DNA of 64,000 bases from Gordonibacter massiliensis (ex Traore et al. 2017). Lineage in GTDB: Bacteria; Actinomycetota; Coriobacteriia; Coriobacteriales; Eggerthellaceae. Under the pieces are notes generated by a model, which was not told the origin of the DNA, did no database searches, and saw nothing but the letters and a program-made list of their open reading frames with translations. Shown in pieces: positions 1 to 64,000 of this stretch. The DNA is taken from contig LT827128.1 of the NCBI GenBank assembly GCA_900170005.1, positions 1,178,001-1,242,000 on the forward strand, written 5' to 3'. The position numbers and the translations under genes are program-made. Each line of letters starts with the position of its first letter. Position 1 is the first letter of the stretch.

Positions 1-1101
<1,101 letters not shown>

Positions 1102-1121
1102 TCATCCGACAAATCAGGCCG

Positions 1122-1150
1122 TTTAATTAACACATGAGGCTAATTATAAT
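1122..1150 (+). promoter_or_regulatory. Promoter for the HXXEE unit
   Basis: A consensus TATAAT at 1145-1150 lies 17 bases after a weak -35 (TTTAAT, 1122-1127). The -35 overlaps the palindrome TTAATTAA, a plausible TetR binding position between the divergent genes. Confidence 0.5.
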
Positions 1151-1187
1151 CGACATGACGAACGCGTTGCATGAAGGAGGCTTGCGA

Positions 1188-1238
1188 ATGGAACCTACAT
1201 GGTTCGACATGAATTGGGTGTGGCTGAGAAGCCGATGA
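1188..1238 (+). CDS. Possible 16-residue leader peptide
   Basis: An ATG at 1188 sits seven bases after AAGGAGG, one of the strongest ribosome-binding sites in the window. It opens a 16-codon frame (MEPTWFDMNWVWLRSR) ending in TGA at 1236-1238, 17 bases before the HXXEE start. The peptide is rich in tryptophan (three of 16). It may serve translational coupling or be a genuine small protein. There is no homology evidence, and a chance ORF remains possible. Confidence 0.35.
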   Translation: MEPTWFDMNWVWLRSR

Positions 1239-1255
1239 AGCGAGGGTGACGTGAC

Positions 1256-1930
1256 ATGAACAATGTTAAGAAGGCGCTCAGCGTATGGTGCGACAAGGCG
1301 TGGCTTGCGGCGGTGTACGCTTTGGGCCTTGCAGCGCTTGCCGTCCTCGTTTTCAACTGGGGGAACCTGAGCGTTGCGGAGAGGATCGCCTGGGCGCTGG
1401 CGGTCGGCATACCGATGCACGTGTTCGAGGAGAACACGTGGCCGGGTGGTTTCTTCTACATGAACAACCTGAGCTTCGGCTCGACGGAGCCGCTCGTCTA
1501 TCCGCAGAACCGCGCCACCAACATGGTCACCAACCTCGGCGCGGAAATCGTGTTCGTGCTGATCGCGGTCAGGACCGACGCGCTCGGAGCGACCGCCGTG
1601 ACGGTTGCGGTGTTCTTCGGATTCGTGGAGCTGCTCAACCACACGCGCGAGGGCATCGGCATGTACCGGCGATTCAAGGACAAGGGGAAGAGGACGATAT
1701 ACGCCCCCGGAGAGGCGACGTCGCTGCTCGTTTTGGCTCCGCTCTCCGTCTTCGGCATCGTCTGGTTGGCGAACAACGCCTTTGAATGGACGCAGGTTTT
1801 GGCGGGGCTCGGGATATGCCTGGGCGTCGCCGTGCTCCTCATCCTCGTTCCCTTCGCCTTCAACCTGCGCGTCAAGAGCAAGACGTTCGCTTTTGAAGAT
1901 GCGAAGTATTTCGAGAAGTACCTCGGCTAG
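1256..1930 (+). CDS. HXXEE domain membrane protein
   Basis: A protein of 224 residues with about five or six hydrophobic helices (near 18-35, 42-55, 95-120, 145-165 and 175-195). It carries the family-defining HVFEE motif at residues 55-59 and a second conserved polar pair in FVELLNHTREG within a membrane helix. HXXEE proteins are integral membrane proteins of unknown activity. The buried His/Glu residues suggest a metal site or acid-base chemistry, but this is inference. The start ATG follows GAGGGTGA. The gene is divergent from a TetR regulator and preceded by a Trp-rich mini-ORF, so expression is probably inducible. Its charged C-terminus (KSKTFAFEDAKYFEKYLG) is likely cytoplasmic. Confidence 0.8.
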   Translation: MNNVKKALSVWCDKAWLAAVYALGLAALAVLVFNWGNLSVAERIAWALAVGIPMHVFEENTWPGGFFYMNNLSFGSTEPLVYPQNRATNMVTNLGAEIVFVLIAVRTDALGATAVTVAVFFGFVELLNHTREGIGMYRRFKDKGKRTIYAPGEATSLLVLAPLSVFGIVWLANNAFEWTQVLAGLGICLGVAVLLILVPFAFNLRVKSKTFAFEDAKYFEKYLG

Positions 1931-2077
1931 CCAATAAACGGGAGGGACGCTACGAGCATCTTCCCGTGCGACGAGCAAGCCAGCACAGCCAACACGACAA
2001 CGGCGGAGCGAGGCCGCGGCGGGCGACGCACCTGCATATAACAGGTCCTTCTCCCTGTGCGCCGGAAGCGCAGGCTG

Positions 2078-2902
2078 CTAGGCGTCCAATTCCGCGAGGC
2101 GCGCTTGGGCGGCGGCCGCGGCGGGCAGACGGTTGCCGTGCTCTGCGACGAACCGCAGGCACTCCCGCTCGCGGGCCGCGTCGCCCTGACGGCGGCGGAC
2201 CTCCGCCTCGTCGGCGGCGGCCAGCACGCGCATGCGCAGCGGGTAGGCGGCTTGGGAGCGCACGTGCTCGAACTTCTCCGCCAGCGCGTCGTCGTCGCCA
2301 TCCAACCGGGTTCCCAGCACGCCGCGCTCCCACGCCAGGAAGTTGCGCCGCTGGGCGCTCTCCTCGTCCACCGCGCCGGCCAGCAGCCGTTCGGCCTCCT
2401 CGACCACGCCAAGCGCGACCTGGGCGCCCAGCAGCCTGAGCACTACGGGCTCCATGTTCACGAACAGCGCCGCGCGAACCTTCGGATCCTGCGTTTGAGC
2501 GGCGCTCGCGCGCATGTTCTCGCCGATGCGCGCGGCCTCTTCCGCCCGCCCCTCGTCGGCCAGCGCGAGCGCGTAGAACGAGAGGAACCACGAGTCCGCC
2601 TCCGTGTACGGCGCCTTCACGGCACCGGCGGGCACGGCGGCCTGCTCCAGGAAAGCCGGCGGATCGCAGGCGTCGTTGTAGAGCGACACGATGGCGTCGG
2701 CTTTCCGGTCCGCCTGCCGGCCCATGATGCGCGGCAGCGCGTAGAGGCAGGCGACGAACAGCATGAGCGACGAGAACAGCCCCGGCAGCGTCTTGACCAC
2801 GTTGCCGCCCATGACCACCGAGAAGGCGGCCAGGGAGGCCACGGGTATCAGCACGGACAGCGCGTAGGCGGCGATCAGGTACTTCTTGAAATAGGGCAGC
2901 AT
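2078..2902 (-). CDS. Hypothetical membrane-anchored protein with helical repeat-like domain
   Basis: 274 residues from the ATG complementary to 2900-2902, preceded by GAGGAGAGCC. Two hydrophobic helices near the N-terminus (about residues 8-30 and 37-58) are followed by about 210 residues of alanine- and arginine-rich helix with many acidic residues. The soluble part contains phrases such as DSWFLSFYALALADEGRAEEAARIGE that resemble tetratricopeptide-like helical pairs, although no clear TPR consensus could be aligned. No family was recognised. It stands alone between a convergent HXXEE gene and a repeat-filled gap, so context gives no function. The 147 bases at 1931-2077 show no gene. Confidence 0.65.
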   Translation of the reverse strand: MLPYFKKYLIAAYALSVLIPVASLAAFSVVMGGNVVKTLPGLFSSLMLFVACLYALPRIMGRQADRKADAIVSLYNDACDPPAFLEQAAVPAGAVKAPYTEADSWFLSFYALALADEGRAEEAARIGENMRASAAQTQDPKVRAALFVNMEPVVLRLLGAQVALGVVEEAERLLAGAVDEESAQRRNFLAWERGVLGTRLDGDDDALAEKFEHVRSQAAYPLRMRVLAAADEAEVRRRQGDAARERECLRFVAEHGNRLPAAAAAQARLAELDA

Positions 2903-2995
2903 GGCTCTCCTCAAAAGCGGTTAGGAGCCAGTATAGCGGATGCGCGGAGCGGGCGACCCGTCGCCCTTCCGAACGCGTGCGGCCCTCTTGCCCTT

Positions 2996-3103
2996 CCGTA
3001 GGGGCGCTCTCCAGAGCGCCCGTTCCGGCGAAGCCGGAAAAGCGACCGCGGCCCGCGTTCTCGCGCTCCGCGCGAGCGGGCGCTCTGGAGAGCGCCCCTA
3101 CGG
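2996..3103. repeat. Palindromic dispersed element, copy A (GTAGGGGCG family)
   Basis: The left end CCGTAGGGGCGCTCTCCAGA is the exact inverse of the right end (CTCTGGAGAGCGCCCCTACGG). Each arm also contains its own GCGCTCTCCAGAGCGC palindrome. Inner hairpins TTCCGGCGAAGCCGGAA and CTCGCGCTCCGCGCGAG fill the middle. The same plan recurs at 16178, 34705, 48536 and 53544. It has the look of a non-autonomous, MITE-like or REP-like element. Confidence 0.8.
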
Positions 3104-3108
3104 GAGGA

Positions 3109-3186
3109 CATGCCGCATGAGCGAACGACACGGGGGCATGCCGCATGAACCAGCGCGAGCGAGCGACATGGGGGCATGCCGCATGA
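3109..3186. repeat. Short tandem repeat (three CATGCCGCATGA units)
   Basis: CATGCCGCATGA occurs at 3109-3120, 3137-3148 and 3175-3186. The copies are separated by related spacers that contain GCGA and end in GGGGG. The repeat lies between element A and the stop codon of the AmrS gene. A similar GCATGCCGCA phrase occurs near 17497. Confidence 0.7.
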
Positions 3187-3216
3187 TCGAGCGCGAACGG
3201 GCTCGGGCGCGGCTTC

Positions 3217-4206
3217 TCAGCAGTTGCCCAGCAGCACGTCGTTCAGATGGCGGCGGGCGACGGCGGCGAGCTCGCGCAGGGTGGACACGGGCGTGGGCGC
3301 GCGGTCGGCCATGCGATGGCAGGGGAAGAAGCGCGTGAGGTGGTACGGGATGGCGGGATCGAGGGAGGCGAGCCAAGCGGCCGTGGCGTCGATCTCGGCG
3401 GCGTCGTCGTTCAAGCCGGGCACCACGAGCGTCGTCACCTCCACGTGGCACGTCGGACAGGCGGACAGAGCGGCTATCGTTTCCTTCACCGTGTCCAAGT
3501 CGCCGCCCACCAGGTCGTAGAAGTCCCGCGTGAACCCTTTGAGGTCGATGTTGGCGGCGTCGAGATACGGCAGCACCTCGGCGAGCGGCCCGGGATTGAC
3601 CACGCCGTTGCTCACGACGACGTTCGCCAACCCGGCCTCGCGGGCGAGCCGGGCGGTGTCGCGCACGAACTCGAAGCCGACGAAGGGCTCGTTGTACGTG
3701 TAGGCTATGCCGACGCATCCGCGCGGGCGCGCCTCCGCCGCCAGCGCCACGAGCTCGGCCGGTTCCAGCGCGCGCCACGCCACGTCACCCTCGCCCGCGC
3801 AGGCTATCTCGGCGTTCTGACAGAACGGGCAGCGCAGGTTGCAGCCGTAGGAGCCTGCGGACAGCACGAGCGCGCCGGGGCGCCAGCGCGCGAGGGGCTT
3901 CTTCTCCACGGGGTCGAGCGCGAGCGACGTCACGCGGCCGTAGTTCTCGCAGGCCACTTCCCCGCCCCGCGCGACGCGGGCGCGGCATATCCCGTGGCGG
4001 CCCTCGGCGGGGGCGCAGGCGTGCGGGCAGATGCGGCAGACGGCGCGGGCCGCGCGCGAAGCAGGGTCCGTAACCGAGTCGGCACGCTCGGGCCCGGGCG
4101 CAACGACCGACGCGTCCTCGAGCGCCGGCGCTCGTCCGCCCGCCGATCCGCGCCGGCGCGCTCCCTCGACCCGCTCAACCACGCCGGGCCCCGCCTCCGC
4201 GGTCAT
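3217..4206 (-). CDS. amrS: AmmeMemoRadiSam system radical SAM enzyme
   Basis: 329 residues. An N-terminal cysteine-rich segment (CRICPHAC and HGICRAR) is followed by the radical SAM cluster motif CNLRCPFC within SYGCNLRCPFCQN. Further conserved segments are AYTYNEPFVGFEF, VVVSNGVVNPGPL, NIDLKGFTRDFY and PGLNDD. These match the PflA-related AmrS family, a companion of the MEMO and AMMECR1 proteins whose substrate is unknown. The start ATG (complement of 4204-4206) lies inside the upstream gene, giving a 32-base overlap with the AmrB-AmrA fusion and implying translational coupling. An alternative longer frame reads through the upstream gene and is not credible. Downstream is a repeat-rich gap without further operon members. 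Confidence 0.9.
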   Translation of the reverse strand: MTAEAGPGVVERVEGARRRGSAGGRAPALEDASVVAPGPERADSVTDPASRAARAVCRICPHACAPAEGRHGICRARVARGGEVACENYGRVTSLALDPVEKKPLARWRPGALVLSAGSYGCNLRCPFCQNAEIACAGEGDVAWRALEPAELVALAAEARPRGCVGIAYTYNEPFVGFEFVRDTARLAREAGLANVVVSNGVVNPGPLAEVLPYLDAANIDLKGFTRDFYDLVGGDLDTVKETIAALSACPTCHVEVTTLVVPGLNDDAAEIDATAAWLASLDPAIPYHLTRFFPCHRMADRAPTPVSTLRELAAVARRHLNDVLLGNC

Positions 4207-5599
4207 GGCGCACGACCTCGAAGCGCTGAAGGCGCACGCCCTCTTCGTCGGGCGCGATGCCCGCCTTGGCGCGCGCGATGGAAACCTGCTCGGCCACCGT
4301 GTCCACACCTTCCAGATTCGGCAGCAGCAGGCCGCGGCGCCAGCCCTTCTCGACGATCACGCCGTAACGCGCGGGATCGAGCTGCGCCTCGGAATCGACG
4401 GGCTCGGGCGGGAACAGCACGTCCACCGAATATGACAGGGCGTCCAGCTCCTCCTCTCCCACCGGCGGGAACCGCGGATCCTCGCTCGCGGCGGCCACGC
4501 CGTTGCGGATGATCTCGTCGGCCACGGATCCGGTGACGGGCTCGATGGTTCCGATGCAGCCGCGCAGGTCGCCGCCCTCGTGCAGCGACACGAACACGCC
4601 GGCGCGCGCGTCGGCGAGCTCGGGCGGCAGCCCTTCGGGGCGCGCGATGGGGCGCCCCGTGCTCACGAACCCCTCCACCGAGGCGCGCGCCAGCGCGACG
4701 AACGGGTCGACGCCGCCCTCGCCCGCCGCTTCGTCGGCAGCGTCGCGCTTGTCGGCCGCCGCGTCCACCGCCGCGGCCACCGCACCGTCGCCGTCGGCTC
4801 CCTTGACCTCGAAAGCCGCCACGGCGTAACCCACGCCGAAGGGGCCTTCGTAGCTCAAGAGCTCGTGGGTGCAGGCAAGACCGTCCAACGCGCCCGCCAT
4901 GATCTGGAACGAGCGCAGCCCGCATTCGGCGGCCGCTTCGAGGAACGCCTCGTCGAACGCGAACAGCCCTTCGAGGTCGCCCGCGTCGAGCAGGTCCGTG
5001 ACGTCGCGGTCGAACACGGGCCCCTCCGGCGCGAAGCCGTAGGGACCGCTCTCCTTGAGCTTGTGCGAAAGGTCGCCCGAGGCCACGAGCACGCAGCTCC
5101 GATCCAGGTCGCGCGCGGCTTCGGCGATGCAGCGGCCGATCTCCCGATGGTCGGCCGGAGGCAGGCCCGCCAAGCCCACGCGCACGAGCCGGTAGCCCGC
5201 GTAGCGCTCGTTCACGAAGTGCAGCGGCACGAAGGTGGCGTGGTCGAGCTCGCCGTCGCGCATGCCGCTGCCGCAGATGGGCACGCCGCGCGCGCGGGCG
5301 CAAGCCGACACCGCGGCGGCGAAGGAGGGATCGTAGGGCACGTTCATGGCCGCGTCCCAAGCGCCGAACTGCCCCATGTCGCCATGGGCGGCGTCGCCGG
5401 TTGAGATGTGGAAGCAATCGTAGTAGAGCGGGGCATGGGGCGAGACGACCACGATGGTGTCGGGCGCATGGGCGGCGATGCGCCGGGCCACCTCCTCGTA
5501 GGCGTCGACGGTGCGTTGGATGGCGCGCTCCTCGCCATGCCCGACGGCGGGCACGATGAGCGGCGGATGGGGTACGACGTAGGCGGCGGCGATGCTCAT
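4175..5599 (-). CDS. AmmeMemoRadiSam AmrB-AmrA fusion (MEMO1 + AMMECR1)
   Basis: 474 residues in two domains. Residues 1 to about 265 are a MEMO-like (AmrB) domain, beginning with the conserved AAAYVVPHPPLIVPAVG and containing VVVSPHAPLYYD, DHATFVPLHF and ASGDLSHKLKESGPYG. Its histidines correspond to the metal-binding site of MEMO/LigB-type folds. After an Ala/Asp-rich linker (about 275-300), an AMMECR1 (AmrA) domain follows, with GVFVSLHEGGDLRGCIGTIEP and AASEDPRFPPV. The start ATG (complement of 5597-5599) follows AAGGAGCTGCAC. TACAAT (complement of 5671-5676) is a possible -10. A fused AmrB-AmrA overlapping amrS is evidence that all three proteins act together, but the reaction remains uncharacterised. 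Confidence 0.9.
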   Translation of the reverse strand: MSIAAAYVVPHPPLIVPAVGHGEERAIQRTVDAYEEVARRIAAHAPDTIVVVSPHAPLYYDCFHISTGDAAHGDMGQFGAWDAAMNVPYDPSFAAAVSACARARGVPICGSGMRDGELDHATFVPLHFVNERYAGYRLVRVGLAGLPPADHREIGRCIAEAARDLDRSCVLVASGDLSHKLKESGPYGFAPEGPVFDRDVTDLLDAGDLEGLFAFDEAFLEAAAECGLRSFQIMAGALDGLACTHELLSYEGPFGVGYAVAAFEVKGADGDGAVAAAVDAAADKRDAADEAAGEGGVDPFVALARASVEGFVSTGRPIARPEGLPPELADARAGVFVSLHEGGDLRGCIGTIEPVTGSVADEIIRNGVAAASEDPRFPPVGEEELDALSYSVDVLFPPEPVDSEAQLDPARYGVIVEKGWRRGLLLPNLEGVDTVAEQVSIARAKAGIAPDEEGVRLQRFEVVRHDRGGGARRG

Positions 5600-5822
5600 G
5601 TGCAGCTCCTTCAGCAAGACCGGCCCGAAGCGCGCAGGCGAGGCACCACGCGAAGCGGGCGTTTTCCGCCATTGTACACCGCTCGGGCCCGGCCCGCGAG
5701 CCGTGCCCGCCCCCGCCGCCGATCCGGCACGCAAGCGTTGCCGGGAGCGCGGTTCGCCGACCGTCCCGCCGAACGCCCGAGGCGCGCGACGGATTGCATA
5801 GCCTCTGCCCAGAGTCCGCTCG

Positions 5823-6653
5823 CTACCTCGCCGACGCAGCGACGGCGGCGCGCGTCTCCTCAAGCCCTGCCCGACGGGCAGCGGATTCGTCCGCAACGCA
5901 GCGAGCCACGCTCGCGATGAGAAGGCGCGGGTCATCCCGCACCTGCCAATCCTCCAAAGCCCGCAGGTAATCGGAGCGCAGCGAGGCCTTGATGGCGATG
6001 GGCGGATAGCCCGCTTGGCCCAGAAGGTAATTCAGCAGGATGCGACCTGCGCGGCCGTTTCCGTCCTGAAAGGGGTGGATCATCTCGAACATCGCGTGGA
6101 ACGCCGCAGCCTTCACGATGGCCGGCTCCGCCGAGCGATCGCAGGCGAACACCAGGTCGGCCATGAACTCGCGCAGACGAGTCGCCGAGGCGGGGACGGT
6201 TTCGGAACCGCTGATGTAAACGGCGCTCGTACGGTAGCTCCCGCGCGTGCGCGGCTGGCAGTCGAGCGCGGTTTTCTCGTGAACGTCCTTCACGAGCTCC
6301 TCGGTCAACGGCCTTCCGCTCTCGAGGGCCTCTTGCGCGTACTCGCAGCCCTCGGCGATGCCGCGCGCGGCGAACACGTCGCGCAAGCGTTTGCTGCCCG
6401 CGTCGGACGGCATGAACTCCCCTTCGAGCACCAGCTCGGTGTCGGCCAGCGTAAGGGTGCTGCCCTCGATAGCCGCGGAGTTGTAGGTGAACCTGACGAG
6501 AAACGCCTCGTCGTAGCTTCGCAGGGCGATCCGGTCGTGCTCGGACAAAGGAAACATGTCCCTCAGCCGGCCCACTTGGTCCTCCGCCTCGTCAAGCAGA
6601 CCTTCGTAGACCGATGAGGGAAGGTTGAACGCTCGATGGATCTTCTCCTGCAT
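5823..6653 (-). CDS. Fic family protein with N-terminal inhibitory helix
   Basis: 276 residues from the ATG complementary to 6651-6653. The Fic catalytic motif is intact as HPFQDGNGRAGR. Fic enzymes transfer AMP or another nucleotide part onto a target hydroxyl, using this His and a metal-binding acid. The N-terminal segment contains TYNSAAIEGSTL, which fits the (S/T)xxxE(G/N) inhibitory motif of self-restrained Fic proteins, so this would be an autoinhibited class II enzyme. The region before the core carries the Fic_N-like helical domain. No antitoxin or partner gene adjoins it; it is a single gene between the amr unit and fdhD. Its target is unknown. TATAAT on the minus strand (complement of 6678-6683) is the probable -10. 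Confidence 0.88.
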   Translation of the reverse strand: MQEKIHRAFNLPSSVYEGLLDEAEDQVGRLRDMFPLSEHDRIALRSYDEAFLVRFTYNSAAIEGSTLTLADTELVLEGEFMPSDAGSKRLRDVFAARGIAEGCEYAQEALESGRPLTEELVKDVHEKTALDCQPRTRGSYRTSAVYISGSETVPASATRLREFMADLVFACDRSAEPAIVKAAAFHAMFEMIHPFQDGNGRAGRILLNYLLGQAGYPPIAIKASLRSDYLRALEDWQVRDDPRLLIASVARCVADESAARRAGLEETRAAVAASAR

Positions 6654-6677
6654 AGATGCCGTCCTTTCGTCGCGGAC

Positions 6678-6683
6678 ATTATA
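6678..6683 (-). promoter_or_regulatory. -10 element of the fic gene
   Basis: A consensus TATAAT (complement) lies 25 bases upstream of the Fic start codon. The -35 region is weak. It directly abuts the end of the convergently ordered formate dehydrogenase gene block. Confidence 0.5.
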
Positions 6684-6725
6684 CCGCACCGAAAGGACGA
6701 CCGAAGAAGAGCCGTCATCCGACCC

Positions 6726-7478
6726 CTACCCCGTTACGCGGTCGGGGCAGGAGAGCACGCGCAGGCGGCCGTCGCGGCAGTGCGACACCAGCGTCACGCC
6801 CAGCTCCTCGGCGCGGCGGGCGGCCTCGTCGGTGGCGGACTTGCGCGACACGAGCACGGGACAGCCGGCGCGATGGGCCTTGAGCGCCATCTCGCAGCTG
6901 ATGCGGCCCGTGATGAACAGCGCCTTGTCTCCCACGCCCACGCGGTCGAGCCACGCCTGGCCGATGAGCTTGTCCATGGCGTTGTGGCGTCCGATGTCCT
7001 CGCGCACGAGCAGGAGCCCGCCCGCGCGGCCGTCGCCCAAACCGCAGCCGTGCACGCACTCGCCGGTGTTGCGGCGCGGGCTGCGCTCGCAGAGCTCGTC
7101 CATCTGGGCCAGCAGCGCGTCGGCGTCGAAGCGCGCGTTCGTTTCGAGGCGCGCGGGAGCCGGCACGTCGCCGCCGCCCGAGAGCAGCGCCGAGCGGGCG
7201 CAGCCGGCCGAGGTCACGCGATGCAGCGGAACGTAGCCGTCCGCGGCGCGCTCCCCGCTGGCCACGTACACCGCCGCCGCCTCGGGGTCGGCCGTGACCT
7301 CCACGAAGCGCTCGCGGTCGGCGATGAGCCCCTCGGACAACAGGTAGCCCACGGCCAGCTCGGCCAAGTCGTAAGGGCTGCCCTGGCTCACCGCCACGGG
7401 CGCGTCGTTCAGGAATATGCGTATGGGCCGCTCGGCCGTGGTGCGCGGCGCGGATGCCCGGTACTCTATAACGGCCAT
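6726..7478 (-). CDS. fdhD: FdhD, sulfurtransferase / maturation factor for formate dehydrogenase
   Basis: 250 residues. FdhD takes persulfide sulfur from a cysteine desulfurase and passes it to the bis-MGD cofactor before insertion into formate dehydrogenase. Family segments are PYDLAELAVGYLLSEGLI, REDIGRHNAMDKLIGQ, FITGRISCEMALKA and SATDEAARRAEELGVTL. The usual N-proximal cysteine pair is reduced: the equivalent stretch reads HRVTSAGCARSAL with only Cys93, so sulfur transfer would rest on one cysteine here. The start ATG (complement of 7476-7478) follows AAAGGAGGCCGC. It is the last gene of the fdnGHI-fdhE-fdhD block, 94 bases after fdhE, and probably shares its transcript. Confidence 0.92.
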   Translation of the reverse strand: MAVIEYRASAPRTTAERPIRIFLNDAPVAVSQGSPYDLAELAVGYLLSEGLIADRERFVEVTADPEAAAVYVASGERAADGYVPLHRVTSAGCARSALLSGGGDVPAPARLETNARFDADALLAQMDELCERSPRRNTGECVHGCGLGDGRAGGLLLVREDIGRHNAMDKLIGQAWLDRVGVGDKALFITGRISCEMALKAHRAGCPVLVSRKSATDEAARRAEELGVTLVSHCRDGRLRVLSCPDRVTG

Positions 7479-7572
7479 GCGGCCTCCTTTCCTCGTAGGT
7501 TTCCGAGACGGCGCCTTTTCGCGGCGCCTTCCCGCTTTCGATGCTAGCGCTCGGCCGGCGGATGCGCGGGGG

Positions 7573-8472
7573 CTATTCGGCGGGCGCGCCCGCTCCGCCG
7601 GCGAAGGCCGGATCGGCCGCTATGGCGTCGAGGCGCGCCATGACCACGTCTTCGACCTCGAACGAGAACGGCGCGAGCGCGTCGTCGGCGTACACGGTGC
7701 GCATATAGCCGCCGCACTCGTCGCACGTGGCGATGCGGTGGGCGTCGTCGCCCTCCACGTTGAAGTAGTGCAGGCGCCCCTGGTTCTGCGTGCCGCAGCG
7801 CGCGCAGCGCACGCGCTCGATCTCCCACGTCGTGCCGCACTGGGCGCACCAGAGCGTCTTGCCGCGCCCCTGCGTGGAGTTCTCGCCCCCCACGCGCGCT
7901 GCCACCGGCGCGCCGCCGCACACCGGGCAGTCGAGCGGACGCGGCGCCTCGCAGCCGGCCTGGTCGAGCGCGCGTGAGACGGCGCGCGCGGGAGCTTCCA
8001 GCTGGGAGCGCAACGCGAGCGACGCCACGAGCGCCGCCGTGCGGGCCTGCCCCTCGGTCATGCCGTCGTCGACCAGCAGGTCCGCCACTGCGTCGAGGTA
8101 GGCCGCCGGATCCTTGCCGGCCTCGGCGAGCGGGCTCGCGGCCACGATGCGATCCCACTTCGTGCGGCCGAGCGCGTCGGCCGCGCCTTCGTCGAAGCCG
8201 CCGTGCTCGGCCGCGCAGGCGGCCGCGCGCGCGAGGCCCTCCGCGAACGGGGCGGCCTCCACCGCGGCCGGCGCGTGCGCGAACACGGGCTCGCCCGCCG
8301 CGTACCAAGCGCGCAGGTCGGCATCGGACGGAACGTCGTAGCCGGCGCCGGGCGCCGCATCCGCGCTCGCAGCGTCCCAGAGCTTGCGGAAGAACTCCAG
8401 GCGCGCGGCGTCTCCCTCGTCGAGCTTGCCGCGGTAGGCGGCGAGAGCCGCGTCGATTGCTTTCAGGTTCAT
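7573..8472 (-). CDS. fdhE: FdhE, formate dehydrogenase accessory protein
   Basis: 299 residues. The C-terminal half carries four CxxC knuckles in order (CPVCGG, CAQCGT, CARCGT, CDECGG), the FdhE pattern of two rubredoxin-like iron sites. The N-terminal half is alpha-helical and alanine-rich, with the LEFFRKLWDAA and LRAWYAAGEPVF phrases. In enterobacteria FdhE interacts with the catalytic subunit and is needed for active respiratory formate dehydrogenase. The start ATG follows AAGGAACCC. A 258-base gap holding a dispersed repeat and two GC-rich hairpins separates it from fdnI, so part of the transcript may end there and fdhE-fdhD may be expressed at a lower level. Confidence 0.92.
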   Translation of the reverse strand: MNLKAIDAALAAYRGKLDEGDAARLEFFRKLWDAASADAAPGAGYDVPSDADLRAWYAAGEPVFAHAPAAVEAAPFAEGLARAAACAAEHGGFDEGAADALGRTKWDRIVAASPLAEAGKDPAAYLDAVADLLVDDGMTEGQARTAALVASLALRSQLEAPARAVSRALDQAGCEAPRPLDCPVCGGAPVAARVGGENSTQGRGKTLWCAQCGTTWEIERVRCARCGTQNQGRLHYFNVEGDDAHRIATCDECGGYMRTVYADDALAPFSFEVEDVVMARLDAIAADPAFAGGAGAPAE

Positions 8473-8500
8473 AGGGTTCCTTGTCGTGTCTCGGTTTGCT

Positions 8501-8602
8501 TGCCATCCTGAGCGCAGGCCGTGCGGCGGGCGTCAAGGCGTCGTTGCCGACGCAGAAGATCCTTCGACTCCGCCGCCTTCGGCGGCTCCACTCAGGATGA
8601 CA
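8501..8602. repeat. Dispersed repeat with TCATCCTGAG/CTCAGGATGA ends, copy 1
   Basis: The left end TGCCATCCTGAGCGCAG and the right end CTCAGGATGACA are inverted. The interior carries AGAAGATCCTTCGACTCCG and a CGCCGCCTTCGGCGGC hairpin. The same words recur at 51376-51421 and, in several copies, at 59394-59600. This is the widespread bacterial intergenic repeat whose translated form reads CHPERS-like. Confidence 0.8.
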
Positions 8603-8656
8603 ACCAGGTTCCTTGCTTAGGCGGCTCAGCGCCGTCGAGCGGCGCGATGCTCGACG

Positions 8657-8722
8657 CAGTCCCCGCTCCCGTTAAACGGGGACTGCGCGGCGGCACCCTG
8701 CCCTGCGAGGGACGGGGTGCCG
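8657..8722 (-). terminator. Two GC-rich hairpins after fdnI
   Basis: CAGTCCCCG...CGGGGACTG (8657-8685) and CGGCACCC...GGGTGCCG (8691-8722) form two adjacent stems directly downstream of the fdnI stop codon at 8732. Neither is followed by a clear U run, so they may act as a weak or factor-dependent terminator or as an mRNA 3'-end stabiliser between fdnGHI and fdhED. Confidence 0.45.
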
Positions 8723-8731
8723 CGGTCGTCC

Positions 8732-9499
8732 TTACGCCTTCTTCTCGACGACGTTCTCGCCGCTGGCGATCTCCTCGCGAGCCCAGTGGCCCCAGTGGTA
8801 CAGGGCGTCGGACTCGGAGACGGTGCCGTCGCCGAACATGAGCTTGTACGTGCCCCGGTACGGCTGGAAGATGCCCGCGCCCAGGAAGATGTGCGCCAGC
8901 CCGAACACGGCGATCAGCAGGAAGCCGATGTCGTGCAGGAACAGCGCCACGCCGTGCACGCCGGCGCCGAAGTCGAACAGCGTCGTGCCCAAAAGCAGGA
9001 TGACGCCCGTGATGCCCATGAGCGCGCCCGCGAACCACAGCATGCCGTCGGCGAAGCGCTGGCCGCTCTTGACCTCGCGCTGGTCGGGCATGTGGATCCA
9101 CTTGGCCATGAACAGGTACGGGAAGAACAGCGCCATCCACTTCTTGTCGTCGGAATCCCACCGGTCGAACAGGTTCTTGAAGATGTGGGCCACGCCCTTG
9201 GGCGCCGCGATGGCGCTGATCAAGGGCACGAGCACGAAGATGACGCCGATAACGCGATGGGACATGCGGATGACGAACACCGTGTCGGCGCCGGCCGCCG
9301 CCGCAAGCTGCGGCACGAACACGAACAGCCCCGATATGCACAGCAGGATGCATGCGACGATGGTGATGCCGTGCGTCCAGCGGGCCTGCTTGGAGTGGCG
9401 CTTGATGTAGCGCTCCGTGCCGCTCGCGGACATCTGCTCGAGGAACGCGCGGTTCTTCGCGGTCTCCTCGGCGGAAACCATGACTGGTCCCTTACTCAT
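8732..9499 (-). CDS. fdnI: Formate dehydrogenase cytochrome b556 (gamma) subunit
   Basis: 255 residues. The protein has an FdnI/FdoI-type di-heme cytochrome b plan with four hydrophobic helices (about residues 46-68, 80-100, 150-170 and 185-210). Candidate heme-ligand histidines lie in RWTHGITIV, RMSHRVIGVIF and VALFLHDIGFLL. RYIKRHSKQARWTHG is the typical membrane-entry segment. It would pass electrons from FdnH to menaquinone. The start ATG overlaps the stop of fdnH by eight bases (ATGAGTAA), so the two are translationally coupled. A GTG one codon earlier is the only nearby alternative. Together with FdnG and FdnH it forms a periplasm-facing respiratory formate dehydrogenase. Confidence 0.93.
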   Translation of the reverse strand: MSKGPVMVSAEETAKNRAFLEQMSASGTERYIKRHSKQARWTHGITIVACILLCISGLFVFVPQLAAAAGADTVFVIRMSHRVIGVIFVLVPLISAIAAPKGVAHIFKNLFDRWDSDDKKWMALFFPYLFMAKWIHMPDQREVKSGQRFADGMLWFAGALMGITGVILLLGTTLFDFGAGVHGVALFLHDIGFLLIAVFGLAHIFLGAGIFQPYRGTYKLMFGDGTVSESDALYHWGHWAREEIASGENVVEKKA

Positions 9500-10424
9500 C
9501 ACGGCCTCCTTTCTTGCCGCCCAGGTTCTCGGTGATGTGCTCCATCACCGACTCCTCGTCTTGGCCGTCGCCGTGCTTGACCACCTCGCCGGTGGTCACG
9601 GAGAGGGTGTCCTCCGTATCCGGGTTGTAAGCCAGCTTGTCGCGCTTGTACCCGATGCCGAGCGCGAACATGGCGGCGAGGCCGGCCACGGTCACGCCCG
9701 TAGCGATGCCGGTGATCGGCTTCATGATCTGCGTCAGGCCCACCACAGGGTTGGCCTGCGGGTTCTCCACCTGGCCGTGCGCGGCCACGCCGTACTTGAG
9801 CACCTGTATGACGTGCAGGCCGCCCATCTCGTCCTCGCCGTAGACCACCGCGTCCTCGTAGCCCTTGGCTTTGAGGAAGTCGGCGCGCTCGTGGGCGATG
9901 GCGATCATCTCGTCGCGGTCGCCGAACAGAAGCGCGTCCGGCTGGCACGTGGTGACGCAGGCCGGCTCGAGGCCCTGTTCGATGCGGTCGACGCAGCCCG
10001 TGCACTTGTTCACCGTCGTGCGCAGGCCCTCCTGGTAGTGGGGCACGTCGAACGGACATGCCGTGGAGCAGTACTGGCAGCCCACGCACTTGGAGTCGTC
10101 CACCGTGACCAAACCGGTGGCCTCGTGCTTGGTGATGGCGCCGGCCGGGCACACGGTCACGCATGCGGCGTCGGTGCAGTGCTGGCACGCGCGGCGACCG
10201 AAGGCCCACTTCACGCCCTTGCTGCCACCCGCCTCCTCGTTGAAGGAGATGAGCAGGCGCGTGGTGGCGTTCAGATCCATCGGGCTTTGGTACGAGCCCG
10301 TGGAGGGGTTCCCGTTCTTCTCGAGCGTCGAGGGCAGGTCGTTCCAGCATTTGCAGGCCACCTGGCAGCCGCGGCATGCGCTGCAGCGCGAGGTGTCGAA
10401 CAGTATGGCTTTCTCACTCATCAT
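9492..10424 (-). CDS. fdnH: Formate dehydrogenase iron-sulfur (beta) subunit
   Basis: 310 residues with four cysteine-rich [4Fe-4S] motifs: CSACRGCQVACKCW near residue 17, CQHCTDAACVTVCP, CVGCQYCSTACPFDVPHY, and CTGC with the distant CVTTCQPDAL. A single transmembrane helix near residues 230-255 (VTVAGLAAMFALGIGY) anchors it, as in FdnH. It relays electrons from the molybdenum/selenium site in FdnG to the FdnI hemes. There are two consecutive ATG codons at the start (10419-10424, complement) after GGGAGGTGTTGA; the first is chosen. The gene begins 11 bases after the fdnG stop codon. The length and cluster order match FdnH/FdoH. Confidence 0.95.
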   Translation of the reverse strand: MMSEKAILFDTSRCSACRGCQVACKCWNDLPSTLEKNGNPSTGSYQSPMDLNATTRLLISFNEEAGGSKGVKWAFGRRACQHCTDAACVTVCPAGAITKHEATGLVTVDDSKCVGCQYCSTACPFDVPHYQEGLRTTVNKCTGCVDRIEQGLEPACVTTCQPDALLFGDRDEMIAIAHERADFLKAKGYEDAVVYGEDEMGGLHVIQVLKYGVAAHGQVENPQANPVVGLTQIMKPITGIATGVTVAGLAAMFALGIGYKRDKLAYNPDTEDTLSVTTGEVVKHGDGQDEESVMEHITENLGGKKGGRDE

Positions 10425-10435
10425 TCAACACCTCC

Positions 10436-13400
10436 CTAGATCTTCTCGATGTCGACGAGGAACGCCTTGTACTCGGGCACCCAGCAGTTCGGGTCGCCCA
10501 CGTTCGGCGGCAGGTCGTTGACGATGTCGCCCGTGGCGTATTCGCCCGCCCAGCCGAAGTGGTGCGTCATGCCCACCTGGTGCACGGTCTTGCCGTCCAC
10601 CGTGAACGGCTTGAAACGGGGCGTGACCAAGGCCATGACCTCGACCGAGCCGCGGTTGTTGCGCACGCGGACCTTCTCGCCGTTCTTGATGCCCTTCTCC
10701 TCGGCAAGCTCCAGCGACATCTCCACGAACTGCTCGGGCATGGCCTCGACCAGGGCCGGGCACGTGCGGGTCTGGCCGCCGGTCTGCCAGTGCTCGGTGA
10801 CCGAGTAGGTGGTCACCGCGATGGGGAACTCGGAGCGGTCGCCGCGCTTGACCGACTCGAACTCGGCGAAGCGCACGCACGGCGAGTTCTGGCGGCCGTT
10901 CAGCTGGTTGTCGGACGGGCTCTCGAAGGGCTCGTAGTGCTCGGGCAGCGGCCCGTCGCCCATGCCGTAGCTCTCCAGGCGCGCGTTCTGCTCCCAGAGC
11001 ATCATGAACGCCTTGTTGTTCGGGGGCACCGGAGTGCCGTTGGAAACGGCCACGAAGTCGCCCACGTCGTTCTGCACCCACTTCTCGCCCGTCCATTCCA
11101 CGAGCGTGCGGTCCGGGTTCCACGGCTTGCCCTCCATGTCGGCGGAGGCGCGGTTGTAGATGATGCGGCGGTTGAGCGGCCAGGCGAACGAGAACTTCGG
11201 GTACAGGCCCAGCCCCGAGGGGTCCTCGGTGTTGCGCCCGCCGGCGGCCTGCTCGGCCGGGTCGAGCGGCGCGTCGTTGTTGGCCCAGAAGCCGGTGTAG
11301 ATCCACATGCCGCAGGCCGTCGACCCGTCGGCCTTGAGGTTCGCGAACGAGGAGAGCAGCTCGGTCTTCGGGGCGGCCGAGGTCGTGTTGCACTCGGTGC
11401 CGTCGTACACGTAGCCGTTGAGGGCCCAGTTCACGGGGCGCGGGTCGATCTTGCCGTCCACGTAGTAGTCCCACTTCGTGTTCAGAATAGGCTCAGGCGC
11501 CACGCCGCCTTCCTTCTTGTAGAGGTCGACGATGGCCGTCCACAGCACGTCGCAGATCTCGTAGTCGGGCTTGGCCTCATCCCACGGCTCCACGGCCTGG
11601 TTGCGCCACTGCAGCCAACGGCCGGAGTTCGCGATGATGCCGGGCTTCTCGTAGATGAGCGCCGCCGGCAGGAAGTACACCGTGGTGTCGACGTCGGCCG
11701 GGTTCATGTCGGGGGCCTTCCAGAAGCAGGCCGACTCCGTCTCCACCCAGTCGGCCACCACGAGCCAGTCGAGGTTCGCCATGGCGCGGCGCACGTTGCT
11801 CGCATTCGGGGCCGAGTGGCAGGGGTTCATGCCCCAGTTGAAGTAACCCTTGATGACGCCCTGGCTCATGAGCTCGAACGAGCCGATGATGGAGTAGTCG
11901 GGACTCTTCGGCACCTTCGGCCACCAGTCGTAGCCGTAGTCGTTCTCGACCGTGGCCGCGTCGCCGAACCATTCCTTCAGCGCGGACACGACGAACTTCG
12001 GCTTGTTGGTGTAGTAGCCGTCGGAGTACGTCTCCTTCTCGCACCACGCGCGCAGAGACGGCGTGCCGTACTCGGTGGGCCAGTTCAGGTAACCTGGCTG
12101 GTTCGCCACGAGCATGCCCATGTCGGTGGCGCCCTGCACGTTGGGCTCGCCGCGCAGCGCGTTCACGCCGCCGCCGGCCACGCCCACGTTGCCCAGCAAA
12201 AGCTGCAGGATGCCCATGGAGCGGCAGTTCTGCGCGCCGTAGGTGTGCTGCGTCTGGCCGAGCGCGTACAGGATGGTGCCGGACTTGTCGGGAGCGCCGG
12301 TGGAGGCGTACGTGGCGTACACCTTCTCCAGGATCTCCTTGTCCATGCCGCACACGCTGGACACGGTGTCCAGGTCGTAGCGGGAGTAATGCTTCTTCAT
12401 CTGCTGGAACACGCACATCGGGTCCTGAAGCGTCATGTCGCGCTTCGGCACCTCCACCACAGGCGGCGTGAAGGCGGGCACGCCCTCGGCCGCGGCCCAC
12501 GCGTAAGCGCCGCCGGCGGAGGTGTCCCACTCCTTGGTGGACTCCACCTGGTAGTGCCACGTGTGGTTGTCGTAGGTGGCGGTGTCCTCGTCGAAGCCCG
12601 AGAAGATGCCCTCGTTCACGTCGAACGAGTACTGGGCGTCGAGCAGGTACGACGCGTTCGTGTAGTTCAGCACGTACTCGTGCTGCCACAGGTCGTGCTC
12701 GATGATGTAGTTGAACAGGCCGCCGTAGAAGGCGATGTCGGTGCCCGAGCGGATGGGGCAGTAGATGTCGGCCATCTCGGCGGAGCGGGTGTAGCGCGGG
12801 TCCACGACGATCCACGTGGCGCCGCGGTCGAGCGCCTTCTGCACCCATTTCGACGAAACGGGATGGTTCTCAACGTTGTTGGAGCCGATCGTCATGATGA
12901 CGTCGGCGTTCTGCATGTCGCAATAGTGGTTCGTCATCGAACCGCGACCGAAGGTTGCTGCCAGACCGGCAACGGTGGGGCTGTGTCAAACACGCGCCTG
13001 GTTGTCGATGGCGATGATCCCGAGCGAGCGCATCATCTTGTTGATGAGGTACTCCTCCTCGGAGTTCTGCTGGCTGCCGCCCAAGCTGGCGATGCCGTGG
13101 CAGCGGTTCACCGTGATGCCGTTCTTCACCGTCTCGAAGGTGGCGTCGCGGGTGTCCTTCACCCAGCGCGCGATCTCGGCGACGGCGTCGTCCCAGGTGA
13201 TGTCCTCCCATGCGGAGGCGCCGGGGCGACGGACCATCGGCTTGGTCTTGCGGTTGGTGTTCTTGATGATCTCGCGCGTGTCGGGGTCGACGACGTTGCG
13301 CAGCTGGAACATGGTGGCGCCCTTCGGGCACAGACCGCCCTCGTTGATGGGATGGTCGGGGTCGCCTTCGATGTTCACGAGCTCGCCATCGCGCGTGGAG

Positions 13401-13585
13401 CAGATCACGCCGCATCCGCCCGAGCAATAGCAGCAGATGTTCGTGTACTCCTCCGTGTTCACGAGCTTCCAGTCGGGGTGCGGCTCGACGGCCAGCGCCT
13501 CCGACTGCGAGGACAGTTCGAATGCCATGCTCGTTGCGAACGCTGCGCCGGCGGCTTTGAAAAAGCCCCTGCGTGACAGGTTCAT
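10436..13585 (-). CDS. fdnG: Selenocysteine-containing formate dehydrogenase catalytic (alpha) subunit
   Basis: 1,049 residues, read through an in-frame UGA (complement of 12986-12988) at codon 200. The surrounding sequence ARV-U-HSPTVAGLAATFG is the classical selenocysteine active-site motif of FdnG/FdoG/FdhF, and the frame is identical on both sides, so this is Sec insertion and not a frameshift. A Tat signal (SRRGFFKAAG) begins the protein, so it is exported folded. An N-terminal [4Fe-4S] ligand set follows (NICCYCSGGCGVIC and GLCPKG). Sec, a conserved His and bis-MGD molybdenum or tungsten oxidise formate to CO2. A SECIS hairpin lies just 3' of the UGA. The start ATG (complement of 13583-13585) follows AAGGAACTGAGGACC. 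It is first in fdnGHI. Confidence 0.96.
12950..12988 (-). promoter_or_regulatory. SECIS element of fdnG
   Basis: On the minus strand, UGA is followed 15 bases later by GUUGCC-GGUCU-GGCAGCAAC (complement of 12954-12973). This is a stem closed by GCC/GGC with a bulged A and a GGUCU apical loop, the loop sequence that SelB recognises in the E. coli fdhF SECIS. Spacing and loop both fit. Confidence 0.88.
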
Positions 13586-14129
13586 GGTCCTCAGTTCCTT
13601 CCTACTCGCCTGATAGGTTCCTGCATGGGGACCGTGCGCAGAGGCGAGGCGACCGAGGGCCTGAGGGTACGGCTCGTTTCGCGACGCGGTCCGGCCCGCA
13701 GCGGGCCGCCGGTTCGGCGCCCTCCGCCGTCCGGTGGGAAAAGCGTACCATGGCGCCCGGAAGGAGCCGCCCCCAAGCGGGGCGTGCTCTTCGTGAGGTT
13801 TTCGGCGAAAGGCCTTCCATACGCTTTCCCCTGCCGTGAACGGTATGTTTTCGCAGGTGAAAGACATTGTGAAGCGGCGAGCGGTCGGGCGGGCGGCCCG
13901 GTGGACGGGCGCGAGGTTTCGGCCTGCGCGCCCCGGGGATCGGCAACCGGCCGGACGGCGCGCGGCGCGGCGTCCACGGTAACCGCACGGTTCCGGCGGC
14001 GAGACGCCCTGCCCGCATCGAAGCGGTGTCCTGCTATACTGGCTGCGGACAACGAACCGGCCGCAGGTTCCCCGCCGGAAGGCGCGGACGCGCGGCGCGA
14101 AGGCGGACGATGAACGAGAAGGAGCCCCC
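13586..14129. other. Divergent fdnG-selD control region
   Basis: 544 bases without a convincing gene separate fdnG (left) and selD (right). Visible features are the selD promoter near 14032, a perfect GGCCCGC-A-GCGGGCC palindrome at 13693-13707, and another GC-rich inverted stretch around 13760-13790. A less GC-rich patch at 13835-13875 is the likeliest site of fdn promoter elements, but no good hexamer pair could be chosen. No FNR-type TTGAT-N4-ATCAA site was seen. A molybdenum-cofactor riboswitch in the fdnG leader cannot be excluded and was not recognised. Confidence 0.5.
14032..14040 (+). promoter_or_regulatory. selD promoter (extended -10)
   Basis: TGCTATACT forms an extended -10 (TGnTATACT). 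The -35 region (near 14012) is poor, as is usual for extended -10 promoters. Transcription would start near 14047, about 80 bases before the selD ATG. Confidence 0.55.
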
Positions 14130-15212
14130 ATGGACGAGCTCGAGCGCATCAAACTGACGAAGCTCACGTCGAAGGGCGGTTGAGCGGCGAAGTGGGGTCC
14201 GGGAGACCTCGACGACATTCTGGCGTCGCTCGCCGCGACCGGCGACGGGCAGGAGCCCGTGCCGGGGTCCGAGCGGCTGCTGCTGGGTTTCGGCACGTGC
14301 GACGACGCGGCCGTGTGGAAGCTCTCCGACGACGCGGCGGCCGTGCTCACCGTGGACTTCTTCACGCCCATCGTGGACGACCCGTACGAGTTCGGGCGCG
14401 TGGCGGCCGCCAACGCGCTTTCCGACGTGTTCGCCATGGGAGCCGTGCCGCACGTGGCGCTGAACCTGCTGGCGCTCGACTGCGCGCTGGGGCCCGACGT
14501 GGCCGGAGCCATCCTGCGCGGCGGCGCGGACGCCGTGCGCGAGGCAGGCGCGGTGGTGGCCGGCGGGCACACCATCGACGACGCCGAGCCGAAGTACGGC
14601 CTCGCCGTGTTCGGCACCGTGCATCCCGACCGCATCGTGCGCAACGCCGGAGCGCTGCCGGGAGACGCGCTGTACCTGACGAAGCCTTTGGGAACCGGCA
14701 TCATGGTGGCCGCGCGCGCCTGCGACCTCGTGGACGACGCGGGACTGCGCCCGGCGGTGGAGTCGATGATGGAGCTGAACGCTGCGGGGGCCGCCGCGCT
14801 CGCGGAGTCCGGCGTGCACGCCGCCACCGACGTGACGGGCTTCGGCCTGGCCGGGCACCTGCACGAGCTCTTGGAGGCGAGCGGGTGCGCCGCGTCCCTC
14901 GACTTCGCCGCGCTGCCCCTGTTCGACGGCGTGGAGGGCTTCGCGCGCGCCTACTGCCGGCCGAACCGCCTGTTCACCATCATGGACCAGGCCGAAGGAT
15001 ACGTGGAGCAGGGCGCGCTGGGCGGCGACGAGTACGACAATCGCCTGGCCGTGATCTGCGACCCGCAGACCTCCGGCGGCCTGCTCGCCGCCGTGCCGCC
15101 CGAGGCGGCGGGCGTGTTCGAGCGCGCCTTCGAGGCCCGCACCGGCCGTGCGCCCGCGCGCATCGGATTCGTGGAGGCCGGCAAGGCGGGCGCGATCCGC
15201 TTCGAGGGGTAG
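14130..15212 (+). CDS. selD: Selenide, water dikinase (SelD), itself a selenoprotein
   Basis: 360 residues if the in-frame TGA at 14181-14183 is read as selenocysteine (residue 18). The opening LTKLTSKGG-U-AAKWGPGDL matches the SelD active-site loop, in which Cys or Sec precedes the conserved Lys (here Lys21). The rest follows the family: LLLGFGTCDDAAVWKL, DPYEFGRVAAANALSDVFAMG, VVAGGHTIDD, DVTGFGLAGHLHE and DPQTSGGLLAAVP. SelD makes selenophosphate from selenide and ATP for SelA. The start ATG at 14130 lies just after GAGAAGGAGCCCCC; an overlapping ATG at 14110 is out of frame. Starting only after the TGA would remove the catalytic loop. The gene converges on the DUF3343/YedF run. Confidence 0.93.
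14181..14215 (+). promoter_or_regulatory. Probable SECIS of selD
   Basis: Eleven bases after the UGA, GGGGUC-CGGGA-GACCUC (14194-14210) folds into a 6-bp stem with a 5-base loop. Its position suits a bacterial SECIS. The loop is less canonical than that of fdnG. Confidence 0.55.
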
Positions 15213-15227
15213 CCGCCCGCTGCGGCG

Positions 15228-15479
15228 CTACAGCTTCTCCACCAGGCGGTACTCCCCCGTCTCGTCGGCGTAGAGGGCGGCCAGGCCGCGGGCCTCGCCG
15301 ACCGTGGCGGCGAGCGCGGCGGCCGCCCGCTCGTCGGCGGCCTCGAAGCGCAGCGTCATGCCGCAGCTCGCGGTGATGGCGCGCGGCGTGGGGATCACGG
15401 CGGGGCGCGCAGCGGCGAGCGCCTTGTTGGCGGCCATGGCCGCGTGAGTGGACTCGAACGCCAGAAGGAAGCGGGGCAC
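15228..15479 (-). CDS. DUF3343 putative Se/S carrier-like protein (first copy)
   Basis: 83 residues. MPRFLLAFESTHAAMAANKALAA, PRAITASCGMTLRF and EYRLVEKL match the DUF3343 (Pfam Se_S_carrier-like) pattern, a small ferredoxin-fold-like domain with one conserved cysteine in the SCGM motif. It is proposed, not shown, to carry selenium or sulfur. The start is GTG (complement of 15477-15479), with AGGAGG overlapping the yedF stop, so it is coupled to yedF. It is the last gene of the minus-strand selenium run and converges on selD with a 15-base gap. A second copy with an N-terminal extension is at 18391-18774. Confidence 0.82.
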   Translation of the reverse strand: MPRFLLAFESTHAAMAANKALAAARPAVIPTPRAITASCGMTLRFEAADERAAAALAATVGEARGLAALYADETGEYRLVEKL

Positions 15480-15491
15480 GGGGCGGCCCTC

Positions 15492-16100
15492 CTACAGCGT
15501 TATGACCTTGGCCGCCTCCTGCATGCGGCCGAGGATATCGTACATGTTGGACACCTCGCCCACGCCGAGCCGGTCCTTGCACCCGTAGAAGTCCAGGCAC
15601 GTGCCGCACACGAGCACCTCGGTGCCCTTCTCCGCGAGCGCGCTCACGTTGTCGATCACCTGCCGCTCGCCGCCGGCCACGAGCTTCACGCCGGAGTTCA
15701 TGAACAGCAGCGACGCGGGCACGTCGTCGGACTCGGACAGGGTGTACAGCGCCATCTTCATGAGGTTGTAGCCCAGCTCGCCGTCGCCCTCCCCCACATG
15801 GTCCTTGCCCACGAACACGGCGTAGCCGCAGCCCGCGCCCGGCGCGCACGCGGCGCCCGTCGGCGCGGGGACCGGCGCCGGGGCGCCGCCGTCGCCTTCG
15901 GCGAACGAGACGAGCCAGCCGCCCTCGATGTCGTCCACGGACACGGCCAGGCCCGTCTTAGCCCCCAGGCGCGTAAGGTTCTTCACGGCCGTCTCGTTGT
16001 CCACCTGCACGGACAGCTCGCGGCAGCCCGCGTCGATCTCCTTCTTCGCCAGCACGAGCGGCTTGGGGCACTGCATGCCGAATGCGTCGATGATCTTCAT
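15492..16100 (-). CDS. yedF: Selenium metabolism protein YedF
   Basis: 202 residues in two domains. The N-terminal TusA-like domain (about 1-75) has the CPKP motif (FGMQCPKPLVLAKKEID). After an Ala/Pro-rich linker with two cysteines (ACAPGAGC), a DsrE-like domain (about 100-202) has VCGTCLDFYGCKDRLGVG. This two-domain plan, next to selD, defines the selenium-associated YedF family. TusA and DsrE domains hand over persulfide or selenol atoms, so a role as selenium carrier or donor is likely but unproven. The start ATG (complement of 16098-16100) follows AAAGGAACCGTAC. Dispersed element B lies between it and the upstream cysteine desulfurase gene. Confidence 0.9.
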   Translation of the reverse strand: MKIIDAFGMQCPKPLVLAKKEIDAGCRELSVQVDNETAVKNLTRLGAKTGLAVSVDDIEGGWLVSFAEGDGGAPAPVPAPTGAACAPGAGCGYAVFVGKDHVGEGDGELGYNLMKMALYTLSESDDVPASLLFMNSGVKLVAGGERQVIDNVSALAEKGTEVLVCGTCLDFYGCKDRLGVGEVSNMYDILGRMQEAAKVITL

Positions 16101-16177
16101 GTACGGTTCCTTTCGTCGTGCGGTTTGCTCTGCTTTCGCCGGTTGCCCGCGGAGGCTCATCCGGATCGGCGAACCCT

Positions 16178-16284
16178 CGTAGGGGCGCTCTCCAGAGCGC
16201 CCGCTCGCGCGAAGCGCGAGAACGCGAGCCCCGGCTGCTTTTCCGGCTTCGCCGGAACGGGCGATCAGGAGATCGCCCCTACGG
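16178..16284. repeat. Palindromic dispersed element, copy B
   Basis: It begins CGTAGGGGCGCTCTCCAGAG and ends GATCGCCCCTACGG. Internal hairpins CTCGCGCGAAGCGCGAG and TTCCGGCTTCGCCGGAA are shared in form with copy A. It lies inside the yedF operon, between the desulfurase stop and the yedF start, so it is transcribed. Confidence 0.8.
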
Positions 16285-16287
16285 AGC

Positions 16288-17427
16288 CTACTTGCTTGCG
16301 CCGGCGGCCAGCGCTTCCAGGCCCTCGTCTATCTCGTCTTCGGTGGTGAAGCTGGAAAAGCTGAAGCGCACGGCGCCCCGCTCCTCCGTGCCGAGGGCGC
16401 GGTGCATGAGCGGGGCGCAGTGGGCGCCCGCGCGCGTGCAGATACCGAACTCGTTGGACAGCCGGTCGGCCACGAGCGCCGAGTCAACCCCTTCCACGTC
16501 CACGGCCACGATGCCGCAGCGGTCGATGCCGCCGTGCCCGCCCAGCACGCGCACGCCCGGCACGGCGAGCGCGCCGACCTCGAAGCGCTCCGTGAGCGCG
16601 CGCAGGTGCGCGGCCACGTTGTCCACGCCTTCGCGCTCCAGGTAGGCCACGCCCGCCGCCAGGCCGGCCAGCCCGTGCGCGTTCACCGTGCCGGCCTCCA
16701 ACGCCTCGGGCATGAAGCGCGGGTGCCGCTCGTCGAAGCTGTGCGTGCCGGAGCCGCCCTCCAATAGAGGCGGCACGTCCACGCCCTCCGCCACGGCCAG
16801 GCCGCCCGTGCCCTGCGGGCCGTACAAGCTTTTGTGCCCGGTGAAGCACACGACATCGGCGCCGAGCGCGCCCATATCGAGCGGCAGCGCGCCCGCCGTC
16901 TGGGCGGCGTCGAGCACGAAAAGCGCCCCCGCCTCGTGGGCGAGCCGCGCCATGCGCGCCACGTCATACACGTCGCCCGTGAGGTTCGACGCGTGCGTGG
17001 CCGCCACGAGGTCCACTCCGCCCTCGAGCAGCCGCTCGTAGGCGGCGAAATCGAGCGCCCCGTCCGGCCCGACGGGCGCGACGTCCACCGTGCAGCCCCG
17101 CTCGTCGCGGGCCTTGTACAGCGGGCGCAGCACCGAGTTGTGCGAGGCCGCCGTCGTCACGGCGCGGCCGCCGGCGGGCAGCAGCCCCGCGAGCGCGATG
17201 TTGAGCGCCATCGTGGCGTTCGCCGCGAACGACACGCGCGCCGCCGAGGGCGCGCCCAGAAGCCGGGCCACCTTGTCGCGCGCGTCGTACACGGCCATGC
17301 CGGCGTCGAGCGACGCCTCGTGCACGCCGCGTCCCACGCCGCCGAACGAGCCGATGGCCGCGGCCACGGCCTCGGCCACCTCGGGCGGCTTGCGCCGGGT
17401 GGTGGCCGCGTTGTCGAAGTAGATCAT
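16288..17427 (-). CDS. Cysteine desulfurase / selenocysteine lyase-like aminotransferase class V
   Basis: 379 residues. The protein starts MIYFDNAATTRRKPPEV and has the PLP site TGHKSLYGPQGTGG (Lys199), VVTAASHNSVLRPLY-like substrate contacts (TTAASHNSVLRPL), DAAQTAGALPLDM and a C-terminal Cys segment GICTRAGAHCAPLMH. It belongs to the family of cysteine desulfurases found beside yedF and selD, distinct from housekeeping IscS/NifS. It could free sulfur from cysteine or selenium from selenocysteine and load YedF or the DUF3343 proteins. The start ATG (complement of 17425-17427) follows GAAAGGCTCGCAC. It lies 105 bases after the activase gene and 4 bases before element B. Confidence 0.88.
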   Translation of the reverse strand: MIYFDNAATTRRKPPEVAEAVAAAIGSFGGVGRGVHEASLDAGMAVYDARDKVARLLGAPSAARVSFAANATMALNIALAGLLPAGGRAVTTAASHNSVLRPLYKARDERGCTVDVAPVGPDGALDFAAYERLLEGGVDLVAATHASNLTGDVYDVARMARLAHEAGALFVLDAAQTAGALPLDMGALGADVVCFTGHKSLYGPQGTGGLAVAEGVDVPPLLEGGSGTHSFDERHPRFMPEALEAGTVNAHGLAGLAAGVAYLEREGVDNVAAHLRALTERFEVGALAVPGVRVLGGHGGIDRCGIVAVDVEGVDSALVADRLSNEFGICTRAGAHCAPLMHRALGTEERGAVRFSFSSFTTEDEIDEGLEALAAGASK

Positions 17428-17532
17428 GTGCGAGCCTTTCCGTTTGCTCTCCGCATCATACCAGTTCCCCGCCCCGCATCCGCGCGCACCGGCGCATGCC
17501 GCAGAACCGACAGCGAAGCGACACCTGCCGCG

Positions 17533-18285
17533 TCACGGCAGCGCGCTCAGCGCCGCGCCCAGGGCGCCGGCGAAGCGGGCCTCGGGACAGGTGCCCACCG
17601 GCTTGCCCAGATGCGCGGCCAGGCGCTCCACCACGTAGCCGTTGTCGCACAAACCGCCGGTGAGGAAGTAGGCCTCGCCCGGCATCTGCGCCGCGAGCGT
17701 CGCCACGCGCGCCACCACGGACTCGACGACGCCGTTGGCGATGTTCTCGCGCGGCTCTCCCTTGCCCACGAGCGAGATGACCTCGGACTCGGCGAACACG
17801 GTGCACATGTTCGAGATGGGGGTGGGGCTGCCGGCCCGCGCGAGGCGGGCGAGCTCGTCCTGGTCGACCGCCAGGCGATCGGCCATGATCTCCAAGAAGC
17901 GCCCGGTACCGGCCGAGCACTTGTCGTTCATGACGAACTTCTTCACCGCGCCCCCCTTCAGCACGATGACCTTCGTGTCCTGGCCGCCCACGTCCACCAC
18001 CGTGCCGTCGCGCCCGAACAGGCGCGCGGCGCCGCGGCCGTGGCAGGTGATCTCCGTGACCACCTTGTCGGCATACGGCACGGCCACGCGCCCGTAGCCG
18101 GTGGCCACGCACGAGCCGTCGCCCACGTCGATGCCCGCCTCGTCCAGCAGCGCGCGCACGCGGCGGGCCGCGTCCACGCTGCTGAAGCCCGTGGGACAGA
18201 GGAACGTGCGCGAAAGCGCACCGTCGGCGTCCAGCACGGCGACCTTCGTGGCGGTTGACCCCACGTCGATGCCCACGTAATGCAT
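17533..18285 (-). CDS. 2-hydroxyacyl-CoA dehydratase activase / double-cubane reductase component (BadF/HgdC family)
   Basis: 250 residues. An ASKHA-fold ATPase with the phosphate motif YVGIDVGSTATKVAVLD, the cluster-binding cysteines in NDKCSAGTGRFLE and ISNMCTVFAESEV, and FLTGGLCDNGYV. Homodimers of this family hold one [4Fe-4S] cluster between subunits and use ATP hydrolysis to push electrons onto a partner. That partner is either a 2-hydroxyacyl-CoA dehydratase or a double-cubane cluster protein. The start ATG (complement of 18283-18285) follows AAAGGAAGACC. Its partner is encoded two genes upstream at 18779-20056. No acyl-CoA genes adjoin it; all neighbours are selenium-related, so the pair may act on a small Se- or S-containing substrate. 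Confidence 0.88.
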   Translation of the reverse strand: MHYVGIDVGSTATKVAVLDADGALSRTFLCPTGFSSVDAARRVRALLDEAGIDVGDGSCVATGYGRVAVPYADKVVTEITCHGRGAARLFGRDGTVVDVGGQDTKVIVLKGGAVKKFVMNDKCSAGTGRFLEIMADRLAVDQDELARLARAGSPTPISNMCTVFAESEVISLVGKGEPRENIANGVVESVVARVATLAAQMPGEAYFLTGGLCDNGYVVERLAAHLGKPVGTCPEARFAGALGAALSALP

Positions 18286-18390
18286 GGTCTTCCTTTCATC
18301 GTTCTCGTTCGCGGCGCCAGCCGTCGCGCCGGCCGGCCGGCGCCCTTGCCCTACAACATTGACGAGGCTGCGGAAGCGCACGCACGCGCC

Positions 18391-18774
18391 CTAGCAGTAG
18401 CGGTCGCGGTCGGGGCGTATCTGGCGGGCGAGGCGCGCCACGCCCTCGACGTGGGCGCCGCATTCCCGGGCGACGTCGCGGATGCGCTCCTCGTCGTCGC
18501 ACGACACGAGCAGGCTCATGCCGCAGGTGGCGCGCGCGGCGCGCGGCGTGGGCGCGATGCGCGCGCCCACGCCGGCGTCCTTCAACGCGGAGAACAGCGC
18601 GAGCCCGTCAGTGTGGCCGCGGAACAGCACGTAGCAGTCCACGGACTCCTCCGGCGCCCCTTCCGCAGGCGCCCCCGTCGGGCCGCCTTCGCGGCCGGAC
18701 GGGCCGATCGCACCCGCGAGCGCGTCGGGCGCAGCGCCCTCCCAACCCTCGCGGCCTTCCCCGACGGGCTCCAC
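18391..18774 (-). CDS. DUF3343 protein with N-terminal extension (second copy)
   Basis: 127 residues. Residues from about 45 onward (VDCYVLFRGHTDGLALFSAL, PRAARATCGMSLLV and EGVARLARQI) match DUF3343, including the TCGM cysteine. The first 45 residues are a low-complexity Gly/Glu/Pro extension absent from the copy at 15228. The GTG start (complement of 18772-18774) comes two bases after the stop of the upstream dehydratase-type gene, with GGGGGAG as its ribosome-binding site. The tight coupling suggests the two products work together. The role of Se/S carriage is a family proposal only. Confidence 0.75.
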   Translation of the reverse strand: MEPVGEGREGWEGAAPDALAGAIGPSGREGGPTGAPAEGAPEESVDCYVLFRGHTDGLALFSALKDAGVGARIAPTPRAARATCGMSLLVSCDDEERIRDVARECGAHVEGVARLARQIRPDRDRYC

Positions 18775-18778
18775 GGGC

Positions 18779-20056
18779 CTACTCCCCCAGCATTTCCACG
18801 AACGCGCCCACGCGCGTGCGCAGCTGCTCGGCGTCGTTGTCGGCGTAGTCCGTCTCCAGCGCCAGCACCGGGATGCCCTCGGCCTCGAGCGCCGCGGCCA
18901 GGCTCGGCTTCTCCACGTTGTAGAGCGTGCAGAACTTCAGGTTCGCGTCGATCACGCCGTCCACGTGGTACTCGCGCGCCATGCGCACGACGTCGTCGGC
19001 GCGGCCGGGGTTGGGCGTGAAGCAGGCGCAGTTGTTCTTCATGTAGCGCTCGCTCAGGGCCTGGAACTGGCTCTCCAGCGTGTCCGCGCCCTCGTCCACC
19101 AGGTTCTCGAAGTAGCGCGTGCCCGTGCACATCTCCTCGCACACCACGGCCGCGCCGCTCGTCTCGATGATGTGGTGCAGCTTCCAGTTCGGGATGGCCA
19201 GCGGCGTGCCCGTCACCAGAATGCGCTTCGTGCCCGCCGGGAACACGCTCACCCCGTCGGCGACGCGCTGCTCCAGCTCGTCGGCCAGCTTGTTGGCCAT
19301 CTCGGCGCAGCGGGCCGGGTCGTCGAAGAACGCGATCTGCACCATGAGCAGGGCGTCCTTGCCGCTAATGGGAATGCAGTTCGTCGCCTTGCGCGCCTCG
19401 AACACGCGCGCGAGCGCGCGGCGCTTCTCGTTGACCAGGCTGATGGCGGCGCCCAGGTTCTCGGGCGTGAGCGCGCGTCCCGTGGCCCCTTCCACCTCGG
19501 CCGCGAAGTCGGCGATCTCGTCCGTCCACTTGTCCACGTCCTTCTGCCGCTTCATCTGGGGCATGTCCATGACGTAGGTGCGCTTGTCGGCGCCGAGTAT
19601 CTCGTAGGCCTTCTTCTTGGCGTCGCACGTCGTCTCGCCCACGTACACGTCGGCCACGCTGAAGTAGGGGCAGGTCTTGCCGAAGTGCGCGCCCAGCGAC
19701 GCCTTGACCAGCGGGCACGTGTCGCTCGGCAGCACCTTCTCGCCCGCGGGCACCCAGAACTGCGAGCCGCCGCAGAGCCCCGTGACGGCGCCGCCGCAGG
19801 CGATGACCACCTCGTCGGGCACGAACACGCAGAACGTGCCGAACACCTTGCCGCCCTGCTTCTGCAGTTCGATGAGCTCGGCGGGGCGCACGCCGTGTAT
19901 CTCGGACACGACGAAGTCGTAGAAGGCCATGTTCTCGGGGCGGTTGTCCTGGCTCAGGTACGTGTCGCCGAACGCGTCGGGCAGCACGGCGCACAGCTGG
20001 TCGTGCGTGTCCAGGTCCATGTCCAAGTCGGTCCACATCTGGCGGTAGTCGGTCAT
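18779..20056 (-). CDS. Double-cubane cluster / 2-hydroxyacyl-CoA dehydratase subunit D-type protein
   Basis: 425 residues. The HgdB/FldC-type fold is indicated by GKVFGTFCVFVPDEVVIACGG, LPSDTCPLVKASLG, KTCPYFSVADVYVGETTCDAKKK, RILVTGTPLAIPNWKLHHIIE, GAAVVCEEMCTGTRY and DANLKFCTLYN. It stands alone with its activase instead of as an alpha/beta dehydratase pair. That is the arrangement of double-cubane cluster proteins, which hold an [Fe8S9] centre and reduce small molecules at very low potential. The physiological substrate of that family is not established. The start ATG (complement of 20054-20056) follows GAGGAGGAAGCT. A TATAAT at 20293-20298 within the upstream gene could drive it. Confidence 0.85.
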   Translation of the reverse strand: MTDYRQMWTDLDMDLDTHDQLCAVLPDAFGDTYLSQDNRPENMAFYDFVVSEIHGVRPAELIELQKQGGKVFGTFCVFVPDEVVIACGGAVTGLCGGSQFWVPAGEKVLPSDTCPLVKASLGAHFGKTCPYFSVADVYVGETTCDAKKKAYEILGADKRTYVMDMPQMKRQKDVDKWTDEIADFAAEVEGATGRALTPENLGAAISLVNEKRRALARVFEARKATNCIPISGKDALLMVQIAFFDDPARCAEMANKLADELEQRVADGVSVFPAGTKRILVTGTPLAIPNWKLHHIIETSGAAVVCEEMCTGTRYFENLVDEGADTLESQFQALSERYMKNNCACFTPNPGRADDVVRMAREYHVDGVIDANLKFCTLYNVEKPSLAAALEAEGIPVLALETDYADNDAEQLRTRVGAFVEMLGE

Positions 20057-20283
20057 AGCTTCCTCCTCGCAGGGGTCTGCGTCTCGTCTTCTCGTTTCAT
20101 GCGATGCAAAGCCGTTCGCAGGCATGCGGAAGCGCCGCCCGGAACGGCGGTGCAGAACGGGCGGGCGCGTGGCAGAGGCGCGCTCGCCGGCTTCCCTTGA
20201 AGCGCGGTGAGGGGCCGGACGTCCCTTTGGGCAGAAGAGAAGTGCGCACGGAGGCAGAAGCGCGCACCGGGATCGTGGGGCCG

Positions 20284-21525
20284 TTAACGCAGATTATAGC
20301 GCGCCGCGGCCGCCTGGGCCATGACGTTCGCCATCGCGTCGGCGACGTGCTCCCACGAAAGGCCGCTCGTGTCGCACGGGCGCGGCGGCAGCGCTAGCGC
20401 CTCCTCGACGGCGCGGGCGAGCCGGCGCTCGAACGCGGGCAGCGCCGCCGGATCCGGCTCGTCGACGCCGAGCATGCGCGGCGGCTCCACGTACACGATG
20501 GGCGCTTGGGGGATGCGCTCGGCGAGCCACGGGCGGATGCCGGGCAGGTCGGTGACGACCGCCGTGCAGCCGCAGGCCAGCGCCTCCACCACCACGAGCG
20601 GCAGGCCCTCGTAAAACGACGGCAGCACGAACACGTCGGCGCGGCGCAAGGCCCGCGCCAGCTCGCCTTGCGCGAGCTTGCCCAGGAACTCCACCGGGTG
20701 TTCGCACGCGCGGGCCCGCGCGCGGATGCGCTCGTACTCGTCCGCCGCGCCCGCGCCGCCGGCCAGGCGCAACCGCAGCCCCGCCGGGCCCGCGTCCACC
20801 TGGTCGATGGCCGCAAGCAGGCTCGCCACGCCCTTCTTGTCCGCGATCTTGCCCGCGTACGCGAGCTCGGCCGCGCGCGGGCGCGCCCCCGCCGAAGCGG
20901 CCGGGCGCACCTCGGGCGCCCGCGAGAACACGTCTTTGTTGTAGCCCGTGCCGATCACGTGGATGCACGCCGGGTCAACGCCGTAGGCGCGCTCGATCTG
21001 GCGCTTCTGCTCGCCGTGCAGCGCGAACACGGCGTCCAGGCCGCGCACGCCCGCCACGATGCGCTCGCGCGCGAGGTCGTGCGAGGCCATCTGCCGCAGG
21101 TCGGTGGAGTGGGACACGGCCCCCAGGGCACGGTGCGGCAGGCGCTCGCGCGCGACGGCGGCCAGCAGGTACAGGTGGTGGCAAACGACCGCGTCGGGCC
21201 GGAAGGCGGCATCCGCCTCGGCCAGCGCCGCCGAGAACGCCGCGTCAAAGCGCGCCGTCATGTCCGGCGTCAGGTCGCGGTAACGCGTGGAGCGGTACGG
21301 CATCTCGTCGGACATGCCGACCACCGGAAAGGGCAGCTCTTCCGTCTCGAAGCGCACGGGGCGCACGAGCACGCCCGGCGGCAGGACCGGCTCGTCGCGC
21401 GGTCCGACGCCGCACACGACGGCGGCCTCGTGCCCGGCGGCCACCTGGCAGCGCACCGTTTCGGCCAGGTACACGCCGCTGCCGGTGCTGTCGGGTTTCT
21501 GCGCGGTGACGTTGAGGATTCTCAT
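20284..21525 (-). CDS. GT4-type glycosyltransferase within the selenium region
   Basis: 413 residues with the two-Rossmann GT-B plan. The N-terminal domain opens MRILNVTAQKPDSTGSGVYLAE. The donor domain contains AYAGKIADKKGVASLLAAI, EFLGKLAQGELARALRRADVF and the nucleotide-sugar motif PSFYEGLPLVVVEALACGC. These are typical of family-1/GT4 retaining enzymes. Acceptor and product are unknown. It is transcribed toward the dehydratase-activase-yedF run and away from selA, so it may be the first gene of that operon. In other bacteria a related-fold enzyme (SenB) uses selenophosphate to make a selenosugar, but nothing in this sequence shows that activity. Confidence 0.82.
   Translation of the reverse strand: MRILNVTAQKPDSTGSGVYLAETVRCQVAAGHEAAVVCGVGPRDEPVLPPGVLVRPVRFETEELPFPVVGMSDEMPYRSTRYRDLTPDMTARFDAAFSAALAEADAAFRPDAVVCHHLYLLAAVARERLPHRALGAVSHSTDLRQMASHDLARERIVAGVRGLDAVFALHGEQKRQIERAYGVDPACIHVIGTGYNKDVFSRAPEVRPAASAGARPRAAELAYAGKIADKKGVASLLAAIDQVDAGPAGLRLRLAGGAGAADEYERIRARARACEHPVEFLGKLAQGELARALRRADVFVLPSFYEGLPLVVVEALACGCTAVVTDLPGIRPWLAERIPQAPIVYVEPPRMLGVDEPDPAALPAFERRLARAVEEALALPPRPCDTSGLSWEHVADAMANVMAQAAAARYNLR
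20293..20298 (-). promoter_or_regulatory. Possible internal promoter for the dehydratase-activase run
   Basis: TATAAT (complement) occurs in the last codons of the glycosyltransferase gene, about 235 bases before the dehydratase-type start. The -35 is poor. The 227-base gap at 20057-20283 shows no gene. Confidence 0.35.
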
Positions 21526-21568
21526 AGCGTCATAGTAGCGTCTTTCCGGCATCCGGTCTATCGCGGCT

Positions 21569-21577
21569 TGGTATAAT
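21569..21577 (+). promoter_or_regulatory. selAB promoter (extended -10)
   Basis: TTGGTATAAT at 21568-21577 contains an extended -10 (TGGTATAAT). No good -35 is visible. Transcription would start near 21584, about 30 bases before the selA ATG. Confidence 0.6.
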
Positions 21578-21613
21578 GGCTCGCAATCGACGATCATGAG
21601 AAAGGCCCCGCCC

Positions 21614-23077
21614 ATGCCCACCGAAGCGTCCCGAGAACTGCTCCGTTCCCTCCCGCAAGTCGAGGAGGTGCTGCGCGCACCGCGCGTCGAGGCGCTCCTG
21701 GCCGACCTCCCCCGACCCTTCGTGGTGGAGGCGGTGCGCAACGCGGTGGATGCGCTGCGCAGGCGCATCCTGGACGGCGAGCTCTGCGACGTGTCGGAGG
21801 CGCGCGTGGCCGAGGACGCCGCCGTGCGGGCGCTCGCGCTCACGCGCCCGTCGCTGCGGCGCGTGGTGAACGCGAGCGGCGTGATCGTGCACACGAACCT
21901 CGGGCGCAGCCCGCTCGCCCCCACCGCCGTGAAGGCGGCGCTCGACGTGGCGGGCGGCTACTCCACGCTGGAATACGACACGGACCGCATGGCGCGCGGC
22001 AGCCGCCACGCCCACTGCGAGCGCCTGATATGCGCGCTCACCGGCGCCGAGGCCGCCATCGCCGTGAACAACAACGCCGCTGCCGTCATGATGGTGCTCT
22101 CCGAGTTCGCGGGCGGGCACCAGGCCGTGGTATCGCGCGGCGAGTTGGTGGAGATAGGCGGCTCGTTCCGCATCCCCGACATCATGGCTCTCTCGAGGGC
22201 CGCCATGGTGGAGGTGGGCACGACGAACAAGACGCACGAGGCCGACTACGAGCGCGCCTTGGGGCCCGACACGGCCATGCTGCTGAAGGTGCACCCGTCC
22301 AACTACCGGCTCATCGGCTTCACGGAGAGCGTGGGCGTGCGCGAGCTGCGCGCGCTGGCCGACGCCGAGAACGCCCGGCGCAAGGCGGCCGGCGCGCCGG
22401 CCGGGGCCCCCGACGTGCTCGTGTACGAGGACCAGGGATCGGGCGCGCTCATGCGCCTGGACGCCTTCGGCGCCTACGCCGAGCCGGCCGTGGCCGAGTC
22501 GCTGCGCGCGGGCTGCGACCTGGTGTCGTTCTCCGGCGACAAGCTGCTGGGCGGCCCGCAGGCCGGCATCGTCGTGGGCGCGAAGCGCCACATCGACCGC
22601 CTGAAGGCCAACCCGCTCGCCCGCGCGCTGCGTCTGGACAAGATGACGCTCGCGGCTCTCGAGGCCACGCTGCGCCTGTACCTGGAGCCCGAGCGCGCTC
22701 TGGCCGAGATACCCACGCTGCGCATGCTGGCCGAACCGGCCGATGACGTGCGCGTGCGCGCGGAGAAGCTGCGCGACACGGTGGCGGCCGCGCTGCCGGC
22801 CGGATGCGCGAAGCTCGACGTGGTGGAGGAGGTGGCCCGTGCCGGCGGCGGGGCGCTGCCCATGTGCGACATCCCCACGTTCTGCGTGCGCGTGGCGTTT
22901 TCGCGCGGCGACGCGCTGGGCTGCGAGCGGCACCTCGTGAGCGAGCGTGCCGTGCCCGTGGTGGGGCGCCTGAAGAAGGACGCGCTGCTGCTGGACGCGC
23001 GCACGGTGCTCGGCGAGGACGAGATGGACGAGATCGCGGCGGGACTCGCCGAGTACTTCGCCGAGGTGGGGGCATGA
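21614..23077 (+). CDS. selA: L-seryl-tRNA(Sec) selenium transferase
   Basis: 487 residues. SelA converts Ser-tRNA-Sec to Sec-tRNA-Sec using selenophosphate and PLP. Family signatures are RPSLRRVVNASGVIVHTNLG, LEYDTDRMARGSR, AVNNNAAAVM, EVGTTNKTHEADY and the PLP-lysine site SFSGDKLLGGPQAG. The C-terminal region has GRLKKDALLLDARTVL. The ATG at 21614 has AAAGG eight bases upstream; an ATG six codons earlier (21596) lacks a ribosome-binding site. The last codon overlaps selB by four bases (ATGA). Length matches the family. Confidence 0.95.
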   Translation: MPTEASRELLRSLPQVEEVLRAPRVEALLADLPRPFVVEAVRNAVDALRRRILDGELCDVSEARVAEDAAVRALALTRPSLRRVVNASGVIVHTNLGRSPLAPTAVKAALDVAGGYSTLEYDTDRMARGSRHAHCERLICALTGAEAAIAVNNNAAAVMMVLSEFAGGHQAVVSRGELVEIGGSFRIPDIMALSRAAMVEVGTTNKTHEADYERALGPDTAMLLKVHPSNYRLIGFTESVGVRELRALADAENARRKAAGAPAGAPDVLVYEDQGSGALMRLDAFGAYAEPAVAESLRAGCDLVSFSGDKLLGGPQAGIVVGAKRHIDRLKANPLARALRLDKMTLAALEATLRLYLEPERALAEIPTLRMLAEPADDVRVRAEKLRDTVAAALPAGCAKLDVVEEVARAGGGALPMCDIPTFCVRVAFSRGDALGCERHLVSERAVPVVGRLKKDALLLDARTVLGEDEMDEIAAGLAEYFAEVGA

Positions 23078-25023
23078 CGGGGGCCGCAGGCGCGCCCGAG
23101 CGCCACGTCGTGCTGGGCACGGCGGGGCACATCGACCACGGCAAGTCGTCGCTCGTGCAGGCGCTCACCGGCACCGACCCCGACCGCCTGGAGGAGGAGA
23201 AGCGCCGCGGCATTACCATCGAGCTGGGCTTCGCGCAGCTCGACTTGCCGGACGGCTCCTCCATGGGCGTGGTGGACGTGCCGGGCCACGAGCGGTTCGT
23301 GCGCCAGATGATAGCCGGCTCCACGGGCATCGACCTGGCGCTTCTGTGCATCGCAGCCGACGACGGCGTCATGCCGCAGACCGTGGAGCACCTGGCGGTG
23401 CTGGAGCTTCTGGGCATCGACCGCTGCGTGGTGGCGCTCACCAAGACCGACTTGGTGGACGAAGACTGGGCGGCGTTCATGGCCGACGAGGTGCGGGAGC
23501 GCCTGGCTGGCACCCCCTACGCCGACGCTCCCGTCGTGGGCGTGTCGGCGCGCACGGGAGCGGGCCTGGACGACCTGCGCGCCGCGCTCGCCGAAGCCGC
23601 CCGCGGGCTCACCCAGACGAAGGAGGGGTCGGCCGCCCGCCTGCCCGTGGACCGCGTGTTCACCATCAAAGGGTCCGGGACCGTGGTCACGGGCACGCTG
23701 TGGAGCGGGTCGGTGTCGGCCGGCGACGAGCTGGAGATACTGCCCGAGGGAACGCGGACGCGCGTGCGCTCCGCGCAGATCCACGGCCATGCGGTCGAGC
23801 GCGCCGACGCGGGCAACCGCGTGGCCCTCAACCTGGGCGCCGTGGGAACCGACGACGTGCACCCCGGCAGATGGGTGGCAACGCCCGGCGCGGTGGAGCC
23901 CACGGACCGCTTCGACGCACGCCTTGCGTACCTGGGCGCCGAAGGCGTGCCCGGGGCGCTGGCCACCGGCACGCGCGTGCGCGTGGCCCACGGCACCGCC
24001 GAGGTGGCGGGGCGCGTGCTGTTCATGGACGGCCGCCAGGAGCTCGCGCCGCGCGAGAGCTCGTATGCGCAGATCAGGTTGGACGAGCCGCTGCCCGTTT
24101 GCGGGGGCGACCGCTTCGTCGTGCGCTTCATGACGCCCGTGCGGGTGATGGGAGGCGGCCAAGTGCTGCACGCGCACCCGCGCCGGCGCACGAACCTGAA
24201 ACCCGGCGAGGAGGCGCTGCTCGACGCGCTGCGCGCCGGCAACGAGGACGCGGCCTGCGACGCCGCGCTCGCGCTGGCCGGACGCACCGTCACGGCCGAC
24301 GAGCTCGCGCGCGCGGCCGGCATACCGGCATCCTCCGCCGTCCGGCGGCTCGAGGAGCGGTGCGCGGGGGGCGGGCTCGAGCGCCTGGGCACGGGCGCCG
24401 GGAGCCACTTCGCCGAACGCGCCGTGCTGCAGAAGCTCGACGCGGCGCTGGAGAACGCGCTCGTGCGCTTCCATGCCGAGCAGCCGGCGGCCACGGGCGT
24501 GTCGAAAAAGGCGCTCGCCGCCCGCCTCCCCGGCGCGCTTTCGGACGCGTGCGTCGACGCGCTGGTCGACCGCGCCCGCGCGGACGGGCGCGCGGTGGTC
24601 GACGGCGGCCTGATCGGCCACCCCCGTGCCGGCGGGGGCGCCCGCAAGATGGAGGAGCAGGCGGCCGAGGCGCTGGCCGAGGCGCTGGCCGCAGCCGGCT
24701 CCGCACCGCCGAGCGTCCCCGAACTCGTCGCGCAGACGGGCGTCGACTCCTCGGTGGCCCACCGCGCGCTCGGCGCGCTCGAGAAGGCCGGGCGCATTCG
24801 GCGCGTGAGCGGCGATTTCGCGTTCGATGCGGCAGCCTACGAGGCGTTGGAACAGGCGGCCGTGGAACTGCTGCGCGCGCAGGAAGGCGCCACGGCGGCC
24901 GAACTGCGCGACGCCATGGGAACGACGCGCAAGTACGCCATACCCCTGCTGGAGCACTTCGACGCCCAAGGCGTCACGCGCCGAGACGGCGACGCGCGCA
25001 CGCTGGGCCCCAAACGGTTGTGA
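23074..25023 (+). CDS. selB: Selenocysteine-specific elongation factor
   Basis: 649 residues. SelB carries Sec-tRNA-Sec to the ribosome and binds SECIS RNA. The N-terminal EF-Tu-like GTPase domain has GTAGHIDHGKSSL (G1), DVPGHERF (G3) and TKTD (G4). Domains II and III follow (RVFTIKGSGTVVTGTLWSGS and PVRVMGGGQVLHAHPRR). The C-terminal 260 residues are helical winged-helix repeats (e.g. VPELVAQTGVDSSVAHRAL and AAELRDAMGTTRKYAIPLLE) that bind the SECIS loop. The start ATG overlaps the selA stop by ATGA. The tRNA-Sec gene lies 254 bases downstream on the same strand. Confidence 0.95.
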   Translation: MTGAAGAPERHVVLGTAGHIDHGKSSLVQALTGTDPDRLEEEKRRGITIELGFAQLDLPDGSSMGVVDVPGHERFVRQMIAGSTGIDLALLCIAADDGVMPQTVEHLAVLELLGIDRCVVALTKTDLVDEDWAAFMADEVRERLAGTPYADAPVVGVSARTGAGLDDLRAALAEAARGLTQTKEGSAARLPVDRVFTIKGSGTVVTGTLWSGSVSAGDELEILPEGTRTRVRSAQIHGHAVERADAGNRVALNLGAVGTDDVHPGRWVATPGAVEPTDRFDARLAYLGAEGVPGALATGTRVRVAHGTAEVAGRVLFMDGRQELAPRESSYAQIRLDEPLPVCGGDRFVVRFMTPVRVMGGGQVLHAHPRRRTNLKPGEEALLDALRAGNEDAACDAALALAGRTVTADELARAAGIPASSAVRRLEERCAGGGLERLGTGAGSHFAERAVLQKLDAALENALVRFHAEQPAATGVSKKALAARLPGALSDACVDALVDRARADGRAVVDGGLIGHPRAGGGARKMEEQAAEALAEALAAAGSAPPSVPELVAQTGVDSSVAHRALGALEKAGRIRRVSGDFAFDAAAYEALEQAAVELLRAQEGATAAELRDAMGTTRKYAIPLLEHFDAQGVTRRDGDARTLGPKRL

Positions 25024-25062
25024 CCAGGACCGCGTCAAGGAACGTGCCGCTTCGTCGATCTT

Positions 25063-25146
25063 TGTAGGGCAAGGGCTCTGCCCTTGCCGTTCGGCAAAAT
25101 ACGTTCCGCAGGTCGTGGGGCTAGGGCAGAGCCCTTGCCCCACGGG
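25063..25146. repeat. Dispersed element with CAAGGGCTCTGCCCTTG arms, copy F
   Basis: TTGTAGGGCAAGGGCTCTGC at the left and GGGCAGAGCCCTTGCCCCAC at the right are inverted copies around a 45-base centre. Each arm is itself a palindrome. A relative lies at 50821-50906. Confidence 0.75.
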
Positions 25147-25277
25147 GCAGACCGTCGGGAGCGCGTGTTTCAGTGATCGTTTCAGCGCCATCCGGGCTGG
25201 AAGATGACGGTTTTTCGCATTTTGCGGCGTTTCGGGCTTTTTTACCGTATTATGTTCAGCGTTGCATTTTGCTCGAT

Positions 25278-25374
25278 GGAGATGGATGGGTCCTGGTGGG
25301 CCCCGCGGCCTTCAAAGCCGTTGTGAGGCGCGCAGAACGTCTCGGGTGTGTTCGATTCGCACGCATCTCCGCCA
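25278..25374 (+). tRNA. selC: tRNA-Sec (anticodon UCA)
   Basis: 97 bases with the bacterial tRNA-Sec shape. The acceptor GGAGATG(G) pairs with (G)CATCTCC; position 8 is G opposite G. The two-base connector AT is followed by a six-pair D stem GGGTCC/GGGCCC with loop TGGT, and the anticodon arm GCGGC-CTTCAAA-GCCGT places TCA as the anticodon. The long variable arm (TGTGAGGCGCGC...) is followed by the T arm GTGTG-TTCGATT-CGCAC and an encoded GCCA end. The eight-position acceptor, six-pair D stem and long extra arm are diagnostic. It is 254 bases downstream of selB. TATTAT at 25248-25253 is a possible -10. Confidence 0.95.
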
Positions 25375-25454
25375 ACGAGCCCTTCCCACGCACCGCCGCC
25401 GATTTCGGCGCGTATCCAACCACCCGCCTCGCAAAACCCGTGGACGCCAGCTCC

Positions 25455-27896
25455 TTAGCGGCCGCGGCAAACGACGTCGTCCTCGCAGGACGCGGGCGGC
25501 GAGCCGTCGGGCGACGCGGCCTTGGCCGCGGACCGGCTCTTCAAGGCCCGCAGCTTCCTGAACCCGCGCACGAACCGGTAGTTCACGATGTCCACCACCG
25601 CGTCCACCAGGTTCATGTCCGTGCCGGACATGGCAAGCGCCCTGAGCGGCGCGTCCATGACCGCAAGCTCGGCCTGGGCCCGCGCGGCGGCGTCGTCGGG
25701 CAGGAACAGCCGAAGCTCGTGGCGCAGGAGGAAGTGCACGGCACGGCCCACGAGGGACGCCTTCAGATCGCCGACCGTGGCGTTGGCCGTGTAGGGGCGC
25801 ATGGCCACGACCCTCTTCGGCAGCGGTCGGCCGTACAGCTCCTTGAACGCCTCGTCCGTGAATCCGCCCGGCCGCACGCGGCGGTAGCCGTCCGGCGCGC
25901 CGTCGTCGCGGCGCGGAGAGCCCGCGACCTCCACCCGCGCGCGCAGGCGCACATCGCGGCTCGAGGCGGCGAGCCTGACCTCGTAGATGCCCGCCTCCAC
26001 CCTCCACGCCCCGGCGTCGGCGTCGTAGCTGGCGAAGGCCCGTCGCGACAGCGGCAGCTCCACGCGCCGTTCCTCGCCCGCCTCGAGCGCCACCTTCGCG
26101 AAGCCCTTGAGCTCCTGCGGCGGCCGGAACGCACCGGGGTCGAGCGGCGCAACGTACAGCTGGACGGCCTCTTTGCCGAACATGCCGCCTTCGTTGCGCA
26201 CGAGGCACGACACCGCGAAGCCGCCTTCGCCGTCCGCCTCCACCCGCAGGTCGCGATACGAGAACGTCGTGTACGACAGGCCGTGGCCGAACGGATAGGC
26301 CACCTTCGCACCGGCCGCGTCGTAGTAGCGGTAACCGGTGTAGACGCTCTCGCGGTAGAGCGCTTGGCGGCCCTTCTCGGGGAAGAACCCGGCGCAGGGC
26401 GTGTCGGCCAGGCGCTCGGGCCACGTCTCGGCGAGTTTGCCCGAGGGGTTGGCCCGGCCGAGCAGCAGGTCGGCCGTTGCCCGGCCGCCCCGGCATCCGG
26501 CCAGGTAGCTCAGCAATATCGCGCGCGGCCCGCCGCGCCACGGCAGCTCCACGGGCGACCCGCCCTGCAGCACCGCCACCGTGTCGGGATTCGCGGCGCA
26601 CACGCGCTCCACGAGCGCGTCGTGCCCGGCCGGCAGCTTCATGTCCGCGCGATCGGAACCCTCGGACTCCCAGGCGTCCGGCAGGCCGACGAACACGACG
26701 GCCACGTCGGCCGCCGCAGCCGCGTGCGCGGCCTCGTCCAACAGCGCCTCCGACGTTTCGCCCGTGGCGACGTCGTAGCCGGGCGCGAAGACGCACGCGG
26801 CGCCCGACGCCTCGAGCGCGTCCCAAGCGCAATCGAGCGACACCGGGTTGATCTTCGACGAGCCGGCGCCCTGGTAGCGCGGCTCCTTCGCGAACGCGCC
26901 GATCACGGCCACGCGCGCGCCGGGCGCTATCGGCAGCACGCCGTCGTTCTCCAGCAGCACCGCCGCCTCCGCAGCGACGGCGCGCGCCACGTCCAGGCGC
27001 TCCCCCGCGCGCGTCCGCACGTCCATCCCGCGCGCGGCCTCATGCTTGGCGTGCAGCTCCAGCACACGGCGCACGGCCTCGTCCAAACGCTCTTCGGGCA
27101 GCGCGCCCGCGCGCACGGCCGCCTCGACGTCGGCGCGGTAATCGGGCCGGGGGCCGGGCATGACCAGGTCCAAACCCGCAGGCAGGCTGGCGGCGTTGTC
27201 GTTTTCGGCACCCCAGTCGCACACGTACGCGCCGTCGAAGCCCCACGCGCGCCCCTGCCCCATGAGCCGCTCGCTCTCGGAACAGTACGTGCCGTTCAAC
27301 AGGTTGTAGGCGCACATGACGGTCCATGGCCGCGCGCGCTCCACGGCGATGCGGAACGGCTCCAAATAAAGCTCGTGCAAGGCGCGCTCGTCCACCACCG
27401 CATCCACGATCAGGCGGTTCGTCTCCTGGTTGTTGCAGGCGAAGTGCTTGAGCGACGTGCCCACGCCGCGGCTCTGCACGCCCTCGATATAGGCGGCGGC
27501 CAGATGTCCCGCCACGTACGGATCCTCGCTGAAGTACTCGAAATTGCGGCCGCACAGCGGGCTGCGCTTCAGGTTCGCGCCCGGCCCCAGGACAACGGCC
27601 ACCCCCTGCTCGCGCGCCTCGTCGCCCAGCGCCTCGCCCATGGCGCGCACGAGGCCGACATCGAACGTGCAGGCCGCAGCACTCGCCGTGGGGAAGCACA
27701 CGGCCGGCTCGCTGTCCGCAAGTCCCAGGTTGTCGGCCGCGCCCGCTTGCCGGCGCAGGCCATGGGGGCCGTCCGACACGAGGATGGGGCCCACGCCCAG
27801 CCGCGGGCAGCCGCCGAGCTCCCAATACCCCTCGCCCGTCAGGCACGCGCACTTCTCCTCGAGCGTCATCGCTTCGATCGCGGCGTCGACGTCCAC
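25455..27896 (-). CDS. Glycoside hydrolase family 3 protein (beta-glucosidase-like)
   Basis: 813 residues from a GTG (complement of 27894-27896) preceded by GAGGAGGTGCGG. Upstream ATGs (27953 and 27917) would add 12-19 residues with weaker sites. The GH3 N-terminal barrel has MTLEEKCACLTGEG, LVSDGPHGLRRQ, KHFACNNQETNR and the nucleophile region GAYVCDWGAEND. The alpha/beta sandwich domain has VAVIGAFAKEPRYQGAGSS. A fibronectin III-like domain follows (YPFGHGLSYTTFSYRDL and GKEAVQLYVAPL). There is no signal peptide, so it is probably cytoplasmic. It would release terminal beta-linked sugars from small glycosides, perhaps plant glycosides. An extra 150-residue C-terminal region after FTDEAFKELYG resembles the tail of some gut GH3 enzymes. 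Confidence 0.9.
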   Translation of the reverse strand: MDVDAAIEAMTLEEKCACLTGEGYWELGGCPRLGVGPILVSDGPHGLRRQAGAADNLGLADSEPAVCFPTASAAACTFDVGLVRAMGEALGDEAREQGVAVVLGPGANLKRSPLCGRNFEYFSEDPYVAGHLAAAYIEGVQSRGVGTSLKHFACNNQETNRLIVDAVVDERALHELYLEPFRIAVERARPWTVMCAYNLLNGTYCSESERLMGQGRAWGFDGAYVCDWGAENDNAASLPAGLDLVMPGPRPDYRADVEAAVRAGALPEERLDEAVRRVLELHAKHEAARGMDVRTRAGERLDVARAVAAEAAVLLENDGVLPIAPGARVAVIGAFAKEPRYQGAGSSKINPVSLDCAWDALEASGAACVFAPGYDVATGETSEALLDEAAHAAAAADVAVVFVGLPDAWESEGSDRADMKLPAGHDALVERVCAANPDTVAVLQGGSPVELPWRGGPRAILLSYLAGCRGGRATADLLLGRANPSGKLAETWPERLADTPCAGFFPEKGRQALYRESVYTGYRYYDAAGAKVAYPFGHGLSYTTFSYRDLRVEADGEGGFAVSCLVRNEGGMFGKEAVQLYVAPLDPGAFRPPQELKGFAKVALEAGEERRVELPLSRRAFASYDADAGAWRVEAGIYEVRLAASSRDVRLRARVEVAGSPRRDDGAPDGYRRVRPGGFTDEAFKELYGRPLPKRVVAMRPYTANATVGDLKASLVGRAVHFLLRHELRLFLPDDAAARAQAELAVMDAPLRALAMSGTDMNLVDAVVDIVNYRFVRGFRKLRALKSRSAAKAASPDGSPPASCEDDVVCRGR

Positions 27897-28026
27897 CCGC
27901 ACCTCCTCGCCAACCATCATGCGCCCGCGCTCCCGCGCGGCTTCAAGGCCCATGATAGCCTATCGACCGCTTGCGGGCGGTCGCGAGCGTGCGACGGCGA
28001 GAAGCAAGGACGCCGGCAGCTCCGCC

Positions 28027-29391
28027 CTATCCCCCTATCGTCACCTCGCGTTTGAACCCGTAACGCAACACGAGGTAGTACCCGATGCCCGCCGCCATCC
28101 AGATGAGGCCGAGGACCTTCGCCGGCACGTCGAGGCTCCACCACGTGTAGCCGATCACCGCGATGCCGCATAAAGGCGACAGCAAATGCGCCGCCCAGCG
28201 CCCGTCGCGCTTCTTCACGAAGAAGTACCCGATGACCGTGACGTGCAGCATGAGGAAGGCCGTGAGCGCGCCGAAGTTCACGAACAGCGAGATGGTGTCG
28301 GTGCCCAGCCGCCCGAACGTCAGCACCAGCACGAGCGTGAGCGCGCCCACGAACAGCGACGCGACGTAGGGCGTGTGGTACTTCGGATGGATCCTCGCCA
28401 GCGGTTTCGGAAGCCCGCCCGCGCGCCCCATGGCGAAGAGTATCCGCGACACCGCCGTCTGCGCGGCCAGCGCCGTGAAGATGCCCCAGGCCAGCGCCGT
28501 GGCGACCGCGCACACGACGTACAGCCACCTGCCGCCCACGACTTGCGCCACGAGGTAGAAGGCGTTGCCCGAGTCGCCCGCGAACGCGGCGCCGTCGGGG
28601 CTGATGCAACCCGCGATGTAGGTCTGCAGTACGAACAGCGCGCCCACGATGGCCAGCGACGCCATCATGGCGCGCCCCGGGCCGCGGCGGCCGTCCTTCG
28701 CCTCCTCCGACAGCGTGGCGATGCCGTCGAAGCCCAGAAACGACAGCGCGCCCAGCGACACGGCGCTCATGACCAGGTTCGGATCGAACGTGGAGGGGTT
28801 GAAGAGGGGGTCGAGCGAGAAACCGCGCGATGCGGGATCGGCGAGCAGCCACCGGACGCCCAGCACGACGAAGACGAGCAGCACGAGGACCTCCAGCACG
28901 AGCGCCACGCGGTTCACGATGTCGGTGAGGCCGATGCCACGCACGTTCACGAACGTGTTCGCCACCACGAACACCACGGCGAACGCCCAAGGCGGGATCT
29001 CGGGCACGAGGCCGGACAACGCCGTGGAGGCCACCACGTACATGAGCACGGGGATCAGCAGGTAGTCGAGCAACAGCGTCCAGCCCGTCACGAAGCCGAT
29101 GCCCTTGCCCAGGCCGCGCGAGGTGTAGGCGTACACCGAGCCCGCCACCGGCCACTCGCGTATGAGCATGCTGTAGGACAACGCCGTGAACACCATGGCC
29201 AGCGTCCCCACGAGGTACACGAGCGCGGGCATGCCGCCCGACTCGGAGAACACGCCGCCGTAGATGCCCATCGGCGCGATGGGAACCATGAAGATGAGCC
29301 CGTACACGATCATGTCGGGCACGGTGAGCACGCGCTTGAGCTGACGGGTGTTTTCCGTGTTTCGATCGCTTCCAACCGCTGGCTGGCCCAT
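28027..29391 (-). CDS. APC-superfamily amino acid permease
   Basis: 454 residues with about 12 predicted membrane helices. The first-helix signature GLIFMVPIAPMGIYGGVF and the downstream SYSMLIREWPVAGSVYAYTSRGLG match APC/YjeH-like amino acid and polyamine transporters. GALSFLGFDGIATLSEEAKDGRR is the conserved helix 6 to loop segment. The substrate cannot be predicted. The start ATG (complement of 29389-29391) follows AAGGAGAGCGCGT. It is on the same strand as the GH3 gene, 130 bases upstream of it, and could be cotranscribed. The 158 bases at 29392-29549 hold no gene. Confidence 0.9.
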   Translation of the reverse strand: MGQPAVGSDRNTENTRQLKRVLTVPDMIVYGLIFMVPIAPMGIYGGVFSESGGMPALVYLVGTLAMVFTALSYSMLIREWPVAGSVYAYTSRGLGKGIGFVTGWTLLLDYLLIPVLMYVVASTALSGLVPEIPPWAFAVVFVVANTFVNVRGIGLTDIVNRVALVLEVLVLLVFVVLGVRWLLADPASRGFSLDPLFNPSTFDPNLVMSAVSLGALSFLGFDGIATLSEEAKDGRRGPGRAMMASLAIVGALFVLQTYIAGCISPDGAAFAGDSGNAFYLVAQVVGGRWLYVVCAVATALAWGIFTALAAQTAVSRILFAMGRAGGLPKPLARIHPKYHTPYVASLFVGALTLVLVLTFGRLGTDTISLFVNFGALTAFLMLHVTVIGYFFVKKRDGRWAAHLLSPLCGIAVIGYTWWSLDVPAKVLGLIWMAAGIGYYLVLRYGFKREVTIGG

Positions 29392-29549
29392 ACGCGCTCT
29401 CCTTGTCGGCGAATCCTGTCGTGCGCCCGTTTGGCGCACGCGGTTCACTTTACCGAGGGAGCGGAGCCGTAGGCGCTTCCCATCCCACCTGTTACCGCTG
29501 TGTGGGACAGCGGTTTCGTCGGCGAAGGCGCCGGGCGTTCAGGCCTTTC

Positions 29550-30947
29550 TCACCATCCCGAAAACGTCAGGAAGGCGAACACGAGCAAGCCCGCCGCCTC
29601 GAGGGACAGCACGATCGCGCCGTCCCGTCCGAGCGAGCGCCGCTTCAAACGGAACAGACGCCTGAGGGGCCTCCGATCGGAAACGAAGTAGAGCAGCGGA
29701 CCCGCCAAGAGGAAGGCGAGCGCCGCGTACGCCAGCGCACGGTACGCCAGGGTATGGCTCGCGACCTCCGAGCTCGGAAGCGGCCAGAACGTCGTGCCGA
29801 CGCAGCCGACGAGGACCACGGCGAACACCAAGGCGAGCAAGACGTCCCACGCGATGCCGACGCCGCGCGGTATGCAGGCGAGCAGGCCGCTCGCGAGCGA
29901 TCGGACGGTGCGGCGGAGCCTCGACGCGCCCGCCGATCCGCGGCGTCCGACGGCCTTCGAGTTCGCCGCAGCGGCCCTTGCGCTCGCGGTGCCCAACGAA
30001 GACGCCTGTGCGGACGACGGCCGCGCGCTAGGCTCCCGAACGATTGCGGGCGGCAAGGTCGTTCGAAGGGAGGCTTCCGGAACCGGCGCCGCAGCTGGAA
30101 CGCTCGCCCCGGCGGTCCGCAGCAGACCGGATCCCTCGGCATCCCGCATCTTCCGCACGGCCTCGTCGAACGCCCGATCCAACGCCCGCACGCTCGCGTA
30201 GCGGTCGGCAGGGTCGAACGCCGCCGCCCGCTCGATCACCGCGCGCAGCGGCTCGGGAACGCCTGCGGCGCGATAGCCCGCTCGACGCGCCTTCGCGTCC
30301 GGCGTCTTCTCCGTCAGGCAGAAGTACAGGATCATGCCCAAGGCGTACACGTCGGTGCGCACGTCGCTCTGTCCGTAGCCGAACTGCTCGGGCGGCGCGT
30401 AGGCGCGCGTTCCGAAGTGGTGCGTGTCCTCCTCTGCCGCCTCGTCGAACGAGCGGGCGATGCCGAAGTCGATGAGGGTGAGGTTGTCGCGCGTCAGCAT
30501 GACGTTGGAAGGTTTGAGGTCGCGGTGTATGAGCGGCGGATCGAACCCTTCGTGCAGCTCGAGCACGGCGTCGCAGAGTTTCGGGAAGACGTCGCAGGCA
30601 AGCTCGACGGACGGGTCGCAGCGGTACACGACGTCGGCCAGCGTCTCGCCCCTCACGTACTCCATAACCACGACGCGCCTCTCGCCCACCGTGTGGCAAT
30701 CGGCCACGAGGGGCAGATGAAGGAACCGCCGTCCCGAGCGCTGCGCGCGCCAGATGCACTCGTAGGCGGCGCCCAACCCCGCCTCGCCGTCCAGGTGCTT
30801 GCGCACGTACGGACCCTGCTCGGATCCGTTCGCCCCTACGAAGAACACGCGCTCCGTCGTCTCGAAGGGCCCTTCCTTCATGACGGAATCGACGCGGTAG
30901 CAGTCGTCGCGCGCGAGCGAATCGAGATGTTCGGAGAGTTCGTCCAT
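29550..30947 (-). CDS. Serine/threonine protein kinase with C-terminal membrane segment
   Basis: 465 residues. An N-terminal Hanks-type kinase domain (about 1-270) has a VRKH segment as the probable ATP-anchoring lysine, VVVMEYVRGETL, the catalytic loop HRDLKPSNVML, the metal motif DFGIA, and APPEQFGYGQSDVRTDVYALG. The Gly-rich loop is atypical. A Pro/Ala-rich linker (270-350) leads to three hydrophobic stretches near the C-terminus, so the kinase faces the cytoplasm from the membrane. The chosen start (complement of 30945-30947) lacks a clear ribosome-binding site. The gene lies 75 bases after an HTH protein gene, and the two share a 15-base sequence at their starts. Substrate unknown. Confidence 0.88.
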   Translation of the reverse strand: MDELSEHLDSLARDDCYRVDSVMKEGPFETTERVFFVGANGSEQGPYVRKHLDGEAGLGAAYECIWRAQRSGRRFLHLPLVADCHTVGERRVVVMEYVRGETLADVVYRCDPSVELACDVFPKLCDAVLELHEGFDPPLIHRDLKPSNVMLTRDNLTLIDFGIARSFDEAAEEDTHHFGTRAYAPPEQFGYGQSDVRTDVYALGMILYFCLTEKTPDAKARRAGYRAAGVPEPLRAVIERAAAFDPADRYASVRALDRAFDEAVRKMRDAEGSGLLRTAGASVPAAAPVPEASLRTTLPPAIVREPSARPSSAQASSLGTASARAAAANSKAVGRRGSAGASRLRRTVRSLASGLLACIPRGVGIAWDVLLALVFAVVLVGCVGTTFWPLPSSEVASHTLAYRALAYAALAFLLAGPLLYFVSDRRPLRRLFRLKRRSLGRDGAIVLSLEAAGLLVFAFLTFSGW

Positions 30948-30955
30948 GATGGGTA

Positions 30956-30970
30956 CATGGTAGCAGAACG
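30956..30970 (-). repeat. 15-bp direct repeat before the kinase gene
   Basis: CGTTCTGCTACCATG on the minus strand lies just upstream of the kinase start. The identical 15 bases sit at the start of the partner HTH gene (complement of 31478-31492). It may be a shared operator. Confidence 0.6.
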
Positions 30971-31021
30971 CCGAGCTCCCGCCCCTGTCGAACGGCACGT
31001 TCGCGCCCTTCGCCCGCAGCC

Positions 31022-31480
31022 TCAGCAGATCGTCTCCTCGCCGAAACGGTAGAGCTCCTCGTCGGTTCGCTGCAAGCCGTAACCGCGATCGAGGCAGAAG
31101 ATGATGATGGCGTCGCGTCGGTTCTTGCAGTACAGCTCGTTGGCGCCTGAAGCCTGCAACAGCCGATCGGCCTCTTTGAGCGAAAGGCCCATGGCGAAGG
31201 CGAGTTGCAGCACTTTGTTGCGCGAAGCGCCGCGCTGCCCCATGAATATCTGGTAGCCGAACGTGTCGTTGAGGCCGGCCTTGCGCACGACTTCGGCGCG
31301 CGTGAGCCCCTTCTCATCGAGCAGCTGCTGCAGGTATTCTGGAAGGTTGCGCTCTTTGATGCGGTGCTTGTCGGCGAACGTCTTCGGATCGGGGGCGTCC
31401 AACAGCTCCTGCAGCAGCTCGTCGGTCAAGGGCTCTTTCACGCGGCGCTTCCTTCTTCTTCGTTTCGTATCCGGTTTCAT
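31022..31480 (-). CDS. HTH (XRE-like) protein paired with the Ser/Thr kinase
   Basis: 152 residues. A very basic N-terminus (KRRRRKRRVK) precedes a helical region. A Cro/CI-like helix-turn-helix follows, around GLTRAEVVRKAGLNDTFGYQIF and RNKVLQLAFAMGLSLKEADRLL, and a C-terminal segment with ELYCKNRRDAIIIFCLDRG. The last part resembles the XRE proteins that accompany kinases in Actinomycetota and Bacillota gut bacteria. Its role is unknown. The start ATG (complement of 31478-31480) lies within the repeated CGTTCTGCTACCATG and has no Shine-Dalgarno sequence, so translation may be leaderless or the start may differ. It precedes the kinase by 75 bases on the same strand. Confidence 0.75.
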   Translation of the reverse strand: MKPDTKRRRRKRRVKEPLTDELLQELLDAPDPKTFADKHRIKERNLPEYLQQLLDEKGLTRAEVVRKAGLNDTFGYQIFMGQRGASRNKVLQLAFAMGLSLKEADRLLQASGANELYCKNRRDAIIIFCLDRGYGLQRTDEELYRFGEETIC

Positions 31481-31538
31481 GGTAGCAGAACGGCGGGAGG
31501 ACGGCCTTCGCGCCGCCTTCCCGCCGCGTCGGCCGCAC

Positions 31539-32039
31539 TTAAGCGACCGAGAACGTCTTTTCCGCGAGCATCTCGTCGCTCAGGCTGATGAGCCCCGTGC
31601 ATTCCACCGAGACGTCGGTCTGGTCGTCCAACAAGTAGGCCTGCTGGACGGTGGTGGTGGCTCCGGGCTTGATCTCGTTCATGGTGCTTTGAGCGTCGAT
31701 GTCGCTCACGACGGCCGTGTCGAGCTGCACCCCGTTCTGGAACGCCTTTGCCGAGACGGCCGTGAAGAAGGGCATCGCCTTGTCGGCGTTGTTGGTGAAC
31801 GTGTACGTGACCACGATGGCCGATTTGCCCGCGTAGTCCTGGGTGACGACGCAGTCGTCGATGGACACGGCGTACTTGGCTTCCTTCTTCTCGGGCTCCT
31901 GCTGGGCGGCCTGCTGCGGCGTCGAATCGCCCGCCTGGTCGCCCTCTTTCGCGTCCGACCCGCCCGACGAGCAGCCGAACAGCGCGACGCATGCGGCGAG
32001 CGCGCACGTCGCCGTCAGTGCTACGAGATGCTTCTTCAT
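31539..32039 (-). CDS. DUF5067-type lipoprotein
   Basis: 166 residues. The N-terminal signal has a lipobox (LFGCSS), predicting lipid attachment at the Cys and location outside the membrane. A low-complexity Ser/Glu/Gln linker (about 25-55) leads to a beta-rich domain with VVTYTFTNNADKAMPFFTAV and KPGATTTVQQAYLLDD, as in DUF5067/DUF4352-like immunoglobulin-fold proteins. The function is unknown. The start ATG (complement of 32037-32039) follows AAGGAGGAACT, but that site lies at the foot of a hairpin (32047-32076). It is close to the kinase-HTH pair, on the same strand and 58 bases upstream; DUF5067 lipoproteins may serve as sensory partners, which is speculative. Confidence 0.8.
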   Translation of the reverse strand: MKKHLVALTATCALAACVALFGCSSGGSDAKEGDQAGDSTPQQAAQQEPEKKEAKYAVSIDDCVVTQDYAGKSAIVVTYTFTNNADKAMPFFTAVSAKAFQNGVQLDTAVVSDIDAQSTMNEIKPGATTTVQQAYLLDDQTDVSVECTGLISLSDEMLAEKTFSVA

Positions 32040-32046
32040 AGTTCCT

Positions 32047-32076
32047 CCTTGTTTCGGTTTCGACCTCGAAACAAGG
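32047..32076 (-). promoter_or_regulatory. Leader hairpin overlapping the DUF5067 ribosome-binding site
   Basis: On the minus strand CCTTGTTTC pairs with GAAACAAGG, a 9-bp stem. The last AAGG is the first part of the AAGGAGG ribosome-binding site, so the fold could limit translation. Confidence 0.5.
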
Positions 32077-32101
32077 GTATCGAAACCGCTCGGCTAAAAC
32101 A

Positions 32102-32116
32102 TTAGCTGCCAGCTAA
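32102..32116. promoter_or_regulatory. 15-bp palindrome TTAGCTG-C-CAGCTAA
   Basis: A perfect 7+1+7 palindrome lies between the aldo/keto reductase terminator and the DUF5067 leader. It looks like a protein-binding site near the DUF5067 promoter. Confidence 0.45.
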
Positions 32117-32140
32117 GTTCTCGCAAGCGGAGTCGACGCC

Positions 32141-32180
32141 AAAAACCCTCGTGGCCGAGCGTTTCCGCTCGGCCACGAGG
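32141..32180 (-). terminator. Rho-independent terminator of the aldo/keto reductase gene
   Basis: On the minus strand CCTCGTGGCCGAGCG-GAAA-CGCTCGGCCACGAGG is followed by GTTTTT. A perfect 15-bp stem with a GNRA-type tetraloop and a U run lies 11 bases after the stop codon at 32191. It is the clearest terminator in the window. Confidence 0.93.
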
Positions 32181-32190
32181 CTGCCGCGCC

Positions 32191-33051
32191 TTAGAAGTCT
32201 ATGGTGTCGGGATCGAGGCCGCTTTGGCCCAGGGGATCCAGCTCGTCGATGCGTTGCAGGTCCTCGTCGGTGATGTTGAACCAGAACACGCGGGCGTTCT
32301 CGGCGATGCGGCCCGCGTTCGTCGACTTCGGCAAGGGGATGGCGCGCCGCTGCAGGCACCAGCGCACGCACAGCTGAGCCACCGTGCAGCCGTAGGAAGC
32401 GGCGATGTCGATGAGCAGCTGGTTCTCCAGCACGCGCCCCGAGCCGAGCGGCGACCACGCCTCCACCACGATGTCGTTGCGGTTGCAGAAGTCACGCGTG
32501 GCCTGCTGGTTGCAGCCGGGATGCAGCTCTATCTGGTTCACCATGGGAAGGATCTCGGCGGCGTCCATGAGGGGCTCCAGATGACGCGGCTTGAAGTTGC
32601 TCACGCCGATGGCGCGCACCTGGCCGTCGAGGTAGAGCGTTTCGAGGGCGCGCCACGTCTCCTGGTTCGTGCGCTGCCAATCCTCGTCGGAGCCCTGCGT
32701 TGCGGGCCAATGGATGAGGTAGAGGTCAACGTAGTCCAGATGCAGCTTCTTGCGCGACTCCTCGAACGCCTTGAGCGCGGGCTCGTAGCCGCGGTCGGTG
32801 TTCCACACCTTCGTGGTGACGAACAGCTCCTCGCGCGCGAGCCCCGACGTGGCCAGCGCCTTGCCTACCGTGGCCTCGTTATCGTAGAACGCCGCCGTGT
32901 CGATGTGGCGGTAGCCGTCCTCGAGCGCCTGGTGCACGGCGTCGATGCCCACCTCGCCGTCCGGCATCTTGTAGGTTCCGAAACCGACGCAGGGAATGCC
33001 GTAGCCGTTGCGCAGGGTAATCCGGTCTTGCTGGCTTTGCAGATCTGCCAT
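32191..33051 (-). CDS. Aldo/keto reductase
   Basis: 286 residues. A single (beta/alpha)8 NADPH-dependent reductase with the AKR signature GYRHIDTAAFYDNEATVG (catalytic Asp and Tyr), the active-site Lys in VTTKVWN, His in YLIHWPA, and the cofactor-binding end PLPKSTNAGRIAEN. It is close to bacterial AKR5-type 2,5-diketogluconate/methylglyoxal reductases. The substrate is not predictable. The start ATG (complement of 33049-33051) follows CGAGGAGGCATTC. It is monocistronic, with its own terminator, and divergent from the MFS transporter at 33440. Confidence 0.92.
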   Translation of the reverse strand: MADLQSQQDRITLRNGYGIPCVGFGTYKMPDGEVGIDAVHQALEDGYRHIDTAAFYDNEATVGKALATSGLAREELFVTTKVWNTDRGYEPALKAFEESRKKLHLDYVDLYLIHWPATQGSDEDWQRTNQETWRALETLYLDGQVRAIGVSNFKPRHLEPLMDAAEILPMVNQIELHPGCNQQATRDFCNRNDIVVEAWSPLGSGRVLENQLLIDIAASYGCTVAQLCVRWCLQRRAIPLPKSTNAGRIAENARVFWFNITDEDLQRIDELDPLGQSGLDPDTIDF

Positions 33052-33439
33052 GAATGCCTCCTCGTTCGCAGGCGGCGCCACCCCGAGCGCGCGGATCGCG
33101 TTTCGCCTTCGCTTTGTGTATGCGCACCACGATACCCGTTTGCCGGCGGCGCGTCCCCCGTGCTTCCAAATCGTCACGCGCCCGTAGGCGGGAGGTGCGG
33201 AAACGGAGCCGAGCGCTCCACCGATGCCTTAGCCGAGCGTCCCTTTCGTCGGTTCGCTTTGCGTTCGCCGCCGGAAACCGCAGGATCGCCCCAAGACCAA
33301 GCAATGGGCAAGCGGAAAGCACGTTTTACCTATACGATTTGCGCATAGAGATTGTTTCATTATAGGTATTGGCTATTGCTGCAGGGACGAGGTACGGTAG
33401 CGGAGGAAGAAGTCGCCCCTTGTCAGAAAGAACCCCGCC
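33052..33439. promoter_or_regulatory. Divergent control region, aldo/keto reductase and MFS transporter
   Basis: 388 bases without a gene. TACCTATA at 33327-33334 is repeated inverted as TATAGGTA at 33361-33368, 26 bases apart. Between and overlapping them, TTGCGC and TATAGG lie 16 bases apart, a possible plus-strand promoter for the MFS gene. The inverted octamers could therefore be operator half-sites. The rest is GC-rich with no clear signal for the leftward gene. Confidence 0.45.
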
Positions 33440-34690
33440 ATGCAAACCGTATCGAAAACCCGCCCATCCTTCGTCGCCGCGCTGCTCGTGGCCCTGGCGT
33501 TCGCGCTCGGGTTCGCCGAGTTCGTGCTCATCGGCATCACGCCGGACGTGGCCGAAGGGCTGGGAGAGCCCCTCACCCTCATCGGGGACATCGTGGGCTA
33601 CTACGCGCTCGCCTGCGCCGTGGCCACCCCGGTGGTGGCTCTCGCCACGGCGCGCGCCAACCGCTTCAAGCTCACGGCCGTGCTGCTCGTCGTGTTCAAT
33701 GCCGGCAACCTGCTCACCTTGTTCGCGGACGGCTACGCCCTGCTGCTCGTGTCGCGCCTGCTGCCGGCGGCCACGTCCGGCACGCTGCTGGCCATCGCCC
33801 TCACCTACGTGCCCGAGATCGTGGACGCGGGGAAGGTGGCGCGCGCGTTGTCGTTCGTGCTGGCCGGCTTCTCGGTGTCGAGCGTCATCGGCGTGCCCAT
33901 CGGCACCGCGCTCGCCGACGCCTTCGGTTGGAAGGCCGCCTACGCCTGCGTGCTCGCGCTGGGTCTGGTGGTGAGCGCGCTGCTGCTGCCAGCCCTTCCC
34001 CGCAAAGCGCGCGCAGTGCACGAGACGACAACGCTCCGCTCGCAGCTGCGGCTTCTGGGCGACAGGCGCGTGCTGGCCAACATCGCCATGATCCTGGCGG
34101 GCGCGGCGTCCACCTACGTGTTCTACACCTACCTCACGCCCGCCCTCGAGGACGTCATGGGCTTCGGCGGCGCCGCCGTGAGCGTCATCCTGCTCGGGCT
34201 GGGCGCGGCGTGCGTGGCGTCGAACCTGCTGTCGGGGTGGGTGGCGAACCGCTTCGGCATGCGCGCCCTGCCGCTGACCTTCGCCCTGCACGCCGGCCTC
34301 TTGGCGCTGTTGACCGTAACCGTGCCCCTGGGCGCCGCGGGCCTCGCCGACATCGCGTGCGTGTGCCTGCTCATGTACGTGATGAACTCCACCGTGCAGA
34401 TGCTGTTCCAAGACGTGGCGCGGCGCGACTACCCGAGCGCGCTCACGTTCTCCGCGTCGCTGCACCCCATGTCGTTCAACGCCGGCATCGCGCTCGGTTC
34501 GTTCGCGGGCGGCGTCGCGGTGAACGCGGGCGGCCTTCTGGCCACAGGCCCGATCGGCGCGCTGTTCGCCCTGGTCGCCGCCGTGCTTGCGCTCGTGCTC
34601 GTGCGCCTGACGGCGCGGCAGCGCGAGAAGTCGGCTGCCGTCGAGCGTCTGGGCAACAAGCTGGAAGACCGCTTCAAAGAGAGCGCGTAA
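33440..34690 (+). CDS. MFS transporter (sugar/drug efflux type)
   Basis: 416 residues with 12 hydrophobic segments. The opening LALGFAEFVLIGITPDVAEGL-like stretch (ALGFAEFVLIGITPDVAEGL) and YYALACAVATPVVALATAR match the AraJ/YdeA/NepI arabinose- and purine-efflux group of the major facilitator superfamily. The conserved loop GWKAAYACVLALG follows helix 5-6. The likely role is export of a sugar, nucleoside or drug. The start ATG follows AGAAAGAACCCCGCC, a weak site. It is divergent from an aldo/keto reductase, and the shared intergenic region carries an inverted repeat. After it comes dispersed element C. Confidence 0.88.
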   Translation: MQTVSKTRPSFVAALLVALAFALGFAEFVLIGITPDVAEGLGEPLTLIGDIVGYYALACAVATPVVALATARANRFKLTAVLLVVFNAGNLLTLFADGYALLLVSRLLPAATSGTLLAIALTYVPEIVDAGKVARALSFVLAGFSVSSVIGVPIGTALADAFGWKAAYACVLALGLVVSALLLPALPRKARAVHETTTLRSQLRLLGDRRVLANIAMILAGAASTYVFYTYLTPALEDVMGFGGAAVSVILLGLGAACVASNLLSGWVANRFGMRALPLTFALHAGLLALLTVTVPLGAAGLADIACVCLLMYVMNSTVQMLFQDVARRDYPSALTFSASLHPMSFNAGIALGSFAGGVAVNAGGLLATGPIGALFALVAAVLALVLVRLTARQREKSAAVERLGNKLEDRFKESA

Positions 34691-34704
34691 AAGGGCCGAA
34701 ACGC

Positions 34705-34864
34705 CCGTAGGGGCGGGGCTGCTGCCCACCCGGCGCGGCGCGCCTCCCTCCCCATCGACCATGCGTCGAGCGCACCGCTCTGTCGCAAGGTGGAACCTAC
34801 GCTCGCCGCACGGAAGCGCTTTCGGATCGTTTCGCGTCGGCCGGACAGCGGCCCGCCCCTACGG
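34705..34864. repeat. Palindromic dispersed element, copy C
   Basis: The left end is CCGTAGGGGCGGGGCTGCTG and the right end is CAGCGGCCCGCCCCTACGG. Between them is a degenerate GCGCACCG...GCTCGCCGC core, shared with copies D and E. At 160 bases it is the longest copy and appears the most diverged. Confidence 0.75.
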
Positions 34865-34931
34865 ACAACCAGCGACAGCGAGCAGCAAACGTGCCTGTTC
34901 GTTTTGGAGACAACCGACGCCTTCAAACCGC

Positions 34932-34962
34932 TTGACTTGGAGGCGGCTCCAAGGAATACCAT
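34932..34962 (+). promoter_or_regulatory. MerR-type promoter of the Fe-S aldo/keto reductase gene
   Basis: TTGACT (34932-34937) and TACCAT (34957-34962) are 19 bases apart. The spacer holds the dyad CTTGGAGGCGGCTCCAAG (centred near 34944). A 19-bp spacer with a CTTGGAG/CTCCAAG dyad is the hallmark of promoters activated by MerR-family regulators of the NmlR/AdhR type. Confidence 0.75.
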
Positions 34963-35010
34963 GAGGCGAAACGACAACCAATGAGGCAATCGAGCGAAAG
35001 GCGTCAACCT

Positions 35011-36117
35011 ATGACCATGAAATACCGCACCTTCCCCCACGGCGGCGAGCGTGCGAGCGTCATCGGCTTCGGCATGGGGTCCATCCACGAAGCGGCCGAC
35101 GAGCGCGAGATCGAGGCCGCGCTCGAACTGGCGCTCGACGCGGGCGTGAACTTCTTCGACCTGGCACCCTCCGAAGCGGCCCCCTACGCCCCCTACGGCC
35201 GCGTGCTCGCGCCGCGGCGCGACGATATCCTCGCGCAGATGCATCTGGGCGCGGTGTACGGCGCGAACGGCCAGTACGGCTGGAGCCGCAATCTGGACGC
35301 CATCAAGCGCCAGTTCACACGCGTGCTTGACACGCTCGGCACCGACTACACCGACTTCGGCATCATCCACTGCATGGACGAGGACGACGACTTCGACGCC
35401 ATGCAGGAGAACGGCATCTGGGACTACGCGCTCGAGCTCAAGCGCCAGGGTGTGATCCGCAACCTGGGCTTCTCGTCGCACAACCCCGCCGTCGCGCGGC
35501 GCTTCTTGGACACGGGCCTGGTGGACGAGTGCATGTTCAGCGTCAATCCGGCCTACGACTACTCGAAGGGCGCCTACGGGCGGGGCCGCGCGGACGAGCG
35601 CATGGACCTGTACCGCGCCTGCGAGCGCGACGGCATCGGGATAGCCGTGATGAAGGCGTTCGCCGGCGGGCAGCTCTTGGACGCGAAAGCCTCGCCGTTC
35701 GGCCGCGCGCTCACGAAGGCGCAGTGCATCGCCTACGCGCTGGACAAGCCGGGCGTGGTCTGCGTGCTGCCGGGCTTCCGCGACGCCGCCGACGTGGCGG
35801 AGGTGCTGGCGTTCTGCAGCGCGTCCGAGGAGGAGCGCGACTACAGCGTCATCGGCACGTTCGCGCCGCAGGAGGCCGAGGGCCGCTGCGTGTACTGCCA
35901 CCACTGCCAGCCCTGCCCGGAGGGCATCGACGTCGGCATGGTGAACAAGTACTACGACCTGGCCCGCGTGGGCGATGACATGGCCGCCGGCCACTACCGC
36001 AAGCTCGCGCTGCACGCGGGCGACTGCGCCGGCTGCGGACACTGCGACGCGCGCTGTCCCTTCGGCGTGCGCCAAAGCGAGCGCATGCGCGAGATCGCCG
36101 CGTACTTCGGGGAATGA
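35011..36117 (+). CDS. Aldo/keto reductase with C-terminal 4Fe-4S domain
   Basis: 368 residues from the ATG at 35011 (GAAAGG ten bases upstream; ATG at 35017 is an alternative). The first 285 residues are an AKR barrel (VIGFGMGSIHEA, NFFDLAPSEA and NLGFSSHNPAVARRFL). Its catalytic Tyr region is altered: the usual DTA..Y..E reads DLAPSEAAPYAPYG. The C-terminus has two cluster motifs, CVYCHHCQPCPEGID and CAGCGHCDARCPFGV, a bacterial-ferredoxin-like domain. Such enzymes probably take electrons from or give them to ferredoxin. The upstream promoter is MerR-type, suggesting induction by thiol, aldehyde or quinone stress. The substrate is unknown. Confidence 0.9.
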   Translation: MTMKYRTFPHGGERASVIGFGMGSIHEAADEREIEAALELALDAGVNFFDLAPSEAAPYAPYGRVLAPRRDDILAQMHLGAVYGANGQYGWSRNLDAIKRQFTRVLDTLGTDYTDFGIIHCMDEDDDFDAMQENGIWDYALELKRQGVIRNLGFSSHNPAVARRFLDTGLVDECMFSVNPAYDYSKGAYGRGRADERMDLYRACERDGIGIAVMKAFAGGQLLDAKASPFGRALTKAQCIAYALDKPGVVCVLPGFRDAADVAEVLAFCSASEEERDYSVIGTFAPQEAEGRCVYCHHCQPCPEGIDVGMVNKYYDLARVGDDMAAGHYRKLALHAGDCAGCGHCDARCPFGVRQSERMREIAAYFGE

Positions 36118-36147
36118 CGGCGCCGCTCGGATCGCCGGACGTCGGGT

Positions 36148-36186
36148 GCATCGTCGCCCGAAAGTGACCGTTTCGGGCGACGATGC
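36148..36186 (+). terminator. Strong hairpin after the Fe-S aldo/keto reductase gene
   Basis: GCATCGTCGCCCGAAA (36148-36163) and its exact complement TTTCGGGCGACGATGC (36171-36186) flank GTGACCG, a perfect 16-bp stem 31 bases after the stop codon. There is no U run, so termination may be partly factor-dependent. The rest of 36118-36424 holds only the SDR promoter. Confidence 0.65.
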
Positions 36187-36380
36187 GCGAGGAAAGGCCA
36201 GGCTTGAGCGTAAAGCCGAGCTTCGCGCGACGCGCGAGCGGCAGCGTCCACGGCCGCGACTTCGACGCGAACGCCGCACCTTGCGTGCGGGCGCGTACGC
36301 GCCAACGCCGTTTGGGGATTGGCGCTCGCTTGTTGCCCGCCCGTTCGCAGAACGCAGGCGCCTTCGCGGGAGGCCGCCTT

Positions 36381-36386
36381 TATACT
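36381..36386 (+). promoter_or_regulatory. -10 element of the SDR gene
   Basis: TATACT lies 39 bases before the SDR start. No MerR-type spacing is present, and the -35 is weak (near 36358-36363). Confidence 0.45.
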
Positions 36387-36424
36387 GGCACGCATCGGGA
36401 ACGCTCAGGGAAGGAAGGCATCGC

Positions 36425-37261
36425 ATGGTCGATTACGAGCTGGACGGCAAGGTGGCCATCGTCACGGGCGCGGCGGGCGGCGGGGCCGGCGGCACGGGCC
36501 TGCGCATCGCGCAGCTGCTCGCCGAGCAAGGCGCCAAGGTGGTCATGGCCGACATCAAGCCGACGGGCCGAGAGGAATCCGACAAGCTGAACGAGCAGGG
36601 CCTCGACACGTTCTTCGTGCAGATGGACCTGGCCGACGAGGCGTCCATCGTCGCCCTCGTGGACGCGGCGGTCGAGCGCTACGGCAAGCTGGACGTCATC
36701 GTCAACTGCGGCTTCATGCAGCTCAAGGAGGGCCAGCTGCACGAGACGTCCGCCGAGGTGTGGGACCGGATCATAGCCGTGGACATGCGCGGCGACTTTC
36801 TCATGATCCACCACAGCCTGCCGCATCTGCTGAAGCAGGGCGGAGCCATCGTCAACGTGAGCTCCACGGCCTCGCTTTCGGGCGAGGACAACACGGCCGC
36901 CTACGCCTGCGCCAAAGCAGGCGTCAACGCGCTCACGCGCTCCGTGGCCGTGCAGTACGGCGATCAGGGTGTGCGCTGCAACACCGTGGTGCCGGGTTCC
37001 ATCCTGAGCGAGGGCATCCTCGCCTACGCCGAGACGAACGAGTCGGTGAAGTTCCAGTTCGACATGCTGAAGCGCCACGCGCCGCTCAAGCGCCACGGCA
37101 CCGCCGACGACATCGCCAACGCGGTGCTGTTCCTGGTCAGCCCGATCGCCCGCAACATCACCGGCCAGACGCTCGTGAGCGACGGCGGCTACTCCATCCG
37201 CTCCGGCATGTGGGCCGACATCCACGAGTACAAGCAGACGCACTCCTGGGACACGATGTAA
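36425..37261 (+). CDS. Short-chain dehydrogenase/reductase
   Basis: 278 residues. A classical SDR with the cofactor loop TGAAGGGAGGTG (residues 14-25), an Asp43 after the second strand that favours NAD(H), a VNCG in place of NNAG (94-97), the catalytic Ser in VNVSSTAS (146-147), and Tyr160/Lys164 in YACAKAG. The C-terminus WADIHEYKQTHSWDTM is unusual. Eggerthella relatives use SDRs as bile-acid hydroxysteroid dehydrogenases, and this gene could be one. However, no residue seen here fixes the substrate or stereochemistry. The start ATG follows GGGAAGGAAGGCATCGC. The gene ends before a GC-rich bidirectional hairpin. Confidence 0.9.
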   Translation: MVDYELDGKVAIVTGAAGGGAGGTGLRIAQLLAEQGAKVVMADIKPTGREESDKLNEQGLDTFFVQMDLADEASIVALVDAAVERYGKLDVIVNCGFMQLKEGQLHETSAEVWDRIIAVDMRGDFLMIHHSLPHLLKQGGAIVNVSSTASLSGEDNTAAYACAKAGVNALTRSVAVQYGDQGVRCNTVVPGSILSEGILAYAETNESVKFQFDMLKRHAPLKRHGTADDIANAVLFLVSPIARNITGQTLVSDGGYSIRSGMWADIHEYKQTHSWDTM

Positions 37262-37284
37262 GGATCCGCAAGCGCGATCATGCC

Positions 37285-37328
37285 GCGCGCCGCCGCCTTT
37301 GCCCGACTCGGACGGGGCGGCGGCGCGC
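37285..37328. terminator. Bidirectional GC hairpin between SDR and rsgA
   Basis: GCGCGCCGCCGCC (37285-37297) pairs exactly with GGCGGCGGCGCGC (37316-37328), a 13-bp stem between two convergent genes. There is no U run on either side. Confidence 0.65.
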
Positions 37329-37337
37329 CAAAGCGCA

Positions 37338-38411
37338 TCAGCGCTTCTTGGGCAGGCGCTTCACGGCCTTCGAAATCTCCTTGTACGTGCGCTCCTTCTT
37401 GGCCAGGTAGCCCGCCTTGTCCTCGGCGAACGCGGCCTCGGCCTTCAGCTTGCGATAGGCCTGCCAGCGCCGCTCGGAAAGCTCGCCGTCCGCGATGGCC
37501 GCGTAAACCGCGCATCCCGGCTCGGACGTGTGGGTGCAGTTCGAGAACCGGCACGAGGCGAACAGGCGCTCCACGTCGGCGAAGCCCCGCTCGAGGCCCT
37601 CGGCCGCATCGCCGATGCCCAGTTCGCGCATGCCGGGCGTGTCCATCACAAGGCCGCCGCCCGGCAGCAGCACGAGCTGGCGACGCGTGGTGGCGTGGCG
37701 CCCGCGACCGTCGGCGCGCACGTCGCGCGTCTCCAAGACATCCTCGCCCAGCAACCGGTTGACCAGCGTCGACTTGCCCACGCCCGACGAACCTAGGAGC
37801 GCGACGGTCTTGCCGGGGCGCACGTAGGGGCGCACGGCCTTGCAACCGCCTTCGTCCACCGACGACACGGCCAGCACGTCGACGCCGAGGGCCACCGACT
37901 GCACGGCGCACAGCCGCCGCTCCAGGTTGTCGCACGCATCGGCCTTCATCAGCACCGCGACGGGAACCGCCCCGCTCTCCCATGCGAGCGTCAGGTAGCG
38001 CTCGAGCCGCCGCAGGTTGAAGTCGCCCGCAAGCGACATGCACAAAAACGCGGTGTCGATATTCGCCGCCACCACCTGCTGCTCGAGCGCGGCGCCGGCC
38101 GCTTTGCGCACGAAGGCGCTTGCGCGCGGAAGCACCTGCCCGATGACCGCACGGCCGCCCGCGTCGTCCGTGCGGTCCATGAGGACAAAATCGCCCACCG
38201 CCGGGAAGTCGGCGGCCGAGCGCGCGGCGTGGCGCAGCCTGCCCGCCGCTTCGGCGAAGAGCTCGCCTTCCGCGCCGACGACCCGGTACAGCTCGTGCGC
38301 CTGGGACAGGACGCGTCCCACGACGGGATCCTCGACACCGAACGCCTCGCACGCCTGCTGCATAAGCACGTCGGTCACGCCGTACGCGCGCAGGTCGACG
38401 GGCGCCATCAT
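37338..38411 (-). CDS. rsgA: Ribosome small-subunit-dependent GTPase A
   Basis: 357 residues. A circularly permuted GTPase of late 30S assembly. An N-terminal OB-fold domain (about 50-100, DFVLMDRTDDAGGRAVIGQVLPR) is followed by the G4-like motif MKAD, the P-loop GSSGVGKSTLVNRLLG, the switch segment GRGRHATTRRQLVLLPGGG, the G3 motif DTPGMRELG, and a C-terminal zinc site CRFSNCTHTSEPGC. The start ATG (complement of 38409-38411) overlaps the stop of the RNHCP gene as ATGA and follows GGGAGGCGAGGC, so both are in one operon. A second ATG follows immediately. Confidence 0.95.
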   Translation of the reverse strand: MMAPVDLRAYGVTDVLMQQACEAFGVEDPVVGRVLSQAHELYRVVGAEGELFAEAAGRLRHAARSAADFPAVGDFVLMDRTDDAGGRAVIGQVLPRASAFVRKAAGAALEQQVVAANIDTAFLCMSLAGDFNLRRLERYLTLAWESGAVPVAVLMKADACDNLERRLCAVQSVALGVDVLAVSSVDEGGCKAVRPYVRPGKTVALLGSSGVGKSTLVNRLLGEDVLETRDVRADGRGRHATTRRQLVLLPGGGLVMDTPGMRELGIGDAAEGLERGFADVERLFASCRFSNCTHTSEPGCAVYAAIADGELSERRWQAYRKLKAEAAFAEDKAGYLAKKERTYKEISKAVKRLPKKR

Positions 38412-38824
38412 GCCTCGCCTCCCTCGCGCGCCTGCGCACCGAGCGCGTCCGCCCGCAGGCTTTCAAGGGGAAACGGCGGCTCGGCCAGCGGCTTCACGGC
38501 GATGGACATGAGCATGACGGGATTGTCGTCGGCCGCGATGCGGTTCGAGCTCAAATGCCCGCAGCGTTTGCAGCGGTGCACGATGGCCCACTCGCCGCCC
38601 TTGCGCACCCACACGCTGATGGGCTCCATGACGCTTTCGCACACGGACGCCCGATCCCCGGGCCGTTCGTCGACGTGCAGGCTATGCAGGCACTGGGGGC
38701 AATGGTTGCGATGGCGGCTTCCTGCCCCGTCGGGCATGACGAGCTGGCCGCACTGTTTGCAAACGAAGCTGTCCATACAGGCATGAGCCTGATAGAAGGC
38801 GCTGCCTCTTTTGATTTTTTCCAC
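38408..38824 (-). CDS. RNHCP domain protein
   Basis: 138 residues. The name-giving motif RNHCPQCLHSLHVD lies near residue 40. It is followed by HRCKRCGHLSSNRIAADDN, and preceded by FVCKQCGQLV, giving three CxxC-type zinc knuckles typical of the RNHCP family. The function is unknown; a link to ribosome or RNA handling is suggested by coupling to rsgA, whose start overlaps this stop codon by four bases. The start is GTG (complement of 38822-38824) after GGGAGAACCACC. The C-terminal 35 residues are low-complexity. A structured leader of about 150 bases precedes it. Confidence 0.85.
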   Translation of the reverse strand: MEKIKRGSAFYQAHACMDSFVCKQCGQLVMPDGAGSRHRNHCPQCLHSLHVDERPGDRASVCESVMEPISVWVRKGGEWAIVHRCKRCGHLSSNRIAADDNPVMLMSIAVKPLAEPPFPLESLRADALGAQAREGGEA

Positions 38825-38830
38825 GGTGGT

Positions 38831-38978
38831 TCTCCCAAAACGTTGATAGTCGTTGCCTTGTTTGGGAGGTTCCTGCGGAGACTAGTGCTCGCAAACCTCC
38901 CGGTTTACGGCAATCTCCGTGCGTGCGTGTAACAGAAGTCATGCTCCTTAAATAGTGTTGACGCCGTCGTTTATACCA
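38831..38978 (-). promoter_or_regulatory. Extended -10 promoter and structured leader of RNHCP-rsgA
   Basis: TGGTATAAA (complement of 38970-38978) is an extended -10. The transcript leader contains GGGAGGTT (complement of 38894-38901) paired with AACCTCCC (complement of 38864-38871), with an inner TGCG/CGCA pairing. The CTCCC strand could instead pair with the GGGAG of the GTG start site (complement of 38831-38836), giving two exclusive folds. This looks like a translational switch; the effector is unknown and no riboswitch class was recognised. Confidence 0.5.
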
Positions 38979-39046
38979 CAGGAAGGCGGAGGGCCGCAAG
39001 GGTGAGTGTTGCGCGCCTCGACTGCGCCGTAGAGGTAAACGACCTC

Positions 39047-39080
39047 GCCCACGACTCTTCGAGCAAACAGAGCCGTGGGC
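39047..39080 (-). terminator. Hairpin after the iron alcohol dehydrogenase gene
   Basis: On the minus strand GCCCACG-G-CTCT and AGAG-T-CGTGGGC form a stem of 11 pairs with one mismatch, 15 bases after the stop codon at 39095. No U run follows. Confidence 0.55.
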
Positions 39081-39094
39081 GTGCCGAACCGTCC

Positions 39095-40267
39095 CTACCG
39101 GCACATCTTGAAGATGTTCACCACGTCGCCAACGCTCAAGCTGCGCAGGCCGGGGATCTCGCCGCCAGCGCAGGCATGCCTCGCCATGTCCTCGAAGTGC
39201 GCGTCGTCGATGCCGAAATGGGAGAGCGTGCTCTCCAGACCCAGCGTGTTGAATGCGAAGTCGCTCACGCGCTCGATGGCTTTGCGGGCGCCCTCCTCGG
39301 GGGCGAGCCCCTCCTCCACTCCGAACACCGCGGTGCCTAAACGGTAGATGGCGGGCGCGGTCTGTTCGTTTAAGATGTACTCGAGCCAGCGCGGGGTGAG
39401 GATGGCCAGGCCGTGGCCGTGCGTGATGTCGTAGTAGGCGGACAGCTCGTGCTCCATGGCGTGGCAGGCGCAGGCGTGCACCGTGCCCGCGTCGAGGATC
39501 GTGTTGAGCGCCAGCGACGACGCCCACATCAGGTTCGCGCGCGCCTCGTAGTTCTCGGGCTCGGCCAGCGCCACCGGGGCCCATTTCACCACCGCGCGCA
39601 TGACGGCCTCCTGCATCTCCAGAACCACGTCGAAGGTCGCCTCGCCGGCGAGATAGTAGTTGTCCAGCACGTGGTTGAAGATGTCGAACGCGCCGCAGGC
39701 CGTCTGGTACGGCGGCAGCGTGTAGCTGAGCTCGGGGTTCTCGAAGGCGGCGCGAGGGATCAGCGCGCTTCCGCCCAGGCCGATCTTCTCGTTGGTTTCC
39801 CAGTTGGTGATGACGCCCCAGGCGTCCATCTCGGAGCCGGTGGCGGCGTTGGTGAGCACGGCCACCACGGGCAGGGCGTCGGTCACCCACACGCCGCCCG
39901 CCACCAGGGGCCAAACGTCGCCGTCCTCGGTCTTCGCCGCCGCGGCCACGCCCTTCGCGCAGTCGATGGCCGACCCGCCGCCCACGGCGAGCACCACGTC
40001 GATCCCGTTCTCCTTGCAGAGGGCGGCACCCTTGTTGACGGTCGTGTGGCGCGGATTGGGCTCCACGCCGGCGAGCTCGAACAGCTGCACGCCGGCGCCC
40101 TCCAAAAGGCCGCGCACCTCGTCGTACAGGCCGCTTCTCTTGATGGAGCCGCCCCCGTACACCATCAGCACCTTCGTGCCGAAGGCCGCGAGCTCTTCGG
40201 GGAGGTGCCCCAGCTGGTCCTTGCCGAAGTACACCTTGTCGGGGTTGTGGAAGATGAAGTCGTTCAT
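39095..40267 (-). CDS. Iron-containing alcohol dehydrogenase (BdhA/YqhD-like)
   Basis: 390 residues. A group III alcohol dehydrogenase with NPDKVYFGKDQLGHL, GGGSIKRSGLYDEV, the dinucleotide loop VLAVGGGSAIDCAKG, NAATGSEMDAW, and iron-ligand histidines in ACACHAMEHELSAYYDITHGHGLA. It is most like NADPH-dependent butanol dehydrogenases and YqhD, which reduce short-chain and reactive aldehydes. The start ATG (complement of 40265-40267) follows GAAAGGAAAGAC, 20 bases after the flavodoxin stop, so the two are cotranscribed from the MerR-type promoter at 41005-41035. Detoxification of aldehydes is the likely role. Confidence 0.92.
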   Translation of the reverse strand: MNDFIFHNPDKVYFGKDQLGHLPEELAAFGTKVLMVYGGGSIKRSGLYDEVRGLLEGAGVQLFELAGVEPNPRHTTVNKGAALCKENGIDVVLAVGGGSAIDCAKGVAAAAKTEDGDVWPLVAGGVWVTDALPVVAVLTNAATGSEMDAWGVITNWETNEKIGLGGSALIPRAAFENPELSYTLPPYQTACGAFDIFNHVLDNYYLAGEATFDVVLEMQEAVMRAVVKWAPVALAEPENYEARANLMWASSLALNTILDAGTVHACACHAMEHELSAYYDITHGHGLAILTPRWLEYILNEQTAPAIYRLGTAVFGVEEGLAPEEGARKAIERVSDFAFNTLGLESTLSHFGIDDAHFEDMARHACAGGEIPGLRSLSVGDVVNIFKMCR

Positions 40268-40287
40268 GTCTTTCCTTTCTCGTTCGG

Positions 40288-40974
40288 TTAATGACGCAGT
40301 TTTTCGACCCACGGCCGCACCTTGTCGAGCGCGCCGGGAAGGCTGCCGCGCGTGAGCGCGAGGCCCTCCAAGAGGCTTGCATCAGGGTACAGCGCTCGGA
40401 TGTCGGCGAGGGCGCCCTCGATGCCGCTGCCCCCGCTCGTGCAGAACGGTACGACCGCCTTGCCCGCTAGGTCGTGCTGCAGAAGGAACGCGTGCATCAC
40501 GTGCGGCAGCCCGCCCCACCAGATGGGGTATCCCAGATACACCGTGTCGTAGGCGTCCCAATCCGGCACGCCCGCCTTGATGGGCGGCAGGTAGCCCTCG
40601 TCCTTCTCGCGCTGCACCTGGGCGGTCATGGTTTCGTAGTCATCGGGATAGACGTCGCTCGTTTCGATGCGGAAGAGATCGGCACCGGTGGTCTCCGCAA
40701 TGCGCTCGGCGACCGTGAGCGTGGTGCCCGAGTACGAGAACACCGCCACGAGCGAGCGAGCGCCGCCCGCATCGGGTTCGGATGCCGCCTCGGGCGCCTC
40801 GATCGGACCCTCCGTGCCGTCCGATTCCGGCGCGTCAGGCGACCTGCGTGCCTCGGGCACCGCCGACTCCCCCGCTGCGGCGCATCCGGCGAGCATTCCG
40901 CCGGCGAGGACCGCCATGCCGAACCCGACCGACCCTATGACGAAGGTGCGCCGATCCAACTCGTTTCGCCTCAT
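40288..40974 (-). CDS. Exported flavodoxin with Tat/lipoprotein-like signal
   Basis: 228 residues. The N-terminus has a twin-arginine motif (LDRRTFVIGSVGFGM) and a lipobox-like LAGC at Cys31, then a low-complexity Glu/Ala/Pro linker (32-72). The flavodoxin domain (73-228) has the FMN phosphate loop FSYSGTTLTVAERIAE, YDTVYLGYPIWWGGLPH and TSGGSGIEGALADI. It is thus predicted to be a membrane-tethered flavodoxin on the outer face, unlike cytoplasmic flavodoxins. Electron partners are unknown. The start ATG (complement of 40972-40974) follows GAGGAGAAACGAAC. It is first in an operon with the iron alcohol dehydrogenase. Confidence 0.88.
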   Translation of the reverse strand: MRRNELDRRTFVIGSVGFGMAVLAGGMLAGCAAAGESAVPEARRSPDAPESDGTEGPIEAPEAASEPDAGGARSLVAVFSYSGTTLTVAERIAETTGADLFRIETSDVYPDDYETMTAQVQREKDEGYLPPIKAGVPDWDAYDTVYLGYPIWWGGLPHVMHAFLLQHDLAGKAVVPFCTSGGSGIEGALADIRALYPDASLLEGLALTRGSLPGALDKVRPWVEKLRH

Positions 40975-41004
40975 GTTCGTTTCTCCTCTCGCTTCCGTTC
41001 CCCG

Positions 41005-41035
41005 AGTCTACGACTTGGAGTTGACTTCAAGTCAA
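41005..41035 (-). promoter_or_regulatory. MerR-type promoter of the flavodoxin-alcohol dehydrogenase operon
   Basis: On the minus strand TTGACT (complement of 41030-41035) and TAGACT (complement of 41005-41010) are separated by 19 bases that contain the dyad ACTTGAAGTCAACTCCAAGT. Spacer length and dyad match NmlR/AdhR-type MerR activator sites. Confidence 0.8.
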
Positions 41036-41057
41036 ATGGAGATCGTGTGCAGCGCAC

Positions 41058-42500
41058 TCAGCGCAGGATGCGGACGAGCTCGATGCCCTCCGCCTCGCCG
41101 CGATCGCGGCTGTACAGGCGCTCGGTCGCGTTGTTCCAATGCTCGTGCACGCCGAGGCTCTCCGCAGGGTTGCCCGCGCCGTCGCGGTACGCGGAACCCG
41201 ACGGGGGCGCGGGGGCGAGCGCGGCCTCGTGCAGGTAGTTCTCCACGCCCAGGTTGCCGTCGAGCGCGGCGTTGCGGCTCGTGGCGGCCGGCTGGTTGAT
41301 GAGGAAGTCGGCGCCCACCGAGTCGATGGCCACCGGGTCCTGCGACATGAACAAGCTGGCCGTGAACCCGCCGTCGAAGGGAGCGCCCTCCCACAGCGCC
41401 GCCTCGCGCGTGACGCTGGCACCCTCGGAGGTTGCCACCACCAGGCCGTCCAGCATCCACAGCACGGTCTTGCCTCCCAGCAGGTGGTTGGCGATGAGGT
41501 CGACGAGCACGGTGTAGCTGCCCATGGTCTGGCCGGACACGTAGCGATGGATGCCGGCCGCCTCGGGCGGGCGCAGGCGGCTCGAGTTGACGAGCGAGCC
41601 GAAGTGGTTCTTCCCGCAGAGCGTGAGCCCGTAGCTGTGCCCCTTGAGACTTGCGAGGTTGATCAGGTAGTCCGCCTCCGACACGCACGCCGGCACGATG
41701 TTCGCGGCGCCGGCCACGTCCGCCGACCACGCGATGGGCGCGCCCTCGTCGCCCGCGGCGTCGTTCGGGCCGCCCTCGTCGTTGTAGCGGAACCGCACGC
41801 CGGCGAGCGCGCCCTCCGAGCACAGATCCATCATATGCGCCGGGAAGATGCGGCACACGTCGTACACCGTGACGTCGCCGGGAGCGACGCCCGCATCCTC
41901 CACGAGCGACAGCAGCAGCGCCCGCAAGAGCACCGGCGTCGTGTAGCTCATGGCGCTGTCCTCGTCGGATCCGAACGTGCCCGCGCCGTTCATGTTCGCC
42001 TTGACGGCGATCTTCTGGCCCGCACGGTAGCCGCCCTCGCGTCCGTGCGCGGCGTTGTGCGCCTCGAACAGCCTGCGCCATCCGGCCGCCGCGTCGTCCG
42101 CGCCCGCCGCGGCGGCGACGCCGTCGGCCACCATCCGCCGCACCGCGACCTCGTCGAAGTGCTCGCGCTGCCACCAAAAGTCCGATCCGTCCCAGGTCAC
42201 AGCCACCGCGTCACGCACCCACGCCACGCGCCCCGGCATGGCGCCCACCCCGCGCCCCAAGGGCTCATGCGGCGGAAACGCCGAATCGTAGGGAAGATGC
42301 ACGGCGCCCGGATCCTCGGGCCCGGGCGCCGGCGCGGCGGAGGATCCCGGTTGCTCGGGCAGCGGCTCGGGCTGTTCCTCACCGCCCGCGCATCCGCCCA
42401 TGGCCCCCGCCAGCGTCGCCGCGCCGAGCGCGGCCGCACCCATGACGAACGTGCGACGGTCTATGCTCGCCGCTGTGCGCGTGTCCTTCTTCTCGTTCAT
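41058..42500 (-). CDS. Exported DUF362 protein
   Basis: 480 residues. A Tat signal (IDRRTFVMGAAALGAATLAG) with a following Cys (MGGCAGG), and a Pro/Glu/Gly linker, precede a DUF362 domain. That domain has KIAVKANMNGAG, SYTTPVLLRALLLSLVEDAG, DYLINLASLKGHSYGLTLCGKNHFGSL and MSQDPVAIDSVGADFL. DUF362 proteins often associate with ferredoxins and redox enzymes, but no activity is known. No ferredoxin domain is present here. The start ATG (complement of 42498-42500) follows GAAGGAGGTCGCG. It has its own 19-bp-spacer promoter and is followed by the flavodoxin unit on the same strand. A shared regulator with the neighbouring redox genes is inferred. Confidence 0.85.
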   Translation of the reverse strand: MNEKKDTRTAASIDRRTFVMGAAALGAATLAGAMGGCAGGEEQPEPLPEQPGSSAAPAPGPEDPGAVHLPYDSAFPPHEPLGRGVGAMPGRVAWVRDAVAVTWDGSDFWWQREHFDEVAVRRMVADGVAAAAGADDAAAGWRRLFEAHNAAHGREGGYRAGQKIAVKANMNGAGTFGSDEDSAMSYTTPVLLRALLLSLVEDAGVAPGDVTVYDVCRIFPAHMMDLCSEGALAGVRFRYNDEGGPNDAAGDEGAPIAWSADVAGAANIVPACVSEADYLINLASLKGHSYGLTLCGKNHFGSLVNSSRLRPPEAAGIHRYVSGQTMGSYTVLVDLIANHLLGGKTVLWMLDGLVVATSEGASVTREAALWEGAPFDGGFTASLFMSQDPVAIDSVGADFLINQPAATSRNAALDGNLGVENYLHEAALAPAPPSGSAYRDGAGNPAESLGVHEHWNNATERLYSRDRGEAEGIELVRILR

Positions 42501-42530
42501 CGCGACCTCCTTCGTCGTCGTTTCTCTGAT

Positions 42531-42561
42531 ACCATACCCATGGGAGCGCGCTTAAAGTCAA
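42531..42561 (-). promoter_or_regulatory. Probable MerR-type promoter of the DUF362 gene
   Basis: On the minus strand TTGACT (complement of 42556-42561) and TATGGT (complement of 42531-42536) lie 19 bases apart. The spacer TTAAGCGCGCTCCCATGGG has a short GCGCGC-centred dyad and one CTCCCA half like the other two sites. The dyad is weaker than theirs. Confidence 0.6.
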
Positions 42562-42580
42562 GCGGGAAAGGACGGCTCGC

Positions 42581-43195
42581 ATGGAGAGATTGCTGCTCGT
42601 ATCGATGTTCCAAAACGCCACGGGCCTCTTGAAGGAGATCGAGCCCGACCTCAAAGGCAAATCCGTCGCGTACATCCCCACCGCGAGCCGCGTCGAGCGC
42701 CTGGGGTTCTTGGCGCGCATGACCCGCTGGGTGCTCCGCGGCATGGGCCTGCGCGTGAGCGTGGTCGACGTGTCAACCGCGTCCCGCGAAACCGCACGGC
42801 GCGCGTTGGCCGACTGCGACCTGGTCTTCGTCGCGGGCGGCAACACCTTCTACCTGCTGCAGGAGCTCAGGAAATCAGGCGCCGACACGCTGCTCGCCGA
42901 AGCGGTGCGCGCCGGGAAGCTCTACGTCGGGGAGTCGGCCGGAGCCATCGTCGCGGCTCCCGACATCGCGTACTCGCGCGCGATGGACCATCCCGGCCAA
43001 GCACCCGATCTGCACGACTCCACCGGCCTCGGCCTCGTGGACTTCTACCCGGTGCCCCACGAGCGCAACCCTGAATTGGGTCCCAGCGCCGACCAGATCA
43101 TGCACGAGTACGGCGGCACCCTCGACGTGCGCCCCTTCGACGACAAGCAGGCCATCTACGTGGAAAACGGCGTCGCGCGCATCCTGAGCGCGTGA
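42581..43195 (+). CDS. Peptidase S51 / dipeptidase E-like protein
   Basis: 204 residues. A class I glutamine-amidotransferase-like fold with the nucleophile elbow VGESAGAIV (catalytic Ser), FVAGGNTFYLLQEL, and DFYPVPHERNP near the C-terminal catalytic His. It matches peptidase E (S51) relatives that cleave Asp-X dipeptides, or the cyanophycinase-like group. The MARMTRWVLRG-like region around residue 45 is more basic than in typical PepE. The start ATG at 42581 follows GGGAAAGGA. It is divergent from the DUF362 gene and convergent with the Dms-type operon, with a hairpin terminator after it. Confidence 0.85.
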   Translation: MERLLLVSMFQNATGLLKEIEPDLKGKSVAYIPTASRVERLGFLARMTRWVLRGMGLRVSVVDVSTASRETARRALADCDLVFVAGGNTFYLLQELRKSGADTLLAEAVRAGKLYVGESAGAIVAAPDIAYSRAMDHPGQAPDLHDSTGLGLVDFYPVPHERNPELGPSADQIMHEYGGTLDVRPFDDKQAIYVENGVARILSA

Positions 43196-43210
43196 AAGAC
43201 CTGCCCAAAA

Positions 43211-43242
43211 TGTCCTGAAAGGGCCCGACCCCTTCCAGGACA
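43211..43242. terminator. Bidirectional terminator hairpin
   Basis: TGTCCTG-AA-GGG and CCC-TT-CAGGACA pair around a CCCGAC loop, in the gap between the S51 peptidase gene (plus) and the DmsC-type gene (minus). Stem of about 12 pairs. The same phrase has the look of a dispersed terminator sequence. Confidence 0.65.
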
Positions 43243-43249
43243 CCGAACG

Positions 43250-44017
43250 CTACAAAATGCTCGCGGCGTAGAAGGCGTAGCGAGCCACAGCCACGCCGAC
43301 GAACAGGCACGCGAGCACGACCGGTGCCGCGGCCTTCCCGGACAGCTTCCCTCTCCACGTCAGCAGCGCGCACGCCGCTCCCGCAACCGCCAACACAGTG
43401 CCGACGACGAAGGGCTCCATGCCGTGACCGAGGCCGGCGAAGCGCGCCGCCACGGCGACCATGCCGACGGCGGCGAGCACCGAGAGTACGGAAGAGGCGA
43501 GCGCGAACGCGCCCTTGCGGTACAGCCCGCCGTCGAACAACGCGAAGAGCGCCGCCCCCATGGCCAGATCGCCCGCCACGAACAGCACGAGCGTCGGCCA
43601 CGCGGCCCACGCCGGGTTGCCGTAGGCCGTGAAGTAGGCCCAACCCATGATGCACATGAGGCCGAGGGCCGCCACCGCGCCCAAAATGCCCACCGCGCGC
43701 GGGCTTTCGCCCTTGCGCGCCAGCAGCGCCAGATCGACCAGCATCAGCACGCCGAACGCCAGGGACCAGTACGCCTCCTCGGCGATCATGGACGAGGGGT
43801 TCGACAGCGCCAGCAGGAAGCGCTCGGGCCGCCCGAGGTGGCCGAGCACGCCCAGCAGGCCCGCGCCCAAAAGCACGATGCAGACGAGCGGGAACAACCA
43901 AGGCCGCTTCGCCTCGCGCACAGCGCTCGGGAAGAAAGCGCCCACCACGTACGCGCCGGCCGCCAGGCCGCCGAGCGTCGTGAACGCGAACAGGGGGAAT
44001 TCGGAGATCATGTCCAT
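43250..44017 (-). CDS. DmsC-type membrane anchor subunit
   Basis: 255 residues with eight hydrophobic helices. FPLFAFTTLGGLAAGAYVVGAFF, LGHLGRPERFLLALSNPSS and WSLAFGVLMLVDLALL match DmsC, the quinol-oxidising anchor of DMSO-reductase-type enzymes. It would take electrons from menaquinol and pass them to the DmsB-like subunit. The start ATG (complement of 44015-44017) shares one base with the stop of the TorD-like gene (TGATG), so translation is coupled. It is the last gene of the four-gene operon. Confidence 0.88.
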   Translation of the reverse strand: MDMISEFPLFAFTTLGGLAAGAYVVGAFFPSAVREAKRPWLFPLVCIVLLGAGLLGVLGHLGRPERFLLALSNPSSMIAEEAYWSLAFGVLMLVDLALLARKGESPRAVGILGAVAALGLMCIMGWAYFTAYGNPAWAAWPTLVLFVAGDLAMGAALFALFDGGLYRKGAFALASSVLSVLAAVGMVAVAARFAGLGHGMEPFVVGTVLAVAGAACALLTWRGKLSGKAAAPVVLACLFVGVAVARYAFYAASIL

Positions 44018-44943
44018 CACCTTCCTTGCCCTGGATCCGCGCACGGACGCAGGGCCTCAAGTTCGTAGTCCTCGATGCCGAAGGGGCGCATCGCCTTGAG
44101 CGACGCGAGCGCGTCGCCCACTTCCGCGAACGCCGCGACCTCGGGGAAATCGACCGGCGCAGCCTCAGCCTGCTCGCCCTCCCCTGCGATCCGGCCCTCG
44201 GCCCAGTAGGCCGCCTCGGCCAGAAACGTGGCGTCCACGGCGCAGAACGCCGCCAGCGCCTCGACCGTCTGCGGGTAGAGCACCGCCGCCTTCGACGCGC
44301 GCAGGCTTTTCGCGAACGCCGCCAGCCACGTGTTCAGGTGCCCCTCGACGAACGCCCGCTCGTCGCGCAGCTCCGCGGAGAGCGCGGCGAGGTCACCCGC
44401 CCGGAAGGCGCCCAGCGCCTCGCCCGCGCGCCGCGCCAGGTACGCGCACATGAGCGCCGCATGGTCGTCGGGGACGCGCTGGACGCGCTTCGGCTGCAGG
44501 CCGTGCGCTCGGTAGGCCGCGCGCACGGCGACCGTGTTCTCTTGGAACAGCGTCATCTCCCGCGAGCGGTACGGCGACTCCCACGCAGGGGCCGGCAGCG
44601 CTCCCGGCCCCACGAACAGGCGCGTGTACTCGTCGCGCGCCGCGTCGAGCAGCCCCGCTCGGTCCTCGCGCGCGGCCAAGGCGGCCAGGAAGCGGCCGAG
44701 GCCGCGCATCGACTCGTCGTCGGCGGCGTACTCGTCCACCACGTCGGCCGTCGCCTCGCCCAGAAGAACGTCCAGCAGCTCCGCGTCCGGCGCCGCGCCG
44801 AGCAGCTTGTGGAACAGCGTGTACAGGTACGCGCGGGAGAGCAGCAGCCCCTCAAGCTCCAGCGCCTCGGCGCGCGCGTCGCCCGGATCCGCTGCCTCGC
44901 CCAGGGTCCCGACCGCAGTCGGGACCGCGCCCTGCGCGCTCAC
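44017..44943 (-). CDS. TorD/DmsD-family redox enzyme maturation chaperone
   Basis: 308 residues from a GTG (complement of 44941-44943) that overlaps the preceding stop as GTGA. The first 25 residues are low-complexity. The helical TorD-like domain has LLLSRAYLYTLFHKLLGAAPDAE, DEYTRLFVGPGALPAPAWESPYRSREMTLFQ and VPDDHAALMCAYLA, which are the family motifs (the last corresponds to EPxDH). Such chaperones bind the Tat signal of the molybdoenzyme and help cofactor loading, here presumably of the catalytic subunit at 45519-48377. It is longer than typical TorD (about 200-220 residues) because of both termini. Confidence 0.85.
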   Translation of the reverse strand: MSAQGAVPTAVGTLGEAADPGDARAEALELEGLLLSRAYLYTLFHKLLGAAPDAELLDVLLGEATADVVDEYAADDESMRGLGRFLAALAAREDRAGLLDAARDEYTRLFVGPGALPAPAWESPYRSREMTLFQENTVAVRAAYRAHGLQPKRVQRVPDDHAALMCAYLARRAGEALGAFRAGDLAALSAELRDERAFVEGHLNTWLAAFAKSLRASKAAVLYPQTVEALAAFCAVDATFLAEAAYWAEGRIAGEGEQAEAAPVDFPEVAAFAEVGDALASLKAMRPFGIEDYELEALRPCADPGQGR

Positions 44944-45515
44944 AGTTCCACCCGGTTGAAATCGTCGCGCAACGCGGCGGGCGCCGGGTCGAGCAGCAGG
45001 TTCGGGCCCGTGATGCCGGCGCTCGGAAGCACGGGCACCTCGCTTGCCGCGTCGCCGTGCTTCGCGCGCAGCTCTTCCATGTCGCCGAACTCGATGGCGC
45101 GCATGGGGCACGCGTCCACGCACACCGGGTTGCGGCCGTCCTCGCGCAGCGCCTTGCAGGCGTCGCATTTCACGATCATGTTCTCGGCCTCGTCGAGCTG
45201 CGGCGCGCCATACGGGCACACGATCATGCAGTTGCGGCACACCACGCACCTGTCGTCGATGTGCTGCACCGTGCCGTCGTCGGATTTGAACAGGGCGCCG
45301 GTGGGGCATCCGGCCACGCAGGCCGGCCTCTCGCAGTGGTTGCACGACACCGACACGTGGAACATCGCCACGTCGGGGTAGGCGCCGCACTCGAACGTCT
45401 CCACGCGGCGCGTGCGGGGGCCGGCGGTCTGGAGGTTGTGCCGATCCTTGCAGGCCACCTGGCAGGTCTTGCAGCCTATGCAGCGCTGCACGTTCACGTA
45501 GAATCCCAAGCTCAT
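44940..45515 (-). CDS. DmsB-type 4Fe-4S subunit
   Basis: 191 residues with four [4Fe-4S] motifs: CIGCKTCQVACKD near residue 12, CNHCERPACVAGCPTGAL, CVVCRNCMIVCPYGAPQ, and CDAC with CVDACPMRAIEFG. This arrangement is that of DmsB/PhsB/NrfC-like electron-transfer subunits. It links the molybdenum subunit to the DmsC-like anchor. No signal peptide is present; in this family the protein is co-exported with the Tat-bearing partner. The start ATG (complement of 45513-45515) is three bases after the dmsA-like stop. Confidence 0.93.
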   Translation of the reverse strand: MSLGFYVNVQRCIGCKTCQVACKDRHNLQTAGPRTRRVETFECGAYPDVAMFHVSVSCNHCERPACVAGCPTGALFKSDDGTVQHIDDRCVVCRNCMIVCPYGAPQLDEAENMIVKCDACKALREDGRNPVCVDACPMRAIEFGDMEELRAKHGDAASEVPVLPSAGITGPNLLLDPAPAALRDDFNRVEL

Positions 45516-45518
45516 GGT

Positions 45519-48377
45519 TTAAGCCTCCCGTCCTTCGTACATTCCCTCGGTGGTGTAGGCGGGCGTCCCCTCTGCGTCGATGCCGGCGGCGAGGAACGGC
45601 CCGCGGTCGCAATCGGCGGGGATGGGCTCGCCGTTGTACTTCTCGACCTGGATGAGCAGGCTGTTGTAGCCGTCCACCTGGGGGAAGTAGTTGGACTGCT
45701 GGCCGTCGGAAAGCACCTGCTCCGAGCCGCCGCGGTCGACGATGGCCTCGGGGTCGCTCTCGTCGAACAACGAGCGCACGCCGTGCGGAATGCCCACGGT
45801 GCCGGGCATCATGCCCTGAAGCGGCTGGGCGTGGCGCAGCATGCGGCCGAACTGGTTGAAGCACACCACCGTGTCGCCCGCTTCGATGCCGCGGTCGGCG
45901 GCGTCCTGCGCGTTCATGAACACCGGGTTCTTGAACGCCTCCTGGGTCCACGTCATGTTGTCGTAGCAGGTGTGAGCGCGGCGCATGTAGTGCGGCGTGT
46001 ACGCCTGCAACGGGTAGTCGCCCTTCACCTTGTTGTCCCAATCGAGATACGTCTCCTGGTAGCCGCGATTGGGCACGAAGTAGTTCGCGTAGGGCTTGAG
46101 GGGCTCGGAATTGAGGCCCGTGCGGTTCGCGTTGTCGGCCTTGAACTGGCAGTATATCTCCAGCTTGCCCGAGCGCGACGGACGCGGCCACGCGGTGTCT
46201 GCCACAACGACCTCGCCGTTCTCGCCGATGCCCAGCTTGTCGTCGCGGTAGCCGATGTAGTTGCGCTTATCGTCGGACGAGCGGTGCGCCACGTAGGCGC
46301 CGTCGGTCATGAACTGGTCGAACGAGATCTTGCCCTCCTGCTCGGGGTAGTCGGCGTGGTGTTTCTCGTTGTCGGCGGCCGTCCAGGTGATCACCGGCTC
46401 CCACCGCGACAGGTCGGCGGAAAGCTCGCGCATCCCCAGGAAATAGCCCAGCCACTGGTCGTAGTTGCTCTTGGGGTACGCCTCGTCGGGGTCGAAGCCC
46501 ATGCGCTCGACGATGTCGCGGCAGATGCGCTTCTCCTCGCGCGCCTCGTACATCGGCTTCACCAGCGGGCGCCAGGCCACCAGCGCGTCCTTGCGCTGCT
46601 TCTGCCCGTTGCCGTCGCCGAAGGGGCTCGGCCAGCAGAGCTCGCCCCACGCCTCATCGTCGTTGCCCTCCCAGTGCGTGGCCACCGGCAGGATGATGTC
46701 GGCGAACGAGGCGGTCAGCGAGAACTTGATCTCCAGGGAGATGCAGGTGTCGGCGGCGCGCATCACCTCGATGGCGGTGGACAGGTTGCCGCGCGTCTGC
46801 ATGAAGTTGCTGCACGTGGCGAACATGAGGCGCGGGTTGACCGGCATCTCGCGCGCCTCGTGGTAGGTGGGCGTGTTGGAGCGCAGCTTCACAGGGTCGT
46901 CGCCCGAGCCCAGGTCGTAGGGGCCCTCCGAGGTGGAGAGGTACTTTCCGGCGGCAAGCGAGCTCCACCATGAGTTGCCCTCGATGCAGCGGTTGGGGCC
47001 GGTGGCCGCGGGAGCCGCCACTAGGTTGTCGATGTAAGCGTAGTCGCCGCCCGCATGCTGGATGAGGCGGTAGCCCGAGTCGCCGGCGTCCCACGTGTAG
47101 ATGGCGGCCGAGCCGTGGCCCGACTTGCCGTAGTGGCCGCCCAGAGCGCTCACGGTCATGAACGCCTGCGGCAGGTTCTCCGCGCCCAGGTAGCGCGAAG
47201 CGGCGTAGCTATGGAAGAAGATCACCTTGTTGTCTTTGCCGGCCAGCTCGGCGTACCACGTGATGTCCTCAACGGGCGTGCCGCAGATCTCGCTCGCCCA
47301 CTCCGGCGTCTTCGGTTGCCCGTCGTAGGCGCCCAGGATGTAGTCGCGGTAGTTCTCGTCGGTCATCGCGTCCTCGGGCATGGTCTCGGGCGTGAAGCCC
47401 ACCGTGCGCTCATTGACGAAGTCCCAGTCGATGACATTCCCGCGCTCCTCGTCCAGACGGATCATCTCGTAGATCACGGCCAGCAAAAACGCCGTGTCGG
47501 TGCCGGGGCGCACGCGGATCCACCGTGCGCCCAGCTGCGAGGCGGTCACGTTGTAGCTGGGGCCCACGTACACGAAGTCGGTGCCAGCTTCCTTGGCGTT
47601 GTTCAGCCAGTACATGCTGGAGTGCTGCGCCCAGGCGGGGTTGCAGCCGTACAGCACGATGGTGTCGGCGTTGGGCAGGTCGTACTTGTCGGGGCCCATC
47701 ATGATGTCGGGATGGTCGCCCCAGGAGTACAGGCCCAGCGCCTCGGTCTGGAAGGCCCAGCAGCCGAACGACTCGGTCTCGGTGTTGTACACCGCGCCGC
47801 CGATGACGGGGAACATGGCCGAGCCGGGCGCCCAGCGCCAACCGTTGCAGATGACGGCGTCCTGGCCGTACTCGGCGTACACGCGCTTCAGCTCGCCCAC
47901 CACCAGGTCGAGCGCCTCGTCCCAGCTTATGCGCTCCCACTCGTCCTTGCCGCGCAGCTCGCCGTGGGCGTTCGCACCGCCGCCGGGCTGCCAATTCTTG
48001 CGCCGCATGGGGTACTTGATGCGGTCGGCGTTGTACACCTGCTGACGCAAGCTGCGACCGCGCAGGCAGCCGCGCTGCTGCGGGCAGTCGAAGCTGTCCT
48101 CGCGAGCGTCGTCGGTCTTCTGGCGAACCACCACGCCGTCCACCACATAGCCCATGTTCAAGCACATCTGGTTGCAGTTCTGATGGCAGTGGATGGGCAT
48201 CCATTCGCCCGTCCCGCCAACAACGCTGGTGTCCGACGCGACGACGTGTGCGCCGTCGTCGGCGGCCTGCGCATCCGCAGCGCAGCCGGACAACCCGAAG
48301 GCCGCCGCAGCCGCCGTGGCCGCCGCCGTCCCTTTCAGGAAATCGCGCCGTTTCAGGCTTCTGTCGAGCAATGACAT
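45519..48377 (-). CDS. DMSO reductase family molybdopterin catalytic subunit
   Basis: 952 residues. The Tat signal (LKRRDFLKGTAAATA with a following LSGC) predicts export. An [4Fe-4S] domain has HCHQNCNQMC and later DCPQQRGC with the Lys/Arg region RIKYPMRRKNW. Family segments are WERISWDEALDLVVGELKRV, TIVLYGCNPAWAQHSSMYW, RVRPGTDTAFLLA and a C-terminal DMSOR barrel (RGIEAGDTVVCFNQFGRML). The molybdenum ligand could not be assigned by eye. It is clearly not the formate dehydrogenase type and has no in-frame UGA. The electron acceptor is unknown: S- or N-oxides, or a catechol- or steroid-type substrate as in other Eggerthella enzymes. The start ATG follows GGGGGAGCAT. A LysR gene is divergent. 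Confidence 0.92.
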   Translation of the reverse strand: MSLLDRSLKRRDFLKGTAAATAAAAAFGLSGCAADAQAADDGAHVVASDTSVVGGTGEWMPIHCHQNCNQMCLNMGYVVDGVVVRQKTDDAREDSFDCPQQRGCLRGRSLRQQVYNADRIKYPMRRKNWQPGGGANAHGELRGKDEWERISWDEALDLVVGELKRVYAEYGQDAVICNGWRWAPGSAMFPVIGGAVYNTETESFGCWAFQTEALGLYSWGDHPDIMMGPDKYDLPNADTIVLYGCNPAWAQHSSMYWLNNAKEAGTDFVYVGPSYNVTASQLGARWIRVRPGTDTAFLLAVIYEMIRLDEERGNVIDWDFVNERTVGFTPETMPEDAMTDENYRDYILGAYDGQPKTPEWASEICGTPVEDITWYAELAGKDNKVIFFHSYAASRYLGAENLPQAFMTVSALGGHYGKSGHGSAAIYTWDAGDSGYRLIQHAGGDYAYIDNLVAAPAATGPNRCIEGNSWWSSLAAGKYLSTSEGPYDLGSGDDPVKLRSNTPTYHEAREMPVNPRLMFATCSNFMQTRGNLSTAIEVMRAADTCISLEIKFSLTASFADIILPVATHWEGNDDEAWGELCWPSPFGDGNGQKQRKDALVAWRPLVKPMYEAREEKRICRDIVERMGFDPDEAYPKSNYDQWLGYFLGMRELSADLSRWEPVITWTAADNEKHHADYPEQEGKISFDQFMTDGAYVAHRSSDDKRNYIGYRDDKLGIGENGEVVVADTAWPRPSRSGKLEIYCQFKADNANRTGLNSEPLKPYANYFVPNRGYQETYLDWDNKVKGDYPLQAYTPHYMRRAHTCYDNMTWTQEAFKNPVFMNAQDAADRGIEAGDTVVCFNQFGRMLRHAQPLQGMMPGTVGIPHGVRSLFDESDPEAIVDRGGSEQVLSDGQQSNYFPQVDGYNSLLIQVEKYNGEPIPADCDRGPFLAAGIDAEGTPAYTTEGMYEGREA

Positions 48378-48473
48378 ATGCTCCCCCTTCTCCTCGATGT
48401 CAGAGGTTTCTCTCTAGCCTCGATGGTAAGACGCCTGTTACAATATGAAAAATGCCTATAGTGAAATGTTCTG

Positions 48474-48490
48474 TATGCATGTTTTGCATA
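48474..48490. promoter_or_regulatory. TATGCA...TGCATA inverted repeat upstream of the Dms-type operon
   Basis: TATGCA (48474-48479) and TGCATA (48485-48490) flank TGTTT. This is the AT-rich island (48430-48490) between the divergent operon and LysR gene, and a reasonable LysR-type binding site. No good promoter hexamer pair was fixed. The remainder of 48378-48736 is dispersed element D. Confidence 0.4.
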
Positions 48491-48535
48491 GCCCGGAAGC
48501 AGCACGCGTCGAACATATCGCACCTGGACGGTTGC

Positions 48536-48675
48536 CCGTAGGGGCGGCCTGCTGGCCGCCCGGCGCAACCATGCCCGAATAAGGCAAGCCATGCGGCAAG
48601 CGCACGGTGCGCTCGCCGCATGGCTTCGATCGGTCGCGGCCGTCCGCGCCGGGCGGGCAGCAGCCCGCCCCTACG
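48536..48675. repeat. Palindromic dispersed element, copy D
   Basis: The left arm CCGTAGGGGCGGCCTGCTGG and the right arm GGCAGCAGCCCGCCCCTACG each fold on themselves and also pair with each other. The core carries GCGCACGGTGCGCTCGCCGC, shared with copy E. Confidence 0.8.
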
Positions 48676-48736
48676 AAAAACGTTCCGGCGGCACGTCATC
48701 TGGGGCCGTTCCGGGCAACAGCAGAAAGGGATCGAC

Positions 48737-49618
48737 ATGGAATTGAGGACGCTCGAGTACTTCCTGGCCGTCGCGCGCGAGGGCAACATCTCGAACGCGG
48801 CGAAGGCCCTGCACGTGACCCAGCCGACGCTCTCGCGCCAACTGTCGTCGCTCGAGAAGGAGTTCGGACGCGAGCTGTACACGCGAGGCCCCAAGGGCAT
48901 CGAGCTAACCGACCAGGGGGCCATCCTGCACCACTACGCCGAGTCCATCGTGGAAATGGCGCGGAAGGCCGAGAGCGACATGATGCCTCCCGAGCGCTCC
49001 ATTGGCGGCACCGTGCATATCGGGGCGGGCGAATCGCAGGCGATGGCCCTCATCGCCCAGGCCATGGACGAGACGCGGCAGAGTTACCCCGCCGTCGACT
49101 TCGCCATCCACAGCGGCACCACCGCGGAGTTGAAGGACGGGCTGGTGCGGGGGTTTTACGACGTGATGCTGGAGTGCGAGATGCGCGACCACGCCAAGAT
49201 GAACGTCATGCCGCTGCCGATCACCGACACGTGGGGCGCGATCGCGCTGCGAGACAGCGCCGTGGGCCGGCTCGAGGGAATAATCCCCTCCGACCTGGAA
49301 GGGCAAAGCATCGCCGCCTCGCGCCAGGCGCTCGCGGGAACCCTGCGCGATTGGGCGGGCGACGCGCTCGACCGCATGAACGTCGTAGCCACGTTCAACC
49401 TGCCCCTGAACGGCCGCTACCTCGTGCGCCAGGGTATGTGCTGCATGCTCACCTACGAGGGGCTCTTCGACACGAGCGAAGCCAGCGACCTCGTCTTCGT
49501 CCCCTTCGCCCCGCGCTTCGAGGCGCGCCAAGGGCTCGTTTGGCGCGCCTCGATGCCCAACCGGCAAACGCAGGCGTTCCTCGACGCCATGGAGCGGATG
49601 TGCGAAGAGCGCGGATAA
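48737..49618 (+). CDS. LysR-family transcriptional regulator
   Basis: 293 residues. The N-terminal winged helix is typical: ELRTLEYFLAVAREGNISNA, ALHVTQPTLSRQLSSLEKEF and LFTRG-like LYTRGPKGIELTDQG. The effector domain (about 95-293) has the IGAGES and LPLNGRYLVRQG segments. LysR proteins usually act on the divergent neighbour and respond to a metabolite, so this protein probably controls the DMSO-reductase-type operon beginning at 48377. The start ATG at 48737 follows AGAAAGGGATCGAC; a longer reading into dispersed element D is rejected. It converges on the Rieske gene with a 19-base gap. Confidence 0.92.
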   Translation: MELRTLEYFLAVAREGNISNAAKALHVTQPTLSRQLSSLEKEFGRELYTRGPKGIELTDQGAILHHYAESIVEMARKAESDMMPPERSIGGTVHIGAGESQAMALIAQAMDETRQSYPAVDFAIHSGTTAELKDGLVRGFYDVMLECEMRDHAKMNVMPLPITDTWGAIALRDSAVGRLEGIIPSDLEGQSIAASRQALAGTLRDWAGDALDRMNVVATFNLPLNGRYLVRQGMCCMLTYEGLFDTSEASDLVFVPFAPRFEARQGLVWRASMPNRQTQAFLDAMERMCEERG

Positions 49619-49637
49619 CATCGAACGCTTCGCCGTT

Positions 49638-50615
49638 CTAGCGTTCCTTGGCGGCGCGCTTGAGCTCGTCGCGGCGGGAGCGGAACTCGAGCACAGGGCG
49701 GTCGCCGCGCAGCAGGTTCTCGCCCATCTGCAGCTCGGTCTTCTTCGGTCGCTGCGTGAGCACGACGCGACGGTCCTGGTGCAGGATCACGCCGTTCGCC
49801 ACGTTGCCGAGGGCGCACACGAGGCCGCGCAGGACGGGCACGCGTACCATACGCTGGTAGAGGCGCAGGTATATCTTCACGTGGTCGTCGTCGATGGGCG
49901 CGAACGCCGCGAAGACGCGCAGGTCGTCCGAGATGCGGTTCTGCCAGAGGTTCGGCACGCGGTACTGCAGGCTGTTCAGCTGCTCCCAATCCTCGATCTC
50001 GTCGGCCGTCTGAGGCGTCTGGCCGCGGTCGGGCTCGTTCTTCACGTAGAACGTGAGCGTGTCGGCGTCCCACTTCGTCACGGGACCGTTCACCACCGTC
50101 TTGTGGCCCCGCCCGATGGTATTCGGATGCACGAACGGCAGATGAATAGTGTCGAGCTGGTTCTCGATGGCGCGCGAGTAGTGCACGTCCCACACCTCCG
50201 AGCGCTCGGCGTACGGGAAGCCGTAGCGAAGCTCCTGGAACATCGGCAAGTCGTCGGGCGCGTCGGCGGGCTTGCCGTAGAACACCCAGATGAAGCCGAA
50301 CGCGTCCACCGCGAGCCACGGCCGCACGCGGAAGTTCTCGGGCACCTCGGCCCCAAGGCCGTTCGCCGGGATGGCCACGACGCGCCCGTCGGCCGCGTAG
50401 CGCAAGCCGTGGAAGGGGCAGTGCACGTGCCCGCCCTCCACGCGCCCCGCCGCGAGGTCCGCGCCGCGATGGCAGCAGGTGCCGTCCAGGCAGGCCACGT
50501 TGCCCTCCGCATCGCGCCACAGCACGAGCCGCCGCCCGAAGCGCACGACGCCCACGGGGCGGCCGGGCTTCACTTCGGAGGATGCCATGACGGCGTACCA
50601 CTGGTCGGGGATCAT
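49638..50615 (-). CDS. Rieske 2Fe-2S ring-hydroxylating oxygenase-like protein
   Basis: 325 residues. The N-terminal Rieske domain has C47-x-H49 in TCCHRGADL and C66-x2-H69 in HCPFHGLRY. A catalytic domain of the aromatic-ring oxygenase alpha subunit type follows, with the mononuclear iron motif ENQLDTIHLPFVHPNTIG (Asn/Asp and two His). It resembles the single-component-like vanillate demethylase and chlorophyllide oxygenase relatives. No reductase or ferredoxin gene adjoins it. An oxygenase in a probably anaerobic genome is unexpected; it may handle trace oxygen or use another oxidant. The start ATG (complement of 50613-50615) follows GGAAGCGAGGCCCCT. Confidence 0.9.
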   Translation of the reverse strand: MIPDQWYAVMASSEVKPGRPVGVVRFGRRLVLWRDAEGNVACLDGTCCHRGADLAAGRVEGGHVHCPFHGLRYAADGRVVAIPANGLGAEVPENFRVRPWLAVDAFGFIWVFYGKPADAPDDLPMFQELRYGFPYAERSEVWDVHYSRAIENQLDTIHLPFVHPNTIGRGHKTVVNGPVTKWDADTLTFYVKNEPDRGQTPQTADEIEDWEQLNSLQYRVPNLWQNRISDDLRVFAAFAPIDDDHVKIYLRLYQRMVRVPVLRGLVCALGNVANGVILHQDRRVVLTQRPKKTELQMGENLLRGDRPVLEFRSRRDELKRAAKER

Positions 50616-50820
50616 AGGGGCCTCGCTTCCTCGAGCGCGGAATCGGGTCCGCGCATTGCTTGTCGTGACATCTATTGTCGCGCCCGCGCAGCGCTCGGCG
50701 CAACCAACGGCTCGCCTGCCGCTGCGCAACGCGCCGGCAACGCGGGAGCCCGCGATGCGTGTGCCGAGGATCGAAGGGCCGTTATCGAAAGCCGTCGAAA
50801 CGCACGGTTTTCGCGATCAT

Positions 50821-50906
50821 CCCGTAAGACGAGGGCTCTGCCTTTGTCGGTCGTCCTGTAAACCGTTTCCTGTTGGACGGCAAGGGCGGAGCCCTTGCCC
50901 TACGGG
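50821..50906. repeat. Dispersed element with GGGCTCTGCC arms, copy G
   Basis: CCCGTAAGACGAGGGCTCTG at the left and CAAGGGCGGAGCCCTTGCCC with TACGGG at the right form imperfect inverted arms. It is related to copy F at 25063. The rest of the 360-base gap at 50616-50975 shows no gene. Confidence 0.65.
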
Positions 50907-50975
50907 ATGGCTTGGCGGAATGTTCGATACCGCACCGACGCCTTCTCGCCGCGTCCGGAAGATCGCGCCGTCCGC

Positions 50976-51353
50976 TCAGTCGCCTTCCACGCGGCGGCGC
51001 TTGGCCTTCGTCTCGGCGCGTCGGCGCTTGTCGGCCAAGCGCGCCTCCTTGGCCCGACGGGGAACCTTCGTGGCACGGCGCACCTTCGGCGGGCGCGCCT
51101 TGGCCTCGAACAGGCGGCGCAGCTTCTGCAGGCAGAGCTGGCGGTTGCGGAACTGGCTGCGCGACTCGCGCGACGTGACCGTGAGACCGCTCGGCACATG
51201 CGTCATGCGCACGGCGGAGTCGGCGGTGTTCACACACTGCCCGCCCGGCCCGCTCGCACGGAACACCTGCACGTCGCATTCGCGCGCGATCTCATCGAGT
51301 GGCTGCTGCGCCCAGCGGGCGAAGTCGCGGTATGTCGGCCGATCGGAACCCAT
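50976..51353 (-). CDS. Peptide chain release factor-like GGQ protein
   Basis: 125 residues. The class I release-factor catalytic motif GGQ is present at residues 37-39 in FRASGPGGQCVNTADSAVRM, followed by VPSGLTVTSRESRSQFRNR, as in the RF-1 domain of ArfB/YaeJ and RF-H-like proteins. The C-terminal 40 residues are extremely basic (KARPPKVRRATKVPRRAKEAR), like the ArfB tail that probes the mRNA channel. A ribosome-rescue role is therefore likely. No codon-recognition domain is present. The start is uncertain: ATG 51353 has no ribosome-binding site, but TGGTATGAT (complement of 51361-51369) is an extended -10 whose start point would fall near this ATG. An ATG at 51365 is the alternative. Confidence 0.82.
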   Translation of the reverse strand: MGSDRPTYRDFARWAQQPLDEIARECDVQVFRASGPGGQCVNTADSAVRMTHVPSGLTVTSRESRSQFRNRQLCLQKLRRLFEAKARPPKVRRATKVPRRAKEARLADKRRRAETKAKRRRVEGD

Positions 51354-51360
51354 GGCAGGT

Positions 51361-51369
51361 ATCATACCA
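51361..51369 (-). promoter_or_regulatory. Extended -10 at the RF-like gene start
   Basis: TGGTATGAT on the minus strand lies immediately before the ATG at 51353. The expected start point (about seven bases downstream) coincides with that ATG, implying a leaderless mRNA. Confidence 0.4.
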
Positions 51370-51375
51370 TTGCGG

Positions 51376-51421
51376 CAGAAGATCCTTCGACTCCGACCTT
51401 CAACCTGTGCTCAGGATGACA
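51376..51421. repeat. TCATCCTGAG-family repeat, copy 2
   Basis: CAGAAGATCCTTCGACTCCG followed by CTCAGGATGACA repeats the right half of the copy at 8501-8602. Confidence 0.75.
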
Positions 51422-51483
51422 TGGGGCGAGCCCTTCGGACTGCGCTCGGGACGACGCGGAGCGAGCCGCTACGGCGGCAGGGC

Positions 51484-52425
51484 CTACCCGACGATTCGCT
51501 GATAAACGGGAAGGAAGCCCTCCTCCAGACGGCGGCGGAGCAGCAGCTTGTGCGAGGAGCGCACGCCCTCCGTCATGAGCGGTCGGCCGAACGCCTCGGC
51601 GGGCACGCTGTCGACGACGGCGAAGACGGCATCCAGGTCAACCGCTTCGACGAACCGGACCACGGCGGCATCCAAGTCGGGGTTGCGCGTGGAGGCGAGG
51701 TACTCGAACGGATGGATGGCGCGGCCCCGGCCGTCCTCGGTCGGCAACCGATAGCACGACACGTTCGTGCCGAACGCATCCTGCTCGATCTCGTCCTCGC
51801 ACGCCAGGCGGCTCTCGACGAGGGAGGGGCTTCTTTTGCTGAACAGCGAACTGCCCAAATCGTACACCGGTGCCAGTTCGTAGGAGCGCGTCGCGTCCAT
51901 GAGCAGGCCCCAGTTGCCGTTGTTGCGGTCGGGGTTCTTGATGAAGGCGTCCGTCACGAACATGTCCCAGAAACGCTCCCGCACGCCCGGCACCGCTCGC
52001 AGAAGCTCGGATGTCTCGATAGCGGCCAGCACGTCGCCCAAATACACGCTCTCGCCGTCCGACGGCGCCGAGCTGAAGCCCGCATCGTCATCCGAAAGCG
52101 CGTTCTTGATCTCCCTGAACTCGAACAGGCGCTTGTCGGGATACGTGAAGTCCTTGCATGCGCATACGACCTTGCCCGCCCGATAGCCGAGCATCGTCTC
52201 ATGAACGGGAATGCCGAGCGACGCGTAGATGCGCGAACCCACGTATTCGGAAACAGGGTTCGAGGTGTAGGGAGGCAGATGCCTGCCCTGCAAGTCGCGC
52301 GTGGTGCGCGGGTACTTCGCGATCCATGGCTCGCCGTCGATGAGGATGCCCTCTTTCTGGCCTGCGCGCCCTCCGTAGAATAGGCCGCTTTTCCCGCAAT
52401 CGCGCAGATCGACGATCTCGACCAT
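51484..52425 (-). CDS. HipA-like C-terminal domain kinase
   Basis: 313 residues. EGILIDGEPWIAKYPR provides the likely ATP-binding lysine, SNPVSEYVGSRIYASLGIPV the HipA-like substrate/ATP loop, and DAFIKNPDRNNGNWGLL the catalytic loop (N..DRN..GN). YELAPVYDLGSSLF gives the metal-binding Asp. It lacks the N-terminal HipA subdomain and has no HipB-like antitoxin gene beside it, so it resembles the CtkA-type solitary HipA-fold kinases more than a toxin-antitoxin module. The start ATG (complement of 52423-52425) follows GGGAGGTGCGAGGC. Target unknown. Confidence 0.82.
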   Translation of the reverse strand: MVEIVDLRDCGKSGLFYGGRAGQKEGILIDGEPWIAKYPRTTRDLQGRHLPPYTSNPVSEYVGSRIYASLGIPVHETMLGYRAGKVVCACKDFTYPDKRLFEFREIKNALSDDDAGFSSAPSDGESVYLGDVLAAIETSELLRAVPGVRERFWDMFVTDAFIKNPDRNNGNWGLLMDATRSYELAPVYDLGSSLFSKRSPSLVESRLACEDEIEQDAFGTNVSCYRLPTEDGRGRAIHPFEYLASTRNPDLDAAVVRFVEAVDLDAVFAVVDSVPAEAFGRPLMTEGVRSSHKLLLRRRLEEGFLPVYQRIVG

Positions 52426-52607
52426 GCCTCGCACCTCCCACCCTGTCCGCACTGTATGCAATGCGCTTGATTGTACCAGAAGAAAGTCCCAGGGAATGGC
52501 AACGCGTCGTCAAGGAACTTTCGCGAAAAGAAGGCCGGGGCGCGGAAAAGGACGCCTCGCGGGCAACCGCACGATGCACTCGAAGGGGAAGCGCCCCGTT
52601 CGGCGCG

Positions 52608-53459
52608 TTATCCCATCGCTTTCAGCGTTTTCATATACGCCTCGATCTTCGGCCTGTCGTTCGGACACCCGTAGGATAGAACCTTGCAGACTTCCGCCAT
52701 CGACGTCTCGAACAGATCCATGGCCGCGTGCAGGGCCTTCCCCGCCGCCTCGACGGTGTCGAGCCGGTACGTCGCGAGCAAGGTTGCACGCTCGGCGTCC
52801 GACAGGAACCGCAGCAGCCGCTTGTCGTGCTTGCCGGTGTTCAGCGGGAAGCCGTTGCGCGCGCCGGCCGCGTAACCGAGCATCCGAAGCAGCTCGACGC
52901 GCACGATCTGCTCGAACGTCCAGTTCGCGCAGAGCAGCTCGTCGCGCAGCAGCCCTCTCGCCACATAGGTGCAACTGAGGTAGAACTCGTTCGCGCAATC
53001 CAACACGTGCGAAGGCGGCGGCTTCTGCACCCAGAAACGCTCATCGGACGGCTGCCCCGCGCCCGGACAGGCGCCATCTTTGTCGAGCAGAACGCGGATC
53101 AGCGGATCCTGCGCGAAATACGCATCCCGATCATCGAGCGGGACCAAGGTGAGGTCGATCTTCACGCCGTCCGAGAACAGCATCAGATAGGAGAACCAAC
53201 CCGCGGGAAAGTCGGGCGGGAACAGCTCCATAGCCTCTGGCTTCTGCATGAACACGATGTCGCCGAAGCATTCGAGCCATTCATCGGAGCTCGTGAAGCT
53301 CGCAACGTCCGTGACGAGAAAGGTGATGTCGTAATCCTGCCAAACATCCGGCATCGCATTCGGGTTGACACGGCTTCCCTCAAGCGTCATCACGCGAATT
53401 CGCTCGTCGGAGGCCGCGATCTCATCCAACAGGGCGAACATCTCGTCCGGCGATCTCAT
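52608..53459 (-). CDS. Aminoglycoside 6-adenylyltransferase-like nucleotidyltransferase
   Basis: 283 residues. EGSRVNPNAMPDVWQDYDIT carries the nucleotidyltransferase GS and Asp motif, followed by FGDIVFMQKPEAMELFPPD, and MLFSDGVKIDLTLVPL supplies the third carboxylate (D in KIDL). The C-terminal half has NGFPLNTGKHDKRLLRFL. This is the ANT(6)/AadE/AadK family, which adenylylates streptomycin; distant chromosomal members may have other substrates, so resistance is not implied. The ATG at 53459 (after GAAGGAGCACTC) matches the family start MRSxDEM; an ATG 15 bases earlier also has a good site. The 182 bases to the HipA-like gene hold nothing clear. Confidence 0.87.
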   Translation of the reverse strand: MRSPDEMFALLDEIAASDERIRVMTLEGSRVNPNAMPDVWQDYDITFLVTDVASFTSSDEWLECFGDIVFMQKPEAMELFPPDFPAGWFSYLMLFSDGVKIDLTLVPLDDRDAYFAQDPLIRVLLDKDGACPGAGQPSDERFWVQKPPPSHVLDCANEFYLSCTYVARGLLRDELLCANWTFEQIVRVELLRMLGYAAGARNGFPLNTGKHDKRLLRFLSDAERATLLATYRLDTVEAAGKALHAAMDLFETSMAEVCKVLSYGCPNDRPKIEAYMKTLKAMG

Positions 53460-53543
53460 GAGTGCTCCTTCCATGGGCGGGCTCCTTTTCTCCAGAGCCC
53501 TTTTCTCGATTGGCTCGCTCTCGTAGCGCAACCCGGGAAACCT

Positions 53544-53682
53544 CCGTAGAGGCGGGCTGCTGCCCGCTCAGCGCGATTGGCTGCAGCGAGAAAAACGACG
53601 CGGCGGGCGCACCGTGCGCTCGCCGCGTCGTCAATCTGCTTTTGGCACTTCGCGTCGGGCGGCCAGCAGGCCGCCCCTACGG
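53544..53682. repeat. Palindromic dispersed element, copy E
   Basis: CCGTAGAGGCGGGCTGCTGC at the left and GGCCAGCAGGCCGCCCCTAC at the right, with the core GCGCACCGTGCGCTCGCCGC shared with copy D. It lies 19 bases after the stop of the last gene of the VOR/acyl-CoA synthetase run. Confidence 0.8.
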
Positions 53683-53701
53683 TAACCGGCGAGGTTCTCC
53701 G

Positions 53702-55375
53702 TCAGTCCTCGATGCCGTCGTTGTTGCGGATGAGCTTGCGCTTGATCTTGCCGCCGATGGTCTTGGGCAGCTCGTCCACGAACTCCACGATGCGCGGGTA
53801 CTTGTAGGGCGCCGTCGTGTGCTTCACGTGGTTCTGCAGCTCCTTGACCAGCTCGTCGGAGGGCTCCCAGCCCTTCGCCAGCACGACGGTGGCCTTCACC
53901 ACCTTGCCGCGGATGGGGTCGGGCGCGGCCGTGACGGCGCACTCCACCACGGCGGGGTGCTCCACGAGGGCGCTCTCCACCTCGAAGGGCCCGATGCGGT
54001 AGCCCGAGCATTTGATGACGTCGTCGTTGCGGCCCACGAAGAAGCAGTAGCCGTCGGAGTCGCGCCACGCCATGTCATGCAGGTTGTAGTACTCCCCGCC
54101 AACAGCCTCGCGCGTGCGCTCCTCGTCGCGGTAGTAGCCCGTGAACAGGCCCGGCGGGTACGCCTCCTTGAGGCCCGTGACGCAGATCGCGCCCTCCTCG
54201 CCGTCGGGCACCTCGGTGCCGTCGTCGTCGAGCAGCTTGATGTTCAGAAGCGGCGAGGGCTTGCCCATGGAGCCCGGGCGCGGTTCCACCCACGGGAACG
54301 TCGCCAGCAGCACGGGACCCTCGGTCTGACCGAAGCCCTCGCGGATGTTCTTGCCCGTCAAGCGCTTCCACGCGATGGTAACCTCGGCGTTCAGCGGCTC
54401 GCCGGCCGTGGCGAAGTTGTGCACGCTCGACAGGTCGTAGGACGCCACGTCCTCCTGCAGCATGAAGCGGTACATCGTCGGCGGAGCGCAGAACGTGGTC
54501 AGCTTGTAGTCCTGGATCTTCTGCAGCAGCTTCGTGGGAACGAACTTGTCCATGTCGTAGGCGAAGATGGTGGCACCGGCGATCCACTGGCCGTAGATCT
54601 TGCCCCAGCCGAACTTCGCCCAGCCGCTGTCGGTCACGCTCATGTGCAGCGTGTTCTCCTGCACCTGCTGCCAGTACTTCGCCGTGATGATGTGCCCCAG
54701 CGGGTGCGCGAAGTTGTGGCACACGGCCTTCGCCATGCCCGTGGTGCCGGACGTGAAGTAGATGAGCATGGTGTCCTTGCTCGTGACGCCGGCCTCGCCC
54801 GTCGGGCGCTCGAACGTCTCGGACTCGCCCGCGATGAGCTCGTCGAACGGGGTCCAGCCGTCGCGCTCGCCCGCCACGATCACGCGATTGGCGATGGAGG
54901 GCGAATCGGGCAGCGCCTCCTCGGTCTGCGTGCACACGTAGTCGTCGTTCACGCACACCATCATCTTCACCTGCGCGCTGTTGGCGCGGTACGCGATGTC
55001 CTTCTTCGTGAGCTGCAGCGACGCGGGAATGATGGTGGCGCCCAGCTTGCACAGCGCAACGGCGCACACCCAGTACTCCCAACGGCGGCGCAGGATCATC
55101 ATGACCACGTCGCCCTTGCCGATGCCGAGCTTCGCGAACGCGTTGGCCGCCTGGTTCGACAGACGCGACAGGTCGGTGAACGTGAACGTGCGCTCGCCGT
55201 CATGGTCGTCGCACCACACGAGCGCCCGCTTCTCGGGCTCCACGCGCGCCCACTCGTCCACTACGTCGAACCCGAAGTTGAACGCATCGGGCACGTCGAT
55301 TTGGAAGTTCTCGAAGAAGTCCTCGTAAGAATCGAACTCGATGCGGGGACAGTATTGTTTCAAAATGTGGTTCAC
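53702..55375 (-). CDS. AMP-forming acyl-CoA synthetase (copy 1)
   Basis: 557 residues. An ANL-superfamily ligase with the AMP-binding P-loop YFTSGTTGMAKAVCHN, FGWGKIYGQWIAGATIF, EGFGQTEGPVLLATFPW, YYNLHDMAWRDSDGYCFFVGRNDDVIK and the C-terminal catalytic lysine region PKTIGGKIKRKLIR. It is like medium-chain and acetyl/propionyl-type acyl-CoA synthetases (MACS). It activates a carboxylic acid to its CoA thioester with ATP, or could run in reverse. The start is GTG (complement of 55373-55375) after TAGGAAGCACAGCCC, 12 bases after the XRE-cupin gene. It is last in the run and paralogous to the synthetase at 59600. Confidence 0.92.
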   Translation of the reverse strand: MNHILKQYCPRIEFDSYEDFFENFQIDVPDAFNFGFDVVDEWARVEPEKRALVWCDDHDGERTFTFTDLSRLSNQAANAFAKLGIGKGDVVMMILRRRWEYWVCAVALCKLGATIIPASLQLTKKDIAYRANSAQVKMMVCVNDDYVCTQTEEALPDSPSIANRVIVAGERDGWTPFDELIAGESETFERPTGEAGVTSKDTMLIYFTSGTTGMAKAVCHNFAHPLGHIITAKYWQQVQENTLHMSVTDSGWAKFGWGKIYGQWIAGATIFAYDMDKFVPTKLLQKIQDYKLTTFCAPPTMYRFMLQEDVASYDLSSVHNFATAGEPLNAEVTIAWKRLTGKNIREGFGQTEGPVLLATFPWVEPRPGSMGKPSPLLNIKLLDDDGTEVPDGEEGAICVTGLKEAYPPGLFTGYYRDEERTREAVGGEYYNLHDMAWRDSDGYCFFVGRNDDVIKCSGYRIGPFEVESALVEHPAVVECAVTAAPDPIRGKVVKATVVLAKGWEPSDELVKELQNHVKHTTAPYKYPRIVEFVDELPKTIGGKIKRKLIRNNDGIED

Positions 55376-55387
55376 GGGCTGTGCTTC

Positions 55388-55939
55388 CTACTCTGCGATG
55401 ATCGTCACGAATTTTGCAGGGACATCTCCGCCGCAACGCTGGCCGTGCGGATGCTCGGGGTTGAAGTAGATGCTGTCGCCCGCGCACAGCTCGAACTCCT
55501 TGTCGCCCCACGTCACCACGACGCAGCCCTCCAGCACCAGGTTGAACTCCTGGCCGGAGTGCGTCACGAGCTTCGCGGGCTCGTCGGAGGGGTCCAGCAC
55601 CACCAGCAGCGGCTGCATGATCTTGCCGCTGTAGCGCCAGGCCAGATCCTCGAAGTGGTATCCCGGGTAGCGGTCGACCTCGCGGCCCTCCCCCCAGCGC
55701 ACCACCTGGTAGGTGTCGAGCTTGGCAGCCGTGCCGGTGAGTATCTCGGTGAACTCCACGCCGAACTTGTGGGCCATGTGGTAGATGGCCGAGATGGGCA
55801 CGTCCTCGCCCGTCTCCTCCCAGCGCTCGTAAGTCTCGAGCGGCACCTCGAGGTCGCGCGCCATCTCCTCGCGCGTGACGTCGCACGCCTCGCGCAAGCC
55901 TTTGATGCGCAGCCCTATCTCGTGCAGTACCTCAACCAT
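55388..55939 (-). CDS. XRE-cupin transcriptional regulator (copy 1)
   Basis: 183 residues. An N-terminal Cro/CI-type helix-turn-helix (GLRIKGLREACDVTREEMARDLEVPLETYERWE) is joined to a C-terminal cupin barrel (THSGQEFNLVLEGCVVVTWG and AGDSIYFNPEHPHGQRC). The cupin would bind a small ligand, perhaps an acyl-CoA or acid metabolised by the operon. The start ATG (complement of 55937-55939) follows AAGGAGCGCGC, nine bases after the stop of the gamma-subunit gene. It pairs with the acyl-CoA synthetase that follows, mirroring the pair at 59600-62099. Confidence 0.9.
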   Translation of the reverse strand: MVEVLHEIGLRIKGLREACDVTREEMARDLEVPLETYERWEETGEDVPISAIYHMAHKFGVEFTEILTGTAAKLDTYQVVRWGEGREVDRYPGYHFEDLAWRYSGKIMQPLLVVLDPSDEPAKLVTHSGQEFNLVLEGCVVVTWGDKEFELCAGDSIYFNPEHPHGQRCGGDVPAKFVTIIAE

Positions 55940-55948
55940 GCGCGCTCC

Positions 55949-56485
55949 TTACGCTTCCATGCCCAAGGTGAGGGCCTTCTTGTTCATCTCCAGCATGGCG
56001 GCCTTGCTGGCCGGCACGCACTTCTCCATGGCCTTCCAAAGCGTGTCCTCGGCGCAGAACCTCGTCTCGGCGTACAGCTTGCCAGCCATGATGATGTTGG
56101 CGAGCTTCTTGAAGCCGGCCTCCTCGGCCATGGCCGTGGCGGGGATGGCGCACATCTTCGCGCCCGGGATGTCCGGGATGTCGGCGATGAGCGTGGAGTC
56201 GGCCACCACGACGCCGCCCTCGGCCACGGCATCCGCGAACTTGTCCAGCGAGGGCTGGTTCATGGCGACGAGCGCGTTGGGAGCCAGCACGAGCGGGCTT
56301 CCGATGGGGTCGTCGGACAGACACACGCTGCAGTTGGCCGTGCCGCCGCGCATCTCGGGGCCGTAGGAGGGCAGCCACGACACCTCGCGGTCCTCCAACA
56401 GGCCGGCGTAGGCGATGAGCTTGCCGGCGAACAGCACGCCTTGGCCGCCGAAGCCGGCGAGCACGATGTTCAGGGAACGGCTCAT
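55949..56485 (-). CDS. 2-oxoacid:ferredoxin oxidoreductase gamma subunit
   Basis: 178 residues. LNIVLAGFGGQGVLFAGKLIAYA opens the domain III (gamma) fold, followed by WLPSYGPEMRGGTANCSVCLSDDPIGSP and ALVAMNQPSLDKF. These are the typical features of the gamma subunit of PFOR/KOR/VOR enzymes. It helps bind CoA and shapes the interface. The start ATG (complement of 56483-56485) overlaps the stop of the beta-subunit gene by four bases. The subunit order in the run is ferredoxin, alpha, beta, gamma. Confidence 0.92.
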   Translation of the reverse strand: MSRSLNIVLAGFGGQGVLFAGKLIAYAGLLEDREVSWLPSYGPEMRGGTANCSVCLSDDPIGSPLVLAPNALVAMNQPSLDKFADAVAEGGVVVADSTLIADIPDIPGAKMCAIPATAMAEEAGFKKLANIIMAGKLYAETRFCAEDTLWKAMEKCVPASKAAMLEMNKKALTLGMEA

Positions 56486-57330
56486 CGCGCACCCCCTTCC
56501 GCCTGCGCGGCAGGGTTCGCGATCGGGCAGTCGGCCGCGCGCGCCGCGGCGGCTTCCGACGCGTTGGCGAAGCCCTCGGCGCGCACGTCCTTGTACACGC
56601 CCAGCGGGTAATACGGCAGCATGTTCTCGCGCATCCACTCGAAGGAATCCTGCGGCGTCATGCCCCAGTTCGTGGGGCACGTGGCCACCACCTCCACGAG
56701 CGAGTAGCCCGCACCGTCGATCTGGGTCTGGAACGCCTTCTTGATGGCCTTCTTCGCCTTGCGCACGTTCTTCGGGCAGTCGGCCGTCACGCGCTCCAGG
56801 TACGCCACGCCGTCGAGCGAGCTCAGCAGCTCGCACACGCGGATGGGGAACCCGGCGGCGTCCGTGTCGCGGCCGTAGGGGCTCGTCTGCGTCACCTGGT
56901 TCGGCAGGCTCGTGGGGGCCATCTGGCCTCCCGTCATGCCGTAGATGGCGTTGTTGATGAAGATGACGGTGATGTTCTCGCCGCGCGTGGCCGCATGGAT
57001 GGTCTCGGCCATGCCGATGGAGGCCAGGTCGCCGTCGCCCTGGTAGGCGAACACCACGCCCTCCGGATGCACGCGCTTCACGGCCGTGGCGACCGCCGGA
57101 GCGCGCCCGTGGGCGGCCTCGATCATGTCGCAGCCGAAGAAGTCGTAGGCCATGACGGAGCAGCCCACGGGAGCCACGCCCACGGCGTCGCCCTCCACGT
57201 CCAGCTCGTCCAGGCACTCGGCCACCAGGCGGTTGATGATGCCGTGCGTGCAGCCCGGGCAGTAGTTCGTCACGACGGGCAGCAGGGCGTGCGGGCGCTC
57301 GAACACGACTTTCGTTTCCTTTTCAGCCAT
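56482..57330 (-). CDS. 2-oxoacid:ferredoxin oxidoreductase beta (TPP-binding) subunit
   Basis: 282 residues. VVTNYCPGCTHGIINRLVAE, GCSVMAYDFFGCDMIEAAHGRAPAVATAVK and the thiamine diphosphate/metal motif AYQGDGDLASIG...NNAIYGMTGGQ are those of KOR/VOR beta subunits. It has no extra cluster domain beyond the few cysteines. Together with the alpha, gamma and ferredoxin subunits it would oxidise a 2-oxoacid plus CoA to acyl-CoA and CO2, reducing ferredoxin. The start ATG follows GGGAGGGGAGTAACCC, three bases after the alpha-subunit stop. Confidence 0.92.
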   Translation of the reverse strand: MAEKETKVVFERPHALLPVVTNYCPGCTHGIINRLVAECLDELDVEGDAVGVAPVGCSVMAYDFFGCDMIEAAHGRAPAVATAVKRVHPEGVVFAYQGDGDLASIGMAETIHAATRGENITVIFINNAIYGMTGGQMAPTSLPNQVTQTSPYGRDTDAAGFPIRVCELLSSLDGVAYLERVTADCPKNVRKAKKAIKKAFQTQIDGAGYSLVEVVATCPTNWGMTPQDSFEWMRENMLPYYPLGVYKDVRAEGFANASEAAAARAADCPIANPAAQAEGGAR

Positions 57331-57333
57331 GGG

Positions 57334-58407
57334 TTACTCCCCTCCCTTCTCGACGCGGGCGTTCAGGTCCTCGATGCGGGCCAGCACCTCCACGGGCGTC
57401 GGGATGACGCCGCCGGTGCGGCCGAAGAACTCCACGGGGCGGCGTCCGGCCACCACGAGGCGCACGTCGTCCACCATCTGCCCCATGTTCATCTCCACGT
57501 CCAAGAACGCCTTGGCGGTGGGCACGACGGCCTCGATGGCGTTCGTCGGGAACGGCCAGAGCGTGATGGGGCGCACGAGACCGGCCTTGACGCCCTTCGC
57601 ACGCGCCTCGACCACGGCGCTGCGCGCCACGCGGGCGCTCGCGCCGAAGGCCACGACCACGATATCGGCGTCTTCCGTGAGGAACGTCTCGGCGCGCTGC
57701 TCGTCGCGCTCGATCTGCGCGTAGCGCTCGTAGCGCTCGACGTTCAGGTTCTCGAGCTCGTCGGCCGTGAGGTACAGCGAGTTCACCACGTTGTGCGGCC
57801 TCGCGTGCTTGTGGCCGGTGGTGGCCCACGGCTTCTCGATCTGCTCGTCGCGGGGCTCGGGCATGACCACGGGCTCCATCATCTGGCCGAGCATGCCGTC
57901 GGCCAGGATCATGACGGGCGTGCGGTACTTGTCGGCCACGTCGAAGGCCGTGAACGCGTAGTCGGCCATCTCCTGCACCGTTGAGGGCGCGTACACCACC
58001 ACGCGGAAGTCGCCGTGGCCGAGCGCGCGCGTGGCCTGCCAGTAGTCGGCCTGCGAGGGTTGGATGCCGCCCAGGCCCGGGCCGCCGCGCTGCACGTTGA
58101 TGATGACGCCCGGCAGGTCGGCGCCGGCCATGTAGGAGATGCCCTCGCCCTTGAGCGAGATGCCCGGCGACGAGGACGACGTCATGACGCGCGCGCCGGC
58201 CGCCGAGGCGCCGTACACCATGTTGATGGCCGCGATCTCGCTTTCGGCCTGCAGGAACGTTCCGCCCACCTTGGGCATGCGCTTCGACATGTAGGCCGCG
58301 AGCTCCGTCTGCGGCGTGATGGGATACCCGAAGAAGAAGCGGCAACCGGCGCGCATCGCGGCTTCGGCGAGCGCCTCGTTGCCCTTCATGAGCACTTTCT
58401 CTGCCAT
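57334..58407 (-). CDS. vorB: 2-oxoacid:ferredoxin oxidoreductase alpha subunit, VorB type
   Basis: 357 residues. The start MAEKVLMKGNEALAEAAMRAGCRFFFGYPITPQTELAAYM is a hallmark of VorB (read in parts: KGNEALAEAA, GYPITPQTE). Further segments are AESEIAAINMVYGASAAGARVMTSSSSPG, GPGLGGIQPSQADYWQATR and LVRPITLWPFP. VOR enzymes prefer branched-chain 2-oxoacids from valine, leucine and isoleucine, although KOR-like specificities occur in this group. The start ATG (complement of 58405-58407) follows GAGAGGTAGGGGAAC. It lies six bases after the ferredoxin stop. Confidence 0.92.
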   Translation of the reverse strand: MAEKVLMKGNEALAEAAMRAGCRFFFGYPITPQTELAAYMSKRMPKVGGTFLQAESEIAAINMVYGASAAGARVMTSSSSPGISLKGEGISYMAGADLPGVIINVQRGGPGLGGIQPSQADYWQATRALGHGDFRVVVYAPSTVQEMADYAFTAFDVADKYRTPVMILADGMLGQMMEPVVMPEPRDEQIEKPWATTGHKHARPHNVVNSLYLTADELENLNVERYERYAQIERDEQRAETFLTEDADIVVVAFGASARVARSAVVEARAKGVKAGLVRPITLWPFPTNAIEAVVPTAKAFLDVEMNMGQMVDDVRLVVAGRRPVEFFGRTGGVIPTPVEVLARIEDLNARVEKGGE

Positions 58408-58413
58408 GTTCCC

Positions 58414-58620
58414 CTACCTCTCTACCGTGATCGCAACGTCGGGGCACATCGTCGCGCAGGACGCGCAACCCGTGCACGCATCCATATCGGTGCAGTACGC
58501 CGGGTGGTAGCCCTTCGCGGTGATCTTGTCGTTGTCGAGCTCCATGATGTGCTCGGGGCACGCGTCGACGCACAGGCCGCACCCTTTGCAGAAGCGGTCG
58601 TCTACGCTGATTCTCGCCAT
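58414..58620 (-). CDS. Ferredoxin-like (delta) subunit of the 2-oxoacid oxidoreductase
   Basis: 68 residues with two [4Fe-4S] motifs, CKGCGLCVDACPEHI and CTGCASCATMCPDVAI. This is the stand-alone delta/KorD-type electron acceptor of four-subunit 2-oxoacid oxidoreductases. It is first of the four oxidoreductase genes. The start ATG (complement of 58618-58620) follows GAGGAAGGCGGATC. Confidence 0.93.
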   Translation of the reverse strand: MARISVDDRFCKGCGLCVDACPEHIMELDNDKITAKGYHPAYCTDMDACTGCASCATMCPDVAITVER

Positions 58621-58691
58621 GATCCGCCTTCCTCGTCTCGTCCGTATGCTCGCGCCGGCGGCGGTTGCCGTCCGCGCGCTGCTCTCTCGTC

Positions 58692-59600
58692 TTATTGCCA
58701 GGGAGTTCTTACATATACTTGCACAGGATAGAGCGCTTGGCTCCCTCCATTCGGCGCAAGGTGGGTGTTTTTCCGGTCGGCGACCTGCCCCGCCCGCCCG
58801 GTCGGCACCGTGGTGAAGGCGAGCGGCAGGCCCACGAGCCGCGCCACCTCTCCCGCGAACGGGATGCCCCGCGCGACGACGTCCTCGTCGGTGTCGCCCT
58901 GCAGGTGCGTGTTGTTCGCCACGGCCGTTGCGACCAGGTGCGACTTCGCCTCGATCTCGCGCAGCACCTCCACCGCCTCGGCGGGGTCCTGCGTGAGGTT
59001 GCGGCTGCGGTTCACCACGTAGAGCATCTCGTAGGGGCCCGCCGCCACGGTCTTCGCGAAGCGTCCGAGCGCCGTGGCGCCCACGTCGTCGCCCCCGGCG
59101 TCGATGACGAGCAGGCGCCCCTCTTGCGCGCGCGCCTGCTCGATGGCCGGCAGGATGGTGCCCGACAGGCTCGGCCCGTCCAGGTTCGTGCCGGCGAACA
59201 CGGGCGCGATCACCCGCACGCCCGCCTCGTCGAGCAGCCCCGCGTAGTCGCTCGAACGGAAGAACGGGTTCACCACATCCAGGTCGACGATCGTCACCTC
59301 GAGGCCGCGCGCGGCGGCGTCGAGCGCCAGGTTGAGCGCGAGGTTCGTCTTGCCCACCCCGTAATGCCCGCACACCACGAGGACCGGCGCTCCTGTCATC
59401 CTGAGCGGAGCGACCGAAGGGAGCGGAGTCGAAGGATCCCGCGCGGTGCCAACCGAAGGATTCCCTGCTACCGCCGCACGGAATCCTTCGACTCCGCGCT
59501 GCGCGCTCCGCTCAGGATGACAGAGGGAAGCGTCCGCTTGCTCGGGATGACAGAGGGGCCGCTCCGACGCATCCTCGGGATGACAAGATTCGCCTTCCAT
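58692..59600 (-). CDS. P-loop ATPase (MinD/CobQ-like) with repeat-derived N-terminus
   Basis: 302 residues if started at the ATG complementary to 59598-59600, which overlaps the stop of the upstream acyl-CoA synthetase (TGATG). The first 67 residues come from tandem dispersed repeats (CHPEDASERP, CHPEQADAS, CHPERSAQRGV). The conserved protein begins at MTGAPVLVVCGHYGVGKTNLAL, with the Walker A GHYGVGKTN, then VTIVDLDVVNPFFRSSDYA, LLVIDAGGDDVGATALGR and a C-terminal AFTTVPTGRAGQVADR. An ATG at 59399 could start the plain ATPase of 235 residues but has little ribosome-binding site. The deviant-Walker SIMIBI fold suggests a maturation or metal/cofactor ATPase. Its function in this oxidoreductase operon is unknown. 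Confidence 0.78.
   Translation of the reverse strand: MEGESCHPEDASERPLCHPEQADASLCHPERSAQRGVEGFRAAVAGNPSVGTARDPSTPLPSVAPLRMTGAPVLVVCGHYGVGKTNLALNLALDAAARGLEVTIVDLDVVNPFFRSSDYAGLLDEAGVRVIAPVFAGTNLDGPSLSGTILPAIEQARAQEGRLLVIDAGGDDVGATALGRFAKTVAAGPYEMLYVVNRSRNLTQDPAEAVEVLREIEAKSHLVATAVANNTHLQGDTDEDVVARGIPFAGEVARLVGLPLAFTTVPTGRAGQVADRKNTHLAPNGGSQALYPVQVYVRTPWQ
59394..59600. repeat. TCATCCTGAG-family repeat array (copy 3) inside a coding region
   Basis: TGTCATCCTGAGCGGAGCGA (59395 onward), GGAGTCGAAGGATCC, GGAATCCTTCGACTCC, GCTCAGGATGACAG and further partial CGGGATGACA units fill about 200 bases. The ends lie at the junction between the acyl-CoA synthetase stop codon and the ATPase core. Confidence 0.8.
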
Positions 59601-61378
59601 CACACCAGACCTTCCGGGGCGGCTTGCTCGTCCACCTCGCGGATGGCGGCGCGGCGGATCTTGCCGTTCACGGTCTTGGGCAGGGCGTCCACGTACTCCA
59701 CGATGCGCGGGTACTTGTAGGGCGCCGTGCGCTTCTTCACCCACGTCTGCAGCTCCTTGGTGAGCAGGTCGCTCCCTGCGAAGCCGGACGCCAGCACCAC
59801 GGTGGCCTTCACGGCCTTGCCGCGCACCGGATCGGGCACGCCCGTGACGGCGCACTCCTGCACGGCCTCGTGCTCCAGAAGCACGCTCTCGATCTCGAAG
59901 GGGCCGATGCGGTAGCCGCTCGACTTGATGACGTCGTCGTTGCGGCCCACGTACCAGAAGTAGCCGTCCTCGTCGCACCAGGCGGTGTCGCCGGTGTGGT
60001 ACCAGCCGTCGTACACGGCCGCGGCCGTCTTCTCCGGGTCGCGATAGTACTCCAGCATGATGCCGGCGGCCTTCTCGTGCACGTCGATGCACACCTCGCC
60101 GGTCTCGCCCGTGTCGCAGCGGGAGCCGTCGGCGCGCTGGATCTCCACGTTGTACAGCGGCACCGGCTTGCCCATGGAGCCGGGGCGCGGCGTGGACCCG
60201 GTGAGGTTCGCGATGGTGAGCGGCGTCTCGGTCTGGCCGAAGCCCTCGTAGATGACAAGCCCCGTGTGCTCCTTCCAGAAGTCGAACAGATCGGGGTTCA
60301 GGGCCTCGCCCGCCGTGGTGGAGTACGCAAGCGTGGACAGGTCGTAGGAGTCCAGGTCCTCGGCCATCATCATGCGGTACATGGTGGGCGGACAGCAGAG
60401 CGTCGTGATGCCGTACTTCCCGATGAGCGACAGGATCTCGGAGGGATGGAAGCGGTCGAAGTCGTACGTGAACACGCACGCCTCCATGAGCCACTGGCCG
60501 TAGTACTTGCCCCACACGGCCTTGCCCCAACCGGTGTCGGCGATGGTGAAGTGCAGGCCGTCAGGCTGCACGTTGTGCCAGTGCTTGGCCGTGACCAGGT
60601 GCGCGATGGCGTACTCGGAGTCGTGCAGCACCATCTTGGGGTTGCCGGACGTGCCGGAGGAGAAGTACATGAGCATGGGATCGGCCGCGGCCGTCTCGCG
60701 GCGCGCGAAGTCCTCGCTCGCGGCGCGCACGCCCGTGTTGAAGTCGAGCCAGCCCGCGCGCTCGGCGGGGGCGGAACAGACGCCGTCCGGGCCCGAGAGG
60801 GCCGCGCCCAGCGGCAGGCCGTCGTCGGGGAACACGAGGTTGCCGTCGGCGTCCTCGGGCGTGAGGCCGCCTCCCGCGCCGTTCACCAGCATCTTCACCT
60901 GCACGGTGGGGCACGCCTCGGCCACGTTGTCCATCACGTCGGCGATGTCGCCGAGCGACGTGGCGATGATCGCCTTGATGGAGGCCCCGTTCAGGCGGTA
61001 CTCCAGGTCGTGCTCCTTGAGCATGAACGTGGCGGGCACCATGACGGCGCCGAGCTTCGCGAGCGCCGTGGCCACGAACCAGAACTGGTAGTGGCGGCGC
61101 AGGATGACCATCACGTAGTCGCCCCGCCCGATGCCGGCGTCGGCCAGGTAGTTCGCCGTCTTGTCCGACCACCTCTTCATGTCGGCGAACGTGAAGACGT
61201 GCTCCTCGCCCTCGGGGTTGCACCATACCATGGCGCGGCGTTCGGGATCGTTCTCGGCGATGTCGTCGACCACGTCGTAGCCGAAGTTGAAGCCTGCGGG
61301 GCAGTTGACGGAGAAATCGGCGAGGAGGCCGTCCTCGTCGTAGCGTTCGGTGACGAAGCGGAGGTTGATGTTTCTCAT
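59600..61378 (-). CDS. AMP-forming acyl-CoA synthetase (copy 2)
   Basis: 592 residues. The same ANL plan as the copy at 53702: YFSSGTSGNPKMVLHD (AMP P-loop), GWGKAVWGKYYGQWLMEAC, EGFGQTETPLTIANL, YHTGDTAWCDEDGYFWYVGRNDDVIK and PKTVNGKIRRAAIR. It has an extra insertion around residues 165-205 (GAGGGLTPEDADGNLVFPDD) compared with copy 1, so substrates may differ. The start ATG (complement of 61376-61378) follows AAGGAAGAGAAACC, 136 bases after the XRE-cupin gene; a strong hairpin (61461-61504) lies in that gap. Its stop overlaps the start of the ATPase gene. Confidence 0.92.
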   Translation of the reverse strand: MRNINLRFVTERYDEDGLLADFSVNCPAGFNFGYDVVDDIAENDPERRAMVWCNPEGEEHVFTFADMKRWSDKTANYLADAGIGRGDYVMVILRRHYQFWFVATALAKLGAVMVPATFMLKEHDLEYRLNGASIKAIIATSLGDIADVMDNVAEACPTVQVKMLVNGAGGGLTPEDADGNLVFPDDGLPLGAALSGPDGVCSAPAERAGWLDFNTGVRAASEDFARRETAAADPMLMYFSSGTSGNPKMVLHDSEYAIAHLVTAKHWHNVQPDGLHFTIADTGWGKAVWGKYYGQWLMEACVFTYDFDRFHPSEILSLIGKYGITTLCCPPTMYRMMMAEDLDSYDLSTLAYSTTAGEALNPDLFDFWKEHTGLVIYEGFGQTETPLTIANLTGSTPRPGSMGKPVPLYNVEIQRADGSRCDTGETGEVCIDVHEKAAGIMLEYYRDPEKTAAAVYDGWYHTGDTAWCDEDGYFWYVGRNDDVIKSSGYRIGPFEIESVLLEHEAVQECAVTGVPDPVRGKAVKATVVLASGFAGSDLLTKELQTWVKKRTAPYKYPRIVEYVDALPKTVNGKIRRAAIREVDEQAAPEGLV

Positions 61379-61460
61379 GGTTTCTCTTCCTTGAAGGCGA
61401 TGCGGCGGGCCGTCCGCCGCGAGACGGATACGATCATCAGATGCTTCGGCGCTGAACCGC

Positions 61461-61504
61461 GCGCCCGCCGTGTCCCCGCCGCTGCGCGGCGGGACGGCGG
61501 GCGC
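61461..61504 (-). terminator. Nested GC hairpin between XRE-cupin 2 and acyl-CoA synthetase 2
   Basis: GCGCCCGCCGT and ACGGCGGGCGC (61461-61471 and 61494-61504) enclose an inner CCCGCCG/CGGCGGG stem. This is strong enough to attenuate or process the transcript. There is no U run. Confidence 0.5.
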
Positions 61505-61514
61505 AGGGCAGCGC

Positions 61515-62099
61515 CTAGATAATCGTCTCCCCGTGGGGCTTCATGACGACGGCCAGGAACACGCACGGCTCGCCGCCCGTGGCGATCATGCCGTGGCCGC
61601 GGCTCGAATCGTACATGAGCAGGTCGCCGGCCTCCAGCTCCTCCACGTGGTCCTCGTAGGCGAAGCGCATCTTGCCGGAGATGATGTAGTCAAGCTCCTG
61701 GCCCACATGGTAGGACAGGTGGATGGGCGCGTCCTGCTCCTCCGGGAGGAAGGGTGCGGTGACCAGGAACGGCTCGGCCAGCTTGTTCTTGAAGTGGGGC
61801 GCCTTGTGCAGGTACTCGAAGCCCGCGCGCCGCTTGATGGACAGGCCGTCGGCCGCGCGCGTGAGCGAGTAGCCCGACAGGTGCGGGTTCTCGCCGGTCA
61901 GAAGCTCGATGACGTCCACGCCCAAACGCTCGGCGCACTTGTACAGGAACGTGAACGACAGGTCCTGCTTGCCCGACTCCTGGGCGGCGTACTCGGCGAC
62001 GGAGCGGCCGGTCGCGTCGGCCATCTCCTGCATGGTGATGTCGAGGTCTTCGCGCAGCGCCCGAATGCGCCCCGCCACCTCTTCGATGTTCGGCTCCAT
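61515..62099 (-). CDS. XRE-cupin transcriptional regulator (copy 2)
   Basis: 194 residues. Helix-turn-helix AGRIRALREDLDITMQEMADATGRSVAEYAAQE is followed by a linker and a C-terminal cupin domain (HLSYHVGQELDYIISGKMRF and LEAGDLLMYDSSRGHGMIA). It probably senses a metabolite of the adjacent acyl-CoA synthetase and controls the run. It is the first gene of the minus-strand series from 62.1 to 53.7 kb. The start ATG (complement of 62097-62099) is preceded by AAGGAGG at an unusually long distance of about 12 bases. An extended -10 (TGCTATACA, complement) lies near 62178-62186. Confidence 0.9.
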   Translation of the reverse strand: MEPNIEEVAGRIRALREDLDITMQEMADATGRSVAEYAAQESGKQDLSFTFLYKCAERLGVDVIELLTGENPHLSGYSLTRAADGLSIKRRAGFEYLHKAPHFKNKLAEPFLVTAPFLPEEQDAPIHLSYHVGQELDYIISGKMRFAYEDHVEELEAGDLLMYDSSRGHGMIATGGEPCVFLAVVMKPHGETII

Positions 62100-62177
62100 A
62101 GAAGTCGCAAGACCTCCTTCTGCTGTGACGCGGCATCGCCGCCAAAACGATGCCTGGCCGATGAAAAGTCTTCATAT

Positions 62178-62186
62178 TGTATAGCA
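62178..62186 (-). promoter_or_regulatory. Promoter of the XRE-cupin 2 / VOR run (extended -10)
   Basis: TGCTATACA on the minus strand is an extended -10, about 80 bases upstream of the XRE-cupin 2 start. The 362-base gap at 62100-62461 holds no gene. An AATAAT at 62411-62416 may serve the divergent GGDEF-EAL gene. Confidence 0.5.
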
Positions 62187-62461
62187 CTTTAGTCGGTTGC
62201 AGTGCGAGAAGGGTGAAATCTCCGCAGGCGGCGGCGACGCTCCCAGGAAAACGGACGCCCTCCCTGCCGATGCGCACCGCCCCACACGGCAGTCCGACCC
62301 CGCGCACCGGAGAGGGGCTTCGAATCGCGCGATCCGCGAACACCCCGATCAAAGCGCGAAACACAACGCTCGGGTATTGCGGCCGACTTCCCTTTCTGCT
62401 ACTTTAGTGCAATAATTTCATTGTGTACGTTACCAATAAGCTAGTGATCGCGAGAAAGCGA

Positions 62462-64000
62462 ATGAAGAACGAGAGCATGCCCGACGACTCGTCGCGAGGC
62501 GGGAGTCGCCGCAGAGAGGCGTCCTTCGGGACAAGGGACCGGGCAGGACGGCGGGCTCTGCTCGCGGCCGCCGTCCTGCTCGTCGCGCTCGTCTCGGCCC
62601 TGCTCGCGTTCAACGCCGTCCAACTCCAGAAGGCCGCGAACCTGGCGACCGAACGACACGGAAGCGACGTTTCCGCCCAGATAGCGGCCATCGTCGGCGT
62701 CGCGATGCTCGCCTTCGCGGCGATCCTGCTCGTCATGCTCGCCCTGGAGCGAAGCCATCGCCGAAGCATAGAGGAGATCGCCTTCGTCGACCCCCTGACC
62801 GGAGGCATGTCCGCGTCTCGGTTCCGCATCGTCTGCGAAGAGCTCCTCGGCCGTGCGGGCGCGGAGGAGTGGAGCATCGTCGCCCTGAATGTGCGCGACT
62901 TCCGCCTGATCAACGAGAGCTTCGGAAACGAACGGGGCAACGACGTGCTGCGCCATATCCTGCGCGTGATCGACGGGCGCCTGGGCGTGGGCGAGGCGGT
63001 CGCGCGGGGCGAGGCCGATCACTTCTACCTGCTGCTGAGGGAGGGCGATCCCGCGTCCATCGAAGACCGCGTCGAGCGCATCGCGGAGGATGCGAACGCG
63101 TTCAACGCGAACCGGGAGCATCCGTACTACCTGGTTTTGAATTGCGGCGTCTACCTTGTCGAGGACGAAGGGCTGGACGTCGCAGCCATGATCGACCGCG
63201 CGAACGACGCGCGCAAGGGCCTCCCTACCCGCTCGGACGCGCTGTGCCGTTTTTACGACGCCGCGGTCGTGGAGCGCCTCCAGCGCGAGAAAGAGCTGGC
63301 GAACCTGCTGGACGGTTCGATAAAAAACCGCGACTTCATCGTCACCCTGCAGCCCAAGGTGCGCCTTTCCGACGGCAAGGTGGCCGGAGCGGAAGCCCTC
63401 GTGCGCTGGCACCACCCCCAGAAGGGCGTCATCAGCCCCGCCGAGTTCGTGCCCGTATTCGAGAAGACGGGCGCCATCGTGAAGATCGACCTGCTGATGT
63501 TCGAGCAGTCGTGCGAGTTTTTGGCGCGCTGGATCGCGGCGGGGCGCGAACCCGTCCCCGTGTCGGTCAACCTCTCGCGCAGGCATTTCGAGGATCCCGG
63601 GTTCCTGGCGCCGTTCGTCCGCATAGCCGACGAGCACGGCGTGCCGCACGGCCTCGTCGAGATGGAGATGACCGAGTCCATATTCTTCGACGACGAGGCC
63701 ATCGGCAACGTGAAGAAGGCGGTCGACGCCATGCACGACCACGGCTTCACCTGCTCGCTCGACGACTTCGGGTCGGGCTACTCGTCGCTCGGCCTTCTCA
63801 AGGAGTTCGACGTCGACGCGCTCAAGCTCGACCGTTCCTTCTTCCTGGACGATTCGAGCCGCGCCCGCGACGTGGTGGAGTCCATCGTGGGCCTTGCGAA
63901 CAAGCTGGGCCTGACGACCGTGGCCGAAGGCATCGAGGACGGCGAGCGGCTGCGCTTCCTGCGCGCCGTCGGGTGCGACCTCGTGCAAGGCTACGTGTTC
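62462..64000 (+). CDS. GGDEF-EAL cyclic-di-GMP protein (3' end beyond window)
   Basis: 513 codons are visible, open to the right edge. Two membrane helices (about residues 30-51 and 73-93) are followed by a GGDEF domain (VDPLTGGMSASRF onward). Its active-site motif is degenerate, reading ARGEADHF where ARxGGDEF is expected (near residue 182), so cyclase activity is unlikely. An EAL domain starts near residue 300 with intact motifs: AGAEALVRWHHP, VSVNLSRRHF, EMEMTESIFF, LDDFGSGYSSL, DALKLDRSFF, TVAEGIED and QGYVF. It is therefore predicted to be a membrane-bound c-di-GMP phosphodiesterase. GTG codons at 62423 and 62444 are in frame, but the ATG at 62462 is preferred. It is divergent from the XRE-cupin gene. 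Confidence 0.9.
   Translation, partial: MKNESMPDDSSRGGSRRREASFGTRDRAGRRALLAAAVLLVALVSALLAFNAVQLQKAANLATERHGSDVSAQIAAIVGVAMLAFAAILLVMLALERSHRRSIEEIAFVDPLTGGMSASRFRIVCEELLGRAGAEEWSIVALNVRDFRLINESFGNERGNDVLRHILRVIDGRLGVGEAVARGEADHFYLLLREGDPASIEDRVERIAEDANAFNANREHPYYLVLNCGVYLVEDEGLDVAAMIDRANDARKGLPTRSDALCRFYDAAVVERLQREKELANLLDGSIKNRDFIVTLQPKVRLSDGKVAGAEALVRWHHPQKGVISPAEFVPVFEKTGAIVKIDLLMFEQSCEFLARWIAAGREPVPVSVNLSRRHFEDPGFLAPFVRIADEHGVPHGLVEMEMTESIFFDDEAIGNVKKAVDAMHDHGFTCSLDDFGSGYSSLGLLKEFDVDALKLDRSFFLDDSSRARDVVESIVGLANKLGLTTVAEGIEDGERLRFLRAVGCDLVQGYVF

Follow-up and report, generated by a model that had tools for sequence, protein, structure and literature searches.

A cassette of three genes was surveyed in a 64,000-nt stretch of Gordonibacter massiliensis contig LT827128.1 (hereafter the window), and all of its parts lie on the minus strand. 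It comprises a DUF5067 lipoprotein gene, a gene for an HTH protein and a gene for a Ser/Thr kinase, together with three predicted promoters (P1, P2 and P3) and a candidate operator. The promoter-like elements, spacings, frames, codon biases, conservation and co-occurrence reported here were computed directly. The features are:

32147..32180, minus strand: terminator-like hairpin 3' of the upstream aldo/keto reductase gene (15-bp stem, then GTTTTT)
32102..32116, minus strand: candidate HTH operator, palindrome TTAGCTGGCAGCTAA (sole TTAGCNNNNNGCTAA match genome-wide; in 55 of 64 cassettes)
32097-32102, minus strand: degenerate -35 of P1, ATGTTT
32074..32079, minus strand: predicted -10 hexamer of P1, TACCCT, at a 22-nt distance downstream of the palindrome, which puts the operator centre near -42
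31539..32039, minus strand: DUF5067 lipoprotein gene, in the surface-protein slot (PF16729, 93.5 bits)
31490..31527, minus strand: strong hairpin between the DUF5067 and HTH genes, abutting P2 (-36.6 kcal/mol, z -3.2 for the whole 64-nt stretch)
31478..31492, minus strand: first 15-mer, predicted extended -10 of P2 (TG 31486-31487, TACCAT 31479-31484)
31478-31480, minus strand: ATG within the first 15-mer, putative in-frame start of the HTH long form
31022..31480, minus strand: putative HTH long form, 152 aa, with a basic N-terminal tail (frame and stop statistics of tail loci)
31450..31454, minus strand: Shine-Dalgarno AAGGA inside Arg/Lys codons of the long form (AGG/AGA bias)
31022..31441, minus strand: putative HTH short form, 139 aa, from GTG 31441 (GTG/ATG codon usage at the aligned position)
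30956..30970, minus strand: second 15-mer, predicted extended -10 of P3, for the kinase (TG 30964-30965, TACCAT 30957-30962)
29550..30947, minus strand: Ser/Thr kinase, 465 aa, leaderless-type start ATG 30945-30947 (PF00069 and catalytic motifs)

The terminator-like hairpin at the upstream border would insulate the cassette from the aldo/keto reductase gene. A promoter scan demanding a -35 gave no match in 28000–33500, and for this reason position was the test applied to the extended -10 elements. Rfam gave no match across 28000–33600.

The upstream gene product matched PF16729 above the gathering cut-off of 27 bits and a lipobox was spotted by eye, in agreement with the DUF5067 lipoprotein gene that the first-pass annotation had placed there. 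That annotation had also described an XRE-like protein downstream of the first 15-mer. The best Pfam scores of the HTH protein stayed below gathering (HTH_31 and HTH_19, 17.8 vs 27 and 16.2 vs 30.2, respectively). Its AF2 model (pLDDT 86.1) had as Foldseek neighbours C.AhdI, DdrO, ClgR, 434 Cro and the lambda repressor, at probability 1.00 and with no E below 0.001, and the modelled structure is an XRE (Cro/C1-type) fold. The third protein is a Hanks-type Ser/Thr kinase (PF00069, E 7e-23, 81.7 bits vs a gathering cut-off of 31.7) with the motifs HRDLKPSN, DFG and APPE; HRDxKxxN was present in 69 of 71 locus kinases of at least 250 aa. Three C-terminal TM-like segments (peaks at 365, 404 and 444) support its description as membrane-tethered. 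It resembles the PASTA kinases PrkC and PknB in being a Hanks-type kinase with membrane segments and differs from them in the C-terminal position of its three TM-like segments and in its PASTA (NF033483) score of 109 bits, under the curated cut-off of 450.

HTH loci were collected by dropping hits below 90 bits, cores below 200 nt and loci whose 200-nt core duplicated another; close relatives remain in the set. In 98 of the 106 loci a kinase gene came after the HTH gene, on one strand with it, and 100 of 138 family genomes carried an HTH match below 1e-20 with conserved synteny. A DUF5067 match was found upstream in 18 of 60 loci from named genomes; elsewhere the slot was occupied by different membrane or surface proteins. 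Among the 70 upstream ORFs, several, that of the window included, were wrong-frame picks. Together with a trio of homologues in Listeria innocua, this arrangement argues for the surface-to-regulator signalling unit proposed at first pass, and the best reading of the sequences is that surface protein, HTH regulator and kinase would form a conserved gut-bacterial signalling cassette. The defence-type module proposed alongside it found nothing beyond generic kinase matches. Many PADLOC PD-T4-6 models do match the kinase (best E 1e-37), but the matches are confined to the domain common to such kinases; the HTH protein gave only a capH match with an E of 0.02, the DUF5067 protein gave none, and the wide occurrence of the HTH gene in the family with conserved synteny is unlike mobile defence genes. 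A role in phage defence is thus highly improbable. No description of the cassette was found in the literature searched, nor did the palindrome string occur there.

The 15-mer CGTTCTGCTACCATG has no exact copy in the 3,948,172-bp genome other than the two in the cassette. It had been suggested that the HTH and kinase genes begin at or just after it. Both copies do lie at gene starts. The kinase start is ATG 30947, beyond the 15-mer, and the HTH gene also has the Shine-Dalgarno-led GTG 31441. A 15-bp repeat by itself is not exceptional in the window, where 242 repeated 15-mers were counted and eight Markov simulations gave 32-65; nine 15-mers, from five separate repeats, formed pairs on one strand no more than 600 nt apart, where twenty simulations gave 0-3. 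Most likely, judging from its letters and surroundings, the 15-mer is an extended -10 promoter element (TG-N-TACCAT) used twice, and neither an operator nor a translation signal. It reads as a promoter because TGnTAnnnT is enriched before starts and because TNTGNTACCAT precedes other genes as well. At 17-50 nt before candidate starts, TGnTAnnnT gave 32 start/motif pairs vs 6, 8, 10 and 14 in four permuted controls (464 kb of the Gordonibacter genome). For TNTGNTACCAT, 13 genome sites were found vs 5 for a backwards control. At 11 of the 13, both 15-mers included, an ORF of at least 60 codons opens at most 90 nt downstream (a raw count), with ATG as the opening codon at 10 of them; several of the other genes have a Shine-Dalgarno sequence further down.

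The first-pass annotation had taken the repeat for the HTH protein's own operator, present both at the gene encoding it and at that of the kinase, or for a shared translation signal; both ideas were rejected. The operator idea draws on the exclusive occurrence of the two copies at gene starts of this locus, and on a T at -2 conserved in 99% and a TACCAT in 48 of 78 kinase elements, which is tighter than a bare extended -10 requires. It is nevertheless very improbable, since the 15-mer has no dyad symmetry, its N can be C, G, A or T, its conserved letters are the generic ones of an extended -10 that also stands before other genes, and no covariation was seen between the HTH and kinase copies (identity 7.93 of 15 within a genome vs 7.85 between genomes; P=0.30, 59 loci). 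A shared translation signal, to which the ATG within or after the 15-mer in both genes might point, has even less to recommend it: the distance to the kinase ATG varies between 6 and 10 nt without frame constraint, the letters are those of a -10 and not of an anti-Shine-Dalgarno partner, and the Shine-Dalgarno-led GTG of the HTH gene seems selected. Nor was the identical pair kept in relatives: among the 59 loci with both elements, the one in the window alone had two identical 15-mers, and its closest relatives scored 13, 13 and 10 of 15. Divergence of this kind in relatives had been named beforehand as the outcome that speaks against the 15-mer idea.

The ATG inside the second 15-mer is out of frame with the kinase, whose start lies 9 nt after the -10 hexamer. 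TGNTANNNT was found 6-10 nt before the kinase ATG in 78 of 98 loci, where the choice of start from the in-frame candidates favoured one agreeing with the element; of the 20 loci lacking it, seven did so for want of a found start. In seven loci the last codon and stop of the HTH gene (TGC TAA) supply part of the kinase -10. None of the 91 loci with a start found had an SD-like site before the kinase. The statement that neither gene has a Shine-Dalgarno sequence was right for the kinase and wrong for the HTH gene, in which AAGGA precedes the in-frame GTG 31441 by 8 nt. With a -10 a few nt before its ATG and no Shine-Dalgarno sequence, the kinase gene has the sequence marks of a leaderless gene, and it seems to start from a leaderless-type promoter with a predicted leader of ~2-3 nt. 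An extended -10 at 5-10 nt before the start was found in 2 of 373 called genes of a genome sample, one of them the kinase, and bare TANNNT gave no peak at that distance in the sample; the idea that leaderless starts are common in the Gordonibacter genome was dropped in view of this sample. In a survey of leaderless genes (PMC3160421), with TANNNT at the start, such genes make up ~19% on average in Actinobacteria. The kinase is alike in its -10 and missing Shine-Dalgarno sequence; the Gordonibacter sample, in contrast, looks poor in such genes, and the kinase is an exception kept in most relatives examined. Coriobacteriia are listed with Shine-Dalgarno and anti-Shine-Dalgarno sequences in PMC10783764.

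The HTH gene seems to have nested starts, a long-form ATG on the -10 of P2 and a short-form GTG at 31441, and its AAGGA is written within codons of the long form. Of the 106 loci, 12 in which the start could not be aligned and 8 in which a different codon stood at that place were dropped before counting. At the aligned position of the short start, 51 GTG and 14 ATG but no other Val codon were found (n=66 loci). An Arg preceded the short start in 57 of 66 loci, with five synonymous codons in use. Of 50 Arg codons at -4, 49 were AGG or AGA, as were 25 of the 661 in the remainder of the gene. Among Val controls, Val64 was clean, while Val65 had 33 GTG of 45 and Val90 35 GTG of 41; as only Val64 is clean, the case from exclusive GTG use depends chiefly on the 14 ATG and the Shine-Dalgarno sequence. 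The tail was examined in 72 loci (L068 was removed by hand), in frame tests run without conditioning on an open frame. Stops accounted for 3 of the 360 in-frame codons at -12 to -8 and for 38 of the 720 read out of frame, and an open upstream start was found in 69 loci in frame vs 16 and 3 in the other two frames; three loci had no upstream start in the range tested. TANNATG was in frame with the HTH gene in 37 of 45 cases (one third expected) and out of frame in 8.

GTG as the sole HTH start was dropped since the basic tail looks translated. That one form alone is made, with either tail or internal GTG incidental, is unlikely on these comparisons. In its favour, the upstream ATG overlaps a -10, so that its transcript is uncertain, and GTG is frequent also at Val65 and Val90; against it stand, for the tail, the stop and TANNATG frames and the 57 of 66 Arg and, for the GTG, the restriction to GTG and ATG and the concentration of AGR codons at Shine-Dalgarno distance. 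With nested starts, the long form would need an upstream transcript because its start sits on the -10 of P2. The strong hairpin lies between the upstream promoter and the long-form start, which counts against a supply by upstream read-through.

A likelier operator than the 15-mer, on sequence grounds, is the palindrome upstream of the DUF5067 gene, which is single-copy in the genome and lies 0.6 kb upstream of the HTH start; the putative HTH binding sequence in our model is ATTAGCTGGCAGCTAAT. Counted where 1160 nt or more of upstream sequence were known (64 loci), it was absent from 9, and three control palindromes were found in 0 of 64. In 13 loci its distance to the HTH start is 64-156 nt; in the rest it lies farther upstream. 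At 60 of 71 sites a TANNNT stood exactly 22 nt downstream of the palindrome, and the -35 of these promoters is degenerate (ATGTTT, ATGAAA, ATGAAT). Such fixed spacing, with the operator centre near -42 of the predicted transcription start, is the geometry of a class II activator. The composite palindrome+TG+N20+TANNNT was found in 80 of the 100 family genomes whose HTH match was below 1e-20, in 2 of 16 whose match was weaker and in 0 of 22 without a match (Fisher test), and across the order in 127 of 208 genomes with HTH at E <= 1e-20, being missing in 81, vs 1 of 89 without it; these, like the locus counts, are raw counts that ignore kinship. A backwards-control composite was found in no genome of either set. 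Several genomes carry the bare palindrome without a promoter elsewhere, in per-genome counts overall no higher than those of the backwards control. Sixteen stretches with palindromes elsewhere in relatives were inspected by eye, and several resemble gene-end hairpins without TG.

Most likely, the HTH protein is a class II activator of P1 that acts by binding the palindrome. Some composites lie away from the HTH gene, and TTAGC...GCTAA short dyads are also known from other regulator families, as would suit a site of some other regulator; this is unlikely, given that the palindrome is single-copy and follows the cassette, that the composite is nearly absent without HTH, and that the HTH protein is the only predicted DNA-binding protein among the three. 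Repression of P1 by the HTH protein deserves slightly more weight and is still rather unlikely. XRE proteins are often repressors and the palindrome borders the -35 region, but a repressor does not need the rigid 22-nt spacing, which fits an RNA polymerase contact near -42, and the -35 is degenerate. Activation in the class II manner has precedents within the XRE fold, among them the lambda repressor at OR2/PRM and the C proteins of restriction-modification systems, both with the -42 geometry. The HTH protein would share with them its modelled fold and operator position, and differs in its extra C-terminal helices, Lys/Arg tail and partner kinase gene.

As a whole, these data are best explained, with a probability of about 0.7, by a self-contained cassette with three promoters, a class II HTH activator and an envelope-sensing kinase. 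P1, carrying the palindrome near -42, would drive the surface lipoprotein gene, P2 (the first 15-mer) the HTH regulator gene, and P3 (the second) the membrane kinase gene from an almost leaderless mRNA; we infer transcription starts near 32067, near 31472 and at 30947-30950, respectively. The XRE-fold HTH protein would bind the palindrome and activate P1. The kinase, whose catalytic domain would be cytoplasmic and whose C-terminal segments would lie in the membrane, is most likely a sensor of the envelope, perhaps by way of the exchangeable surface protein, and we infer that it most likely controls the HTH protein by phosphorylation. Both isoforms would be made: P2 transcripts, beginning downstream of the long-form ATG, would give the short form only, and P1 transcripts, which include that ATG, could also give the long form with its Lys/Arg tail. 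It is possible, if doubtful as a package, that the cassette is a kinase-controlled lambda-like switch with two promoter-chosen HTH isoforms, a leaderless kinase and envelope sensing throughout Coriobacteriales. Such a switch would combine a one-site XRE activator, a short isoform from a promoter whose -10 overlaps the long start codon, a long isoform when its own activated promoter reads through, and a leaderless kinase mRNA in bacteria mostly using Shine-Dalgarno starts.

The cassette offers a candidate dedicated regulator–operator pair with a putative input kinase, conserved across a large gut-bacterial group in which few circuits were found described. Comparison of the loci also makes the HTH gene a clear example in which a ribosome-binding site seems to be written into the coding sequence of a longer isoform, while a promoter element overlies a start codon. 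Ser/Thr kinases functionally linked to a DNA-binding protein are known from PknH-EmbR and AfsK-AfsR, whose regulators are of the OmpR/SARP type. The cassette is alike in that linkage and differs in its XRE-type regulator, its third, exchangeable surface gene and a kinase under the PASTA cut-off. In Listeria innocua NZ_CP095725.1, adjacent homologues (QMF10_RS02075-02085) have identities of 46% (HTH), 34% (kinase) and 39% (DUF5067). There the HTH gene is divergent from the kinase-DUF5067 genes, the annotated HTH protein has no basic tail, and inspection of the 105-nt intergenic stretch by eye did not reveal the palindrome. From its length, our guess is that the Listeria kinase Lmo0618 corresponds to the kinase of this trio.

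The exact 15-nt repeat was found at the starts of the HTH and kinase genes where the first-pass annotation had placed it, and a third exact copy is absent from the genome. The elements concerned are:

29550–30947, minus strand, Ser/Thr kinase gene
30956–30970, minus strand, second 15-mer (predicted promoter P3, kinase)
31022–31480 or 31022–31441, minus strand, HTH regulator gene (long or short form)
31478–31492, minus strand, first 15-mer (predicted promoter P2, HTH)
31539–32039, minus strand, DUF5067 lipoprotein gene (predicted promoter P1)
32102–32116, palindrome TTAGCNNNNNGCTAA

As a repeat, the 15-mer is less striking than its appearance implies, because the window is rich in repeated 15-mers (242, versus 32–65 in eight Markov simulations). 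Nine 15-mers, representing five separate repeats, formed same-strand pairs no more than 600 nt apart, versus 0–3 in twenty simulations. The element CGTTCTGCTACCATG includes TG-C-TACCAT, an extended −10. In a genome sample of 464 kb (the window and 20 further stretches, with 373 called genes), TGnTAnnnT was located 17–50 nt 5' of candidate starts in 32 start/motif pairs, versus 14, 6, 8 and 10 in four permuted controls, one gene being able to contribute more than one pair. TACCAT was among the commonest hexamers of these sites (4 of the 24 distinct sites, including both 15-mers). The sequence TNTGNTACCAT occurs at 13 sites in the genome, versus 5 for its backwards control; an ORF of 60 codons or more, with ATG as start in 10 cases, opens within 90 nt 3' of 11 of them (raw count, 15-mers included). 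At the 59 loci with both elements, the HTH and kinase elements agreed at 7.93 of 15 letters when taken from one genome and at 7.85 when taken from different genomes (P=0.30). Given these promoter-like site counts and the similar identity within and between genomes, the identity of the 15-mers in this species is best read as one promoter consensus used twice, whose free positions agree by chance.

The HTH gene may be read from the ATG at 31480 (long form, with a Lys/Arg tail) or from the GTG at 31441, residue 14 of the long ORF (short form). Among 66 loci, the codon aligned to residue 14 was GTG in 51 and ATG in 14 (one row was misaligned), Val never being encoded otherwise, whereas the control Val64 was encoded by GTC (31), GTG (23), GTT (6) and GTA (2). 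Since Val65 (33/45 GTG) and Val90 (35/41 GTG) are likewise GTG-rich, the stronger points are the exchange for ATG and the Shine-Dalgarno sequence AAGGA, 8 nt 5' of the inner start. Where the start is preceded by Arg (57 loci), AGG or AGA encoded Arg in 49/50 cases at codon −4 and in 34/50 at −5, versus 25/661 Arg codons in the remainder of the gene and 4/57 at codon −1. Such a pattern is the signature of a start codon and its accompanying ribosome site, here at the inner position. In loci named Olsenella, Thermophilibacter and Atopobiaceae the tail is mostly absent, and the start lies at or close to this position.

The codons 5' of the inner start look translated as well. Arg directly precedes it in 57 of 66 loci, using five synonymous codons. 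In the 72 tail loci (at least four Lys/Arg in the seven residues preceding the inner start), stops at codons −12 to −8 numbered 3/360 in frame versus 38/720 in the other frames, and an open ATG or GTG was present 8–16 codons upstream in frame in 69, versus 16 and 3 for the two alternative frames. An ATG lay 11–16 codons upstream in 46 of these loci, another ATG or GTG 8–15 codons upstream in 23, and neither in three. Any ATG 30–50 nt upstream was in frame in 54/68 cases and TANNATG in 37/45, one third being expected. In 33 of the 46 loci the upstream ATG is formed by the end of a TANNAT hexamer (its final AT) and the G after it. With the marks of a start and ribosome site inside and apparent translation upstream, the HTH gene seems to have nested starts, the outer one sitting on the promoter of the inner.

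The proposal that neither gene has a Shine-Dalgarno sequence held for the kinase, no such site being detected in the 91 loci with an identified start, but not for the HTH gene. Leaderless genes are described as common in Actinobacteria in general (PMC3160421), and Coriobacteriia are listed with a Shine-Dalgarno sequence (PMC10783764). An extended −10 ends 6–10 nt 5' of the kinase ATG in 78 of 98 loci (7 nt in 38, 6 in 19, 9 in 9, 10 in 7 and 8 in 5); the range tested was 5–10 nt, and a fitting start was preferred among in-frame candidates, a bias in favour of this arrangement. The remaining 20 did not fit, seven of them with no start found. In seven loci (L019, L037, L038, L046, L047, L065, L085) the last codon (Cys) and stop of the HTH gene, TGC TAA, also serve as part of the kinase extended −10. 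In the genome sample, an extended −10 this close was present before 2 of 373 genes, one of them the kinase (permuted controls, 0–2), and bare TANNNT gave 16 pairs at 5–10 nt versus 23 at 11–16, indicating no leaderless peak. As the gap between hexamer and kinase ATG is 9 nt here, the kinase mRNA probably has a leader some 2–3 nt long. Other leaderless-looking starts were observed in this genome at L120:4349 and genome positions 896332 and 1042621; judging by sequence, they appear to belong to the gene of an MscS-like channel, a small ORF with a basic product and an ORF of 392 aa.

The palindrome TTAGCNNNNNGCTAA has a single match in the genome, immediately 5' of the DUF5067 gene, and is the likelier candidate operator. 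Where 1160 nt or more of the upstream sequence was known (64 loci), it was present within that distance in 55, versus 0/64 for three control palindromes; it lies 64–156 nt 5' of the regulator start in 13 loci and farther up elsewhere. TANNNT begins exactly 22 nt past it in 60 of 71 sites, other offsets to 59 nt accounting for 0–3 each. The nucleotides that follow are T in 68/71 and G in 67/71, giving a degenerate −35 (ATGTTT 27, ATGAAA 19, ATGAAT 9). In the predicted P1 the palindrome centre would lie near −42, taking +1 about 7 nt past the −10. In three genomes (G041, G117, G129) a single palindrome is seemingly shared by two divergent promoters, with a −10 at 22 nt on either side.

Among the family's 138 genomes, 82 contained the composite of palindrome and promoter (TTAGCN5GCTAATGN20TANNNT): 80/100 with an HTH match below 1e-20, 2/16 with a weaker match and 0/22 without. 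In the order it was detected in 128 of 297 genomes, 127/208 with HTH at E ≤ 1e-20 versus 1/89 without; related genomes are not independent in these counts. The sole positive among the 89, G004, had a weak HTH match in the family search. The backwards control of the composite gave 0 in all genomes of both searches. Per genome overall, the bare palindrome is not commoner than its backwards control, and therefore the signal is its place; palindromes without the promoter were found elsewhere in genomes. By the strict patterns, 9/64 loci lack the palindrome and 81/208 HTH-positive genomes the composite. Some composites are far from the best HTH match or on a different contig (e.g. G462, G505, G581). 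Composites away from the HTH gene were also located at G003:C7:33828, G005:C1:1019304, G008:C29:10888 and G023:C76:109102, and these may be further targets.

Most likely, the kinase would read the state of the envelope and the HTH protein would bind the palindrome and activate P1, from which the surface protein and, via read-through, the long HTH form would be produced, with the short form coming from P2 and the kinase from P3. Binding, activation, phosphorylation and both isoforms are predicted. Read-through from P1 is the weak link, because a hairpin predicted to be strongly stable separates DUF5067 from P2 and the upstream ORF is not always on the same strand (by a crude call of the longest upstream ORF in tail loci, same strand in 54/69, opposite in 13, undetermined in 2). 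No paper on the cassette or palindrome was found in the literature searched, whose coverage excludes most subscription journals; the parts are familiar, while no description was found there of the way they are combined, of the site at −42 or of the architecture of the starts.

In 98 of 106 loci the HTH gene is followed by a same-strand kinase homologue, and a DUF5067 match is upstream in 18 of 60 loci from named genomes. Five other upstream proteins were scanned: three have DUF4190, one of them together with DUF4352 and a DUF5067 match at the borderline, while one is an Ltp protein and one is without a Pfam match. The model of the HTH protein (pLDDT 86) has an XRE fold with additional C-terminal helices; the kinase retains the catalytic motifs and has three TM-like segments. 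The HTH locus has its closest named relatives in Gordonibacter sp. 28C and G. pamelaeae, and the HTH profile matched 19 of 296 sampled Actinomycetota genomes at 1e-8, all from the order of the window. HTH, kinase and DUF5067 homologues also occur together in Listeria innocua, in a different gene order, and the link between the three is thus independent of operon shape. Second HTH paralogues, 44–46% identical to the window protein, adjoin the first in L037 (2244–2690) and G101 (C1:2402910), lie 2.3 kb off in L050 (4290–4718) and are located elsewhere in G017 (C14:20753).
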